Under the pieces are notes generated by a model. It had not been told where the DNA came from. It worked only from the letters and a program-made list of their open reading frames with translations, and made no database searches. Shown here piece by piece: positions 1 through 56,935 of a DNA stretch of 56,935 nucleotides. Origin of the DNA: an uncultured Gammaproteobacteria bacterium (GTDB lineage Bacteria > Pseudomonadota > Gammaproteobacteria > Pseudomonadales > UBA5518). Location of the stretch: the NCBI GenBank assembly GCA_903928015.1, contig CAIYPF010000156.1, positions 1 through 56,935 of the forward strand, read 5' to 3'. The first letter of the stretch is position 1. Each line of letters begins with the position of its first letter. The translations under genes and the position numbers were made by a program.

Positions 1-1
1 G

Positions 2-238
2 GGAAACGGGAGCGACGAAAACATCTGGGAACACGCAAGGCAACACGGGTACACGATTGTCAGCAAGGATTCGGATTTTCACGAGCGCAGCCTCGTGAAA
101 GGGTTTCCGCCCAAGATCGTCTGGATCACCCGCGGAAACTCCAGCACTGAGCAGATAGCCGGATTACTGCGCGCCAACACGGTGCGCATCTCAGAACTCC
201 ATGCGGATCCCGAGGCCGGGTATCTGATGCTTCGGTGA
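2..238 (+). CDS. DUF5615-type PIN-like protein, 3' part
   Basis: The gene is cut by the window start; 78 C-terminal residues are visible. They contain IVSKDSDF and a later KIVWITRGNSST segment, the layout of the DUF5615 family of small PIN-like proteins. In that family the Asp-rich motif after a beta strand is part of a presumed metal-binding nuclease site. Family members are usually predicted toxins paired with a small upstream antitoxin (often DUF433), which would lie outside the window. A toxin role is inference from the family. The next gene is convergent, so nothing downstream belongs to the same unit. Confidence 0.7.
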   Translation, partial: GNGSDENIWEHARQHGYTIVSKDSDFHERSLVKGFPPKIVWITRGNSSTEQIAGLLRANTVRISELHADPEAGYLMLR

Positions 239-388
239 GGTTCTGACGAGAGTGTCCATGTTCTGAGCCAACCTCAGCTGTTCACCATGAAACGCAGTTC
301 AGTGCGCGGATCCCTAAAGAACGCGGCACAGCATAAGCCGGTCGCGGGGATGGCCCTCTCCTACGGGCGGTATCTGGCGTGTCTGAGG

Positions 389-412
389 GTAGGAGCGGGC
401 CGTGCCCGCGAC
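389..412 (+). repeat. REP-type palindromic repeat, single copy
   Basis: A 24-bp copy begins GTAGGAGCG and ends GCCCGCGAC. Its stem arms are GCGGGC and GCCCGC around a CGT loop, where other copies have CAT. It is a lone copy in the 203-bp gap between the two convergent genes. I see no other feature in that gap. Confidence 0.75.
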
Positions 413-441
413 CAATCTCCCCGCTGGCCCGCAGCGCTCGC

Positions 442-1200
442 TCAAAAAAACGAAGCCCCCCCATTCACCCCCAGAGACTGCCCCTGTATCCACGTCCCCT
501 CGTCCGACATCACGAAGGCCACCATAGACGCAATGTCCGAAGGCTCACCCAGCCGCGCATGGCGCGTGCCTTTCAGCATCTGCTCGCGGAATTCGGCAGG
601 CATCGAGGCCTGTATCTGCGGCGTCATCACAAAGCCGGGCGCGACTGCATTGGCGCGGATGTTCTGCTTGCCCCAGGCCGAGGCCACGTGGCGCACCAGC
701 GCCTCGATGCCGGCCTTGGTGATGGCGTAGGCGGGGCGCACGGCCTCGCCCATCACGGCGGCCGCGGAACTGGTGTACACCAGCGAGCCGCCGCCGCGCT
801 TGATGAGTTCAGGCAGTGCTGCGCGCGTGCAGAGCCAGTGGCCGCGCAGGTTCACATCCAGCGTGCGATCGAAGACGGACATCGGCTCCTCCAGCACGTT
901 CGAGTCCTGGTGGATGATCTGCAGGTCTGCCGCGTTGGCGAAGAGCGCGTCGAGGCCGCCGAATTCCTTCACCGCCAGCGCCACCAGCGCATTCACCGAG
1001 GCCTCATCGGTGATGTCGAAGCCGGTGCCGATGCACGCGTGCCCCGCGGCACGCAGGCCCTCGGCCAGTTCCGTGGCATGCGTGGCGTTGATATCGCCCA
1101 CCACCACGCGCGCGCCGCCTTCTACCAGCCGCTGCACGGTGGCCGCACCGATGCCGCCGCCACCTGCCACTACCACCACCTTGCCGCCCAGTCCGCGCAT
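442..1200 (-). CDS. SDR family NAD(P)-dependent oxidoreductase
   Basis: A 252-residue classical short-chain dehydrogenase/reductase. The N-terminal glycine motif is AGGGGIG (residues 12-18), a slightly degenerate TGxxxGIG. VNLRG follows around 117-121. The catalytic Ser is S145, and the YxxxK pair is Y158/K162 (YAITK). The C-terminal PGFVMTP segment is typical of the family. The ATG at 1200 is chosen because GAGGAAAC sits just upstream and the Rossmann fold starts immediately; a longer frame to 1326 would add residues unlike the family. The substrate cannot be told from sequence. It is divergent from the DUF1993 gene, with about 100 bp between them. Confidence 0.88.
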   Translation of the reverse strand: MRGLGGKVVVVAGGGGIGAATVQRLVEGGARVVVGDINATHATELAEGLRAAGHACIGTGFDITDEASVNALVALAVKEFGGLDALFANAADLQIIHQDSNVLEEPMSVFDRTLDVNLRGHWLCTRAALPELIKRGGGSLVYTSSAAAVMGEAVRPAYAITKAGIEALVRHVASAWGKQNIRANAVAPGFVMTPQIQASMPAEFREQMLKGTRHARLGEPSDIASMVAFVMSDEGTWIQGQSLGVNGGASFF

Positions 1201-1301
1201 CACCGTTTCCTCAGCATGTTGTTGTTGCCGCAGTCTACCCAATACATGGTCGCGGGCTACAATCCGCCGCGATTCCACCTTCACCTCTCGAGGACATCCC
1301 C

Positions 1302-1910
1302 ATGGGCTTCGGTATCCACGACGCATCGCTTCCTGTTCTGGTCCACACCCTGAAGGCCCTCTCGGCGATCCTCAAGAAAGGCGCCGGGCACGCCAAGGCG
1401 AAGAACATCGATCCTGCAGTGCTGCTGCAGTCGCGGCTCTTCCCCGACATGTTTCCGCTCGTACGGCAGGTGCAGATAGCCACCGATATGTCCAAAGGCG
1501 GCGCGGCGCGCCTCGCGGGCATCGACAACCCCGCCTTCCCCGATACCGAAACGAGTTTTGCCGAACTGCAGGAGCGCCTCGACCGCACCATCGCGTTTAT
1601 CAAGAGCGTGAAGTCCGCGCAGATGGCGGGCGCCGAATCGCGCCCCGTGACACTGCAACTCGGCCGCGGCCCGGTGAGCTTTGCACGCGGGCAGGATTAC
1701 CTCATGGGCTGGGTGCTGCCGAACGTGTATTTCCACGTGACCACGGCCTACAACATCCTGCGCCACTGCGGCGTGGAGCTCAGCAAGAGCGATTTTCTGG
1801 GTGCGGTGCCTGGTGCGGTGATGCCGGGTGCGCCTGCGAAGAAAGCCGCGGGCAAAAAGAAAGCGGCCGCGAAAAAAGCGCCTGCAAAACAAGCGGCCAA
1901 GGCGAAGTAA
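1302..1910 (+). CDS. DUF1993 protein with Lys/Ala-rich tail
   Basis: 202 residues. The first ~165 match the DUF1993 family: an alpha-helical protein starting MGFGIHDASLPVLV, with a central LFPDMFPLVRQVQIATD segment and a late LMGWVLPNVYFHVTTAYNILR segment. This fold is probably related to DinB-like four-helix bundles. From about residue 177 it changes to a low-complexity tail made of Ala, Lys, Pro and Gly, with repeated AKK/KKA units resembling histone H1 or AlgP tails. The start is supported by GAGGA seven bases upstream. Function is unknown. The tail suggests nucleic acid or polyanion binding, which is inference. Confidence 0.85.
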   Translation: MGFGIHDASLPVLVHTLKALSAILKKGAGHAKAKNIDPAVLLQSRLFPDMFPLVRQVQIATDMSKGGAARLAGIDNPAFPDTETSFAELQERLDRTIAFIKSVKSAQMAGAESRPVTLQLGRGPVSFARGQDYLMGWVLPNVYFHVTTAYNILRHCGVELSKSDFLGAVPGAVMPGAPAKKAAGKKKAAAKKAPAKQAAKAK

Positions 1911-1953
1911 TCAGCTGATGCCCGCAGTCACGTCACAGGAAGGCTGAAGAGGG

Positions 1954-3741
1954 ATGGCGCACGAGCCCGTCACCCGCCGCCTCTCGGCCATCCTCGCCGC
2001 GGACGTCGCGGGTTATTCCCTGTTGATGGGCACGGACGAGGCCGACACGCTCGCGCGCTTCAAGCAGATCCGCACGAACATCGTCGACCCCGAGATCGCG
2101 CGCTGCGGCGGCACGCTGGTGGGCACGGCGGGCGACAGCCTGCTGGTCGAATTCGCGAGCGCGCTGTCCGCGGTGGACTGCGCCATCTGCTGCCAGCGCG
2201 CACTCGGGGAACTGAACGCATCCATCCCGCCGGAACGGCGCATCGCCTTCCGGATGGGCATCAATCTGGGCGATGTGATCCCCGCCGACGGCACCATCCA
2301 CGGCGATGGCGTGAACATCGCTGCGCGCATCGAGAAACTCGCCGAGCCGGGCGGGCTGTGTGTCGCGGGCAGTGTCTTCGATCAGGTGCGCAACAAACTC
2401 CCGATCGCGTTCGCGGACACGGGCGAGCACAGCCTGCGGCATATCGGCAATCCGGTGCGGGTGTACCGCGCTGCGCTGGGCGAATCGCCCGCGCCCGCAC
2501 CTGCGGCGGGATCAGCCGAGGCACCTGCCGCTCGCGATGATCGCGCGTCCATCGCCGTGTTGCCGCTGCAGAACCTGAGCGGCGATGCCGAGCAGGCCTA
2601 TTTCAGCGACGGCATCAGCGAGGACATCATCACGGAGCTGAGCCGCTTCCGCGAACTGATGGTCATTGCGCGCAATTCCGCCTTCCAGTTCCGCGATGGT
2701 GCGCGGGATGTGAAGGAGGTGGCCGCGCGTCTCGGCGTGCAGTTCGTGCTCGAGGGCAGCGTTCGCAAGAGCGGCAGCCGCGTGCGCGTCAGCGTGCAAC
2801 TCGTCGACGGGCAGAGCGCCTCGCCCGTGTGGGCAGAGCGCTGGGACCGGCAACTCGACGATATCTTCGCGATCCAGGACGAGATCACAGAGGCTGTGGT
2901 GGCGCGCGTGGCCGAAGGCGTCAAGGTTGCGCGTACGCGGAACCTGCACTCGGCGAGCGCCTACGACCGCGTGCTGCAGGCGCGCCCCCTGCGCACGACC
3001 TTCACGCGTGCCGCAAGTGCCCGTGCGGCAGAGTTGCTGCGAGAAGCCATCGCGCTGGATCCGGAACTCTCGATCGCAAGCTCGAGCCTCGCCTTCGTCC
3101 GCGTGGGCGATTTCGAGGAAGGCTGGACGGAAGATCCCGAGGCTGCGATCGAAGAAGCCCTGCAGGCCGCGCGCCGAGCCGTGCAGCTCGATGCGGCCGA
3201 CGGCTATGCGCACGCGAGCCTCTCTTATGTGCTCCTGAAGCTCGAGCGCTACGCCGAGGCCATACGCGAGGCCGAACTCGCGCTCACGCTGAACCCCAAC
3301 CACTCCAACATCATCATGAGCTGCGCGTGGTGCGCGATCGTGAACTGCGAGCCGGAACGCAGCATCGAACTGATCAACCGCGCGCGGCGCCTGAACCCGT
3401 TGATGGGGGGATGGGAGCTCTGGACGTTGGGGCAGGCGCTGCTCGATGCCCGGCGCTACCGCGAGGCGATGGATGCCTTCGAAGCCGTGACCGCGCCTCC
3501 GCTCGCCCTGCTGCTGGAGCGGGCGATCTGCCTTGTGTGGATGGGCGAACAGCAGGCCGCTCAGTTGGCGCTGGAAGCCTATCTGGAGCGCGCCCGCCGG
3601 GAGCTCTCACCCTGTCCGGCAGATCCCGCCGCGTGGCGGAGTTTTCTTTGCCGCCTGGCGCAAAGACGGGATGCGAGCGTGACGGAGCACTATCTGGAGG
3701 GCGCGAGACGGGCCGGGCTGGAGGTTGCCTCGGCGCTTTGA
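1954..3741 (+). CDS. Class III cyclase-domain protein with TolB-like and TPR regions
   Basis: 595 residues in three parts. Residues 8-170 form a class III adenylate/guanylate cyclase homology domain. Metal-binding aspartates are D17 and D61, and the transition-state pair is N121/R125 (NIAAR). Residues 198-320 match the CadC/TolB-like segment often fused behind such domains (IAVLPLQNLSG, then FVLEGSVRKSG). The remainder is TPR-like helical repeats. There is no membrane segment, so it is probably cytoplasmic. The positions that usually hold the purine-selecting Lys and Asp are Gly57 and Thr114, so cyclase activity or nucleotide choice is uncertain. AGGAAGG lies upstream of the ATG. It stands alone after DUF1993 and converges on pilU. 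Confidence 0.88.
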   Translation: MAHEPVTRRLSAILAADVAGYSLLMGTDEADTLARFKQIRTNIVDPEIARCGGTLVGTAGDSLLVEFASALSAVDCAICCQRALGELNASIPPERRIAFRMGINLGDVIPADGTIHGDGVNIAARIEKLAEPGGLCVAGSVFDQVRNKLPIAFADTGEHSLRHIGNPVRVYRAALGESPAPAPAAGSAEAPAARDDRASIAVLPLQNLSGDAEQAYFSDGISEDIITELSRFRELMVIARNSAFQFRDGARDVKEVAARLGVQFVLEGSVRKSGSRVRVSVQLVDGQSASPVWAERWDRQLDDIFAIQDEITEAVVARVAEGVKVARTRNLHSASAYDRVLQARPLRTTFTRAASARAAELLREAIALDPELSIASSSLAFVRVGDFEEGWTEDPEAAIEEALQAARRAVQLDAADGYAHASLSYVLLKLERYAEAIREAELALTLNPNHSNIIMSCAWCAIVNCEPERSIELINRARRLNPLMGGWELWTLGQALLDARRYREAMDAFEAVTAPPLALLLERAICLVWMGEQQAAQLALEAYLERARRELSPCPADPAAWRSFLCRLAQRRDASVTEHYLEGARRAGLEVASAL

Positions 3742-3745
3742 GCGC

Positions 3746-4957
3746 TCACCTCGGCCCTGGCGGTTTGCCGGGGGGCATTTTGGGCATGCCGTCGTCCTCG
3801 TCTTTCTCTTCCTCGACCAGGCTCAAGGTAAGTCCGCTCGAGGTGCGCAGGCCCTTGCCGCCATCGGGCGCTTCCTCCAGCCCGATGCTGCCGCCGGACT
3901 GGTCGAGCTTGATACGCAGGCGGACATCGTTCTGGGAGTCGGCGTTGCGGATCGCCTCGTCCATGGTGATGCGCCCTTCCTTGTAGAGCTTGAAGAGCGC
4001 GGCATCGAAGGTCTGCATGCCGAGCGCCTCGGACTTCGACATGATCTCCTTGATCGACTCGAACTCGCCCTTGATCACCAGTTCCTCGATGGTCTTGGTG
4101 CCGAGCAGTACCTCCACCGCCGCGCAGCGTTTGCCGTCGACCGTGGGGATCAGGCGCTGCGAGACGAAGGCCCGCAGGTTCTGGCCGAGGTTCATCAACA
4201 GCTGCGGGCGACGCTCTTCGGGGAAGAGGTTCACGATGCGGTCGAGTGCCTGGTTGGCGTTGTTCGCATGCAGTGTGGAGATGGCGAGGTGGCCTGTCTC
4301 GGCGAAGGCGAGCGCGTGCTCCATGGTCTCGCGGTTGCGCACCTCGCCGATCAGGATCACGTCGGGCGCCTGACGCAGCGTGTTGATCAGCGCGTTGTGG
4401 AAGCTGCGCGTATCAACGCCCACTTCCCGCTGGTTCACGATGCACTTCTTGTGGCGGTGCACGTACTCGATCGGGTCTTCGATGGTGATGATGTGGCCAC
4501 CGGCGGTGCTGTTGCGGTGGTCTATGAGGGCCGCTAGCGAGGTCGATTTCCCCGAGCCCGTGCCGCCCACAAACAGAATCAGTCCGCGCTTGGCGAGGAT
4601 CACGTCTTTCAGGATCGGCGGCAGACGCAGGTCGTCGAATTTGGGGATGTCGGTGGTGATGTTCCGCGCCACGATCGAGACCTCGTTGCGCTGGCGGAAG
4701 ATGTTCACGCGGAAGCGCCCGGCGCCGGAGATGGAAATCGCAAGGTTCATCTCGAGCTCTGTGCCGAAGATCTTGCGCTGCTCCTCGTCCATCAGCTCAT
4801 TGCCGATGGCGGCTACTTCGCCCGGCTTGAGCGGCTCCTGCGAGAGCGGCTTCAACACGCCCTGGAACTTGGCGCACGGCGGCGCCCCCGTGGCGAGGTA
4901 AAGATCGGAGCCGTCGTTCTTGGCGAGGGTGCGAAGGTAATCGTGGATGTTGTGCAC
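3746..4957 (-). CDS. pilU: Type IV pilus retraction ATPase PilU
   Basis: 403 residues of the PilT/PilU branch of secretion ATPases. They power or support pilus retraction at the inner membrane. Walker A is GGTGSGKST (131-139). The Asp box ITIEDPIEYVH and the His-box segment STLHANNANQAL are present. The N-terminal SDLYLATGAPP segment and the ~20-residue C-terminal extension, acidic then Pro-rich, favour PilU over PilT. The start codon is GTG, with GGAG about six bases upstream. No pilT or other pilus gene lies in the window, although pilT and pilU are adjacent in many relatives. PilU normally acts together with PilT, so a PilT elsewhere is expected. Confidence 0.9.
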   Translation of the reverse strand: MHNIHDYLRTLAKNDGSDLYLATGAPPCAKFQGVLKPLSQEPLKPGEVAAIGNELMDEEQRKIFGTELEMNLAISISGAGRFRVNIFRQRNEVSIVARNITTDIPKFDDLRLPPILKDVILAKRGLILFVGGTGSGKSTSLAALIDHRNSTAGGHIITIEDPIEYVHRHKKCIVNQREVGVDTRSFHNALINTLRQAPDVILIGEVRNRETMEHALAFAETGHLAISTLHANNANQALDRIVNLFPEERRPQLLMNLGQNLRAFVSQRLIPTVDGKRCAAVEVLLGTKTIEELVIKGEFESIKEIMSKSEALGMQTFDAALFKLYKEGRITMDEAIRNADSQNDVRLRIKLDQSGGSIGLEEAPDGGKGLRTSSGLTLSLVEEEKDEDDGMPKMPPGKPPGPR

Positions 4958-5148
4958 AGGAGTCTCCGACTCTGGGTATCACGCAGTGGCGGAGGAATAG
5001 CACGGGGTAATTGGCTTGTCACGCAACACACGGTCAAGCGCGGCCGGACAGACGAGCTGCAACGAAACTGAAAGGCCCGAGTCACTCGCTCTTAATCCGC
5101 GGCGTGGATGCTTTCCGGACAGCTTCTTTCCACCCCGAGGACATCACC

Positions 5149-6621
5149 ATGATCCCGCGTCTTTCATTGCTTGCCGCCGCACTGGCGGCCGCGCTGCCCG
5201 CGTTTGCTGCCACAGGCCCGAGCAGCTCAGCGACTCCGTATCTGACACCGGTAGAACCCGGCGTTGAGTTCACGTCCATTCTCACCACCGGCGATACGGT
5301 TGCGCTCCGGCAGGTCTGGAGCCGTGCTCCCGCACAGACCTACCGGATGGCAGGTATCCCGGACGGACTGGGTGCCTGGGACAACGACGATGGCACCTTC
5401 ACGGTCGTGATGAACCACGAACTTGGCAGTAGCGTGGGCGTGGCCCGCGCGCACGGCGGCAAAGGCGCGTTCGTTTCCCGTTGGCAGATCAGGAAGTCCG
5501 ACCTGAAAGTCCTGAACGGCCAGGATCTGATCGAGCGGGTCAAACTCTGGGACGGCAGCCAGTTCGTCGAAACGCCCGGCGCCGTCTTCAACCGCTTCTG
5601 CTCGGCCGATCTGGCTCCCTCAAAGGCTCTTTTCAACCGCAAGAGTGGCAAGGGCTATCACGGTGGCCGGATCTTCTTCTCCGGCGAAGAGACGAGCGGG
5701 GGCCGGCCCTTCGCCCACATCGCATCCGGTCGCGAAGCAGGCACCAGCTACCAGATTCCCGGCCTCGGCAATGCGGCCTGGGAAAATCTCGTCGCCAGCC
5801 CCTTCGAGCAGGACACCACTGTTCTCATGGGCATGGATGACGGCTCGCTGAATGCGAGCAAGCTCTTCGCCTACGTCGGCACAAAACAGAAGAAGGGATC
5901 CGCGCTCGAGCAGGCCGGTCTTGCAGGCGGCACCCGCTACGAGATGTCCATCGACGGATTCACCACCGAGTCACCGGCCATCAACGCGATTCCGAACGGC
6001 TACAGCGGACGCTTCTCGATGGTCACGAGCGGCGGCACGGGCTTGAACCGGGTCGAGGATGGTGCCTGGGACACGAAGAACCCCAACCGGTTCTACTTCG
6101 TCACCACGGCCAACATCACTGGAAACAGCCGGCTCTGGCGCGCCACATTCGATGACATCTCCAACCCCGCCGCCGGCGGCAACGTGGAAGTTCTGGTTGA
6201 TGGCGCCGTCACCGGCCAGAAGATGATGGACAACATCACGGTCGATGGCTCCGGCGCTGTCTACATGCAGGAAGATGTCGGCAACAACGCGCACATCGGC
6301 AAGGTCTGGAAATACGGCAGGGACGGCTCGCTCACGCTGATTGCACAGCACGATGCCGACCGCTTCATTGCCGGCGCCAGCGCCGACATCGACGGAACGG
6401 ATGCGAAACAGTCCGACGAGGAGTCGTCGGGCATCGTCGAGATCACGCAGTTGCTCACGGACGACGATAAGGTCGGAACTGCCGGCGCTGCATGGGACGT
6501 CCGCAACTACCGTTACTTCCTGATGGACGTGCAGGCCCACTACACGAGCGTCAACGGGACACCGCTGGACGCCGAGCTCGTCGAGGGCGGCCAACTGCTC
6601 ATGATGCAGGTTCCCCGCTGA
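5149..6621 (+). CDS. Secreted PhoX-like (DUF839) protein
   Basis: 490 residues. It starts with a Sec-type signal peptide (MIPRLSLLAAALAAALPAFA, cleavage near residue 21). The mature part resembles the PhoX/DUF839 beta-propeller group: GLGAWDNDDGTFTVVMNHEL, then YHGGRIFFSGEE, then NPNRFYFVTTA. PhoX enzymes are calcium/iron-dependent alkaline phosphatases, but many DUF839 proteins have no proven activity, so the reaction here is open. The ATG at 5149 is chosen because GAGGA precedes it and the signal peptide begins there. Classical PhoX is Tat-exported; this protein has no twin arginine. It is a single-gene unit closed by a strong terminator. Confidence 0.75.
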   Translation: MIPRLSLLAAALAAALPAFAATGPSSSATPYLTPVEPGVEFTSILTTGDTVALRQVWSRAPAQTYRMAGIPDGLGAWDNDDGTFTVVMNHELGSSVGVARAHGGKGAFVSRWQIRKSDLKVLNGQDLIERVKLWDGSQFVETPGAVFNRFCSADLAPSKALFNRKSGKGYHGGRIFFSGEETSGGRPFAHIASGREAGTSYQIPGLGNAAWENLVASPFEQDTTVLMGMDDGSLNASKLFAYVGTKQKKGSALEQAGLAGGTRYEMSIDGFTTESPAINAIPNGYSGRFSMVTSGGTGLNRVEDGAWDTKNPNRFYFVTTANITGNSRLWRATFDDISNPAAGGNVEVLVDGAVTGQKMMDNITVDGSGAVYMQEDVGNNAHIGKVWKYGRDGSLTLIAQHDADRFIAGASADIDGTDAKQSDEESSGIVEITQLLTDDDKVGTAGAAWDVRNYRYFLMDVQAHYTSVNGTPLDAELVEGGQLLMMQVPR

Positions 6622-6667
6622 GCCTGGACGCCCCGCGCCCCCGGGCGCGGGAATCATGCATTGCACC

Positions 6668-6699
6668 AACCCGGCAGGGGCAACCCCGCCGGGTTTTTT
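6668..6699 (+). terminator. Rho-independent terminator after the PhoX-like gene
   Basis: Outer arms AACCCGGC and GCCGGGTT flank inner arms GGGG and CCCC with a CAA loop and one bulged A. A run of six or more T follows directly. It lies 46 bp after the stop codon. Confidence 0.92.
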
Positions 6700-6768
6700 G
6701 TTTCCGGAATTGCCAACACGGGCCCAGTGCTGCTCCAATCCCCTCAACACTGACCTGGATGCGCGCAC

Positions 6769-7143
6769 ATGATCACTTACCTCTACTGGGCTGCCGTGAT
6801 CGCACTCTCGCTCGGGGCGCTGTGGGCGGGTGCCAAAAGCCTCGGCAAGCCGCTCGGCGGGCTGGTGGCTGCGGTGGTGATCCTGGTGTCGGGCTGGCTC
6901 GCGTACACCTTCCATTTCGAGAATGTCTTCGTGAAACGTTGGGGAGGTGTGATGAGCCTCACAGTTCCGGAAGGCCAACACCACCTTGGAGCCACCTGGA
7001 AGGATGTCAATCTCTGGGTTGAAAACTACGATCCCTCCTCGAATACCTGCGAGTTCCGCGAGTACTCCAGAGGCAACCTGCTGCAGGGGCGGGTGATCAT
7101 CAAGAATTGCAATCCGGTGCTGCCCGTCGCCAACCCGCGCTGA
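6769..7143 (+). CDS. Small two-helix membrane protein, unknown
   Basis: 124 residues that I do not recognise as a named family. Two hydrophobic helices occupy about residues 3-22 and 31-48, joined by a short basic loop (AGAKSLGKP). A soluble C-terminal half of ~75 residues has two cysteines (in NTCEF and KNCNP) that could form a disulfide if it faces the periplasm. It begins about 70 bp after the terminator, so it has its own start of transcription or depends on read-through. The next gene is 76 bp downstream on the same strand. An alternative start would not alter the helices much. Confidence 0.6.
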   Translation: MITYLYWAAVIALSLGALWAGAKSLGKPLGGLVAAVVILVSGWLAYTFHFENVFVKRWGGVMSLTVPEGQHHLGATWKDVNLWVENYDPSSNTCEFREYSRGNLLQGRVIIKNCNPVLPVANPR

Positions 7144-7219
7144 TCCGCGCGGGGAGGGAAGGAACGCACTTCAACGTGGCGTCAAAACCGCCACGACAAC
7201 ACCAAAGGTTCCAGGCCTC

Positions 7220-9880
7220 ATGAGACGTGCACGGTTTTCACGCTGCCTCGCCCTCGCCTTGCTCCCCTTGCTTGCCCTGCCCGCACTGGCGCAGCCCACG
7301 CTGCCGCTCGCAGGCGAGTACCAGAATTTCGAAAGCGGCCACGTGCGCCCGCTCGCCATGTCCCCTGACGGCACCCGGCTCTTTTCCGTGAACACGCCCG
7401 GTGGCAGCCTCGAGATCTTCGACATCACCGGAAACAGCCCCGTGTTCGTCACGGCAGTGCCGGTGGGCATGGAACCGGTGGCTGTCGCCGCGCGCAGTAA
7501 CACCGAGGTCTGGGTGGTTAACCACCTGAGCGACAGCATCAGTGTCGTCGACGTGGGCTCACGCCCACCGCGCGTGACCAAGACCCTTCTGGTGGGCGAC
7601 GAGCCCCGCGACATCGTGTTCGCCGGTCCCGATCGCCAGCGGGCATTCATAACCACCGCCCACCGCGGCCAGAACATCGGCTTCGATCCGCAGTCATTTG
7701 TGGCGGGTGTGGGCCGCGCCGATGTCTGGGTATTCGATGCCGGCAATACCGGCAGCGCTCCGGGCGGCACACCGCTCTCGGTGCTGAAGCTCTTCGGCGA
7801 CACACCGCGGCCGCTCGCCGTGTCCCCGGACGGCAGCAAGGTCTATGTCGGTGTGTTCAACTCGGGCAACGGCACCACGGTGCTGGGTGCCGATATTCCC
7901 GGGCCCGGCCTGCAGAAACCCGGACCGCAGGGTGATGCCGCGGGCAATCCGCAGCCGCGCACGGGCATGATCGTGCGCTGGAACGGCCAGCACTGGCAGG
8001 ACAACGGCGACCCGACCAACAGCATCGCGCCCGGCACCTGGGACAACCGCGTGCGCTTCAGCCTGCCCGACTACGACGTTTTCCAGATCAACGCCATGGC
8101 CACCCCGGTGGCAGAGACGCGTCACTTCAGCGGCGTTGGCACCACGCTCTTCAACATGGCAGTGAACCCTGTCACGGGCGCGCTCTATGTCTCGAACCAG
8201 GAGGCGCGCAACGAAGTGCGCTTCGAGGGCCCGGGCACGCACTCGACCACGGTGCGCGGGCACTTCGTGGAAGCGCGCGTGACAGTGATCGACAGCGCCG
8301 GAGCCGTGAAGCCGCGGCACCTGAACAAACACATCACGAGCTACGCGGCTGAAGTGGGCACCCCGCTTGAGCGCGCACGCACGCTGGCGACGCCGCTTGG
8401 CATGGCCGTCACCGCCGACGGCAAGCGGCTCTATGTGGCCGCCTTCGGATCGCAGCGCGTGGCCTGGTACGACACCGCCACGCTCGCCAACGGGAGTTTC
8501 GCGGTGCGCACGGACCGGCAGTACCGGGTGTCGGCAGGAGGCCCGAGCGCGGTCATCCTCGACGAGTCGCGCAACCGCATGTTTGTCTCCACGCGCTTCG
8601 ACAACGGCTTCTCCACCCTGGCCCTGGACACCGGCGCCGAGGTGGACCACCGCCGCATGCGCAACCCCGAACCGGCAGAAGTGCGCGTGGGCCGGAAGTG
8701 GCTCTACGACGCACGCATCAGTTCCAGCCGCGGGGATTCTTCCTGCTCCGGCTGCCACATCTTCGGCGACATGGACCATCTCGCCTGGGATCTGGGCAAC
8801 CCCGACGAGGTTCTCGCGGGCAGCCCCAATACCTACAACAGCAGCGTACCGCTCGGGCTCACCAAGCCCACGTTCCACCCCATGAAAGGCCCGATGACCA
8901 CACAGAGCTTTCGTGGCATGGTGGGCCAGGGCCCGATGCACTGGCGAGGGGATCGCACCGGCGTGACGGCCGCGGCAGATGAGACGCTGGAGGAGCAGTC
9001 CTTCGAAGACTTCAAGGGCGCCTTCACCGGGCTGCTTGGCCGCGGTGCGCCGCTGAACGACGCGGAGATGAACGAGTTCTCGAAGTTCGCGCTGACGATC
9101 GTCTATCCGCCCAACCCGCACCGCGCGCTCGATAACCAGCTGAACGCTGACGAACAGGCCGGCTCCGACTTCTATCACAACGTTACTTCGGACCTGATCG
9201 CCACCTGCAATGGCTGTCACGTACTCGACGAGAACGCGGGCTTCTACGGCACCGACGGCACGATGAGCATCGAAGGCCCCACTTTCGACGAGGACTTCAA
9301 GATCCCGCATCTGCGCAACAACTACCAGAAGGTGGGCATGTTCGGCAGTACGGGCAGACCCGGCAACGGAGCGGGCGCCACCGGGCCGCAGATCCGCGGT
9401 TTCGGTTTCTCGAACGATGGATCGGTGGACACGCTGGTCTCGTTCCTGCGCGCATCGGTGTTCAGTTTCCCCAACCCCACCGTGCGCGAGCAGACGGCCA
9501 GGTTCGTGATGGCCTTCCCCTCCAACCTCGCACCGATCATGGGTCAGCAACTCACCGTTAGCGCTGCAACCCCGCGCTCCACTGCAGCCCGCGCAAGGCT
9601 CGATCTGCTGCGCGCGCGGGCGTCGGTAACGGGCCAGCGCCCGGAGTGCGAGCTCGTCGCTGCGGGCCTCCTGAATGGCCGTCGTTTCAGTGCGCTGCTG
9701 AACAGCGCCGGCAGTTTCACGCGCGCCGATGCCGCGGGAACGCTGGTGGGCTTCGATGCGCTCTACGACGCGGCAGATGGCCAGGGCAGCAGCATCACCT
9801 GGACCTGCGTGCCGCCCGGCTCGGGGCTGCGCATCGGCATAGACCGCAACCTGGACGGCATTCCCGACGCGCAGGGCTGA
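7220..9880 (+). CDS. Exported beta-propeller / di-haem c-type protein
   Basis: 886 residues with a Sec signal peptide (1-24, ending PALA). Residues 30-470 are a YncE-like beta-propeller with repeated SPDG and TADGKRLYVA blades. Residues 490-780 carry two c-type haem motifs, CSGCH (509-513) and CNGCH (663-667). Between and around them are the segments MTTQSFRGM, MHWRGDRTG and KIPHLRN, which recur in di-haem peroxidase-related proteins of environmental bacteria. The C-terminus ends with the Ca-binding-like motif DRNLDGIPD (875-883). It is probably periplasmic or extracellular and redox active; substrate and partner are unknown. The downstream methyltransferase start is only 10 bp past the stop. 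Confidence 0.82.
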   Translation: MRRARFSRCLALALLPLLALPALAQPTLPLAGEYQNFESGHVRPLAMSPDGTRLFSVNTPGGSLEIFDITGNSPVFVTAVPVGMEPVAVAARSNTEVWVVNHLSDSISVVDVGSRPPRVTKTLLVGDEPRDIVFAGPDRQRAFITTAHRGQNIGFDPQSFVAGVGRADVWVFDAGNTGSAPGGTPLSVLKLFGDTPRPLAVSPDGSKVYVGVFNSGNGTTVLGADIPGPGLQKPGPQGDAAGNPQPRTGMIVRWNGQHWQDNGDPTNSIAPGTWDNRVRFSLPDYDVFQINAMATPVAETRHFSGVGTTLFNMAVNPVTGALYVSNQEARNEVRFEGPGTHSTTVRGHFVEARVTVIDSAGAVKPRHLNKHITSYAAEVGTPLERARTLATPLGMAVTADGKRLYVAAFGSQRVAWYDTATLANGSFAVRTDRQYRVSAGGPSAVILDESRNRMFVSTRFDNGFSTLALDTGAEVDHRRMRNPEPAEVRVGRKWLYDARISSSRGDSSCSGCHIFGDMDHLAWDLGNPDEVLAGSPNTYNSSVPLGLTKPTFHPMKGPMTTQSFRGMVGQGPMHWRGDRTGVTAAADETLEEQSFEDFKGAFTGLLGRGAPLNDAEMNEFSKFALTIVYPPNPHRALDNQLNADEQAGSDFYHNVTSDLIATCNGCHVLDENAGFYGTDGTMSIEGPTFDEDFKIPHLRNNYQKVGMFGSTGRPGNGAGATGPQIRGFGFSNDGSVDTLVSFLRASVFSFPNPTVREQTARFVMAFPSNLAPIMGQQLTVSAATPRSTAARARLDLLRARASVTGQRPECELVAAGLLNGRRFSALLNSAGSFTRADAAGTLVGFDALYDAADGQGSSITWTCVPPGSGLRIGIDRNLDGIPDAQG

Positions 9881-9889
9881 GGATCACGC

Positions 9890-10558
9890 GTGGGTGGCAC
9901 CAGCCTCATCACTGGCGTCGAGGATGCGGTAGCCAGCTACATGGCCGGTCTTCTGCCACCCGAGGCGGGACTGCACGCTCGCCTGCGCGCCGAGACCGCA
10001 CGCATGCCTCGAGCGGTGATGCAGGTGTCGCGGGAGCAGGGCCGCTTCATGCAGTTGCTGCTGCGGGTATGCGGCGCGCGCCGCACTATCGAAATCGGCG
10101 TCTTCACCGGCTACAGCACCCTCGTGACTGCAGAGGCGCTACCCGAAGACGGCCGCGTGATCGCCTGCGATGTGAGCGAGGAGTGGACCTCCATCGCGCG
10201 GCGCTACTGGCAGGAGGCGGGCGTTGCCCACAAGATCGATCTGCGCATCGCGCCAGCGCTGCAGACGCTGGATGCGCTGCTCGCGGCGGGAGAGGCGGAG
10301 TCCTTCGATTTCGCGTTCATCGATGCCGACAAAGGCAATCACGCCGCCTATTACGAGCGCTGCCTGCAGTTGCTGCGCCCCGGTGGCCTGATCGCCCTCG
10401 ACAACGCGCTGTGGCACGGGCGCGTTGCCGATCCTTCCAACCGCGAAGCCGACACGCTGTCGCTGGACGCACTGAACCGCTTCGTTGCCACCGACCTGCG
10501 GGTCGATGCCTCGCTCATCGCTTGCGGGGACGGGTTGCACCTGGCGCGCAAGCGCTGA
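9890..10558 (+). CDS. SAM-dependent O-methyltransferase
   Basis: 222 residues of the class I, caffeoyl-CoA-type O-methyltransferase family. The SAM site is EIGVFTGYST near residue 67. An acidic loop CDVSEEW follows, and the metal/acceptor region FIDADKGNH lies near 143. These enzymes methylate catechol-like hydroxyls with a divalent metal ion. The GTG start is supported by GAGGA, which overlaps the stop codon of the di-haem gene six bases upstream, so the two are very likely translated from one message. Whether it modifies a small molecule connected with the redox protein is unknown. Confidence 0.85.
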   Translation: MGGTSLITGVEDAVASYMAGLLPPEAGLHARLRAETARMPRAVMQVSREQGRFMQLLLRVCGARRTIEIGVFTGYSTLVTAEALPEDGRVIACDVSEEWTSIARRYWQEAGVAHKIDLRIAPALQTLDALLAAGEAESFDFAFIDADKGNHAAYYERCLQLLRPGGLIALDNALWHGRVADPSNREADTLSLDALNRFVATDLRVDASLIACGDGLHLARKR

Positions 10559-10605
10559 TTCCGCGTTGTCCCTGGCCGGCTCGCGCCTGGCTCCGGATCT
10601 GCGAC

Positions 10606-11784
10606 TCACTTCAGCTTCGCGTATCTCTGCTCCAACCGCTCCGGCCCCGCCGTGATGGCGAAGTAATCGTATTTGCCGGGCTTCTGCGTCGACATCAGAT
10701 AGAGCATGTGCATCGTGTGCTTGTCGGGGAGCATGCGGCGGTAGTCTTCCTCGGCGAACAAGGTGTGGAACCGTGGCGAGGTGAGCCGCGGCGCGCCGCG
10801 CCCGCGTGTCACCAGCGGAACCTCGCAGAGCGCGAGCGGATCGATCAACGGGAAGCTCCCCCAGTCCGAGGGCGAGGACACATCCACCCAGATGAGCCTA
10901 TCGCTCGCGCCGATCCGCGCCAGGTCCTCGCGATACGCCACCGCCTGCGGGAACAGCCCGAACAGCGGGATGCAGTTCCCCAGCGTGATCAGCGCGAGCG
11001 CGGGGCCTTGCGGCGGCGCGATCTCTTCATGGGCAAGTGCTCGCCCCAGCGCATGTGTGGCGAGGATGCTGCCCACGCTGAAGCCCACCACCAGCACTTC
11101 GTCGATGTCCGGGTCTTGCTGGAGTTCGCGCAGGCGCGCTGCGTTGGCCTCGATCATGCGATCGATCTCGGGCACGCCCCACACCGCGCAGCGGCTGACG
11201 AATGCGTAGATGCGCGCGAGCAGGCTGGTGTCGAGTCGGCGCTCGAGACGCAGCACTGTCGCCACGCCGGCAACGGACACCCCGGCGGCGGCGAACCGCG
11301 CTGGCCAGACACCGAAAAACGCATCGACACCGTGCCCCGCCAGAAGTGCGAGCAACGCGGTGACAGCAAAGCCTGCCACGAAAAACAGCAAGGGATAAAA
11401 GAGCGCGAAGATCCGCTGCGGCAGCACGCGCCATACCTTCAGCACCTCGCCGGGGGCGTGTCGCACCATGAGCCAGTAGCCGACGGTCATCTCGCGCAGT
11501 ACACCCGCGCTGCTGCGCGGCCAGTAACGGCGTACCACATCGTCCCAACCGGCCACTTCCACCACGGTGCTGCAGGGCTCGCCCGAGGCACTCTGCGTCT
11601 GCACATCCCAGCACTGGCGCCCCTCGGCGTCGCGCCGGCGAGGCCCCACATCGATCTGCATGCCGTTCACGGCGGACTGCTGCGCGGCATGGCGGCGGTA
11701 GAGGCCGTGGTACCAGGCTGCACCCTTCGGATCGAAGCCACCAAAGAACAGCACATGACGTCGTCGCACGGGCGGGGCGCTCAT
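10606..11784 (-). CDS. Membrane-anchored alpha/beta-hydrolase-like protein
   Basis: 392 residues. It begins with a hydrolase-like strand (HVLFFGGFDPKG), has two predicted membrane helices at about 126-150 and 160-180, and then GFSVGS (234-239), a GxSxG nucleophile elbow with S236. Likely later members of a catalytic triad cannot be assigned safely. I know similar uncharacterised proteins but no proven reaction; lipase/esterase activity is inference from the elbow. Its ATG overlaps the stop of the upstream glycosyltransferase by 4 bp (11781-11784), so the two are translationally coupled. It converges with the methyltransferase gene. Confidence 0.7.
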   Translation of the reverse strand: MSAPPVRRRHVLFFGGFDPKGAAWYHGLYRRHAAQQSAVNGMQIDVGPRRRDAEGRQCWDVQTQSASGEPCSTVVEVAGWDDVVRRYWPRSSAGVLREMTVGYWLMVRHAPGEVLKVWRVLPQRIFALFYPLLFFVAGFAVTALLALLAGHGVDAFFGVWPARFAAAGVSVAGVATVLRLERRLDTSLLARIYAFVSRCAVWGVPEIDRMIEANAARLRELQQDPDIDEVLVVGFSVGSILATHALGRALAHEEIAPPQGPALALITLGNCIPLFGLFPQAVAYREDLARIGASDRLIWVDVSSPSDWGSFPLIDPLALCEVPLVTRGRGAPRLTSPRFHTLFAEEDYRRMLPDKHTMHMLYLMSTQKPGKYDYFAITAGPERLEQRYAKLK

Positions 11785-13034
11785 GCGAGTGACTCCAGCG
11801 CGAGGCGTACGCGCTCAAGGGGATGCTGGCCGGCAAGCTCTCTGGCCACCCGCGCGCAGGCAGCAGGCACGGATGTGTCCGCGAGCAACTGCGCCAGCGC
11901 GTCCTCGAGCGGCTGACGGCTGCCGTCCTCGCGCTGATGGATGGCATGCGCCACGCCCAGAGCTTCAAGGCGCGAGGCATTGTCGAACTGATCGTAGGCC
12001 TGCGGAACCACAAGCTGCGGCAGCCGTGCGCGCAGCGCCTGCGCCAGCGTGCCCACGCCGCCGTGATGGACCAGCGCGCGTGCTCGCGGCAGCAGCAAGG
12101 AGAACGGCGCGTAGGGCATGTGCAGCACGCCGGGCGGCAGCGCAGCGGGCACTTGCGAGAGGTCCTGCGTGAGCAGGATTGCGCGCAGCCCCAGCGCATT
12201 GCTGGCCACGACCGCCTCGGCGAAGAACGGCGTCGCATCGTGCATCGCGGTTCCTGCCGTGAAGACCACCGGCGGCGCGCCCGCATCGAGGAAGCGCGCG
12301 AGCGCAGGGTCCAGCCCTGCAGCGGCGTCATCGTCGTAGAGCGGAAAACCGGCGTGCAGATGCGGTCGCGGCCACTCCGGTGTGGCGGCGGCAAAGCATT
12401 CCGGGAAAAGCGCGATCGAGAGAAGCGGCGAGTGGATCCATTCGAGAAAAATGCTGCGCTCGAGTGCCGGCAGGCCGCGCGCGCTGCGGGCGCTCTCCAC
12501 ATCGGGCAGGGCAAGCGGCTGCATCTTGTTGCGGTCGAGTGCGAGCACGGCCTCCCGCGCGTCGGCGGCGGAAACATCCGTGCTTATGTGACGCCCGGCG
12601 AGCCAGAGCGGCGGGGCGAAACGCGGCAGCATCTGCGGTGCCGTCCACGCGCTCACCACACGCAGCCCGCGGGTTTCCCGGGCAATGCGCGGCGCGGGCA
12701 TCAGGAAAGGGCTGTACAGGGCCACGGTGTCGGCTTCGTCCGCCGCTGCCTCGAGCCGCGCGAGTGTGGCAGGAATGGCAGGCCGTGCCAGGTAGCGCCA
12801 CATCACGCCGAAGCCGTTCAGCGGGTGCCACACAGAGGGGTGCGCGAAGGTGGCGTTGAAGTGCGCAAGCTCGCCCACGGGCGTGAAGTCGATGCCGGCG
12901 CGTGTGGCCAGCGGTGCGAATACAGGGTTGCTGATCAGCTCTGCGCTGTGACCGTGCTCGCGCAAGTGGCGGCCGATGGCAAGAAAGGGGTGGATGTCAC
13001 CCGCGGTGCCGAGGCTGGCGAGCAGCACCTTCAT
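11781..13034 (-). CDS. GT1-family glycosyltransferase
   Basis: 417 residues with the two-domain GT-B plan of family 1 glycosyltransferases. The N-terminal acceptor domain starts with GTAGDIHPFLAIG. The C-terminal donor domain carries HHGGVGT (323-329) and PQAYDQFDNA, the nucleotide-sugar contact region. Close relatives include sterol, rhamnolipid-type and macrolide glycosyltransferases that use UDP- or TDP-sugars on hydrophobic acceptors. The acceptor here is unknown. It is the first gene of a two-gene unit with the membrane hydrolase-like gene. A lipid acceptor would fit that partner but is inference. A REP cluster lies just upstream. Confidence 0.85.
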   Translation of the reverse strand: MKVLLASLGTAGDIHPFLAIGRHLREHGHSAELISNPVFAPLATRAGIDFTPVGELAHFNATFAHPSVWHPLNGFGVMWRYLARPAIPATLARLEAAADEADTVALYSPFLMPAPRIARETRGLRVVSAWTAPQMLPRFAPPLWLAGRHISTDVSAADAREAVLALDRNKMQPLALPDVESARSARGLPALERSIFLEWIHSPLLSIALFPECFAAATPEWPRPHLHAGFPLYDDDAAAGLDPALARFLDAGAPPVVFTAGTAMHDATPFFAEAVVASNALGLRAILLTQDLSQVPAALPPGVLHMPYAPFSLLLPRARALVHHGGVGTLAQALRARLPQLVVPQAYDQFDNASRLEALGVAHAIHQREDGSRQPLEDALAQLLADTSVPAACARVARELAGQHPLERVRLALESLA

Positions 13035-13051
13035 GGCACGCTACCGGATTC

Positions 13052-13188
13052 GTCGCGGGCATGGCCCGCTCCTACCACCACCCACACGGTTGCCGCCCCC
13101 CGCAGGAGCGGGCCATGCCCGCGACCACGCGCCCCGCACCAGCGGGCCATGCGCGCCATTCCCCGTAGGAGCGGGCCATGCCCGCGAC
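13052..13188. repeat. REP cluster I: three copies plus a partial
   Basis: Copies are at 13052-13075 (minus), 13102-13125 (plus) and 13165-13188 (plus), with a partial core at 13141-13157. Each full copy reads GTAGGAGCG or GCAGGAGCG followed by a CAT loop and GCCCGCGAC, with stem arms GCGGGC/GCCCGC. The first pair is in inverted orientation, as in BIME units. The cluster fills the gap between the glycosyltransferase and ilvE. Open frames that read through it are artefacts of the repeat. Confidence 0.88.
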
Positions 13189-13243
13189 CGCGTGCCCCGC
13201 ACGCGATCATCGCGGCGGGACGCGGCTACCACAGGGTGTGCGC

Positions 13244-14173
13244 TCAGCCCGCGACGGGGGTGAGCCAGTCGGCGTGCTGGGCGCTGCGGCCGCGCACGAG
13301 GTCGAAGTAAGCCGTCTGGAGCATCTCGGTGATCGGGCCGCGGCGGCCGCTGCCGATCTTCCGGCCGTCGAGTTCGCGGATCGGGACCACTTCAGCAGCC
13401 GTGCCGGTGAAGAAGGCCTCGTCTGCGATATACACCTCATCTCGCGTGATGCGGCGCTCTGCCACCTCGAGGCCCGCCTCGCGGGCCAGCGTCATGATGG
13501 TGTCGCGCGTGATGCCCTCGAGGCAGGAAGTGAGTTCCGGCGTGTAGAGCGTGCCGTGACGGATGAGGAAGAAGTTCTCGCCGCTGCCTTCGGCCACGTA
13601 GCCTTCGGGGTCGAGGAGAAGCGCCTCTTCGCAGCCGCTGTCGATCGCCTCGCGCAGCGCCAGCATGGAGTTGGTGTAAGCGCCCACGGCCTTGGCCTTG
13701 CACATGGTCACGTTCACGTGGTGGCGCGTGTACGAGGAGCAGCGCACCTTGATGCCGCGCTCGCGCGCTTCCGGATCCATGTACGAGGGCCACTCCCAGG
13801 CGGCCACGGCCACGTGCGTCTGCAGGCCCTCGGCGCGCAGGCCCATGGCCTCGGAGCCCAGGAATGCGAGCGGGCGCAGATAGGCTTCTTTCAGGTTGTT
13901 GTCGCGCACTACGGCGCAGTGGGCGGCGTTGATGGCCTCGCGCTCGTAGGGCATCTGCATGCGCAGGATGTGGGCCGAACGGAAGAGGCGGTCGGTGTGG
14001 GCCTGCAGGCGGAATATGCAGGTTCCTTGCGAGTCCGTGTGATAAGCGCGCACGCCCTCGAATACGCCGAGGCCGTAGTGGAGGGTGTGCGTCAGCACGT
14101 GGGTTTTGGCATCACGCCAGGGCACCATTTGCCCGTCGAACCATATCTGCCCGTCACGCTCCGCGAAATTCAT
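13244..14173 (-). CDS. ilvE: Branched-chain amino acid aminotransferase
   Basis: 309 residues, the same length as E. coli IlvE. This fold-type IV PLP enzyme carries out the last step of Val, Leu and Ile synthesis. The PLP lysine is K161 in AKAVGAY. HYGLGVFEGVRAY near residue 32 and EGSGENFF later on are family signatures. The ATG at 14173 is chosen over an upstream one because AGGGGA precedes it and the homologous N-terminus begins there. From memory, in Pseudomonas ilvE lies next to glnE; here a chemoreceptor gene intervenes. Confidence 0.95.
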   Translation of the reverse strand: MNFAERDGQIWFDGQMVPWRDAKTHVLTHTLHYGLGVFEGVRAYHTDSQGTCIFRLQAHTDRLFRSAHILRMQMPYEREAINAAHCAVVRDNNLKEAYLRPLAFLGSEAMGLRAEGLQTHVAVAAWEWPSYMDPEARERGIKVRCSSYTRHHVNVTMCKAKAVGAYTNSMLALREAIDSGCEEALLLDPEGYVAEGSGENFFLIRHGTLYTPELTSCLEGITRDTIMTLAREAGLEVAERRITRDEVYIADEAFFTGTAAEVVPIRELDGRKIGSGRRGPITEMLQTAYFDLVRGRSAQHADWLTPVAG

Positions 14174-14289
14174 CTGACCGTTCCCCTGATTGAAGCCGCC
14201 ATTGCACCACAAAAGGCCTGCTGCGCGGTACGTGGGGCCGTTCTTGCCCGGGAGTATTTACGGCGGGACGGGGAGCCATCGGTGCTGCT

Positions 14290-14313
14290 GTCGCGGGCAT
14301 GGCCCGCTCCTGC
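14290..14313 (-). repeat. REP-type repeat, single copy
   Basis: One 24-bp copy in the minus orientation, with arms GCGGGC/GCCCGC, a CAT loop and the GCAGGA head variant. It lies 4 bp downstream of the chemoreceptor stop codon, in the gap before ilvE. Confidence 0.8.
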
Positions 14314-14317
14314 GGGC

Positions 14318-15949
14318 TCAGAACTCTTCGGTGTCGAAATCGTGCTCGGGCGCGCGGGCAGCAACTCTGGAGGGCGGGCCCCGTCGTGGCATCAACGCGC
14401 CGGAAGTTTTGTCGTTGCCGGTGCGGAAGAACGAGACCTTGTCCGTCATCGCCGCGGCCTGGTCCTCGAGGGACTTTGCCGCCGATGCCGCCTCCTCCAC
14501 CAGCGCTGCATTCTGCTGCGTGATCTGGTCCATCTGGTTGATGGCGAGATTGACCTGCCGGATCCCTTCGCTCTGCTCGCGGCTCGCCGAGGCGATCTCC
14601 GAGACCACCAGCGTCACCCGCTTGATCGCCTCGACGATGCGGCCCAGAACCGCGCCTGACTCGTTCACCAGCCTGGAACCGGCGGTGACCTTCTCGACCG
14701 AGTCGTTGATGAGGGTCTTGATCTCCTTGGCGGCCTGCGCAGAACGCTGGGCGAGGTTGCGTACCTCGGTGGCCACGACGGCAAAACCGCGTCCCTGTTC
14801 GCCCGCGCGCGCGGCCTCGACGGCAGCGTTCAGCGCGAGCAGGTTGGTCTGGAAAGCAATCTCGTCGATCACACCGATGATCTGCGAGATCTTCGTGCTG
14901 GAATCGTTGATCTCGCCCATGGCCGTGACCGCGCCGGAGACCACCGAGCCGCCCTTCTCGGCCTGCTGTCGGGCGTCGTTCGCGAGCTGGTTGCAGCGGG
15001 CCGCGTTCTCGGCGTTCTGCTGCACTGTGGATGTCATCTCGTCCATGCTGGAAGCGGTTTCCTCCAGGCTGGCCGCCTGCTCTTCGGTGCGCTGCGAGAG
15101 ATCGGTGTTGCCGGCGGCGATCTCGGCCGCGCCGGTGTTGATAGAGGCGCTGCGATCGCGCACCTCACCCACGATGTCACGCAGGCGCGTGCTCATGGTT
15201 GCCAGCGAATCCAGCAACTGACCGATTTCGTCGTGCCGATCGACCACGACCTCCTGCGTGAGGTCACCCTCGGCGATGGCCGCGCAGTGCGCCGTGGCGC
15301 GAGCGAGCGGCACCGTGATGCCACGCACAAGGCGCCATGCGAACAGGCCGGCGCCACCGAGCACCAGCACGATGCTCAGGATGAACAGGTTGCGCGATGT
15401 CTCGTAGCGGCCGCGCGCCTCCTCGAAGACCTGCGCCGCCACTTCGGTCTGGATGTTCACCAGGGCGCTGAAACCGTCGGAGACCGGATCGATGGCCGGG
15501 TAAAGCTGGTTGATGGTGAAGCTGTCGATCGCCGCCTGGTCCTTGGCTTGGAGGATGCGTTCGAGCTCGTCGATGCGCTGGTCCGCCGTGGCCATCAAGG
15601 GCTTCAATTGCGCGACGGTCTGGACCTCCTGCGGCACGAGAAAGGTGGCGAGGTAGGCGCGCCAGAGCCGGTCGATGTCCTTGCGTGCGGTTGCGACCCG
15701 CGTTTGAGCCTCTTCCCAGGGCACGTTGCCGTTGCGCGTCTTGTGCGAGAGATCGACGATGCTGACGGCGTAGGCATCGGCGATGGCCTTGAGGTCCTTC
15801 AGCGGGACCACACGATCGAGATACACGGTCTCCAGACCTTTCACCGCGGCCGACATGTTTCGCAAGGCCTGCACGCCGATGAAGACCAGCGCGATTCCGA
15901 GGAATGCCACGAGCACGATCAGTCGCTGGCGAATGGTGATGTCTTTCAT
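14318..15949 (-). CDS. Methyl-accepting chemotaxis protein
   Basis: 543 residues. TM1 is at about 9-28 and TM2 at about 188-206. Between them is a ~160-residue periplasmic four-helix-bundle (TarH/4HB-type) sensor. A HAMP domain starts near 208, and the signalling domain carries the invariant hairpin tip IDEIAFQTNLLALNAAVEAA. The C-terminus ends DTEEF, which resembles but lacks the Trp of the NWETF-type CheR/CheB tether, so tethering is doubtful. The ligand is unknown. No che genes are nearby; the gene is a single unit between ilvE and glnE. Confidence 0.93.
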   Translation of the reverse strand: MKDITIRQRLIVLVAFLGIALVFIGVQALRNMSAAVKGLETVYLDRVVPLKDLKAIADAYAVSIVDLSHKTRNGNVPWEEAQTRVATARKDIDRLWRAYLATFLVPQEVQTVAQLKPLMATADQRIDELERILQAKDQAAIDSFTINQLYPAIDPVSDGFSALVNIQTEVAAQVFEEARGRYETSRNLFILSIVLVLGGAGLFAWRLVRGITVPLARATAHCAAIAEGDLTQEVVVDRHDEIGQLLDSLATMSTRLRDIVGEVRDRSASINTGAAEIAAGNTDLSQRTEEQAASLEETASSMDEMTSTVQQNAENAARCNQLANDARQQAEKGGSVVSGAVTAMGEINDSSTKISQIIGVIDEIAFQTNLLALNAAVEAARAGEQGRGFAVVATEVRNLAQRSAQAAKEIKTLINDSVEKVTAGSRLVNESGAVLGRIVEAIKRVTLVVSEIASASREQSEGIRQVNLAINQMDQITQQNAALVEEAASAAKSLEDQAAAMTDKVSFFRTGNDKTSGALMPRRGPPSRVAARAPEHDFDTEEF

Positions 15950-16007
15950 AAACGTGTCCCGTATCTGGTGCCTTGCGGCGTCTTCGGCGATTACCTTCGG
16001 AAGTCTA

Positions 16008-18919
16008 TCACCCGCCCAGCAGGCGGCCCCATAGCGCCATTACAGCGGCCCGCTGTTCGCGGAAACGCCCTGCGTCCACCACATCGTCCTCACGCAGAAG
16101 CGCGAGCCTGTGGGTCTCCGTCCGGTAGGCCTTGTATGCAGAGGTGAGCATCTGCGCGTCTGATTGCGGCAGCAGGCCGCAGGCCTCCAGCGCCTCGAGG
16201 ATGCGGATGTTGTCGGTGTACACCGAGATTTCCGGGTGCGCGCCGCTCCAGGTCAGCGCGGCGTACTGCACCAGGAACTCGATATCAACGATCCCGCCGG
16301 GGCTCTGCTTCAGGTGGAAGCGCGGGCTGTCGGGGCCGGAGGTGTCGGCTTTCAGGAGGTGAGCGCGCATACGGTTGCGCATCTCGAGTACATCGGCACG
16401 GAGTTTCTCCGGCTCCCGTGCCCGGGCCAGCACGGCGCGGCGCAGCGTCTCGAAGCGCGCCCCCAGCCGCGGGCAACCCGCCACCGGCCGCGCACGCACC
16501 AGCGCCTGATGCTCCCACGTCCATGCTTCTCGGGCCTGGTAGTCCTCGAAGGCCCGGAAGCTCGATACCAGAAGCCCCTTCGCGCCCGAGGGACGTAGCC
16601 GCATGTCCACCTCGTAGAGCGGGCCAAGCACCGTGAAGGTGGAGAGCACGTGGATGATCCGTTGGCCAAGGCGCGTGAAGAACAGGCTGTTTTCGATGGG
16701 GCGCGGTCCGTCGGTGGAGAGGCCCGTATCGGCGTCGTGCAGGAAGACGAGATCGAGGTCCGAGCCATGCCCGAGTTCGATCCCGCCCAGCTTGCCGTAG
16801 GCCACGATCACGAAGTCCCCGTCGCAGGGCTGGCCCTCGCTCTTCATGGGCGTGCCGTGACGCGATGCAAGGTCTTGCCAGCAGATGCGCAGCACGTGTC
16901 CCAGGATCGCCTCGGCGAGGAAGCTCAGGTAATCGCTCACCTTCATGAGCGGCAGCGCGCCCGTCACCTCCGATGCCGCACAACGCAAACCGTGCGCGAG
17001 CTTGAAGTAGCGCAGAGCCTCCATCTGTGCCTCGAGATCGTCCTGCGGCACGCGCAGCATGTGCTCGCGCAATTCGGCGGCGAGGCGTCCACGATCGGGC
17101 AGCACCTGCAGGCTGCGCGGATCGATCAGCTCATCGAGCAGCACCGGATGGTTGGCGAGCTCCTGCGCAATCCAGGGGCTGGCGGTGCACAACGTCACCA
17201 GCTGTGCGAGAGCTGCGGGGTTTTCGGTCAGCAGTACCAGATAGGCGCTGCGGCGCAACACGGCCTCGACCAGCGGCATGGCGCGCAGCAGCAGCAGCGA
17301 AGGTTCCAGGCTGCGCGCGGCGGCAGCAAGAAAAAGCGGCATGAAACGGTCGAGGCGTTCGCGCCCGGCTGCCTGCAGCGAGCGCACGCGGCTGCCTTCG
17401 TGGAGCTCCGCGAGACGGCGCCGCGTGCCGGCCGGATCCTCGAAACCTGCCGCAGCGAGCGCGGCTTCGAGGTCTTCTGCCGTCTGCTCCATACGCCAGA
17501 GCGCCTGCCAGGGGCCCGAGGAATCTGCGGCAGTGGCCTCTCCCGCGGGCTCGCTCACCACTGCGGCGAACTGCGCCGAGACGCGCGCCCGGTGCCCGGC
17601 AAGAGTTGCGTGGAATCTCTCCCAGTCGGGGAAACCCATGGCAAAGGCCAGGCGCTCGCGTTCCTCATCCTGTTGGGGCAGAGCCTGGGTCTGGGCGTCG
17701 TCGCGGGCCTGAAGGGCGTGCTCGGTGGCGCGCAGGAAAAGATAGGCCTCGCGCAGTTCCGCCACGGCCTCGAGCGGCAACTGGCCCAGCTCGCCCAGCG
17801 TCTGCAGCACGACGAGGAGGCTTCGCTCCTGCAGCCGAGGCTCGCGCCCGCCACGGATCAGCTGGAAACTCTGCACGATGAACTCGATCTCGCGGATGCC
17901 GCCGGCGTCGAGTTTCACGTCGCCGGCCTGGCCGCGGCGCGCAACCTCGCGGCTGATCATGGCTTTCATCTGGCGCAGCGATTCGATGGCGCTGAAATCG
18001 ATGTAGCGGCGGTACACGAAGGGCCGCAGCGTGGCGAGCAACACCTCGCCGGCAGCAAGGTCGCCGGCCACCACGCGCGCCTTGATCATGGCGTAGCGCT
18101 CCCATTCCCGGCCCTGGTCCTGGTAATAGAGCTCCATCGCGTCGAAGTTCAGGGCGAGCGCGCCCGAATCGCCGTAAGGCCGCAGCCGCATGTCGACACG
18201 GAAGACGAAGCCGTCGCGCGTCACGGCATCCAGTGACTTGATGATCCTCTGACCCACGCGCACGAAGAATTCGCGGTTGCTCAGGCTGCGCAGGCCTGCG
18301 GTCTCGCCCTGCTCGGGGTAGGCGAAGATCAGGTCGATGTCGGAAGACAGGTTCAGCTCGAGCGCGCCGAGCTTGCCCATGCCGATGACCACCATGCGCT
18401 GCGGCGCTCCGCTCGCCTCGCCAATGGGCTCGCCGTGCTTCTGCGCGAGCTCCGCGTGCGCCGTCTCCAGTGCCACCTCGAGAGCCGCTGCGGCGAGCGC
18501 GCTCAGCTCGGCTGTGGTGGTCCGGAAGTCTGCAAGCGCGCAGCGCTCGCGCCAGAGGATGCGCAGCATTTCGCGGCGGCGCTGTGCCCGCAGCGCAGTC
18601 ATCACCGTGGCCTCGGTGATGGTGCCGCCCAGAGCGGCGCGGGCGCGCAGCAGGTACTCGTCATCGCCGTAAGTGCGCCCGAGGTCACCACTCTGCAGGA
18701 GTTCGGGCAACAGATCGGGGTAACGCTCGCACTCGCGGAGCACGAAGCGGCTGTGGCAGAGGAGCCGGGCGAGTTCGCTGCGTCGTGCGGGCTCGCGCCG
18801 GAAGACATCCTCCAGCGCGGAACAACGCTCCTCGCCAAGAGCCGCGGCGAGGCGCGTGGTGTCTTCGGCGAGAGCGGCCGCGAAGGCCGCAGGTACCGTG
18901 TCGGGCGGAAGTTGCAGGT

Positions 18920-18923
<4 letters not shown>
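16008..18923 (-). CDS. glnE: Glutamine synthetase adenylyltransferase/deadenylylase
   Basis: 971 residues with two nucleotidyltransferase domains in tandem, as in E. coli GlnE. The N-terminal deadenylylase domain has GMGKLGALEL followed by SDIDLIF (D195, D197). The C-terminal adenylylase domain has AYGKLGGIELG followed by GSDLDLVF (720-727; D722, D724). The enzyme adds or removes AMP on Tyr397 of glutamine synthetase in response to PII and glutamine. Its target, GlnA (42579-43985), is in this window and has the matching tyrosine. Its ATG overlaps the stop of the upstream GspE-like gene by 4 bp. Confidence 0.96.
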
Positions 18924-20713
<1,790 letters not shown>

Positions 20714-20766
20714 GCGCGGGCGGGCTCCGTAAGGCGTGTCGGCCCATGCTAACAGAGGCCAATTGT

Positions 20767-20943
20767 GCAGGAGGGGGCCATGCCCCCGACTGCAGGGTAC
20801 GCCACCGCTGCTGTCGCGCGCATGGCGCGCTCCTACGAAAAGGCCACCCGAGCGCCGCAGGTCTCCCGTAGGAGCGGACCATGCCCGCGACATCCTTCGC
20901 AGGATCAGGGCGCCCACCCGTAGGAGCGGGCCATGCCCGCGAC
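20767..20943. repeat. REP cluster II: four copies
   Basis: Copies are at 20767-20790 (plus), 20813-20836 (minus), 20868-20891 (plus) and 20920-20943 (plus). The first has arms GGGGGC/GCCCCC and the second GCGCGC/GCGCGC. Both arms differ from the common GCGGGC/GCCCGC in a paired way, so the hairpin is kept. The third has one unpaired change (GCGGAC). The fourth matches the common form. Confidence 0.88.
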
Positions 20944-20949
20944 TCTTCC

Positions 20950-20970
20950 GCGCCAGACGCGGTCTGGCGC
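20950..20970. promoter_or_regulatory. Perfect inverted repeat upstream of argE
   Basis: Nine-base arms GCGCCAGAC and GTCTGGCGC are separated by GCG. No T tract follows on either strand, so it is not an evident terminator. It ends 30 bp before a TATACT box in front of argE, a position suitable for an operator. It does not resemble the ArgR site I know from Pseudomonas. Confidence 0.45.
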
Positions 20971-20999
20971 ACGCGGCACGCTCCCGATCCCGTGGGCCG

Positions 21000-21005
21000 T
21001 ATACT
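21000..21005 (+). promoter_or_regulatory. Possible -10 box of argE-argA
   Basis: TATACT lies 49 bp before the argE ATG. No good -35 match is seen at 16-18 bp, so this is a partial promoter match only. Confidence 0.35.
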
Positions 21006-21054
21006 CAGCCCCTGTGTGGCCGCGGCGGCTGCACGCACGCGAGACACGCCCGCA

Positions 21055-22212
21055 ATGTCCCGACCCATCCCTGCCCTTCTCGACATGTTCGACCGGCTGC
21101 TCGCCGCGCCGTCGGTGAGCTGCACGGATCCCGCGCTCGATCAGGGCAACCGCGCCGTGATCGACCTGCTGGCCGGCTGGTGCGCGGCGCTCGGTTTCCG
21201 CGTCGAGGTGCAGGAGATCCCGGGCCGCCCCGGCAAGGCGAACCTCATCGCCGTGCTCGGCGAGGGCCCCGGAGGGCTGGTGCTCGCCGGCCACACCGAC
21301 ACCGTGCCCTTCGATGCCGATCTCTGGCACGTCGACCCGTTCCGTCTCACGCAACGCGAGGAGCGCCTCTACGGCCTCGGCGCCACGGACATGAAGGGGT
21401 TTTTTCCGATCGCGCTTGAGGCAGCACTGTCCGTGCGCGGCATGCGTCTGAAAGAGCCGCTGATCCTGGTGGCAACTGCCGACGAAGAGAGCTCCATGGA
21501 CGGCGCGAAGCTGCTGGTGGCCGCGGGCAAACCCCGTGCACGCCACGCCGTGATCGGTGAGCCCACGGATCTGCGCCCGGTGCGGCTGCACAAGGGCATG
21601 ATGATGGAAGCGGTGACGGTGAGCGGGCAGTCGGGCCACAGCTCCAACCCTGCTCTCGGCAACAACGCGCTGGACGGCATGCACCGCGTGATCACGGAGT
21701 TGCTCGCCTTCCGAGCCGAACTCGCGCTGCGCCACCGCAACCCGCTCTTCGAGGTGGAAGTTCCCACACTGAATCTCGGCTGCATCCATGGTGGTGACAA
21801 CCCGAACCGCATCTGCGGCCAGTGCGAGCTGCACTTCGATCTGCGCCCGCTGCCGGGCATGGAGCCCGAGGAACTGCGCGTGACGATCCGCGAGCGCCTC
21901 GCGCGCATCGCCGGCGAAACCGGGCTTGGCATCCGGATGCGCCCGCTTTTCCCCGGGCTCTCGCCCTTCGCCGAGGACGCCATGGCGCCGGTGGTGCGCG
22001 CAGCGGAGGAATTCACCGGACACGCGGCGGGACAGGTAGGATTCGCCACCGAGGGGCCCTTCATGCAGCAACTCGGGATGCAGACGGTGGTGATGGGGCC
22101 GGGTTCCATAGCCCAGGCCCACCAGCCCGACGAGTACATGGAGCAGCGCCAGGTAGAACCCGCCGTGCGCGTGCTGACATCGATGATCCGGCGCCTTTGC
22201 GCCGACGCCTGA
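21055..22212 (+). CDS. argE: Acetylornithine deacetylase
   Basis: 385 residues of the M20 metallopeptidase family. The metal ligands are in GHTDTVP and GATDMKGF, and the catalytic Glu is in TADEESSMDG. These match ArgE, which releases ornithine from N-acetylornithine. The gene continues 20 bp upstream of argA. Having both ArgE and ArgA suggests the linear arginine route. The ATG at 21055 is chosen because the homologous N-terminus starts there; a longer frame runs into REP copies. Succinyl-diaminopimelate desuccinylase (DapE) is the main alternative in this family, but the argA neighbour favours ArgE. Confidence 0.93.
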   Translation: MSRPIPALLDMFDRLLAAPSVSCTDPALDQGNRAVIDLLAGWCAALGFRVEVQEIPGRPGKANLIAVLGEGPGGLVLAGHTDTVPFDADLWHVDPFRLTQREERLYGLGATDMKGFFPIALEAALSVRGMRLKEPLILVATADEESSMDGAKLLVAAGKPRARHAVIGEPTDLRPVRLHKGMMMEAVTVSGQSGHSSNPALGNNALDGMHRVITELLAFRAELALRHRNPLFEVEVPTLNLGCIHGGDNPNRICGQCELHFDLRPLPGMEPEELRVTIRERLARIAGETGLGIRMRPLFPGLSPFAEDAMAPVVRAAEEFTGHAAGQVGFATEGPFMQQLGMQTVVMGPGSIAQAHQPDEYMEQRQVEPAVRVLTSMIRRLCADA

Positions 22213-22232
22213 AGAAGAGGACTCACTGAGCC

Positions 22233-23516
22233 GTGCAAAACTACGTCAACTGGTTCCGCACCGCAGCGCCGTACATCAATGCCCACAAGGGCAAGACCGT
22301 TGTGCTCGCCTTCGGCGGCGACGTCGTTGAGGATGAACGCTTCGCCGCAATCGTCCACGACATCGCCATTCTCTCCACGCTGGGACTCAAACTCGTGCTG
22401 GTGCATGGCACCGGCAATGCGATGGACGCAACGCTGCCCGAGGCCACGCAGGAGGCTGGTGCCGCCCGCGGCCGCCGCGCAGTCTCCACGCAGGATCTGG
22501 AGCGCATCACGGGTCATGCAGGGCTGCTCCGCGCGCGCATCGAGGCGTTGCTCTCGATGGGCATCGCCAACTCTCCCATGCACGGCGCGCGCATCCGTGT
22601 CTGCAGCGGGAACTTCGTGATAGCGCAGCCGCTCGGCGTGCACGCAGGCACGGATTTCGGGCACGCAGGACGTGTGCGCCGCATCGATCGTGACGGCATC
22701 TCGGCCGAACTGGTATCAGGAAACATCGTGCTGCTCTCGCCGCTCGGCTACTCCACGACCGGAGAGATTTTCTATCTCGGGCACGACGAAGTGGCTGTTG
22801 CCGCGGCCACCTCGCTGGGCGCGGACAAGCTGGTGTTCCTCGAGGAATCCCTGCTCACTGATGCCGCTGGCAATGTGCAGCGCGACCTGCCGCTCAGGCT
22901 CGCGCAGACGCTGGCGGCGGAACAGCCCTCGGCAGTTCTGGACGCCGCCATAGACGCCTGCCAGGGCGGCGTGGAGCGCTGTTATGTGCTCGATTACCGC
23001 CGTGACGGCGCGCTGCTCTGCGAGCTCTACACGCGTGACGGCATCGGCACCATGGTGAACCGCGACTCTTACGAGAGCATCCGCGTGGCGGGCATCGAGG
23101 ACGTGGGCGGCATCATGGAACTGATCGCGCCACTCGAGCGCGACGGCACCTTGGTGCGCCGCTCACGCGAGCGTCTGGAACTCGAGATCGACTGCTTCAG
23201 CGTGGTGGAGCGCGACGGCGCGATCATCGCCTGCGCCGCGCTGTATGCCGACACACCGAACCGCTCGGGCGAACTCGCCTGCGTGGCCACAGACCCCGGC
23301 TACCGCCGCAGCGGACGCGCCAATCGCCTGCTTGAGCACATCGAAGCCCGGGCGCGCGACGGAGGCGTGGAGCGACTTTTCGTGCTCACCACGCGTACGG
23401 CGCACTGGTTCGTGGAGCGCGGCTTCCGCCCGGCGGAGCTTGGGGAGCTTCCGGAGAAGCGCCGCGAGCTCTACAACTACCAGCGGAATTCGAAGGTGTT
23501 CATCAAGAACATCTGA
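22233..23516 (+). CDS. argA: N-acetylglutamate synthase
   Basis: 427 residues with the classical ArgA architecture: an amino acid kinase-like domain (to about 290) that binds the arginine inhibitor, then a GNAT acetyltransferase domain. VATDPGYRRSGRANRLL is the acetyl-CoA loop, and the C-terminus YNYQRNSKVFIKNI is typical. It makes N-acetylglutamate, the first step of arginine synthesis. The GTG start is preceded by AAGAGGA about 11 bases upstream. It forms an operon with argE and ends convergent to the TPR gene. Confidence 0.96.
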   Translation: MQNYVNWFRTAAPYINAHKGKTVVLAFGGDVVEDERFAAIVHDIAILSTLGLKLVLVHGTGNAMDATLPEATQEAGAARGRRAVSTQDLERITGHAGLLRARIEALLSMGIANSPMHGARIRVCSGNFVIAQPLGVHAGTDFGHAGRVRRIDRDGISAELVSGNIVLLSPLGYSTTGEIFYLGHDEVAVAAATSLGADKLVFLEESLLTDAAGNVQRDLPLRLAQTLAAEQPSAVLDAAIDACQGGVERCYVLDYRRDGALLCELYTRDGIGTMVNRDSYESIRVAGIEDVGGIMELIAPLERDGTLVRRSRERLELEIDCFSVVERDGAIIACAALYADTPNRSGELACVATDPGYRRSGRANRLLEHIEARARDGGVERLFVLTTRTAHWFVERGFRPAELGELPEKRRELYNYQRNSKVFIKNI

Positions 23517-23598
23517 GGGCGGCGGGGGCCCGGAACCGCCGGTACGGAAACGCAGCTCCGGAAAATGTGATACCTGTCCGAAAATCCGGGTATCGCTG

Positions 23599-24915
23599 TC
23601 AGGAGGCGGGCCCCGTCGCACCCGGACGGAGCATCTGCTCGCGCGCGATCTCCCCATCCAGAAACCGCAACCACTTTGCCGCCGCAGCGCTTTCACCGGG
23701 CTCCTTGCCCGCCAGCACGAAGGCCTCCCGCGCTTCCTGCAGGCGGCCCATCGCATAGAGCGCGCGGCCGAGCATCAGGCGGGCGCCTTCGGGGCGGCGT
23801 TCCGCTGACGCAAGCGCGGCACGCGCGGAGCCCGCTGCACCGGCGGGTTCGTCGTTCAGCAGTTGCAGCGCCGCAAGTCTCAGCCACAACGCGCCGTCGT
23901 TGCCGAGGCGCGCAGCAGCCTCGAGTTTGGGCATGGCAAGTGCGGGCTCCTGCGCACGCTCCCACGCCGTCGCGAGCAGTGCGAGGTGTTCGGGCGTCGT
24001 GCTGACGCGTCCTGCTGGGATTTCCCGGTCGAGCAGCGTGGCCGCCCGCGCCGGCAGGCCGGCCTCCAGATACAGCGCCGCGAGGCCGAGCAGATCCTGC
24101 TCGTCGACCAGCCAGCCGGCGAGCCAGGGCGCCTCCATCGCAGCCACGCGGCGCGCGGTCTGGCCGCGTTCGGCACAGACCGCCGCAAGCTGCAGGAAAT
24201 ACTCCTTGCGCGGCCAGGTGCCCGCGAGCGCCTCCAGCGCACTGGCCGTGCGGGCGAGGTCGCCGGCGGCATAAGCGGAGGCCCGCATCAGCAGATACCA
24301 GCCCTCCTGCGGCGCGAGGTTCCGGCGCTTCGCCTCCGCGACCGCGGCATCGAGTTCGGCAAGCGCATCCCGGTGACGCTCCTGTCCGTGCAGTGCGCGT
24401 GCGAGCAGTGCGTGCGCCTCTGGCAGCGGATCCTCGCTGATGGCGAACCACGCGCGCAGCATCGCCGAGGCCTGCGCCCACTGGCCCAGCGACACCTGCA
24501 GCTGCGCCAGGCTGTAGCGGGTGTTTGACTCCATGATTGCGGGCAGGCCGGGCTGCTTCAGCACCTGCAGGTAGGCGCGCGCGGCGGCATCGCTCTGGCC
24601 GAGTGCGTCCCGGATGAATCCCTCGAAGTAAAAGAGGTTGGCGCGCTCGTAGCTGTTCAGGGCGCGGCCGTCGTCGAAATCCCGTGCAATGGCCTCGAGC
24701 ATGCCAAGGGCTTTCTGGTGCTCGCCGGCGTCGGCTGCACGCTGCACCTCGTCGAAGCGCTGGAAGACCACACGGCGGATGTGCGGCGTGGGACGCAGCG
24801 CGGTGGCGCTTCGCGCGGGCTTTTCCGCGGCAGCCTCGGCAGCGCGCGCACCGGGTACACAGGCCGAAGCCGCACAGAGGGCAGCAGCAAGCAGGGCGTT
24901 AACTGCGCGGCGCAT
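23599..24915 (-). CDS. TPR protein of the TonB operon
   Basis: 438 residues with an N-terminal signal peptide (ALLAAALCAASACVPGARA). A lipobox reading such as SAC or ACV is possible but not canonical. The body is a helical array of TPR-like repeats from ~50 to 420, for example KALGMLEAIARDF and EARLMLGRALYAMGRL-like units. In Vibrio-type TonB2 operons the last gene codes for a similar periplasmic TPR protein. It starts 5 bp after the tonB stop. It is probably periplasmic and helps a TonB-dependent uptake process, which is inference from the neighbourhood. Confidence 0.8.
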   Translation of the reverse strand: MRRAVNALLAAALCAASACVPGARAAEAAAEKPARSATALRPTPHIRRVVFQRFDEVQRAADAGEHQKALGMLEAIARDFDDGRALNSYERANLFYFEGFIRDALGQSDAAARAYLQVLKQPGLPAIMESNTRYSLAQLQVSLGQWAQASAMLRAWFAISEDPLPEAHALLARALHGQERHRDALAELDAAVAEAKRRNLAPQEGWYLLMRASAYAAGDLARTASALEALAGTWPRKEYFLQLAAVCAERGQTARRVAAMEAPWLAGWLVDEQDLLGLAALYLEAGLPARAATLLDREIPAGRVSTTPEHLALLATAWERAQEPALAMPKLEAAARLGNDGALWLRLAALQLLNDEPAGAAGSARAALASAERRPEGARLMLGRALYAMGRLQEAREAFVLAGKEPGESAAAAKWLRFLDGEIAREQMLRPGATGPAS

Positions 24916-24920
24916 CCCGT

Positions 24921-25442
24921 TCAGCGCTCCAGCGAAAAAACGAATTCGTTGCGCACGCCCGCCACATCCACCGGCAGGCCGGCGCGCTCGCGCGGCCGGT
25001 ATTTGAACTGGCGCGCGGCCGCCACTGCAGCGGCCTCGAAAGCACCCGGCGGATTGCAGTCCACCGGGCGCACGTCGCGGGTGGTGCCGGCAGCGGTGAC
25101 GGTGAATTCGACGGTGCAGCGACCGCTGATGCCGGCAGCCTCTGCGGCGGCGGGATATTCGGGCGCGACGGTGACCAGCGGGAGATAGTCGGGCTCTTGC
25201 GCCATGACAGGCGATGCGGCTGTGTTGCGTGAGTTTTCCTGCGCCTGCGCAGGCAGCACAGCACGCTCTCCTGCAGCCGCCGGCGTACGTGCATCACCTC
25301 GCCAAAGCCCGCCGAGCGCAAGCGCCACGAGCAAGGCCACCAGCGCGATGCTCCGCAGGTGGGTGTGGTCGTGCAGGGACGAATGCTCAAAACGAAGGGA
25401 TTTCCGGCGGCGCAGTTGCCGCGAGCCCTGGGGAGCGATCAC
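24921..25442 (-). CDS. tonB: Short TonB-family energy transducer
   Basis: 173 residues. A basic cytoplasmic start is followed by one membrane helix at ~31-46, then a linker of only ~40 residues without the Pro-rich repeats of E. coli TonB, and a C-terminal TonB domain (VTVAPEYPAAAEAAGISG, then QFKYRP). This matches the short TonB2 class. The protein should link an inner-membrane motor to outer-membrane receptors. The GTG start overlaps the stop of the TtpC-like gene by 4 bp. Uniquely for such operons, no exbB or exbD lies between them. Confidence 0.85.
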   Translation of the reverse strand: MIAPQGSRQLRRRKSLRFEHSSLHDHTHLRSIALVALLVALALGGLWRGDARTPAAAGERAVLPAQAQENSRNTAASPVMAQEPDYLPLVTVAPEYPAAAEAAGISGRCTVEFTVTAAGTTRDVRPVDCNPPGAFEAAAVAAARQFKYRPRERAGLPVDVAGVRNEFVFSLER

Positions 25443-26851
25443 CGTGTGCTGCCGCTTGCCGCCAGGCTCACGAGCGCCGCAGCTTCCTGATCCAGTGCGT
25501 GCGCCAGTACACGCGAACGCGCGGCGAGCAGGCCTTGCAGCAGCAGTACGGCTATGCCTGCTGCGAGCCCGACCACTGCGCTTGCCAGCGCCGGCGCCAG
25601 CGTGAACGCGCTGTCTGCCGGAGCTCGCATCACGTACAGCACCGTGCCCAACACGCCGAGTAGCGGCACCGAGGCGGCGGCGAGACGCAAACCGTGAAGG
25701 CCGAGTTCGATCGCGGGCATCTCCCGCAGCAGCGATTGATGCAGCAGATGCTCCAATGCGTTTGCATCAAGCCCGGGATGCGCGGCCGCCTCGGCGCGCA
25801 CGCGCGCTACGGGATGCGAATCCTGCAGGGCGCCACGGCCTCGAAGTGCTGCGTTCCACTGCTCTACAACCGCCAAGCGCCATGTCGCGAAGGCGCCGGC
25901 AAGCAGGCCTAGCAGGAGCGCCAGGGCGCCCGCCATGCCGCCCGCAGCAAGCCGCTCGCCGAAAGTGGCCGCGGATGCGGCGGCCGCCAGTGCTTCGCCA
26001 CCCATGGCTCCGGTGGGGTCGAGCAGGAAGGGCTGCAGTCCGTCTGTGGCAGCGAAGAAATCGGCTGCTGTTTCGCGCGTGTCCGCGTCAGGTTGTCGCG
26101 CGGCTTCGAGGAAGAGAGCGTCTCCTCCGCGATAACGCAGATAACGCCCGGCTGCGTCCACCGCACCGAAACCGCCGACACGCAGCAGCGCGCGCGTTGC
26201 GTCGCTGCCGTCGGGCGAACGCACCGTAGCGTCGAGCCGGCGCACGGCTCCGCCCTCGGCGAGTTCGCGCTGCAATTCGAACCACAGGCCCTCCAGTGCG
26301 GCGGCCGTCGGCAAGCGCTCGCCGCTTGCCGCGGTGCGCAGGAGTTCATCCAGGGCGCTCACGCGTTCGGTGCCCACTTCTGCCGCCACGGCAGAGTCCT
26401 GCAGCAAGGGACGCAAGGCCGTGCCCTGTTCGCCAAGATGACGGAAGACCTGCTCCAGTGCGCCCAGCCGGGCTTGCAGCTCCTCTGTGCGGGCGTCCAC
26501 GGCACGCTGCGTGATCTCGAAACGCTGCTCGAGGATGGTGGCGCGCTGCGTGGCAGCGGCGAGTTCCTCGCGTGCAGTGGCAAGACGTGCCTGCTGGCGA
26601 TCGCGCTCCTCCAGGAACACCTTCCGGCGTGCGGCCTCTGTCTCCGTGCCCGTGGCGCGGGCTTCACGCACTCGGGCGAGAAGCTCCTGAAGGGAGCGCG
26701 CGGGCGGTGCTTGCGCCGCGGCAACGGGTGCTGAGGCCTGTGGAGTTGCAGCGGGCGCCGCTGCGGCAGCCGCAGGCACCTCGCTCTGCGGCCACGCGCG
26801 CGCCGCGAAAAACGCCAATACCAGAAGCGATGAACGCCATGCCGTGCTCAT
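25439..26851 (-). CDS. TtpC-like MotA/TolQ/ExbB-family protein
   Basis: 470 residues. A signal peptide (1-21) leads to a Pro/Ala-rich stretch, then a coiled coil (~75-150) and a periplasmic region. Three membrane helices lie at about 304-326, 390-408 and 418-440. This is the plan of TtpC proteins, which act with ExbB2/ExbD2/TonB2. In the last helices (GVLGTVLYVM and PALASAVVGLAAG) the Glu and Thr I would expect from ExbB-type proteins are replaced by Pro and Ala/Ser, so motor function may be altered. It overlaps both neighbours by 4 bp. Confidence 0.78.
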   Translation of the reverse strand: MSTAWRSSLLVLAFFAARAWPQSEVPAAAAAAPAATPQASAPVAAAQAPPARSLQELLARVREARATGTETEAARRKVFLEERDRQQARLATAREELAAATQRATILEQRFEITQRAVDARTEELQARLGALEQVFRHLGEQGTALRPLLQDSAVAAEVGTERVSALDELLRTAASGERLPTAAALEGLWFELQRELAEGGAVRRLDATVRSPDGSDATRALLRVGGFGAVDAAGRYLRYRGGDALFLEAARQPDADTRETAADFFAATDGLQPFLLDPTGAMGGEALAAAASAATFGERLAAGGMAGALALLLGLLAGAFATWRLAVVEQWNAALRGRGALQDSHPVARVRAEAAAHPGLDANALEHLLHQSLLREMPAIELGLHGLRLAAASVPLLGVLGTVLYVMRAPADSAFTLAPALASAVVGLAAGIAVLLLQGLLAARSRVLAHALDQEAAALVSLAASGSTR

Positions 26852-27627
26852 GGTGCAGCCTCCGCTGCTGCGGGCAGTGGCAAGCGCAGCAACGTTGGCT
26901 GCTGTTCCCCTGCAGCGATGGCAATGCCGTGCGCGATGGCCGCGTCGTAGCTGTCGTCAATCGGCGTCCATGCGTGCACTGCGGGATCCCAGCGGAAATT
27001 GCCGCTGCCATCCGGGGTGCGCGCAAGAAGCACGCTACGGCCAACGTGCAGCACCTGCACGCCGCGCTGTTCATCGGCCACGGTGATGGTGTCTGGATAG
27101 GAGCCCAGATGGCGCGCGTATTCCAGCTCGGTGCGATAGGCGGCCAGCACCTCGCGAAAAGCGATGTCGATCGGGGTGCCGGCGCTCTCGAGGGCGCTGC
27201 GCAGCGCCTCCACGCGCGCCTTGCGCTCGGGCAGGCGGAACGGCAGGTCGAGCACGATGAACTGCTCCAGCGAGTCGACCATTCGCACCAGCAGCGGTGC
27301 GATCTCGCGCTGCAATGCGAGCGCGCCCGTGGTGGCAGTACCCAGATCCGCGATGCGGCGCTGCTGGTCTGCGTACTGGCGATCCAGCCGTGCGTTGTGG
27401 ATGCCGAGGCCCTCGATCTGCCGGGTGATGCCGGTGTACTCATCGAGCAGCTTGCGCGTTTCGGTGGCGAGGCGGTCGACCTCGGCCTGTGAGGCCTGCC
27501 CGGCGGCGGCGGATTGCGCGCCCGTGGCGAGAATGTCTGCCACCGGCTCGGCATGCGGGCCGTCTGCGAGCAGTAGCCCGCACACCGCGAGGCAAGGCAC
27601 AAGGAAGCGGGATATCAGGCGTCGCAT
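26848..27627 (-). CDS. DUF3450 periplasmic coiled-coil protein
   Basis: 259 residues. A signal peptide (MRRLISRFLVPCLAVCGLLLADG region) is followed by a coiled coil at ~45-100 and the conserved DUF3450 core (LVRMVDSLEQFIVLDLPF). The C-terminal half is beta-rich. In TonB2-type operons a DUF3450 gene is commonly first, before TtpC, and its product is thought to be a periplasmic helper. The ATG at 27627 is chosen because the signal peptide starts there. It is the first gene of the four-gene unit 27627-23599, in which the first three genes overlap by 4 bp at each junction. Confidence 0.85.
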   Translation of the reverse strand: MRRLISRFLVPCLAVCGLLLADGPHAEPVADILATGAQSAAAGQASQAEVDRLATETRKLLDEYTGITRQIEGLGIHNARLDRQYADQQRRIADLGTATTGALALQREIAPLLVRMVDSLEQFIVLDLPFRLPERKARVEALRSALESAGTPIDIAFREVLAAYRTELEYARHLGSYPDTITVADEQRGVQVLHVGRSVLLARTPDGSGNFRWDPAVHAWTPIDDSYDAAIAHGIAIAAGEQQPTLLRLPLPAAAEAAP

Positions 27628-27786
27628 GGGAGGGAGCGCGGCCGGCGGAGTGCCGTTCCAGCAAGGGTTCTTGCGGTCATTACACAGAAGGGTTGCAGAG
27701 GCGTCAACGCGCGATAGCGGCCGTGGCTGCGCCAGCCCTGTTAGCATGGGGCATAACTCTGCAAAACCCTCATCGAGAGGTGCTCC

Positions 27787-29169
27787 GTGAACGATATCCC
27801 CCAGGTCAATCCCGATCTCGCCGAACTGGAGCCCGAATGGCAACGCGGCTTCGCTTGGGTTGAGCGCGAACTCGGCGGGCGCGTCTGCAATCTGCAACGT
27901 CAGGGACGCTGGCGTCCCGCATGGTTTTTCGACGTCGAGAAAGACGGCGGGCTGCTGCCGATGTATTTCCGTGGCGATCGCGGCTGGGAGGAGGGCCAGC
28001 GCGTGGAATCTGTTCTGGACCACGAGTGGAACGTCTACCGCGTGATGGAAAAGCACGGCCTTCGCGTGCCCCACGTCTACGGCCTCTGCCCCGAGCCCAA
28101 GGGCCTGATCATGGAGCGCGTGCCGGGGCGCTTCAATCTGGGCACGGTGGAAGATCCGGACGAGCAGCGCAGCGTGCTTGAGCACTACATCGAGCTGATC
28201 GCGGAACTGCACCGCATTCCCATCGAGGACTTCGAGGCCTGGGGGCTCGAGCGCCCGAGCGGATCGCGCGGTCTCGCGCTCGGTGACTTCGACGCCTGGG
28301 TCGGGAACTTCCGCAAGGCCAAGCGCCGCCCCGAGCCGATGTGGGAATTCGCCGTCCAGTGGGTCTACCGCAACATTCCCGAGGGACGCTCCGAGATTTC
28401 CTGCCTGCAGGCCGACTCCGGGCAGTTCATGTTCGAGGACGGGCGCGTCACGGCGCTGATCGACATGGAGCTCGCCTATCTCGGTGACCCGCTCGCTGAT
28501 CTCGGGGGGCTCTTCAGCCGTGATCTGGGCGAGCCGCTGGGTAGCCTTGCGCACGCAATCCGCCACTACGCGAAGGTCTCGGGCCGCGAGGTGGATCTCG
28601 ACGTGGTGCGTTTCCACGCCCTGCGATTCAACCTCTGCACCTCGCTGGTGATGTCCCATTTCGTGGCGGGTGCGCAGCCCGGGGAAGACCACGCGATGTA
28701 CCAGGCCTGGTCGATCGTCTGGGGGCGCGCAGCGCTTGCCGGGATCGCAGAGCTGACAGGCGTGGAACTGCCTGCGCTGCCGGAGTATTCGCCGGCTCCC
28801 ACGCAGCGCGCGCCGGCCCTTGACGCCCTGGTGCACAAGCTCCGCGAATTGCGTGACGCCGCTCCCGACGAGGGCCGCCGTTACGAACTCGACCAGCCCT
28901 ATCGCATTGCGCTGGCGCTGCAGCGAGCCGATGCGCTCGGGCCTGCCTTCGATGCGATCGAGCGCGAGGAGATCGCAGCGTTGCTCGGGCATCGTGTGGA
29001 GGATCTGGCGCAGGCCAATGCCGAGCTCGAGCAGCTCGTGCTGGAGAGCGGGCCGGAGCGCGACGGGGAGTTTCTGCGGTTTTTCCTGCGGAGGATCCTG
29101 CGCGAACACGAGCTGCACCGGCCGGCGCTGCTGCAGTATTGCGACCGGGAGTTGCAGCCCTTCGAGTGA
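27787..29169 (+). CDS. APH-like phosphotransferase-family protein with altered catalytic loop
   Basis: 460 residues with the aminoglycoside/choline kinase-like fold over the first ~260 and an extra C-terminal helical region. The IDMELAYLGDPLADLG segment (metal Asp D226) is intact. The expected HGDxxxxN loop instead reads QADSGQFM (208-215). The base D210 is kept, while His and the metal-binding Asn are Gln and Met. I recall related proteins with a similar GQF loop, so this looks like a subfamily trait. The substrate is unknown and it may be a weak kinase or pseudokinase. The GTG start has GAGAGG upstream. The gene is divergent from the TonB operon. Confidence 0.78.
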   Translation: MNDIPQVNPDLAELEPEWQRGFAWVERELGGRVCNLQRQGRWRPAWFFDVEKDGGLLPMYFRGDRGWEEGQRVESVLDHEWNVYRVMEKHGLRVPHVYGLCPEPKGLIMERVPGRFNLGTVEDPDEQRSVLEHYIELIAELHRIPIEDFEAWGLERPSGSRGLALGDFDAWVGNFRKAKRRPEPMWEFAVQWVYRNIPEGRSEISCLQADSGQFMFEDGRVTALIDMELAYLGDPLADLGGLFSRDLGEPLGSLAHAIRHYAKVSGREVDLDVVRFHALRFNLCTSLVMSHFVAGAQPGEDHAMYQAWSIVWGRAALAGIAELTGVELPALPEYSPAPTQRAPALDALVHKLRELRDAAPDEGRRYELDQPYRIALALQRADALGPAFDAIEREEIAALLGHRVEDLAQANAELEQLVLESGPERDGEFLRFFLRRILREHELHRPALLQYCDRELQPFE

Positions 29170-29203
29170 GCTCCCCCGGGCGAGGCGTCGCGGCTGGCGG
29201 CCT

Positions 29204-29488
29204 TCAGGAGGCGACGTCAGCCGGCGGCGGGACGTAACCCTCGGCCTGCGTCACGGACTCGTTCGAGAAGAACTTCTCCATCTCTTCCTCGAGAAAGGCC
29301 CGAGCGTTGCGGTCCATCATGTTCAGGCGCCGCTCGTTGATCAGCAGCGTCTGGTGTGCGATCCACTCCTGCCAGGCCTGTCTGGAAACCGATTCGAAAA
29401 CCCGCTGACCGCGGGCGCCCGGAAACGGCGGTTGCGTGAGGCCTTCCATTTCACGCTGGTATTTGCGGCAGAAAACGTTACGGCTCAT
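29204..29488 (-). CDS. yggX: Oxidative damage protection / Fe(2+)-trafficking protein YggX
   Basis: 94 residues, the usual family length is about 90. The N-terminus [17 protein letters not shown] holds the conserved Cys. The middle segment [19 protein letters not shown] is diagnostic. YggX protects Fe-S clusters under oxidative stress and is often co-transcribed with mutY, whose product carries a [4Fe-4S] cluster. Here its ATG overlaps the mutY stop by 4 bp, the same arrangement. Confidence 0.95.
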
Positions 29489-30594
29489 GTGCGGGCTCCG
29501 GCGGGGCAGAGTGCGTCGATCAGTTTCTTCACGGGCGCGGCCAGTCCGAGCGCGCGCTGGCCCGGCTTGTACCACGCGAGCCTCTGGTCTTCCAGCACGT
29601 GGCGGCCAAGGCCAGGCACCCGGATGTGCACCGGGCTCACGTCGAGATGGAAGTGACTGAAGGTGTGGCGAAAGACCGTGCCGTGGTGGAGGCTGCCCGG
29701 CGCCTCGCCCGTGATGCGGTCGCAGGCGGTGGCGGGGTCTGCGCCGTGGTCGATTTCCGGGAAGCTCCACAGGCCGCCCCAGATGCCGGTTGCGGGGCGC
29801 TTTTCGAGGAGAAACTCGCCAGCGGGGTTGCGAACCACGAGCATCTGGCAGCGACGCTCGGGGAGCCGCCGTGACTGCTTGCGCGAGGGATAGAGCGTGG
29901 GCGTTCCCTCGGCCCGCGCCACGCAAGCCTCGGCCAGCGGACACAGCGCGCAGGCCGGGCGGCTGCGGGTGCAGAGTGTGGCTCCCAGGTCCATGATCGC
30001 TTGCGTGTAGTCTGCGCAGCGCTCGGCTGGCGTCAGTGCATCGGCAAGCGTCCAGAGACGTTCCAGAGTGGAACCGCGCGAGGTATCGCCGGCTATCGCG
30101 CAGAGCCGCGTCAGCACCCGCTTCACATTGCCGTCAAGGATCGGTGCACGCTCACCGCAGGCAATCGAGAGAATTGCTCCCGCGGTGGATTTGCCTATGC
30201 CCGGCAGTTCGCAGAGCGCGTCGGGCGTACGCGGGAAAACGCCTCCGTGCGCCTCGCAGACCTTGCGTGCTGCGCGGTGCAGATTGCGCGCCCGCGCGTA
30301 ATAGCCGAGCCCGGTCCAGTGATGCAGCACGTCGTCCTCGGGGGCATCAGCCAGAGTCTGCACGTCCGGGAACCTGGCCATGAAGCGATCGAAGTAGGGT
30401 ATGACCGTGTTCACCTGCGTCTGCTGCAGCATGATCTCCGACACCCACACCCGGTAAGGCGTGATCCCGCGTTGCCACGGGAGGTCGTGGCGGCCGTGGC
30501 GATCGAACCACGCGAGCAGACGCGTGGCGACGATGTTGGCAAGTGCTGCGTGAAGCGGCCCGGCAGCGGGCTCAGTGGCGTCTGAGGAAGTCAC
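29485..30594 (-). CDS. mutY: A/G-specific adenine glycosylase MutY
   Basis: 369 residues. The helix-hairpin-helix is [12 protein letters not shown] (130-141). The catalytic pair is E53 (SEIMLQQTQ) and D154 (LDGNVKR). The [4Fe-4S] ligands are C208, C215, C218 and C224 in the C-X6-C-X2-C-X5-C spacing. The C-terminal Nudix-like domain recognises 8-oxoG. The enzyme removes A mispaired with 8-oxoG. The GTG start overlaps the end of asmA by 23 bp, with GAAGGA upstream. It forms the asmA-mutY-yggX unit seen in Pseudomonas. Confidence 0.96.
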
Positions 30595-32608
30595 CGAGTT
30601 TGTCCTTCAATTTGTCGCCAGCGATCTGCCGGGTGATGTCCAGCAGATCGTTCTTGTCGATGCCACACCAGTCGGCCGGGTCGGCGTCCAGCGAGCCTCT
30701 GCAGCGTATCGGCCATGTCACGCGCTGCATCCGCCGGTTCATGCGGCAGGCATGGTCGAGGGTTTCCATGTCGCCGGTGATGCGTGCATCGAGCCGTAGC
30801 GCGATCCTGCGTTGCCGGAGGTCGATGCTTCCCTCACCCTCCAGCGACATGTTTTGCGTCGTGGCCAACAGCCGTTGCAACTCGCCCACTCCCTTGCGGA
30901 AATCGACATTGGCATCCAAAGCGCGCAGACGTGTGAGTGGCTCGAAGCGGCGTTCGAGCGCTTCGCCGTTCAGAGCGGCCGCGGCCTTGCAGACAGACTG
31001 CTCTGCGCTGATTCCGTGCAACACCGGTTTCTCGATGTGCAGCCTGATCGGGCCATCGAGGGAGGCGATCCATTGCTCGCGTGAGAGCCCCCTGGCCTGC
31101 AGGTTCGCGCTCGCATTCAGTGCGCCGTCGAGCACCTCGACGCCCCGCGTGGCGGCCAGCAACCGGTGCGCGTCCACCCCGTCCAGTTCCGCGTCGATGC
31201 GAAGGCCGCCTTCGCGTTCCATGTCCAGACTTCCGGCAGCGTGCAGCTTGCCCCCGTAGAGCTGTGACACCACATCGTCCAGCCGTATCGATCCGGGCAG
31301 CAGCGTTACTGTGGATTCCACTGACTGCAGCGCCATGCCGGCGGATTTCAGCTCGCCGATACTCGCGCGCAGCTGGGCCGTGAATTCCTTGCGTGTTGCG
31401 GAAGATGATCCGGATGCAGGCTGCATCTCATCCGGCTCGTCGGGCGGTATCAGTTCCGGCGGCAGGATGTAATCGAGGTCGATCAACGGACTGTTCAGGG
31501 TGGCTTCCATCCGCTGCGACCCGCCAGGCGTCCAGCGGAGTTCGCCTCCGAGCGCCAGCGTGCCGGCCAGCAGGTCCAGCGCAGTCAGTTGCAGCGAGCC
31601 CTGGCGCCAGAGGAAATCCGTGCGTAGCTGCACCGAGGTCAGGATGTCGGGGTTGATGGGGTGCGGGATGTCGATGCCGTTGGTGCCCGCGAGACCCAGT
31701 ACATCGAGCCGGCGTGCGTCGATGCGGCCGGTGAGTTCAGCGGCTTGCCAGTCGGCGTCGAGCGAGATGCTTGCATCCACGTCCTCCCCCGACAGTGTTC
31801 CCTCGGGCAGTGACACACGATGGGTGGCGGTGTCTGCCTGCACGAGGGGCAAGCTGACGCGGATTGGATGGCCGCCCGTCGGAGAGAGATCGATGTCGGT
31901 GCCTCTCAGCTCCAGTTTCTGCTCTGCCCGATTCACGCTGATCTGCGAGCGCAGCCCGATGCCTAGCGCTCTGGCGTTCTCGCCCGGCTGTGTTTCGATG
32001 GAGCCCTCGAGCGACAGCAGGGAGGCTTGGTCGCCGGATTCGGGCCGGTCGATCCGCAGTGTCCCGAGCCTTGCCTCATAGCGCTTGCCGGAGGTGGCGT
32101 CCTGGAACCCGATCAGGGCGTCTTCGATGCGCAACTCGCGGATGTCCACATCGCGTGCGGGTGCGTCCCTGGCAGCGTCAGTTGCAGCGGAGTCTGGCTG
32201 CGCCGCGCTGCGCAGAAGATTCTGCCAATTGCCGCGGCCTTGTGCGTCCCGTTGCAGTTCCAGCCGAGGGCTCGCGATGCGCAGCTGTTCGCAGACCAGC
32301 TTGCCTCGGAGCAACGGCAGCAGGCTGATGCCGAGGCGCAAGCTCTTTGCCGATGCCAGCATCTGCCCCGAACCTGCGGGAGCCTCAAGCCGAAGCCCTT
32401 CGAGGGTGATGCCGGGTCGGGGAAGCAGCTCGACCGACATGTTGCCGTCGATGCGCAGGCGTGCATCGGCGATGGCCTCGACCCGCTCCGTGAGCGCGGC
32501 GCGTATGCGGTCTTCATCGGCAGCAAGGAAAACCAGCACACCGAGGCCGGCGATGATCGCCAGCACCGTTGCGACTGCAATACCCAGCCATCTGATCGGA
32601 GTGCCCAC
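30572..32608 (-). CDS. asmA: AsmA family protein
   Basis: About 678 residues if translation starts at the GTG at 32608, directly before the single N-terminal helix (WLGIAVATVLAIIAGLGVLV). The remainder is a large beta-rich AsmA region (IDGNMSVELLPRPGITLEGL near the start, LRLDARITGD near the end). AsmA-like proteins span the periplasm and are linked to lipid transport and outer-membrane assembly. An upstream in-frame start would run past the hisB promoter region and is less likely, but the exact start is uncertain. It is divergent from hisB, with 193 bp between them. Confidence 0.88.
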   Translation of the reverse strand: MGTPIRWLGIAVATVLAIIAGLGVLVFLAADEDRIRAALTERVEAIADARLRIDGNMSVELLPRPGITLEGLRLEAPAGSGQMLASAKSLRLGISLLPLLRGKLVCEQLRIASPRLELQRDAQGRGNWQNLLRSAAQPDSAATDAARDAPARDVDIRELRIEDALIGFQDATSGKRYEARLGTLRIDRPESGDQASLLSLEGSIETQPGENARALGIGLRSQISVNRAEQKLELRGTDIDLSPTGGHPIRVSLPLVQADTATHRVSLPEGTLSGEDVDASISLDADWQAAELTGRIDARRLDVLGLAGTNGIDIPHPINPDILTSVQLRTDFLWRQGSLQLTALDLLAGTLALGGELRWTPGGSQRMEATLNSPLIDLDYILPPELIPPDEPDEMQPASGSSSATRKEFTAQLRASIGELKSAGMALQSVESTVTLLPGSIRLDDVVSQLYGGKLHAAGSLDMEREGGLRIDAELDGVDAHRLLAATRGVEVLDGALNASANLQARGLSREQWIASLDGPIRLHIEKPVLHGISAEQSVCKAAAALNGEALERRFEPLTRLRALDANVDFRKGVGELQRLLATTQNMSLEGEGSIDLRQRRIALRLDARITGDMETLDHACRMNRRMQRVTWPIRCRGSLDADPADWCGIDKNDLLDITRQIAGDKLKDKLGDFLRRH

Positions 32609-32752
32609 GGAAGTATCCAGTGCTGCTCGGGCAGGGCGATGGTAACGGAATAACGTCGTGCGGTAGGCGGTCGAAGAGAAGACTCCGGATGCCTTTGGCC
32701 GCTGCGACAGTAATGCCTGCTTTCGCGCGCCATGGCGCTCTGCCGGCGCGGC

Positions 32753-32758
32753 TATACT
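32753..32758 (+). promoter_or_regulatory. Possible -10 box of hisBHAF
   Basis: TATACT lies 43 bp before the hisB ATG. No clear -35 element is seen at the usual distance, so confidence is low. Confidence 0.4.
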
Positions 32759-32801
32759 TCCGGCCTTCCCGGGTTCTTGCCCCCTCCGAGGCGCCAAACG
32801 C

Positions 32802-33395
32802 ATGGCAGAGCGAATCGCCGACGTCTCCCGCAACACGCTGGAAACCCAGATCCGCGTGCGGGTCAATCTCGATGGTACGGGTCGGGCGCAGCTCGCCACC
32901 GGCATTCCCTTCCTTGACCACATGCTCGACCAGGTCGCCCGTCACGGGCTGGTAGATCTGGACATCGAAGCAAAGGGCGATCTCCACATCGACGCGCACC
33001 ACACGGTCGAGGACATCGGCATCACGCTGGGGCAGGCGATTGCCCGGGCACTGGGCGACAAGGCGGGCCTCGTGCGTTACGGGCATGCCTACGTGCCGCT
33101 CGACGAGGCGTTGTCACGCGTGGTGGTCGACCTTTCCGGCAGGCCGGGCCTCGAGTTCCACGTTCCTTTCGTGCGCGCCATGATCGGGGAGTTCGACGTC
33201 GACCTCTTCCACGAGTTCTTCCAGGGTCTCGTGAACCACGCCATGCTCACGCTGCACATCGACAACCTGCGTGGCCAGAATGCCCACCACCAGGCCGAGA
33301 CAGTATTCAAGGCTTTCGGCCGTGCACTGCGCATGGCCGTAGCGGTTGATGCTCGCCAGTCCGGCGCGATGCCCTCGACCAAAGGCTCGCTCTGA
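32802..33395 (+). CDS. hisB: Imidazoleglycerol-phosphate dehydratase
   Basis: 197 residues, the monofunctional form without the histidinol-phosphatase domain of E. coli HisB. Metal-binding motifs are [24 protein letters not shown] and [15 protein letters not shown]. It catalyses step 6 of histidine synthesis, dehydrating imidazoleglycerol phosphate with Mn. It is the first gene of hisB-hisH-hisA-hisF. hisE and hisI are 12 kb away at 47976-48729; hisG, hisD and hisC are not in the window. Confidence 0.97.
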
Positions 33396-33408
33396 GCGCA
33401 TTTCCAGC

Positions 33409-34056
33409 ATGAGCCAGCGCATCGCGGTCGTTGATTACGGCATGGGCAACCTGCACTCGGTGGCCAAGGCCCTCGCGCATGTCGCCCCCGAAGCAGACAT
33501 CATGGTGAGCGATGATCCCGCCGTGGTCGGCGCGGCCGATCGGGTGGTCTTTCCCGGTGTTGGCGCGATCCGCGACTGCATGGGCGAGATGCACCGGCGC
33601 GGCCTCGGCCCGGTCCTGCGGACCGCGGCATCCTCGGGCCGCCCCATGCTCGCCATCTGTGTCGGCCTGCAGGCCCTGATGGAGCACAGCGAAGAAAACG
33701 CCGGCGTGGACTGTCTCGGCATCCTGCCCGGACGGGTGCGCAGATTCCCCGACGGCATGCAGGACGAGGACGGAAACACGCTCAAGGTCCCGCACATGGG
33801 CTGGAGCCGGGTGGCGCAGCAGCCACACCCGCTATGGGCGGGAATCCCCGATGGCGAGCGCTTCTACTTCGTGCACAGCTACTACGTCGATCCGGCAGCG
33901 CGCTCGCACGTCGCGGGGAGTTGCGAATACGGGCTCGAGTTTGCCGCCGCGCTCGCGCGCGAGGCACTGTTCGCGGTGCAGTTTCACCCCGAGAAAAGTC
34001 ATAGCGCAGGCCTGCGGCTGCTGCGCAATTTCTGCAACTGGGACGGCCGATGCTGA
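33409..34056 (+). CDS. hisH: Imidazole glycerol phosphate synthase, glutaminase subunit
   Basis: 215 residues of class I glutamine amidotransferase type. The nucleophile is C84 ([10 protein letters not shown]), and the His/Glu of the triad are in [11 protein letters not shown]. It hydrolyses glutamine and passes ammonia to HisF. The ATG at 33409 is 13 bp after the hisB stop. Its end overlaps the hisA start by 7 bp. Confidence 0.97.
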
Positions 34057-34790
34057 TCATTCCCGCCATCGATCTCAAGGACGGCGCCTGCGTGCGCCTG
34101 CGTCAGGGCCGCATGGAGGACGCCACCGTTTTCGGCAACGACCCCCTCGCCATGGCCACTCGCTGGGTAGAGGAGGGAGCGCGACGGCTGCACCTCGTTG
34201 ACCTGAACGGCGCCTTCGCCGGCGAACCCGTCAATGCCGCTGCCGTGCGCGCCATCACCCGGGCATTCCCGGAACTGCCAGTCCAGATCGGTGGTGGCAT
34301 CCGCAGTCGTGACATCGCTGCCCGTTATCTCGATATGGGCGTTCGCTGGGTCATCATCGGCACGCAGGCGGTGAAGGATCCCGATTTCGTGGCGGGGCTT
34401 TGCGCGGAATTCCCCGGGCACGTGATCGTGGGTATCGATGCGAAGGACGGACTCGTCGCCACCGAGGGCTGGGCCGAGGTGTCATCGGTACGCGCGGTCG
34501 ATCTCGCACGGCAGTTCCGCGCGGCCGGCGTGAGCGCCATCGTCTATACCGATATCGCGCGCGACGGCATGCTCTCGGGTGTGAACCTCGAGGCTACCCG
34601 CGAGCTTGCCGAGCAGGGAGGCATACCGGTCATCGCCTCCGGAGGTGTGGCCACTATCGCCGACGTCCAGGCCCTTCTGAGGTGCAGGGACAGCGGCATC
34701 TGCGGCGCCATCACCGGGCGTGCCATCTACGAAGGCACGCTGGATCTGGGGGCTGCCCAGGCCTGTTGCGATCAGGCGGCTGGAGGCTGA
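34050..34790 (+). CDS. hisA: ProFAR isomerase HisA
   Basis: 246 residues with a (beta/alpha)8 barrel. Catalytic Asp residues are D8 ([10 protein letters not shown]) and the Asp in [12 protein letters not shown]. It isomerises ProFAR to PRFAR, the substrate of HisF/HisH. The paired phosphate-binding motifs GGGIRS and SGGVAT match the family. It overlaps hisH by 7 bp, and hisF starts 1 bp after its stop. Confidence 0.97.
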
Positions 34791-34791
34791 G

Positions 34792-35565
34792 ATGGGTCTC
34801 GCCAAGCGGATCATCCCCTGCCTCGACGTCGACAAGGGGCGCGTTGTGAAGGGCGTGCGTTTCCTCGACATACGGGATGCGGGGGATCCGGTTGAGATCG
34901 CGCGGCGCTACAACGAGCAGGGCGCCGACGAGATCACTTTTCTCGACATCACCGCGAGCCACGAGGGCCGGGACACCACGCTGCGCACGGTCGAGCGGAT
35001 GGCGAGCGAGGTGTTCATCCCCCTCACGGTGGGCGGGGGTGTGCGCGAGCTCGCGGACATCCGTAACCTGCTCAACGCCGGTGCCGACAAGGTCTCGATC
35101 AACAGCGCGGCCATCCACCGCCCCGAATTCGTCCGCGAGGCCGCCGAGCGCTTCGGCACCCAGTGCATCGTGCTTGCCATCGACGCCAAGCGTGTCAGCG
35201 CTCCGGGTGAGCCACTGCGATGGGAGATCTTCACGCACGGCGGCCGTCGGGGTACCGGTATCGACGCCCTCGACTGGGCGGAGCGGATGGTGGCATACGG
35301 TGCGGGCGAGATTCTGCTGACCAGCATGGACCGGGACGGTACGCGCGACGGCTTCGACATCCCCCTGACGAGGGCGGTAAGCGAGCGGGTAACGGTTCCG
35401 GTGATCGCCTCAGGGGGCGTGGGTACGTTGCAGCATCTGGTGGACGGCGTACTGGACGGCCATGCTGACGCTGTTCTGGCGGCCAGCATCTTTCATTTCG
35501 GAGAGCATACCGTCGGCGAGGCCAAGGCCTGCATGGCCGCGGCGGGGATAGAGGTCAGGCTGTAG
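34792..35565 (+). CDS. hisF: Imidazole glycerol phosphate synthase, cyclase subunit
   Basis: 257 residues, homologous barrel to HisA. The start is [16 protein letters not shown], with catalytic D11 or its equivalent in CLDVDKG and the second Asp in VLAIDAKRV. It uses ammonia from HisH to form imidazole glycerol phosphate and AICAR. It is the last gene of the operon, converging on the DUF6316 gene with only 15 bp between stops and no clear terminator. Confidence 0.97.
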
Positions 35566-35580
35566 GCGAAAGCCCCGATA

Positions 35581-35805
35581 TCAGTCGTGGCTGAGATTGG
35601 AGTAGAAGCTGGACAGTACCCGTGGCTCTGCGAGCTGGACGAAATCGATGAAGTCGTGAAGGCCTTTCTGGGCGTCGTACTTCGATTCGAAGGGCCCGAT
35701 GGACGCGCCTTCGCGGGTAGCGAAATACCAGGCGCTGTTCACGGCAAAAAAGCGATCAGTCCGCATCGGGACCGCGCCTAGTTCTCCGTTACGCCTGTCA
35801 GACAT
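35581..35805 (-). CDS. DUF6316 small protein
   Basis: 74 residues from the ATG at 35805. The core RTDRFFAVNSAWYFATREGASIGPF is typical of DUF6316, a small family of unknown function in Pseudomonadales and related orders. No signal peptide or membrane helix is seen. An upstream in-frame ATG would add 26 residues but lacks family support. The upstream gene on the same strand, ctpA, ends 143 bp before it, so linkage is possible but unproven. Confidence 0.8.
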   Translation of the reverse strand: MSDRRNGELGAVPMRTDRFFAVNSAWYFATREGASIGPFESKYDAQKGLHDFIDFVQLAEPRVLSSFYSNLSHD

Positions 35806-35948
35806 CGTGATCTCTACCCGGGCGGTTTGCATGAACGTGTACCGCACTGCATTGTCGTGGTGCATCGGAGTGTATACCAGCACCGATTACGTGCCCAAAG
35901 AATCTACCGGCCTGCACTCGTTTGTCAATTATTCCCTGCACTGACCAC

Positions 35949-37355
35949 TCAGGCGTCGGCCGGTAACGCCTGCGTCACAGCCTTCTGTTTGGCGCCGAGC
36001 ACCATGGCACGCAGGAGGTTCAGGGCCTCGTAGAGCTGGTAATCCTGCTCGCGAAGGTTGTCTGACTTGGCTCCCGCTCGCTGCTTGCTGCCGTTCTCGG
36101 TCTTGCCGTTGCCGTTGCTCAGGTGTCCGTCCAGATCGGCCTCCGTCACCATCGGTCCGGGTTTCACGGGGGTTAGCGTAGCCCTTTCGATCACGATGTC
36201 CGGCTTGATGCCCTGAGCCTGGATGGAGCGGCCTGATGGCGTGAAATAGCGCGCCGTCGTCAGTTTGATGGCGCGGTCTTCGGCCAGCGGCAGAACCGTC
36301 TGTACCGAGCCCTTGCCGAAGCTGTCCGTGCCCACCACGACCGCACGCTTGTGGTCCTGCAGCGCGCCCGCAACGATCTCGCTCGCGGAGGCGGTGCCGC
36401 CGTTGATCAGCACCACCACCGGTACGCCTTCGAACAGGTCCCCGGGTTTGGCGCTGAAGCGGGCGCTGGCGTTCTCGATGCGGCCCTTGGTGTAGACGAC
36501 CAGCCCTTCGTTCAGGAAGGCGTCTGCGACCTCAACCGAGGCTTGCAACACGCCGCCGGGGTTGTTGCGGAGGTCGAGTACCAGCCCTGCAACCGGGCCT
36601 TTGTTGTCGGCCTTCAGCGCGTCCAGCGCTTTCACGAAATCCTTGCCGGTCTCGCTCTGGAACTGTGCGATGCGCATGTAGCCCAGCCCCGGATCGAGGA
36701 TGCGCTGCCTGACGCTGCGGACGCGGATCACGTCCCGCACCAGCGTGACGTCGAAAGGTCCCTGTGTCCCCTCGCGCACAACGGTGAGGACGATTTTCGA
36801 GCCCTTGTCGCCGCGCATCATGTCGACGGTCTGGTTAAGGCCCATGCCTTTAACGGATTTGCCGTCGATCTTGATGATGATGTCGCCGCTTTCCATGCCG
36901 GCGGCCTTGGCCGGAGTGTCGTCGATGGGTGTGATGACCCGAACGAATCCGTCCTGCTCCGCGCCCACTTCGAGGCCCACGCCGCCGAATTCGCCCGAGG
37001 TGCTCTCGCGCAGCTCCGTGAAGGACTCCTTGTCGAGGTATGCGGAGTGCGGGTCCAGCCCGTTCAGCATGCCTTTGATCGCGTTCTCGAGCAGCGTGCG
37101 GTCGTCGACCTTCTCGACATAGGCCGAGCGGATCTGGTTGAAGACCTCGGCAAAGATCCTGAGGTCCTGCAGAGGCAGTACGCCCTCCGGAGGCTCCGTG
37201 GCTGCGGCCGTGTTTGCAGGCGCGGGCGTGGCGGCGGGTTCCTCGGCGAAGGCGAAGTGCGAGATGCCCAAGGCCACTGCCAGAGCGAGCCTCGCGAATG
37301 CATGGGAGCGTGGGCGTTTTCCGGTCGTGTGGGCAGGCATGTGGGGATGGCTCAC
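35949..37355 (-). CDS. ctpA: Carboxy-terminal processing protease (S41)
   Basis: 468 residues. A signal peptide (~15-37, ending HFAFA) is followed by a PDZ domain at ~125-195 and the S41 protease domain. The Ser/Lys dyad is S323 (GGTASASEI) and K348 (SFGKGS), 25 residues apart as in other CtpA/CtpB proteins. It cleaves periplasmic proteins at their C-termini; in Pseudomonas CtpA degrades cell-wall hydrolases. The usual upstream partners gpmI and envC are not here; the gene is instead directly divergent from the rhodanese operon. Confidence 0.95.
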   Translation of the reverse strand: MSHPHMPAHTTGKRPRSHAFARLALAVALGISHFAFAEEPAATPAPANTAAATEPPEGVLPLQDLRIFAEVFNQIRSAYVEKVDDRTLLENAIKGMLNGLDPHSAYLDKESFTELRESTSGEFGGVGLEVGAEQDGFVRVITPIDDTPAKAAGMESGDIIIKIDGKSVKGMGLNQTVDMMRGDKGSKIVLTVVREGTQGPFDVTLVRDVIRVRSVRQRILDPGLGYMRIAQFQSETGKDFVKALDALKADNKGPVAGLVLDLRNNPGGVLQASVEVADAFLNEGLVVYTKGRIENASARFSAKPGDLFEGVPVVVLINGGTASASEIVAGALQDHKRAVVVGTDSFGKGSVQTVLPLAEDRAIKLTTARYFTPSGRSIQAQGIKPDIVIERATLTPVKPGPMVTEADLDGHLSNGNGKTENGSKQRAGAKSDNLREQDYQLYEALNLLRAMVLGAKQKAVTQALPADA

Positions 37356-37428
37356 GCGGGTGCCGCGCTGTCAGAAGTGATGATGGCCGCAGTTTGCATC
37401 AAGGCCGGGGTGGGCACCAGCGGCCCGA

Positions 37429-37457
37429 TTGGTCAGCCCCGGGGGCGCGTGTATACT
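37429..37457 (+). promoter_or_regulatory. Sigma-70-type promoter of rhodanese-grxC-secB
   Basis: TTGGTC (37429-37434), a 17-bp spacer and TATACT (37452-37457). This gives a 5' leader of about 55 bases before the rhodanese ATG. Confidence 0.6.
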
Positions 37458-37519
37458 CGCGGCCTTTCGCGCGGAGCGCCACCACCGGCGTGTTCCTGCA
37501 GCTGTTCCGGGTGCCCTGC

Positions 37520-37936
37520 ATGGAGCTTTTCGTCCAGTTCGTCGTGCTCAAGTGGTATCTCTTTACCGCCGCAGCGGCGTTGATCGCCATGCTGCTGGTG
37601 CACGAGAACCGCCGTGGCGCTCCCGCTGTTTCCCCTGTCCAGCTCTCGTCCATGGTCAACCGAGACGACGCCGTGGTCCTCGACCTGCGTGACGCCAACG
37701 AGTACCGCGCAGGTCATATCGTCGACAGCGTCCACATGCCCTTCGGCAAGCTCTCCGAACGCATAGCCGAGCTGGAACGCTACCGCGATCGACCGGTGAT
37801 CGTTGTCTGCAAGATGGGCCACCACTCGGGGGCCGTAGCAAAGACGCTCAAGGAAAAAGGCTTCGCGCAGGTCTACCGGCTGGGCGGCGGCATGCTCGAG
37901 TGGCAGTCTGCGCAGCTGCCGCTTGTCAGGGGCTGA
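37520..37936 (+). CDS. Membrane-anchored rhodanese (YibN-like)
   Basis: 138 residues. One N-terminal helix (~9-27) precedes a rhodanese domain with LDLRDANEYRAGHI and the active-site loop CKMGHHSG (C97). It may transfer sulfane sulfur at the membrane; its physiological partner is unknown. The gene order rhodanese-grxC-secB is shared with E. coli yibN-grxC-secB. Its stop is 1 bp before the grxC GTG start. Confidence 0.92.
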   Translation: MELFVQFVVLKWYLFTAAAALIAMLLVHENRRGAPAVSPVQLSSMVNRDDAVVLDLRDANEYRAGHIVDSVHMPFGKLSERIAELERYRDRPVIVVCKMGHHSGAVAKTLKEKGFAQVYRLGGGMLEWQSAQLPLVRG

Positions 37937-37937
37937 C

Positions 37938-38225
37938 GTGGCTGTGCAGGTGCGGATGTTCACCACGCGCTGGTGTCCGTACTGCGTGGCGGCCCGCCGT
38001 CTTTTCGACGCGCTCGGCGTAGTCTACGAGGACGTCGACGTGGGCCTTGATCCGGCCTTGCGCGCCGACATGGAACATCGATCCGGGCGACACACGGTGC
38101 CCCAGATCTGGATCGGAGACCGCCACGTGGGCGGATTCGACGATGTGAACGCCCTGCATGCCAGGGGACAACTTATGCCGCTGCTCGGGATTGCAGGCCC
38201 TGACTCCCGCGCCGGCGCTTCGTGA
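37938..38225 (+). CDS. grxC: Glutaredoxin 3
   Basis: 95 residues from the GTG at 37938, chosen because AGGGG lies six bases upstream; a TTG further up is weaker. The redox motif is CPYC (13-16), followed by the conserved TVPQIWIGDRHVGGFDD segment for glutathione binding. It reduces disulfides using glutathione. It sits between rhodanese and secB in one operon. Confidence 0.95.
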   Translation: MAVQVRMFTTRWCPYCVAARRLFDALGVVYEDVDVGLDPALRADMEHRSGRHTVPQIWIGDRHVGGFDDVNALHARGQLMPLLGIAGPDSRAGAS

Positions 38226-38256
38226 CGACAACAGGACCACAGCAGAGGACCGCAAC

Positions 38257-38733
38257 ATGGCCGACGAGAACACCCAGCAGCAGGAGCAGCAGTTCGCCCT
38301 GCAGCGCATTTACGTGAAGGACATCTCCTTCGAGACGCCGCAGGGCGTGGAAGTCTTCCGCCAGCAGTGGAAGCCGAAGGTGAACCTGGAGATGAATACG
38401 CGGCAGAACCGCATCGACGACCAGAACTTCGAAGTGGTGCTCACGCTCTCGATCACGGCGACCCAGGAAGACAAGACCGCGTTCATCGTAGAGGTGCAGC
38501 AGGCTGGTATCTTCTTTGTCGCCGGCGTCCCGGATGCGCAGCTTCGTCAGGTCCTGGCCACTGTCTGCCCCAGCATCCTGTTCCCCTACGCGCGCGAGGC
38601 GATCGACGCTCTCGTGGTGCGCGGCTCCTTCCCTCCCCTCATGCTCGCGCCGGTGAACTTCGACGCGCTGTACGTGCAGGCGATGAAGCAGCAGCAGGAA
38701 AAGCAGGCCGCCGAAGCGCCCGCGTCCCACTGA
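38257..38733 (+). CDS. secB: Protein-export chaperone SecB
   Basis: 158 residues, close to the E. coli length of 155. The core FALQRIYVKDISFETP and the later AGIFFVAGV and LFPYAREAIDALVVRGSFPP segments are diagnostic. SecB keeps precursors unfolded and hands them to SecA. The ATG at 38257 is 31 bp after the grxC stop. The gene converges on trmL across a GC-rich hairpin. Confidence 0.97.
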   Translation: MADENTQQQEQQFALQRIYVKDISFETPQGVEVFRQQWKPKVNLEMNTRQNRIDDQNFEVVLTLSITATQEDKTAFIVEVQQAGIFFVAGVPDAQLRQVLATVCPSILFPYAREAIDALVVRGSFPPLMLAPVNFDALYVQAMKQQQEKQAAEAPASH

Positions 38734-38742
38734 AGATGCCGG

Positions 38743-38764
38743 GGGCGGCGTTCAGGCGCCGCCC
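38743..38764. terminator. GC-rich hairpin between secB and trmL
   Basis: Eight-base arms GGGCGGCG and CGCCGCCC are separated by TTCAGG. It overlaps the trmL stop codon. Neither strand has a T tract after it, so a terminator role for both convergent genes is only possible. Confidence 0.35.
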
Positions 38765-39216
38765 TCGAAGCCTTGCTGTCGCCACGCCTCGTAGACGACT
38801 ACCGCCACGCTGTTCGAGAGGTTCAGGCTTCTGCCTCCCGGGCGCATCGGGATGCGCAGCCGCTGTTCCTCAGGGCGGGCATCTATCAATTCCTCTGGCA
38901 GTCCTCGCGTTTCGGGGCCGAACAGGAATGCGTCTCCCGCCTCGAAGTTCACGGCGTCGTAATTCCGGCTTCCGCGGGTCGTCAACGCAAAGAGACGGCC
39001 GTGTGGACATTCCTCCGAGAACGCCTCCAGCGTCGGCCAGACGCGCACGCTTGCCCACTCGTGATAGTCCAGCCCCGCGCGGCGGAGCTTGGCATCCTCC
39101 ATCCGGAAGCCCAGTGGTTCGATCAGGTGGAGACTGGCGCCGGTGTTTGCGCAGAGTCTGATCACGTTGCCGGTATTGGGCGGTATCTCCGGCTGGTAGA
39201 GCACGACATGGAACAT
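38752..39216 (-). CDS. trmL: tRNA (cytidine/uridine-34-2'-O)-methyltransferase TrmL
   Basis: 154 residues of the SPOUT class. The start MFHVVLYQPEIPPNTGNVIRLCANTG and the knotted SAM site FGPETRGLP followed by RSLNLSNSVAVVVYE are diagnostic of TrmL. It methylates the wobble position of tRNA-Leu isoacceptors. The ATG at 39216 lies 4 bp after the ntrC stop (39221), so it may be the last gene of the glnA-ntrB-ntrC direction. Confidence 0.95.
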   Translation of the reverse strand: MFHVVLYQPEIPPNTGNVIRLCANTGASLHLIEPLGFRMEDAKLRRAGLDYHEWASVRVWPTLEAFSEECPHGRLFALTTRGSRNYDAVNFEAGDAFLFGPETRGLPEELIDARPEEQRLRIPMRPGGRSLNLSNSVAVVVYEAWRQQGFEGGA

Positions 39217-39220
39217 CGGA

Positions 39221-40654
39221 TCAGGCCGCGGATGAGTCCGTGTCCTCGGGAATGTCGTGCAGCCCCAGTTCCTTGATCTTGCGGGTGAGTGTGTTGCGCC
39301 CCCAGCCCAACAGTTCGGCAGCCTCGCCACGGCGCCCACGCGTATGGGCCAGTGCGATTTCGATCATGGCCGTTTCGAATCGGGGCATTGCCGTATCGAG
39401 GAGCCGAGGGGTGCCGCGGCGCACTTCACCATCGGCCCAGGCGCGAAGCTCCGCTATCCAGTCTCCCGAAGTGGTGGTTACCGGCCCACTTGCCAGCAGT
39501 TCAGGCGGCAGGTCGGCCACGTGCACCTCCCTGCCTGCAGCCATCACCGTCAGCCAGCGGCAGACGTTCTCCAGCTGCCGCACATTGCCCGGCCATGGAA
39601 GCGTGGTGAAGTAGCTTTCTGCCTCTGCCAGAAGCACTTTGGTTTCCCCGCCGAGTTCCTCCGCGGCGCGGGCCAGGAAATGCCTTGCCAGACGGGGGAT
39701 GTCCTCGCGGCGTTCACGCAAGCCCGGCAGGTGGATGCGGATCACGTTCAGTCGGTGATAAAGGTCTTCGCGGAAACGTCCGTCACGCACCAGTTGTTCC
39801 AGGTTCTGGTGCGTGGCCGCGATGATGCGCACGCTGACGTGTACTGACGTGTGCCCTCCCACGCGATAGAACTCGCCATCAGCCAGTACCCGTAACAGGC
39901 GTGTCTGGGTGTCGGGGGGCATGTCGCCGATCTCGTCCAGGAACAAGGTGCCACCGTCTGCCTGTTCGAAGCGCCCGCGGCGTTGCGCCTGGGCGCCCGT
40001 GAACGCGCCTTTCTCGTGGCCGAACAACTCGGACTCCATCAGATCCTTGGGGATGGCAGCCATATTGAGCGCGACAAAGGGGCCGCCCGCGCGAGGGCTG
40101 TGCCGATGCAGTGCGTGCGCGACCAGCTCCTTGCCGGTGCCCGACTCCCCGTTGATGAGGACGGTGATCAGCGAGTGCGAGAGGCGGCCTATGGCGCGGA
40201 ACACCTCCTGCATCGCCGGCGCCTCGCCGATGATCTCCGTGGGGTTACCTGTCTCCTGCTCGGCCGTTTCCTGTTGCTGCGCGCGGCGATGTGCCAGCGC
40301 GCGCTTGGTCACCGTCACGACTTCATCGATATCAAAGGGCTTCGGGAGGTATTCGAAGGCTCCGCCCTGGTAGGAGGCCACCGCGCTGTCCAGGTCGGAG
40401 TGTGCGGTGGTGATGATCACGGGCAGTTCCGGGTGTGAACCGCGGAGTTTCGCCAGCAGTTGGAGGCCATCGGTGCCGGGCATCCGGATGTCGCTGATGA
40501 TCGCATCCGGAACGTCGGTGCGCAGTTTGCGCATCATCGAGTCCGCGTCCGGGAAGCTGCTGGCCGAAATGCCTGCGCTGCCCAGTGCTTTTTCCAGTAC
40601 CCAACGGATGGAGCGGTCGTCGTCGACGATCCAGACTTTTGCGCCTTCAATCAT
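39221..40654 (-). CDS. ntrC: Nitrogen regulation response regulator NtrC
   Basis: 477 residues. The receiver domain has the phosphoacceptor D55 (ISDIRMPG). The AAA+ domain has Walker A GESGTGKE (169-176), the sigma-54 contact loop GAFTGA (216-221) and Walker B LFLDEIGD (237-244). A Fis-type helix-turn-helix closes the protein (GEAAELLGWGRNTLTRKIKEL region). Phosphorylated NtrC activates sigma-54 promoters under nitrogen limitation; the likely target upstream of glnA is at 44172-44208. It overlaps ntrB by 8 bp. Confidence 0.97.
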   Translation of the reverse strand: MIEGAKVWIVDDDRSIRWVLEKALGSAGISASSFPDADSMMRKLRTDVPDAIISDIRMPGTDGLQLLAKLRGSHPELPVIITTAHSDLDSAVASYQGGAFEYLPKPFDIDEVVTVTKRALAHRRAQQQETAEQETGNPTEIIGEAPAMQEVFRAIGRLSHSLITVLINGESGTGKELVAHALHRHSPRAGGPFVALNMAAIPKDLMESELFGHEKGAFTGAQAQRRGRFEQADGGTLFLDEIGDMPPDTQTRLLRVLADGEFYRVGGHTSVHVSVRIIAATHQNLEQLVRDGRFREDLYHRLNVIRIHLPGLRERREDIPRLARHFLARAAEELGGETKVLLAEAESYFTTLPWPGNVRQLENVCRWLTVMAAGREVHVADLPPELLASGPVTTTSGDWIAELRAWADGEVRRGTPRLLDTAMPRFETAMIEIALAHTRGRRGEAAELLGWGRNTLTRKIKELGLHDIPEDTDSSAA

Positions 40655-41720
40655 CGGCTTTCTCCAGGGGTATCAGCATCGAGAACACGGTGGTCCCCGG
40701 GCGTGACTTGCACTCGATGAGTCCGTGGTGCTGGTTGATGATGGACTGCGCGATGGTGAGTCCGAGGCCGGTGCCGTCGGCGCGTCCGCTGATCATGGGA
40801 ACAAAGAGCGTGTCGATCAGCTCCGGCGGAACCCCGGGGCCGTTGTCCGTGATGTCGATCTGGCATGCCAGACGGTGGCGCTGGTTGCCGATGGTGAATT
40901 GGCGCTGGGTCCGGGTGCGGAAGCGGATCTCGGGCGTCACACCCTCCGGCAGTGAGCGCAGGGCCTGCTGGGCATTGCGGGAAATGTTGAGCACTGCCTG
41001 GATCAGCTGTTCGCGGTCTCCTGTGATGTCCGGGATGCTCGGGTCGTAATCGCGCTGGATCACGATATGTCCGTCGCTTTCGGCTTCGACCAGATGCCGG
41101 ACCCGCTCGAGCACTTCGTGGATGTTCACCGGCTCGCGGGTAATGCGGCGCGGCGCACTGAGCAGACGGTCCACCAGGTTACGCAGCCTGTCGGCCTCCT
41201 CGATGATCACGTTCGTGTAGTCGGTGAGTTGCTCCGAGGCGAGTTCGCGCGCGAGCAACTGAGCAGCGCCTCGCAGGCCTCCGAGCGGGTTCTTGATCTC
41301 GTGGGCGAGGCTGCGCACCAGCAGTTGCGACAGGTGCTGGGCCGAAAGGATGGCCTCTTCCCTGCTGATCCGCATCAGCCGGTCCAGCGGCTGGATCTCG
41401 ATGATCAGCGCCTCGCCCTCGAGGGTGACTGGCGTCACCACGTAGTCGACCGTCATCTCCTTTCCTATGCCCAGGTGCAGCGTCGCCTGGCGCTTCGTGA
41501 AGCCCACGCCCGTCTGAAGGACTCGCGTCAGTGAGGCGGCCGTGTCGCTGTCTTCCTGGAGAACGCGTTCGATTTCCTCCCCGACGATCCTGGCACTGCT
41601 CAGTTCGAGCAGGCCCTCCGCTGCCGGGTTCAGGTAGATGACGCGCATGCCCGTGTCGACCAGCAGGATCGCGGTCGTCAGGTTGTCGAGTAGCCGGGTG
41701 TGGAACATCTCCGGGGGCAT
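40647..41720 (-). CDS. ntrB: Nitrogen regulation sensor kinase NtrB
   Basis: 357 residues. An N-terminal PAS domain (~12-75) is followed by the phosphoacceptor H140 in SLAHEIKNPLGGL, then HATPase boxes including NGPGVP and GTGLGL. There is no membrane segment, as expected for NtrB, which is soluble and governed by PII. It phosphorylates NtrC. The gap of 176 bp to the DUF4124 gene has no terminator that I can see, so read-through from glnA past its terminator, or a local promoter, are both possible. Confidence 0.96.
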   Translation of the reverse strand: MPPEMFHTRLLDNLTTAILLVDTGMRVIYLNPAAEGLLELSSARIVGEEIERVLQEDSDTAASLTRVLQTGVGFTKRQATLHLGIGKEMTVDYVVTPVTLEGEALIIEIQPLDRLMRISREEAILSAQHLSQLLVRSLAHEIKNPLGGLRGAAQLLARELASEQLTDYTNVIIEEADRLRNLVDRLLSAPRRITREPVNIHEVLERVRHLVEAESDGHIVIQRDYDPSIPDITGDREQLIQAVLNISRNAQQALRSLPEGVTPEIRFRTRTQRQFTIGNQRHRLACQIDITDNGPGVPPELIDTLFVPMISGRADGTGLGLTIAQSIINQHHGLIECKSRPGTTVFSMLIPLEKADD

Positions 41721-41896
41721 GGCGAACCCGCTCCAGTGGCGGCGCGTGGGGGTTGAAGGCGGACAGCAATATCCGAGCCATGCCCTGATGCCCGGAAAAC
41801 AGTGCTTTGTGGCCGGGCCCTGCGCTTGGAGAGGATTATATGCACCAATTCGGTGCGAAGCGTTGATGTTTCTGGGCAGGGTATGCCGGGATGGGC

Positions 41897-42451
41897 TCAG
41901 TGGTTGATGGGCCGTCCGGGTTTCTGCCGGGCCGGAGTCCGGAACACGGTTACACGCACCGGGGAGGAGGCGCGGAGTACGGTGCCTGCGGCGTCGAGCA
42001 CCTGCACTTCGATGATGTGATCCCCACGATCTGTGCCGGGGGCGAGCAGCCCACCTTCCGCCGGGATGCCGCCCGGTGTGCCGTCGACCAGCAGCCGGGT
42101 GCTGTCCCCCTCCCGCAGCGGCGGGGAAAGCGCGAAATGAACGAGAACATTCCCTCCCGGGTTGGTTACCGTTCCGCCGTTTTCGGGCGAGGTGATATCG
42201 AGCGACTGGTAAACGGGTGCTACCTCGGCGGGTGCGGTGCTCGTCTGCGCCGAGCCGCCGGCTGAAGAAGGTGTCTGCATGGAATTCGTGGGGCCGATCC
42301 TGACCGGCTCGGCATTGCCGCCGGGCTGGTCCGAGAACACCACCTTCCCGTCCTTGTCGACGGTCTTGTAGATGTCGGCCTGCGCGGGCTTTACGGCGGT
42401 CGATGTTGTGACCATCAGGACGAGCAGGGCAATTCCGTATGGGCGGGGCAT
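41897..42451 (-). CDS. DUF4124 protein
   Basis: 184 residues from the ATG at 42451, chosen because AGGAG lies six bases upstream; two ATGs further up lack a site. A signal peptide (ending PAQA) is followed by the DUF4124 motif DIYKTVDKDGKVVFSDQPG and, after a Ser/Thr-rich linker, a C-terminal beta-sandwich-like domain (LDITSPENGGTV through VRVTVF). It is probably periplasmic, function unknown. From memory, a DUF4124 gene between glnA and ntrB is common in Pseudomonas. Confidence 0.88.
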   Translation of the reverse strand: MPRPYGIALLVLMVTTSTAVKPAQADIYKTVDKDGKVVFSDQPGGNAEPVRIGPTNSMQTPSSAGGSAQTSTAPAEVAPVYQSLDITSPENGGTVTNPGGNVLVHFALSPPLREGDSTRLLVDGTPGGIPAEGGLLAPGTDRGDHIIEVQVLDAAGTVLRASSPVRVTVFRTPARQKPGRPINH

Positions 42452-42521
42452 CTTTGCTCCTGTCATGGCCATGGCTCGGCCTCTTTATACCCCGCAGCTT
42501 CCTGATGCTGCCAGCAGGACG

Positions 42522-42556
42522 AAAAAAACCCGCACCCCTTTGCAGGGATGCGGGTT
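42522..42556 (-). terminator. Rho-independent terminator of glnA
   Basis: Read on the minus strand, arms AACCCGCA and TGCGGGTT enclose a near-complementary CCCT/GGGG stem with a short loop. A run of seven T follows. It begins 23 bp after the glnA stop and separates glnA from the DUF4124-ntrB-ntrC genes. Confidence 0.92.
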
Positions 42557-42578
42557 CGGGCCCGCTCGCGCGGACGGA

Positions 42579-43985
42579 TCAGCAGCTGTAGTACATATCG
42601 AATTCGACGGGGTGCGTGGTCATGCGCAGACGGTCGATTTCTTCCTGCTTCAGCGTGATGTAGGCGTCGATCATGTCGTCGTCGAACACACCGCCTGCCG
42701 TGAGGAAGGCGCGATCGGCATCAAGCGCGGCAAGCGCCATGTCGAGGCTGCCGCACACCGTCGGAACCTGAGCTGCTTCTTCGGGCGGCAGGTCGTAGAG
42801 GTTCTTGTCGAGCGCGTCGCCAGGGTGGATGCGGTTCTGGATGCCGTCGAGGCCAGCCATCATCAGGGCTGCGAAGCCCAGGTAGGGGTTCGCACTCGGG
42901 TCGGGGAAGCGGATCTCGACGCGGCGGGCCTTCGGGCTCGAGACCGCCGGGATGCGCAGCGAAGCGGAGCGGTTCTTGGCCGAGTAAGCCAGCATCACCG
43001 GCGCTTCATAGCCGGGTACCAGACGCTTGTAGGAGTTCGTGCCCGGGTTGGTGAAGGCGTTGATCGCGCGGGCGTGCTTGATGATGCCGCCGATCACCCA
43101 GAGCGCGATGTCGCTCAAGCCCGCGTAGCCGTCACCGGCCATCAGGTTCTTGCCGCCCTTCGAGAAGGACAGGTGCACGTGCATGCCCGAGCCGTTGTCG
43201 CCTACCAGAGGCTTCGGCATGAAGGTCGCCGTCTTGCCGTAAGCGTGCGCGACGTTGTGCACGCAGTACTTCAGGATCTGGACTTGGTCTGCTTTCTGGA
43301 CGATGGACGCGGGGCCTACGCCGATCTCGCACTGGCCTGCCGTGCCCACTTCGTGGTGGTGCACCTCGATAGCGAGGCCCATCTTTTCCATCGCGTTGCA
43401 CATGGCGGCGCGGAGGTCATGCAGCGAGTCGACCGGCGGGACGGGGAAGTAGCCACCCTTGATGCCCGGGCGGTGACCCACGTTGCCCTCGTCGAAGTTG
43501 TGCTTGGAGGCCCAAGCCGCTTCCTCGGAGAAGATCTGGTACATCGCGCCGCTGATGTCCGCGTGCCATTTCACGTCGTCGAAGACGAAGAACTCGGGTT
43601 CCGGCCCGAACAGTGCGCTGTCGGCGATGCCGGTGGAACGCATGTACTCCTCGGCGCGGGCCGCGATGGAGCGCGGGTCGCGGTTGTAGCCCTGCTTGGT
43701 ATCGGGCTCGAGGATGTTGCAGCGCAGGATCACTGCCGTCTCATCGAAGAAGGGGTCGAGTACGGCGGTGCTGTCGTCGGGCATCAGGAGCATGTCGGAG
43801 GCGTTGATCGCCTTCCAGCCGGCGATGGACGAGCCATCGAACATCTTGCCGTCCTCGAAGAAGCTCTCGGTGACTTCCGAAGACGGGATGGTGACGTGCT
43901 GCTCCTTGCCCTTGGTGTCGGTAAAGCGGAGGTCAACCCACCTCACGCTGTTTTCCTTGATCAACTTGAGGGTCTGCTCCGACAT
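42579..43985 (-). CDS. glnA: Glutamine synthetase type I
   Basis: 468 residues, the length of the E. coli subunit. It makes glutamine from glutamate, ammonia and ATP as a dodecamer. [23 protein letters not shown] and the adenylylation loop [10 protein letters not shown] with Tyr397 are present. The tyrosine identifies the GlnE-regulated form, and glnE is in the window at 16008-18923. The ATG at 43985 is the homologous start; a longer frame would reach into the sigma-54 promoter. Expression is predicted from a sigma-54 promoter (44086-44101) under NtrC. Confidence 0.98.
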
Positions 43986-44085
43986 GGTGTCCTCCAGAGG
44001 AACGATAGGGCGATTGGGCCCGGGTTTGGAAACTGCGAGCGGCAGATCCGTGCTGCGGATCTTTGCCACGTTTGAAATGCCGGGG

Positions 44086-44101
44086 AGCAATATATATGCC
44101 A
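44086..44101 (-). promoter_or_regulatory. Sigma-54 promoter of glnA
   Basis: The minus strand reads TGGCATATATATTGCT, with the GG and GC doublets separated by exactly 10 bases as required for RpoN. The predicted start of transcription is near 44075, leaving a leader of about 90 bases. Confidence 0.88.
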
Positions 44102-44171
44102 CGGCTCGAAAAGAGAATTACCAGCGATAACAGTAAGTTCCCCGAGGGAAAAATCAGAGAGGTCTTCTTTT

Positions 44172-44208
44172 TGCACCATATTGAGGCTTGTCGCCTCAAT
44201 ATGGTGCA
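44172..44208. promoter_or_regulatory. NtrC enhancer: perfect 37-bp palindrome
   Basis: Arms TGCACCATATTGAGGC and GCCTCAATATGGTGCA (16 bases each) flank TTGTC. Each 17-bp half, read inward, matches 14 of 17 positions of the NtrC consensus as I know it (TGCACCA-WWW-TGGTGCA). Their centres are about 105 and 125 bp upstream of the predicted glnA start and 20 bp apart, two helical turns. No T tract follows on either strand, so it is not a terminator. Confidence 0.78.
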
Positions 44209-44350
44209 TAACTGGCTTCCGGCGGCACGATCTAATCAGCGTGGTGTGAGAAATCCGCCCTCTCGACACGGACGTCCGGATGGTTTGTGGACATAGAATG
44301 CGCGGCCCGTTTCACGGGCCATCCCCTCCAACTCGCCCCTCGAGGTTCCT

Positions 44351-46174
44351 GTGCGGGAACGTTTGCGCAACATCGCTATCATCGCCCACGTAGACCACGG
44401 CAAGACCACTCTTGTCGACCGGCTCTTCCAGCAGTGCGGAACCCTCTCCCGGCGCGACGCCGGAAAGGAACGCATCATGGACTCCAACGATCAGGAGCGT
44501 GAGCGCGGCATTACCATTCTCGCGAAGAACACCGCGATCGACTGGAACGGCTACCGCATCAACATCGTCGACACCCCCGGCCACGCCGATTTCGGCGGCG
44601 AGGTGGAGCGGATCCTTTCTATGGTCGACAGCGTGCTGCTGCTGGTCGACGCGGTCGATGGCCCCATGCCCCAGACGCGTTTCGTCACACGCAAGGCATT
44701 CGAAGCCGGCCTGAACCCCATCGTGGTGGTGAACAAGGTCGATCGCCCGGGAGCCCGGCCACACTGGGTCGTGGACCAGGTCTTCGACCTGTTCGACCGT
44801 CTGGGCGCCACCGAGGCGCAGCTCGACTTCCCCGTGATGTACGCCTCGGCGCTGAACGGCATTGCGGGCCCCGAGCCCGACCAGATGGCCGAGGACATGG
44901 CGCCGCTGCTCCAACTGATCGTGGATCGCGTGCCGCCGCCCCCGGCGGATCCTGATGGCCCCTTCCAGATGCAGATCTGCGCGCTCGACTATTCCAACTA
45001 CGTGGGCGTGATCGGTGTAGGCCGCATTACCCGTGGCACCGTCCGGCCGGGTATGCAGGTCGCCGTGATCGATGCCGACGGCAGCAAGCGCAACGCGCGC
45101 ATCCTTTCGGTGCTGGGCCACCTGGGCCTCGAGAAGCAGGAAGTTCCGCAAGGGGAAGCCGGCGACATCATCAGCATCACCGGCATCGACGGCCTGAAAA
45201 TCTCGGCCACCCTCTGTGCGCCCGATGCGCCCGAACCTTTGCCGCCCCTGCACGTCGACCAGCCGACGGTAAGCATGACCTTCCAGGTGAACGACTCGCC
45301 CTTCGCCGGCCGCGAAGGACAGTTCGTCACGAGTCGCAACATCCGTGACCGCCTTGAGCGCGAGCTCCTGCACGACGTCGCCTTGCGTGTGCAGGAAGGG
45401 AGCACGCCTGACCGCTTCGTAGTCTCCGGACGCGGAGAGCTCCACCTCTCGGTTCTGATCGAGAAAATGCGCCGTGAAGGCTACGAGCTCGGCGTCTCGA
45501 GACCCGAGGTCATCCGTCGCGAAGTCGAGGGTGTCATACACGAGCCCTACGAAATGCTTCTCGTCGACTGCGAGGAAGGGCATCAGGGCGGCGTCATGGA
45601 AGAGCTCGGACGCCGTCGTGGCGAGCTCCGGGACATGGTGCCGGATGGTAAGGGCCGTGTGCGGCTCGAGTACCTCATTCCCTCACGCGGGATCATCGGA
45701 TTCCGCAGCCAGTTCCTGACGATGACCTCAGGCACCGGCATCCTCACGCACATCTTCGATCACTACGGCCCGCTCAAGCCGGGCGAATTTGCCGCCCGCA
45801 TCAACGGCGTGCTGGTCTCGATGGTGACGGGCAAGGCCCTCGGCTACGCGCTCTTCAACCTGCAGGAGCGCGGGCGCCTGTGCATTGGTGCCAACGTCGA
45901 GATCTATGAGGGACAGATCATCGGCCTGCACAGCCGTGACAACGACCTCACGGTGAATCCGACCAAGGCAAAGCAGCTCACCAACATCCGTGCCGCGGGC
46001 TCCGACGAGAACATCCTGCTGACGCCCCCGATCCGCATGTCGCTCGAGCAGGCGCTGGAATTCATCGAAGACGACGAACTGGTCGAGGTGACGCCGCAGA
46101 ACATCCGCGTGCGCAAGAGGTTCCTGAAGGAACCCGACCGCCGTCGCGCCGAGCGGCAGAAACCCGGGGACTGA
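44351..46174 (+). CDS. typA: Translational GTPase TypA/BipA
   Basis: 607 residues. The G domain starts with [12 protein letters not shown] (G1), with [14 protein letters not shown] (G3) and [12 protein letters not shown] (G4). Domains II, III, V and the BipA-specific C-terminal domain follow. The protein binds the ribosome and helps 50S assembly and stress adaptation. The GTG start has an AGG upstream in CGAGGTTCCT. From memory, it lies near glnA in Pseudomonas as well. dtd follows after 15 bp on the same strand. Confidence 0.97.
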
Positions 46175-46189
46175 GCCGGTAATCGAGCG

Positions 46190-46627
46190 GTGCGGGCACT
46201 CATCCAGCGGGTGCGACATGCCTCGGTGGAAGTCGAGGGGCACGTGGTGGGGCGCATAGGCCCGGGGCTGCTTGCCTTCGTTGCGGTGCAGCAGGGTGAT
46301 GATGCCGCCCGAGCCGATGCCATGGTCGCGCGGCTCCTTGCCTACCGCGTGTTCCCCGACGAGCGCGGACGCATGAATCTCGATGTGCGTCAGGCCGGCG
46401 GAGGCGTGCTGGCGGTGTCGCAGTTCACACTCGCTGCGGATACCTCGCGCGGTTTGCGCCCGAGCTTCACCAGTGCAGCGGAGCCAGTGCTGGCACGCAC
46501 ACTTTTCGATCGCGTGGTTGAAGGCTTGCGCAATGCCCACTCAGAGGTGGGCTGCGGGGTTTTCGGTGCCGACATGCAGGTAAGCCTGCTTAACGACGGC
46601 CCGGTCACGTTCCTGCTGGACACCTGA
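46190..46627 (+). CDS. dtd: D-aminoacyl-tRNA deacylase
   Basis: 145 residues, the standard Dtd length. The motifs SQFTLAAD and the C-terminal NDGPVTFLLDT (GP-cisPro/NxGPxT region) are diagnostic. The enzyme removes D-amino acids (and glycine from tRNA-Ala). The start is GTG, MRALIQRVRHASVEV. It is co-directional with typA and converges on tatC, with 12 bp between stops. Confidence 0.97.
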   Translation: MRALIQRVRHASVEVEGHVVGRIGPGLLAFVAVQQGDDAARADAMVARLLAYRVFPDERGRMNLDVRQAGGGVLAVSQFTLAADTSRGLRPSFTSAAEPVLARTLFDRVVEGLRNAHSEVGCGVFGADMQVSLLNDGPVTFLLDT

Positions 46628-46639
46628 GCCTCGGCCCTT

Positions 46640-47380
46640 TCACTCCGGTGCCGGACTTCCGCGTTTGCTTATCAGGCGGCTCGCCACCACTCCTGCCTCG
46701 AACAGCATCCACATCGGCACCGCGAGAAGCGTCTGGGAGACCACGTCCGGAGGTGTCAGCACCATGCCCACCACGAAGCAGCCCACGATGATGTACGGGC
46801 GTTTGTCGGTGAGTGACTGCGGAGTGGTGACGCCGGCCCACACCAGCAACACGGTCGCGACCGGAATCTCGAAGGCGAAGCCGAAGGCAAACATCATCGC
46901 CAGCACGAAATCGAGGTAGCGAATGATGTCGGGCATCATTTTCACGCCCTCGGGTGTAGTGCTGGCGATAAAGGCGAAGATCACCGGGCAGACGAGGTAG
47001 TACGCAAAGGCCACACCCATGTAGAAGAGCAGGACGCTGGACACCAGCAAGGGCAGCGCGAAGCGCTTTTCGTGCCGGTACATCCCGGGGGCAATGAAGG
47101 ACCATGCCTGGTACAGCACATAGGGCATCGCGCATATCGCGCCTGCCACGAACGCGAGCTTGAAGGGTGTGAAGACCGGCGAAGTCGGATCCGTGGCGAT
47201 CATCACTGCATCGCCGTTCGGAAACAGCTTGCGGAAAGGCTCGGACACGAAGGTGAACACATCGTTCGCGTAGTAGCCGAAGGGCACGAAGGCGACGAAC
47301 ACGGCTGCAATCGCGCGGAGCAGGCGATCTCGCAGCTCCGTGAGATGCTCGATCAGGGACATTTCCTGGTCGTTGCTCAT
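46640..47380 (-). CDS. tatC: Twin-arginine translocase subunit TatC
   Basis: 246 residues with six predicted membrane helices. The signature [13 protein letters not shown] at the N-terminus is part of the signal-peptide binding site; [21 protein letters not shown] follows. TatC recognises RR signal peptides of folded Tat substrates together with TatB. Its ATG overlaps the tatB stop by 4 bp. A short basic C-terminal tail follows the last helix. Confidence 0.97.
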
Positions 47381-47697
47381 GCGGCAGGCGGTTCTTCGCG
47401 TTTCTGTTCGGGTGCTGCTGCCTCGACCAGTGGCTGGCGGAGCTCACGCGAGGTGGACTCGATCACCTCGCGCGACTCGCGCAGCTGTTCCATGATCTCT
47501 TCGTTACGCAGCTGGGCACGGATCTCGTCGGCGCCGATTTCACGCTCGACCTCGGCGCGGATCTCGGTGAACTGCCGCCGCAGCCTGCCCACCCATAGCG
47601 ACGTCGTGCGGATGGCAGTGGGCAGGCGCTCAGGGCCCAGCACCAGCAGGCCCACGACGGCTACCAGCAGCAATTCCGAGAAACCGATGTCGAACAC
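47377..47697 (-). CDS. tatB: Sec-independent translocase TatB
   Basis: 106 residues. The N-terminal helix is [25 protein letters not shown]; the Glu within the helix and the GPERLP hinge are typical of TatB. An amphipathic helix and a charged tail follow. The start codon is GTG at 47697. It lies 12 bp after tatA in the tatABC unit. Confidence 0.96.
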
Positions 47698-47709
47698 GCG
47701 GGATGCGCC

Positions 47710-47943
47710 TCAGTGCTTCTCTTCGGCGCGCTTCGCCTGCCCCTCGATGACATCTCCCGAGCCGGGTTGTTCCTTGGCCGAGAGCTTGTCCTTCTCATCC
47801 TCGCTTTTCATGGAATTCCTGAAGCCCTTGATGGCGGCGCCGAGATCCGATCCCAGTGATCCCAGGCGCTTGGTGCCGAACAGGACCACCACGATCACCA
47901 GAATGACCAGGAGCTCCGACATGCCGATACCGCTGAGTCCCAT
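47710..47943 (-). CDS. tatA: Sec-independent translocase TatA
   Basis: 77 residues. One membrane helix ([16 protein letters not shown]), the [14 protein letters not shown] hinge and amphipathic helix, and a hydrophilic tail rich in Glu and Lys. TatA forms the pore for folded proteins. It follows hisE by 32 bp on the same strand, matching the hisI-hisE-tatABC order I recall from Pseudomonas. Confidence 0.96.
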
Positions 47944-47975
47944 ACGATGTTCTCCGAGCTATGTATGACGCCCGT

Positions 47976-48332
47976 TCAGGCGCCGTTTGTGTCCTGCCGA
48001 TTTCCGCTGCGCGCTGCTTTTTCGTCTATGCCCGAGAGGCCGAAGCGCTGCTCGAGCTCTGCGATCACGTCACCCGAATCAAGACCCAGGGCCGAGAGCA
48101 TCACCAGGCAATGGAACCAGAGATCGGCCGTCTCGCGCACCACTGCAACCCGATCGCCACCGTGCTGGGCATCCTTTGCAGCCATCAGGGTCTCGCCGCT
48201 TTCCTCGGCGATTTTCTTCAATATGGCATCGAGACCCTTGTGGCAGAGGCTCGCGACGTAAGAGGAGCCGGGATCGGCAACCTGCCGCCGCTCCGCGATC
48301 ACAGCGTCCAGCGCCTGCAGAAGATCAGGCAT
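47976..48332 (-). CDS. hisE: Phosphoribosyl-ATP diphosphatase
   Basis: 118 residues of the MazG-like all-alpha fold. The metal-binding segment [15 protein letters not shown] and the later [17 protein letters not shown] are typical of HisE. It hydrolyses phosphoribosyl-ATP, step 2 of histidine synthesis. It overlaps hisI by 8 bp, so the two are coupled here rather than fused as in E. coli HisIE. Confidence 0.96.
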
Positions 48333-48729
48333 CGCTGCCTCCGTAGATGGCCCCGGGATCCTTGGTGACAGCCTCGGCTTCCTGCCAGTTGCCGTCCTGC
48401 AGCCTCAGGAAAAAACAATGCTCACGGCCTGTATGACACGCGATTCCGCCCACTTGTTCCACGCTGAGGAGAATGGCGTCGGCGTCGCAATCGAGCCGTA
48501 CATCGTGCAGACGCTGAACGTGGCCCGACTCCTCGCCCTTGCGCCACAGCCTGCCGCGTGAGCGGGACCAGTATACGGCCCGCTGCTCGGTGACCGTGCA
48601 CTGCAGGGCTTCTCGGTTCATCCACGCGAGCATCAGCACTTTTCCGCTGGCGTGATCCTGCGCGATCGCAGGGACCAGCCCCTGTTCATTCCATTTCACC
48701 CGGTCAAGCAACTGCTGAGTACAGATCAC
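48325..48729 (-). CDS. hisI: Phosphoribosyl-AMP cyclohydrolase
   Basis: 134 residues. The zinc/magnesium motifs [15 protein letters not shown] and [10 protein letters not shown], and the N-terminal [15 protein letters not shown] and [10 protein letters not shown] are diagnostic. It opens the adenine ring of phosphoribosyl-AMP, step 3 of histidine synthesis. The start is GTG. ubiB ends 49 bp upstream on the same strand, so the whole ubiE-to-tatC stretch may be one transcript. Confidence 0.96.
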
Positions 48730-48778
48730 GGCTTAAAGGCCTCTGTCCGCAAGCCGAGTATGTCACGGTGCTCGCGGC

Positions 48779-50404
48779 TCATTGCTGGTCAGTCCCGCCA
48801 TGTCGCGCCAGCAGTGCGTGCACTGCCATGGCGAGGAAAATCCAGGTCGCCGGGTGCCATCGGCCCATGCCTTCGGCTGCCTGCGGATTGAGGAGCAGCA
48901 CGCCGCCTACCGCAATGGCAAGCTCCCAGGTCCTCCTGTGATCGCGCTTCCCGGTCGGGAGCGCGCCTTGTCGGGAAGCCCCGGGCACGCCTCTCCCCAG
49001 CACTGTCTCCAGCCTGCCCGCCAGAAGCTCTGGCCGTTGCGGCAACTGCTCGAGCCATCCGGGCGCACGGCGCTGGATTTTCTCCAGAATCATCTTCGGG
49101 GAATAGCGCTCCGCGAACCACTCCTCGAGGAAGGGCTTGGCCGTCGCCCAGAGATCGAGTTCGGGGTAGAGCTGGCGCCCCAGACCTTCGATGTGCAGCA
49201 GGGTTTTCTGCAGCAGCACCAGTGAGGGCTGCACTTCCATATCGAACCGGCGCGCGGTCTGGAAGAGGTAGACCAGCAGTTGGCCGAAGGAAATCTCGCC
49301 CAGCGGCTTCTCGAAGATGGGCTCGCAGGTGGCGCGCATCGCCGACTCGAAATCCTGCACCCGCGTGCCCGGCGGCACCCAGCCGCACTCGATGTGGAGT
49401 TCGGCAACTTCGCGGTAGCGGCGCTGGAAAATCGCGAGCAGGTTGCGTGCGAGGTAGTACTGGTCGAAGTCGCTCAGGCTTCCCATGATCGCGCAGTCGA
49501 TGCCGATGTAGCGCGGTGCGAGCGGGTTGCCGGGATCCACGAAGATGTTCCCGGGGTGCATGTCGGCGTGGAAGAAACTGTCGCGGAATACCTGGGTGAA
49601 AAAGATCTTCACGCCGCGCTCGGCGAGTTCCTTGAGATCAACGCCGGCTTCGCGCAGCCGGGTCACGTCCGAGACCGGGATGCCGTGGATGCGTTCCATC
49701 ACGAAGACATCGCGCCGCGTGTAGTCCCAGTGCACCTCGGGCACATACAGCAGATCGGAGTCCTGGAAGTTGCGGCGCAACTGCGAGGTGTTGGCGGCTT
49801 CCCGCTGAAGATCGAGCTCGTCCAGCACTACCTGTTCGTAGTCCCGCACCACTTCCTCGGGGCGCAGCCGCCAGCCGTCAGGGTGGAAGCGGCGTATGGC
49901 GCGGGCCAGCGTGTAGAGCAGACCGAGGTCCTGGCGGATCGTGCGCTCGATGCCGGGGCGCAGCACCTTCACCACCACGCTTCTGCCATCGTGCAGCGTG
50001 GCCGCGTGAACCTGCGCCACCGAGGCCGATGCGAGCGGCTTGGCCTCGAAGCTCCCGAAGAGTTCGGTGACAGACTTGCCCAGCGCGCGCTCCACGATGG
50101 CGCGCGCCTGCGCCGGCTCGAAGGGAGGCACTTGGTCCTGCAGTGCGTTCAGTTCGTTGGCGATGTCTTCCGGCACCAGATCCCGGCGCGTGGAGAGCAA
50201 TTGCCCGAATTTGATGAAGATCGGCCCGAGGTCCTCGAGCGCCCGCCGCAGACGTTCGGCGCGCGGCGCGGCAGGCGGCGCGATCCAGCGCGAGGGCAGC
50301 ATCAGCGAGAGCGGCCCTTGCAGGCGATCAAGATCAAGGAATGTGTCGAGCCGGTGCCGCCAGCACACTCTGGCAATGCGGAAGAGGCGGCCGATGCGCG
50401 ACAC
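48779..50404 (-). CDS. ubiB: Ubiquinone biosynthesis protein UbiB
   Basis: 541 residues of the ABC1/ADCK atypical kinase family. The family-specific [11 protein letters not shown] motif, the Ala-rich loop [11 protein letters not shown] replacing the usual Gly-rich loop, and [10 protein letters not shown] with the catalytic Asp are present. The C-terminal ~35 residues form membrane helices ([13 protein letters not shown]). UbiB is needed for ubiquinone synthesis, probably by extracting lipid precursors. The GTG start lies 11 bp after ubiJ. Confidence 0.96.
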
Positions 50405-50415
50405 CCCGTCCTGCC

Positions 50416-51066
50416 TCAGCTGCCCGGACGCTGGTCGCGTTCCGCCATTCGCCTGCCGAGACGGCGGATGCCGGCCTCGAGTCGGGCGACGCGGCTCGCC
50501 AGAGCGCGAACGTCGGCGAAGAAATCCTCTACCTCAGCGCGAGGCGGCGCGAGGCGGGCTTCCTCGTGAATGAACTCCTCCAGATGGCGCTCGAAGCTCC
50601 CGCGGGCGCGACGGCCGAATTCCGCCGATCCACGCGCAAACCGCCCCAACTGGTGCGCCGGCACGTCGCCGACCAGCGTGGCGAGGCGTTGCTCCCAGTC
50701 GAGATCCAGCGCCGAGAGCGCCTTCTCCAGCCCGAGCAGCAGCGAACTGTCCCCGCTCACCTTGAGCTTGCCGTTCACCAGCGCTGCTGCCTTGTCGGCG
50801 GCCATCAGCAGGGCGATGAAATCCGACGTGGCACCACTCACGGTGCAGTCGGGGCGCTCCTCATGCTGGCCGGCCAGGCGCACGCCCTCTAGTCCGGGGA
50901 GCACGTAGGCGCAGAGCTCGGGAACGGTGATTTCGATCTTGAGCACTTTGCCCGCCAGGTCACCGATCGCCTGCCGTGTGCGGGAGTCCATCCCGAGAGC
51001 TGTGTTGACGGCCCGCTCCAGCGCGGCCAACGCGGCCGTGTTCAGCGAGGACACACGTGCGTTCAT
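50416..51066 (-). CDS. ubiJ: Ubiquinone biosynthesis accessory factor UbiJ
   Basis: 216 residues. An N-terminal SCP2-like lipid-binding domain (~15-125; [29 protein letters not shown] region) is followed by a C-terminal helical part ending in a coiled coil, somewhat longer than E. coli UbiJ (about 200). It organises the soluble Ubi complex and is found between ubiE and ubiB in most gammaproteobacteria, as here. Its ATG overlaps the ubiE stop by 4 bp. Confidence 0.92.
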
Positions 51067-51818
51067 GCCGGTGCCCGGAAGCCGCGGTGTATGGCGACGA
51101 TGCCGCCGGTCAGGTTGTGGTAGTCGCAACGCTCGAAGCCCGCGTCTTCCATCATGTCGCGCAGGGTTTCCTGGTCGGGATGCATGCGTATGGATTCCGC
51201 GAGGTAACGGTAGCTTTCCTCGTCGCCCGCCACGAGGCGGCCGATCTTCGGGATCACGCCGAAAGAGTAGGCGTCGTAGAGCTTGCCGATGAATTCGCTG
51301 GTAGGTTTGGAGAACTCGAGCACCAGAAGCCTGCCGCCAGGCTTGAGAACGCGGAGCATTGACGCGAGCGCGCGGTCCTTGCGGGTGACGTTGCGCAATC
51401 CGAAGGCAATCGTCACGCAGTCGAAGCTGGCATCGCGGAAGGGGAGTGCCTCGGCGTCGGCGAGCACGAACTCGACGTTGCCGCATACGCCTTCGTCGAG
51501 AAGACGGTCCCGGCCCGTACCCAGCATGGAGGAGTTGATGTCGGAGAGAACCACCTTTCCGGCAGGACCCACCTCGCGGGAAAAACGTGAAGTGAGGTCT
51601 CCGGTGCCTCCGGCCACATCGAGTATGTGCTGTCCCGGACGTACGCCAGAGAGCTCGATCGCAACCCGCTTCCAGATGCGGTGGATGCCGCCCGACATCA
51701 GGTCATTCATGAGGTCGTAGCGGCTGGCGACGGAATGGAATACGCCGCCCACCATCCGGACTTTCTCGTCCTCCGGGACCTGCTTGTAACCGAAATGCGT
51801 TGTTTTATCGCTCGCCAT
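51063..51818 (-). CDS. ubiE: Ubiquinone/menaquinone C-methyltransferase
   Basis: 251 residues, same length as E. coli UbiE. The start [21 protein letters not shown], the SAM motif [14 protein letters not shown] and the [10 protein letters not shown] motif are diagnostic. It methylates C2 of the ubiquinone (and menaquinone) ring. It begins the ubiE-ubiJ-ubiB unit and lies 18 bp after the DUF971 gene on the same strand. Confidence 0.97.
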
Positions 51819-51836
51819 GCGGACTCCTGGGCGCCT

Positions 51837-52232
51837 TCAGCTCTGGCGGGCGATCAGCACGGGGCCGGAGGGGTCGCGGCTGGCGCCGGCGACTGACATC
51901 TGCGTGATGTACGCATCCCACAGCCTCTCCTGCTCGAGGCAGAGTTCCTGGATGTAACCCCAGGAGTAGATGCCGCTGTCGTGACCATCGCTGAAGGTGA
52001 ACTGCAGCGCGTAGTTGCCCACAGGTTCGATCGCAGTGATTCCGACCATGCGCTTGCCGGTCTGGAGCACTTCCTGTCCCGGGCCATGGCCGCGGACTTC
52101 TGCCGAGGGCGAGTACACCCGGAGGTATTCGCAGGGCAGTTGGTAGCGTTCGCCACTGGCATAGGCAACCTCCAGGCTGCGTGAGGCCTGGTGGAGGCGG
52201 ATTTCCGAGGGAATCGTAGCGGTATCGCTCAT
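51837..52232 (-). CDS. DUF971 (GBBH-like N-terminal) protein
   Basis: 131 residues. The segment IRLHQASRSLEVAYASGERYQLPCEYLRVYSPSAE and the later GHDSGIYSWGYIQEL are typical of DUF971, the domain shared with the N-terminus of gamma-butyrobetaine hydroxylase. In stand-alone form it has been linked to Fe-S or metal handling, but its role here is unknown. It lies between hslU (30 bp upstream) and ubiE (18 bp downstream). Confidence 0.9.
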   Translation of the reverse strand: MSDTATIPSEIRLHQASRSLEVAYASGERYQLPCEYLRVYSPSAEVRGHGPGQEVLQTGKRMVGITAIEPVGNYALQFTFSDGHDSGIYSWGYIQELCLEQERLWDAYITQMSVAGASRDPSGPVLIARQS

Positions 52233-52262
52233 GGGCGGGTGGTCTGCCGCGGGGAGGGCAGC

Positions 52263-53594
52263 TTACAGGATATACCGGCTCAAATCCTCATCGCGGGCGA
52301 GCTCGCCGAGTTCCGCGTCGACGTAGGCTGCATCCACCACGATGCGCCATGGATCGGACGCTGCCCCCCTGTCGGCGGCATCGAAGGAAGCCCCCTCCAG
52401 CAGGCGCTCCATTACGGTGTGCAGGCGGCGAGCGCCGATGTTCTCGGTGCGCTCGTTAACCTCGAAAGCCACCTCCGCGAGCCGGCGGATGCCGTCCTCG
52501 CGGAACTCCACCGCAACGTTCTCGGTACCGAGCAGCGCTGCGTACTGCGCCGTCAGCGAGGCATCGGGCTCGGTGAGGATGCGGACGAAATCCTCGGTGC
52601 CCAGCGCCTCGAGTTCGACCCGTATCGGCAGCCGCCCCTGGAGTTCCGGGATCAGGTCCGAGGGCTTGGCCAGGCTGAAGGCGCCCGAGGCGATGAAGAG
52701 GATGTGATCCGTCCGGACCATGCCGTGTTTGGTGCTCACGGTGCAGCCCTCGATCAGCGGCAGAAGGTCCCGCTGCACGCCTTCCCGCGAGACGTCCGCG
52801 CCGGCGTATTCCGAACGGCGCGCCACCTTGTCGATCTCGTCGATGAACACGATGCCGGTCTGCTCTGCCGCGAGCACTGCACGTCGCTTGAGCTCTTCCT
52901 CGTTCAGCATGCGCCCGGCTTCTTCGTCGGCGAGTTGTGCCAAGGCCGCCTTGACACTCAGACGCCGGCTTTTTTTCCGCGCATTGCCCAGATTGGCGAA
53001 CATTCCCTGCAGCTGGCTGCTCAACTCCTCCATGCCGGGCGGCGTCATGATTTCCATGCCGGCGGGCACGGCGGATACGTCGACATCGATTTCCTTTTCG
53101 TCCAGTTCGCCCTCCCGCAATTTCTTGCGCAGCAGCTGCCGCGCAGCGGAATTACGGTCAGCGGGCTCGGTGCCCCTGGCTGTAGGGATCAGTGCGTCAA
53201 GCACGCGCTCCTCGGCTGCGTCCAGCGCGCGGTCGTGCAGCTTCGCGACCTCTGCTTCACGGTGCATCTTGATCGAGACGTCCACGAGGTCCCGCACTAT
53301 CGATTCGACGTCGCGCCCGACGTAGCCCACTTCGGTGAACTTGGTGGCCTCAACCTTGAGGAATGGCGCGTTGGCGAGCCGCGCGAGGCGCCGGGCGATC
53401 TCCGTTTTGCCCACGCCGGTCGGACCTATCATCAGGATGTTCTTGGGTGTGATCTCGGCGGCGAGGCCTGCATCGAGCTGCATGCGGCGCCAGCGATTGC
53501 GCAGCGCCACCGCTACCGCCCGCTTTGCTGCCTTCTGGCCCACGATGTGCCGGTCGAGTTCGTGCACGATCTCGCGCGGTGTCATGCTCGACAT
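52263..53594 (-). CDS. hslU: HslU, ATPase of the HslUV protease
   Basis: 443 residues, same as E. coli HslU when the ATG at 53594 is used. Walker A is GPTGVGKTE, the pore motif is GYVGRD and Walker B is IVFIDEIDK. The variable I-domain follows Walker A. It unfolds substrates for HslV. An internal ATG nine bases on (MTPREIV) is an alternative start. It lies 16 bp after hslV, and both should share the heat-shock promoter at 54203-54231. Confidence 0.96.
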
Positions 53595-53610
53595 GGAAAA
53601 AGCCCCGTGC

Positions 53611-54156
53611 TCAGTCCGCCGCCTCGAGTTCCTCGATGCTGCGGTTGTGGTTGGTGTAGATGCAGATGTCGGCGGCAATGCCGAGCGCGCTCTCGACGAT
53701 CTCGCGCGCGCCAAGGGAGGTGTGCGCCAGCATCGCGCGTGCTGCCGCCTGCGCGTAGGGGCCGCCAGAGCCGATGGCGATCAACGCATCCTCGGGTTCG
53801 ATCACATCGCCATTGCCGGTAATGATCAGCGAATGCTGCCGGTCGGCGACTGCAAGCAGTGCCTCGAGCCGGCGGAGCGAGCGCTCAGTGCGCCAGGCCT
53901 TGGCGAGTTCCACGGCTGCCCGCGCCAACTGACCCTGGTACTTCTCGAGCTGCGCCTCGAAGAGCTCGAACAGCGTGAACGCATCGGCCGTACCGCCGGC
54001 AAAACCGGCCAGAACCCGGCCGTGGTAGAGGCGGCGCACCTTGCGGGCGTTCGACTTCATCACGGTGTTTCCCATGGAGACCTGCCCGTCCCCGCCGATC
54101 GCAACGCAGCCGTTGCGGCGTACCGAGACGATGGTGGTGCCGTGGAACTGTTCCAT
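53611..54156 (-). CDS. hslV: HslV, peptidase of the HslUV protease
   Basis: 181 residues. The N-terminal threonine nucleophile is expected from [10 protein letters not shown], which is preceded by MEQFHG; a five-residue propeptide after Met would thus be removed, as known for some HslV proteins (E. coli HslV begins directly MTTIVSV). [17 protein letters not shown] and [16 protein letters not shown] are family motifs. It forms a double hexamer that degrades proteins fed by HslU. A longer frame to 54198 lacks homology and is rejected. Confidence 0.96.
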
Positions 54157-54202
54157 GCGTGCCTCGCGGTGGTGGCGTGCCCCGTCGCGGGCAACCAAAG
54201 GG

Positions 54203-54231
54203 ATATGGGGTGCGTGAGTTGCGGTTTCAAC
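54203..54231 (-). promoter_or_regulatory. Sigma-32 (heat-shock) promoter of hslVU
   Basis: Read on the minus strand, GTTGAAA (-35, consensus CTTGAAA) is followed by 14 bases and CCCCATAT (-10, consensus CCCCATnT). The start would lie about 40 bases before the hslV ATG. Confidence 0.85.
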
Positions 54232-54263
54232 CGCGGTGTGGCGACGGGCTTCAGCTAAAAGCC

Positions 54264-54950
54264 CTAGCGGACGTCGATGCCCTGGTCCTTGAGCGCACCG
54301 CGCGCGTCGGACAGCTCTGCCGCAGTGGCAAAGGGCCCTACTTGCACGCGGTAGCGCGTCTCGCCGGCGCCCCCTGCTGCCGATACGACGCGGACGGGAT
54401 ATCCCAGCAGCGTGATATCGGCTCGTCGCTGGTTCGCGTCGGCAACGTCACGGAAAGCGCCTGCCTGCAGGCTGAGGTCTGCTGGTTCCGGGACCTCCAC
54501 TGGGGGCGGGGAGGAGGCGGTTTTTTCTGGCTTGGGCGGGTTTGGCTTGGCCGTTGTGGCAGTAGCGGTTGTGGTGGTCGCAGGGGCTGGCGCTGCGGTT
54601 TTGGGCGTTGCTGCCGGCGCCGGCGCTGCAGCCGGCGCGGATTTACCCGCGACGGCCTCCGGCTGGGCCGGCTTGTCCGTGGTGATTTGCGGCAGGTCTG
54701 TGTAGAAAGTGAACTCGGGTTTTTTTGCAGGAGAGGCCGTCGCGGCAGGGGCTTCCGTGGAAGGAGCTTTTTCCTGCGCAGCCGCCACGACCGGGCGCAC
54801 GGGTCCCGGAGCGAGCGTGGCCAGGTACACGAGGAAGCTCAGCAGAACACCGATCACCAGCCCGCTCACAAACCAGAGCCAGGTCGGGGAGGAGGGCTTC
54901 TTGTCCCGGCCGGCCCTTGCGGCACGCTGTCTGGCGAAGTCGTGGGTCAT
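54264..54950 (-). CDS. SPOR-domain membrane protein (FtsN-like)
   Basis: 228 residues from the ATG at 54950. The cytoplasmic start is basic ([15 protein letters not shown]), the helix is at ~24-46, and a long periplasmic linker rich in Ala, Pro and Thr leads to a C-terminal SPOR domain ([21 protein letters not shown] through [14 protein letters not shown]). SPOR domains bind denuded peptidoglycan at the septum, so a role in cell division is likely. Its place between priA and hslV matches the SPOR gene I recall from Pseudomonas. Confidence 0.9.
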
Positions 54951-55049
54951 GGGATGGTTCGTGTGCCTCGTGCCGTGGCTCCCGGAACCGGAGCTCGCTG
55001 GCGGACGCAATTATCGACCGACATTCGCGATCCCGCCATTCGAAGTCCC

Positions 55050-56935
55050 TCAGCCGCCCTCGAGCGGATCCACGTCCACCTGCCAGCGCTCGTGTGCGGC
55101 AAAGCGGTGCGCATCCAGCAGCTGGCAGGCCTGCTCAAGCGCGGCGTGCAGTGGGGCGCGTCGGGTATCCCGGAGCAGCAACTGCACCCGATAGCGCCCT
55201 GCCCGCCGCGCCATCTGCGCGGGCACGGGGCCGACCACGTCCAGATCCGGAAAGCCTTTTTGCAGTCGGCGCTTCACGCTGCCGAGTACGTCTGCGGCGC
55301 TGCGCTCACGCGGGCTCTCGACCCTGAGTACCGCCAGGTGGCCGAAGGGCGGCAGACCATGGCTTTCGCGCTCGGCGAGGATCGGGTCAATGAAGGCCCG
55401 GTATCCGCCCCGCAGGAGCCGCTCCATCCAGGGATGCCCGGGATGCAGCGTCTGCACGAGGACTTCGCCAGGTCGCTCGGCCCTCCCCGCCCTGCCGCCG
55501 ACCTGCACCAGCAGCTGACCCGTGCGTTCGGCGGCGCGGTAATCGGCGCTGAAGATGCCGCCATCGAGGTCGATGATCGCGGCGAGCGTGACGGCCGGGA
55601 AATGATGTCCCTTGGCCAGCATCTGCGTGCCGACCAGGATGCAGGGTTCGCCTGAGCCGGTTTCCTCGTACAGACGGTCCATCGCGGCCACGCCCTGCAT
55701 CGTGCCCCTGTCGATGCGGCGGACCGGGAAGCCGGGGAAGTGCCGCTGCAGCGTGTGCTCCGTGCGCTCGGTGCCCGCGCCCAGCGCGAGCAATCGAGCG
55801 CTGTGGCACCCGGGGCAACTCGCGGGCGCCGGCATGCGCGCGTCGCAGTGATGGCACCACAGCACGTTGTCGGCGCGGTGCAGCGTGAGGCGTGCGTCGC
55901 AGTGCTCGCAATCGGCCATCCAGCCGCAGTCGGAGCACGACAGAAGCGGCGCCCAGCCGCGGCGGTTCAGGAACACCAGCACCTGATTCCCCGCGCGGAG
56001 CTGCGTGCCGATGGCATCGATCAGCTCGGCGCACAGGCCGCCGTCCAGCGTCTGGCCGCGGATGTCGATCAGCCGGGTCGAGGGTGCCCGCGCTCCCCCT
56101 GCGCGTTCGGGAAGCTCGAGGTGATGGAAGCGCCCTGCACGGCAGTTGGCAAGGCTCTCCGTGGAGGGGGTGGCGCTGCCAAGGAGCACGGGGATGTTGC
56201 GCTTGCGGGCGCGGTAGACGGCGAGGTCGCGGGCCGAGTAGCGGAACCCGTCCTGCTGCTTGAACGATGCGTCGTGCTCTTCATCGACCACTATCACGCC
56301 CAGATCCGGCATTGGCGTGAACAGAGCGGAGCGCGTTCCAATCAGCACGCGCAGCCGCCCCGATGCAGCCTGTTGCCAGGTGCTTTCCCGCTCACGGTCG
56401 CCTAGCCCGGAATGCAGCACGCCCACGGCGGAGCCGAACCGTTGTACGAAGCGTTGCCGCGTCTGCGGCGTGAGTCCGATCTCGGGCACCAGCACCAGCG
56501 CTTGCCCGCCGGACGACAGCACGCGTTCGATAAGCCTCAGGTAAACCTCTGTTTTACCGCTGCCGGTGACCCCTTCCAGCAGGCTGCAATGGAAGGAGCC
56601 CAACTGGGCGAACAGGCTCTCGAGTGCTGCGTCCTGTGCCGCGCTGGGAGTGGGAGCCGCAAAGGATCCCGTGTCTGCATCCTGTGCCGTTGCCGGAGAT
56701 CCGGCGCAGGGCTCGGCGATCGCGAATCCCCGGGATTGGAGATTGCGCAATTGCGCCGAGGTGATGCCCGCCACCCTGCAGGCGGCATCCGAGGCCGGAC
56801 CCTGCTCGCGGAGGAATCCGAGTGCAGCCGCGAGTCGAGGGGCGCGTGCCAAGGCCGATGTGGGCAGTGCCTCGCTTGTCTCCGTCGCACGCCATTGGAA
56901 TGCCGGTTTCAATCGGGCTTTGGGCAGACTTCGCA
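55050..56935 (-). CDS. priA: Primosomal replication helicase PriA, 5' end missing
   Basis: The gene runs past the window end; 627 C-terminal residues are visible and the frame stays open to the last base. Walker A is GVTGSGKTEVY and Walker B is VVDEEHDASFKQ. The zinc-binding insert has paired cysteines (CSDCGWMADCEHC, then CHHC, CPGC). Late helicase motifs include LVGTQMLAKGHHFP and QVGGRAGRAERPG. PriA restarts stalled replication forks. About 110 N-terminal residues (the 3' DNA-binding domain) should lie outside. Codons near 56912 are internal, not a start. Confidence 0.95.
   Translation of the reverse strand, partial: RSLPKARLKPAFQWRATETSEALPTSALARAPRLAAALGFLREQGPASDAACRVAGITSAQLRNLQSRGFAIAEPCAGSPATAQDADTGSFAAPTPSAAQDAALESLFAQLGSFHCSLLEGVTGSGKTEVYLRLIERVLSSGGQALVLVPEIGLTPQTRQRFVQRFGSAVGVLHSGLGDRERESTWQQAASGRLRVLIGTRSALFTPMPDLGVIVVDEEHDASFKQQDGFRYSARDLAVYRARKRNIPVLLGSATPSTESLANCRAGRFHHLELPERAGGARAPSTRLIDIRGQTLDGGLCAELIDAIGTQLRAGNQVLVFLNRRGWAPLLSCSDCGWMADCEHCDARLTLHRADNVLWCHHCDARMPAPASCPGCHSARLLALGAGTERTEHTLQRHFPGFPVRRIDRGTMQGVAAMDRLYEETGSGEPCILVGTQMLAKGHHFPAVTLAAIIDLDGGIFSADYRAAERTGQLLVQVGGRAGRAERPGEVLVQTLHPGHPWMERLLRGGYRAFIDPILAERESHGLPPFGHLAVLRVESPRERSAADVLGSVKRRLQKGFPDLDVVGPVPAQMARRAGRYRVQLLLRDTRRAPLHAALEQACQLLDAHRFAAHERWQVDVDPLEGG

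Follow-up and report, generated by a model that had tools for sequence, protein, structure and literature searches.

A TonB2 operon without motor genes

Can a TonB2-type operon that contains neither exbB nor exbD still serve its cell, and if so, how? The question is raised by a locus in a 56,935-nucleotide stretch of contig CAIYPF010000156.1 from an uncultured gammaproteobacterium (the window; genome G000), in which ttpB (DUF3450), ttpC, tonB and ttpD (TPR) follow one another on the minus strand without exbB or exbD (Table 1). The ttpB/ttpC and ttpC/tonB junctions each overlap by 4 bp, and 5 bp separate tonB from the TPR gene; coordinates and profile matches bear out an earlier note on this DNA, which described four tightly coupled genes with nothing between the TtpC-like protein and TonB. 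The same note placed exbB2 and exbD2 of Vibrio-type operons at exactly this position, in agreement with the order ttpB2-ttpC2-exbB2-exbD2-tonB2-ttpD2 given in PMC6957404. The window matches that system in the families, order and orientation of ttpB, ttpC, tonB and ttpD, a likeness of gene names and order with no Vibrio sequence compared, but lacks exbB and exbD, and its TtpC core and the anchor and linker of its TonB are altered when set beside the canonical operons used for comparison. In V. vulnificus uptake needs all six TonB2 proteins (PMC6957404). Searched by tblastn with ExbB and ExbD of two complete operons (G003:C47 and contig C32 of the window genome), the ttpC-tonB junction yielded no exbB or exbD; what matched there, and weakly, was the ttpC core itself (E 0.74 for the window; 0.012-0.14 for two relatives).

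Table 1. Coordinates of the operon and its segments in the window
Feature	Position	Strand	Remarks
ttpB-like gene (DUF3450), 259 aa	26848..27627	-	PF11932 207.5 bits, E 2.4e-61; signal-like helix at N-terminus; ATG start at 27627 (read from sequence)
ttpC-like gene, 470 aa	25439..26851	-	Coiled-coil/periplasmic part and degenerate ExbB-type membrane core; PF01618 (MotA_ExbB) 26.3-30.3 bits, the lower value barely above the 22.9-bit cut-off
ttpC segment, ExbB-like membrane core, ~residues 300-470	25442..25954	-	21/47 near-invariant canonical residues kept
ttpC stop/tonB GTG start, 4-bp overlap	25439..25442	-	Slot of exbB and exbD in other TonB2 operons
tonB, 173 aa, short linker	24921..25442	-	PF03544 57.5 bits, E 1.9e-15
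tonB segment, Arg-rich N-terminal tail (presumed cytoplasmic), residues 8-28	25359..25421	-	HxHTH beside TM helix; invariant motifs in 3/3 motorless TonBs
tonB segment, C-terminal domain (CTD), ~residues 86-173	24924..25187	-	18/21 conserved CTD residues kept
ttpD-like TPR gene, 438 aa	23599..24915	-	TPR matches; signal-like N-terminus

Loss of exbB and exbD within one genus

The motorless four-gene form is found in three species of one genus, represented by the window genome, G004 and G005. The latter two have the gene order of the window and its 4-bp ttpC/tonB overlap, and their proteins are 68-69% (ttpB), 61-62% (ttpC) and 63-64% (TPR/ttpD) identical to its own. All three bacteria are apparently uncultivated. 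The earlier note had warned that relatives with exbB2-exbD2, together with a local deletion or misassembly here, would undo its reading. The first half of this warning is borne out, since G002 and G003 do keep exbB-exbD in this operon, and the window genome is indeed a 220-contig assembly; misassembly is nevertheless ruled out because two other species of the genus have the same junction and overlap. With an identical junction in three separate assemblies, and with TtpC and TonB changed in a coordinated way, an artefact or a deletion peculiar to this one genome is extremely improbable.

The genes lgt-thyA-folA precede both the four-gene form in G004 and G005 and the six-gene form in G002 and G003, which places the loss of exbB-exbD inside the genus; ilvD lies on the other side of the operon in G003, G004 and G005, and argA-argE are common to the window and G005. 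G001 stays outside this comparison, because a contig end cuts its folA and its matches to argA (28%) and ilvD (38-47%) are distant ones only. The TtpC tree joins the motorless clade, on a long stem (1.8 changes per column), to G002/G003 with support of 100/97, although the motorless TtpCs and that of G003:C47 were flagged for unusual composition, which could help pull them together. A TPR tree, made in a quick version only, also joins the clade with G003 (support 100), and the DUF3450 tree leaves its sister in an unresolved knot. The two complete operons nearest in the TtpC tree, G002:C334 (L053, whose contig ends within tonB and leaves its ttpD unseen) and G003:C47 (L051), thus share the lgt-thyA-folA neighborhood with the motorless operons of G004 and G005 but carry exbB and exbD, and their TtpCs score 107.6 and 109.0 bits as MotA_ExbB against 27-38 bits for the motorless ones. 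Synteny across G002-G005, the shared argA-argE and the TtpC tree point to descent from a TonB2 operon, from which both exbB and exbD were very probably lost in the ancestor shared by these three gammaproteobacterial species; the contrast between four-gene and six-gene synteny and the TtpC tree support the "derived system" envisaged in the earlier note.

Beyond the genus, exbB follows ttpC in 109/109 distinct testable loci, and samples of 390 genomes of the order and 369 of the class contained no other motorless TtpC: in the TtpC search the motorless proteins score 807-911 bits, the next best 312.6 (G003, complete operon) and 237.7 in the class. The TonB1 cluster of Teredinibacter turnerae is likewise short of a motor gene, since it contains exbD and two tonB genes and lacks exbB (PMC10734418). 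It differs from the window in keeping exbD (exbD1), and ttpB, ttpC and ttpD are named, in the portion of PMC10734418 that covers these clusters, only for TonB2 and TonB3.

Altered motor-contacting parts of TtpC and TonB

The changes in TtpC are concentrated in its membrane core. Motorless proteins keep 20-22 of 47 near-invariant residues in the core vs 23-24 of 29 in the periplasmic part (Fisher p 0.002-0.008; 24/29 for the window), whereas five canonical controls keep 38-46 of the 47 core residues and the TtpC of G003:C47 keeps core and periplasmic part equally. In the window the GMI.TF segment, the DPK.MA.GI segment and the TM3 proline are altered or lost, so that the intact ExbB core that would have told against the earlier note is not what the alignment contains. 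The core is still recognizably that of a TtpC, matching canonical TtpC (hhalign 99.7%, E 2.3e-26) better than ExbB (95.3%, E 2.2e-8), and it aligns with canonical TtpC nearly to the end, which led us to reject a ttpC-exbB chimera born of a deletion. Three C-terminal membrane segments are predicted by hydropathy; the AlphaFold model (pLDDT 55, from a 3-row alignment) is of low confidence and too weak for a structure search. Both residues of the Glu/Thr pair that the earlier note expected of ExbB-type motors are indeed absent from the window, but Glu was the wrong criterion, and the larger change lies in other parts of the core. Lack of Glu is normal for TtpC, because 0/42 canonical TtpCs carry it (6/37 aligned ExbB-type proteins do), and we rejected its loss as a mark of a dead motor core, while the TM3 Thr, present in 42/42 canonical TtpCs and in both motorless relatives, is lost in the window only.

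TonB has changed at the opposite end from its CTD. Its linker, described in the earlier note as ~40 residues without Pro-rich repeats, measures 35 residues in the window (3 Pro) and 39 in the two relatives (3-4 Pro). Linkers of 32 canonical TonBs (from 36 rows, two of which were dropped for want of a TM helix and two missed by the motif) measure 73-113 residues. The first 85 residues of motorless TonB do not align with the N-terminus of canonical TonB (probability 3.8%), but the CTD does align (99.9%); this domain is intact, and its model, with a block pLDDT of 81-94 over residues 91-170, resembles solved TonB CTDs (e.g., 2gsk_B, TMt 0.81). The canonical TM motif has no recognizable or alignable counterpart in motorless TonB, although a weak motif could escape, and a D-box-like, ExbD-binding strand is found in 33/34 canonical and 0/3 motorless TonBs by a crude residue-count score on which the sole failing canonical protein scored 2, the same as two of the three motorless ones. 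TM motif and D-box strand are the two known contacts with ExbB/ExbD, as the pertinent passages of PMC12204202 and PMC10907165 describe them. In the N-terminal tail RQLRRRK and HxHTH are invariant in all three motorless TonBs and were not seen in the canonical N-termini examined, of which the match covered 25 residues after trimming. Two further candidates were discarded: the idea that ExbD had fused with the TonB anchor found no support (probability 0.2-0.3%), and a cysteine pair in the CTD is no novelty, being present in canonical TonBs such as those of G044, G027 and G003:C47.

Maintenance of the four genes

Judged from their sequences, the four remaining genes are under purifying selection and not visibly decaying. 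Across the three species 12/12 genes are open even though identity between the window and its relatives is down to 56-69%, and dN/dS is 0.15-0.29 over 12 gene-pair comparisons and 0.15-0.24 in the recent pair G004-G005. The same genes of the C32 operon give 0.04-0.11 in pairs with the window genome; values 2-7x higher in the motorless operon therefore imply weaker constraint. A remnant losing its function slowly after the loss of exbB/exbD, with residual constraint only, would account for this difference, for the long TtpC stem and for the many near-invariant residues gone. Such decay is hard to square with reading frames open throughout, with dN/dS far under 1 even in the recent pair, with a TtpC core as conserved as the rest since its change (65% vs 61%, window-G004) and with a conserved TonB tail, and we regard it as improbable. 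That the genes are kept intact by selection without motor genes suggests that they function either without a motor or with a borrowed one.

A motor-independent complex or a borrowed motor?

The absence of exbB and exbD from the operon says little by itself because TonB genes commonly lie apart from motor genes, as noted in the relevant part of PMC12204202. No relocated exbB or exbD was found in the window assembly (97.2% complete). G000, G004 and G005 have five ExbD genes each, none near the motorless operon, and their best counterparts look alike when compared by profile range and score rather than by alignment; no lone ExbB2 stands out among the 11 MotA_ExbB matches of G000, of which one is the window TtpC and some others were judged by their neighbors alone. 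The search for other exbB/exbD pairs proposed in the earlier note did turn up a second, complete TonB2 operon on C32 (L009; ttpB-ttpC-exbB-exbD-exbD-tonB-ttpD plus a second ttpB-ttpC). It has the gene families of the window operon but differs in its exbB, two exbD and second ttpB-ttpC, and its TtpCs form a separate branch of the tree.

The window proteins could therefore still transduce force as a substrate-specific second transducer, driven by the C32 ExbB and two ExbDs or by TolQR. This main rival gains from the presence of a C32-type operon in five of six genomes of the genus (in G002 as a fragment only), from 30 Plug-domain matches, which leave room for several TonBs, from the frequent distance of TonBs from exbBD (PMC12204202, same part) and from the intact TonB CTD. 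It sits poorly with an unrecognizable TonB TM motif and D-box-like strand, with a halved linker and with a TtpC core strongly altered in the window but kept in the C32 TtpCs, and we consider it unlikely, if less so than decay. Between the two, the disappearance from TonB of its ExbB/ExbD contacts leans toward a motor-free arrangement, against which stand the three predicted membrane segments of TtpC, its remaining score as MotA_ExbB and the TM3 Thr retained in G004 and G005.

Our best reading is thus a lineage-specific TonB2 derivative that appears to have kept its periplasmic parts and discarded its motor contacts, and that perhaps works independently of a motor. We posit, with a probability of about 0.5, that the four proteins have come to make up a complex of inner membrane and periplasm that is independent of a motor. 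TtpC would hold TtpB and TtpD through its retained periplasmic part, and the short TonB would serve for docking or sequestration rather than force transduction, with its intact CTD binding β-strands close to the inner membrane; the complete operon on C32 would take over energized uptake. The parts that changed are those that touch the motor: in TtpC the ExbB-like core, and in TonB the linker, the membrane helix and the strand that binds ExbD. More tentatively, selection may have turned the TonB2 system into a motor-free envelope complex by keeping TtpB, the TtpC periplasmic part, the TonB CTD and TtpD, with a conserved basic HxHTH tail on TonB, while removing ExbB and ExbD along with those elements of TtpC and TonB that had met the motor.

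Implications for TonB2 systems

To our knowledge, there is no settled account of what TtpB, TtpC and TtpD do mechanically in TonB2 systems. An operon without a motor but with these three proteins and the TonB CTD separates motor-dependent from motor-independent parts, and the motorless TtpCs indicate which TtpC residues serve the motor. Should the complex prove to be motor-free, TtpB, TtpC and TtpD would have a function of their own, independent of proton-driven force, and TonB-family CTDs would have a use beyond force transduction.

A TonB2 operon without its motor genes

The window operon consists of ttpB, ttpC, tonB and ttpD, names that follow the usage for TonB2 operon genes in the available portion of PMC6957404. 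Its ttpB/ttpC and ttpC/tonB junctions overlap by 4 bp each, 5 bp separate tonB from ttpD, and no gene lies between ttpC and tonB, the slot that holds exbB and exbD in the canonical operons examined. An earlier note had claimed that the two motor genes are missing, and their absence is genuine: two other species of the genus (G004:C41 and G005:C331) share all four genes as well as the 4-bp overlap of ttpC with tonB. Assembly error as the cause is ruled out by this shared junction.

Coordinates of the motorless operon, its conserved TonB tail and two further TonB loci of the window's genome (G000)
Feature	Positions	Strand	Location
DUF3450 (ttpB)	27627-26848	-	window
TtpC-like protein (ttpC)	26851-25439	-	window
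TonB (tonB)	25442-24921	-	window
TPR protein (ttpD)	24915-23599	-	window
Arg-rich TonB N-terminal tail	25359-25421	-	window
C32 TonB2 operon (L009)	~11310-18985	-	G000:C32
Further TonB gene (L126)	4961-5827	-	G000:C92

Descent within the genus

Gene order in G004 and G005 is lgt-thyA-folA, the four motorless genes, ilvD and argA; G003:C47 has lgt-thyA-folA, six genes including exbB and exbD, and ilvD, and G002:C334 has lgt-thyA-folA and then the six-gene operon up to tonB, at the contig end. The window genes adjoin argA-argE, like the argA side of G004 and G005 but without ilvD; the gene on the ttpB side differs from that of the relatives, and folA and thyA of this genome lie on contig C53. 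A close ilvD was not found in G000 or G001 (best matches 38-47% identical); G004 and G005 have ilvD beside the operon. Among the six genomes of the genus, three are motorless, two carry motor genes and one, G001, has an assembly gap at the operon slot.

In the TtpC tree, the three motorless proteins group with G002:C334 and G003:C47 (support 100/97). The stem of the motorless clade measures 1.8 changes per column, and the branches beyond it are shorter (0.05-0.39). Because the motorless rows and G003:C47 were flagged for unusual composition, this grouping calls for caution; synteny is independent of composition. A quick TPR tree, made without the G002 ttpD, which falls off its contig, places the motorless rows with G003:C47 (support 100, motorless stem 0.69), and the DUF3450 tree, with a motorless stem of 0.94, does not resolve the sister of the clade.

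The other, complete TonB2 operon of the window's genome, on contig C32, is a separate branch. In it exbD occurs twice and ttpD is followed by another ttpB-ttpC pair, an arrangement also found in G003, G004 and G005, cut by contig ends in G001 and represented in G002 only by a ttpB-ttpC fragment. A further TonB gene lies on contig C92, which has no ExbB or ExbD match; its neighbors, named by eye, resemble YqgE and Holliday-junction resolvase.

Rarity outside the genus

Outside the genus, exbB follows ttpC in 28/28 testable loci of a first set (after L061, a lone DUF3450 gene, and L069, cut by a contig end, were dropped), in all 25 of a second (L094-L118, with L104 a duplicate of L086) and in 57 of a third set of 60 loci, whose other 3 are truncated at contig ends; pooled, these give 109/109 distinct testable loci, a non-random sample chosen by DUF3450 score or similarity to motorless TtpC. 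Two TonB2 operons have unusual exbD regions: in L199 (G500:C3) exbB is present and exbD was not detected, and in L111 (G298:C1) exbD is spread across several short frames. A search for motorless TtpC that covered 390 order genomes and 369 class genomes gave scores of 807-911 bits for the three motorless proteins alone; next came TtpCs from complete operons (312.6 in G003, 310.3 in G002), and the class best was 237.7. Two short peptide patterns, in a search of an 84,980-species genome collection that reaches close relatives, recovered only G004 and G005. We found no description of a TtpB-TtpC-TonB-TtpD operon without exbB/exbD in openly licensed PubMed Central titles and abstract openings; the nearest case there is the T. 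turnerae TonB1 cluster, described in the accessible part of PMC10734418 as lacking exbB.

Selection

Pairwise Nei-Gojobori dN/dS among the window, G004 and G005 is 0.15-0.29 for the four motorless genes in 12/12 comparisons, and 0.15-0.24 in the recent pair G004-G005. Values are lower for five C32-operon genes in window pairs (0.04-0.11) and for the flanking folA (0.09) and ilvD (0.06), both from G004-G005, and argA (0.10, window-G005); purifying constraint on the motorless operon is therefore clear, yet weaker than on its neighbors and the C32 operon. Between G004 and G005, these five C32-operon genes (dN/dS 0-0.16) show too few changes to judge. Their dS is 0.01-0.04, versus 0.20-0.30 for the motorless operon and folA and 0.11 for ilvD (L049, L050 versus L047, L048), an unevenness that could reflect recent exchange of the complete C32-type operon.

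Loss of motor-facing parts

Near-invariant TtpC columns, at least 85% identical across 42 canonical TtpCs, fare very differently in the two parts of the motorless proteins: the window, G004 and G005 keep 24/29, 23/29 and 23/29 residues in the periplasmic part versus 21/47, 22/47 and 20/47 in the membrane core (Fisher p 0.0016, 0.0078 and 0.0020, tests that are non-independent through shared descent). Five canonical controls of our choosing, each left out of its own consensus, keep 45/47 (G003:C47), 45/47 (G002:C334), 46/47 (G006), 46/47 (G040) and 38/47 (G051:C37) core residues, and 28/29, 26/29, 26/29, 15/30 and 23/29 periplasmic ones, respectively. Altered or missing in the motorless clade are GMI.TF at the end of TM2, most of F..IT..G..DPK.MA.GI before TM3, and the TM3 proline, and Pfam MotA_ExbB scores are 30.3, 37.8 and 27.4 bits, versus 109.0 in G003:C47 and 107.6 in G002:C334. 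Between the window and G004, conservation in the altered core matches that elsewhere in the protein (65% and 61%, respectively). The earlier note had pointed to a missing Glu/Thr pair in TtpC; the Glu half falls away, as none of the 42 canonical TtpCs has it, and Thr is present in 42/42 canonical and 2/3 motorless proteins. A sequence search of a PDB copy found no TtpC structure, one canonical TtpC query matching only TolQ, ExbB and MotA chains, and no match to one canonical TtpB.

The C-terminal domain of motorless TonB is normal; the rest of the protein is not. Each motorless TonB keeps 18/21 conserved residues of this domain (0.86; canonical leave-one-out 0.41-1.0), residues 91-170 of the window protein give a confident predicted model, and the domain matches TonB2 2k9k in sequence (E 4e-11; V. 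anguillarum per the entry title). The first 85 residues give no useful alignment with canonical TonBs (probability 3.8%, only 17 TM residues aligned), the TM helix, which binds the motor according to the consulted part of PMC12204202, has lost its LF..M..LI end, and the linker spans 35-39 residues versus 73-113 in 32 canonical TonBs. A β-prone strand after the TM helix, the D-box that ExbD binds in E. coli according to the portion of PMC10907165 consulted, occurs in 33/34 canonical TonBs and 0/3 motorless ones by a crude score, under which the single failing canonical TonB equaled two motorless proteins and two rows without a TM helix were dropped. An Arg-rich N-terminal tail, RQLRRRK...HxHTH, with HxHTH at its end, is invariant in 3/3 motorless TonBs, although the window protein is only 56-57% identical to its relatives; more conserved than the following linker, the tail is possibly a new contact or metal site.

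A candidate role without a motor

The main rival reading, that the motorless operon uses ExbB/ExbD of the C32 operon, is favored by the completeness of that operon in the same genome, by 30 Plug-domain matches there and by TonBs often lying apart from exbBD, as reported in the same portion of PMC12204202; it has to be weighed beside the altered TtpC core and TonB N-terminal region. Our preferred reading, a role without a motor, starts from the observations that the motor genes were lost, that selection is ongoing and that motor-facing parts were lost selectively. Because TtpB, TtpC and TtpD are needed jointly in V. vulnificus, as stated in the accessible text of PMC6957404, we assume that they bind one another or TonB. 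We posit that TtpC would anchor a complex still formed by the periplasmic parts, in which the TonB domain may bind a partner strand without force.
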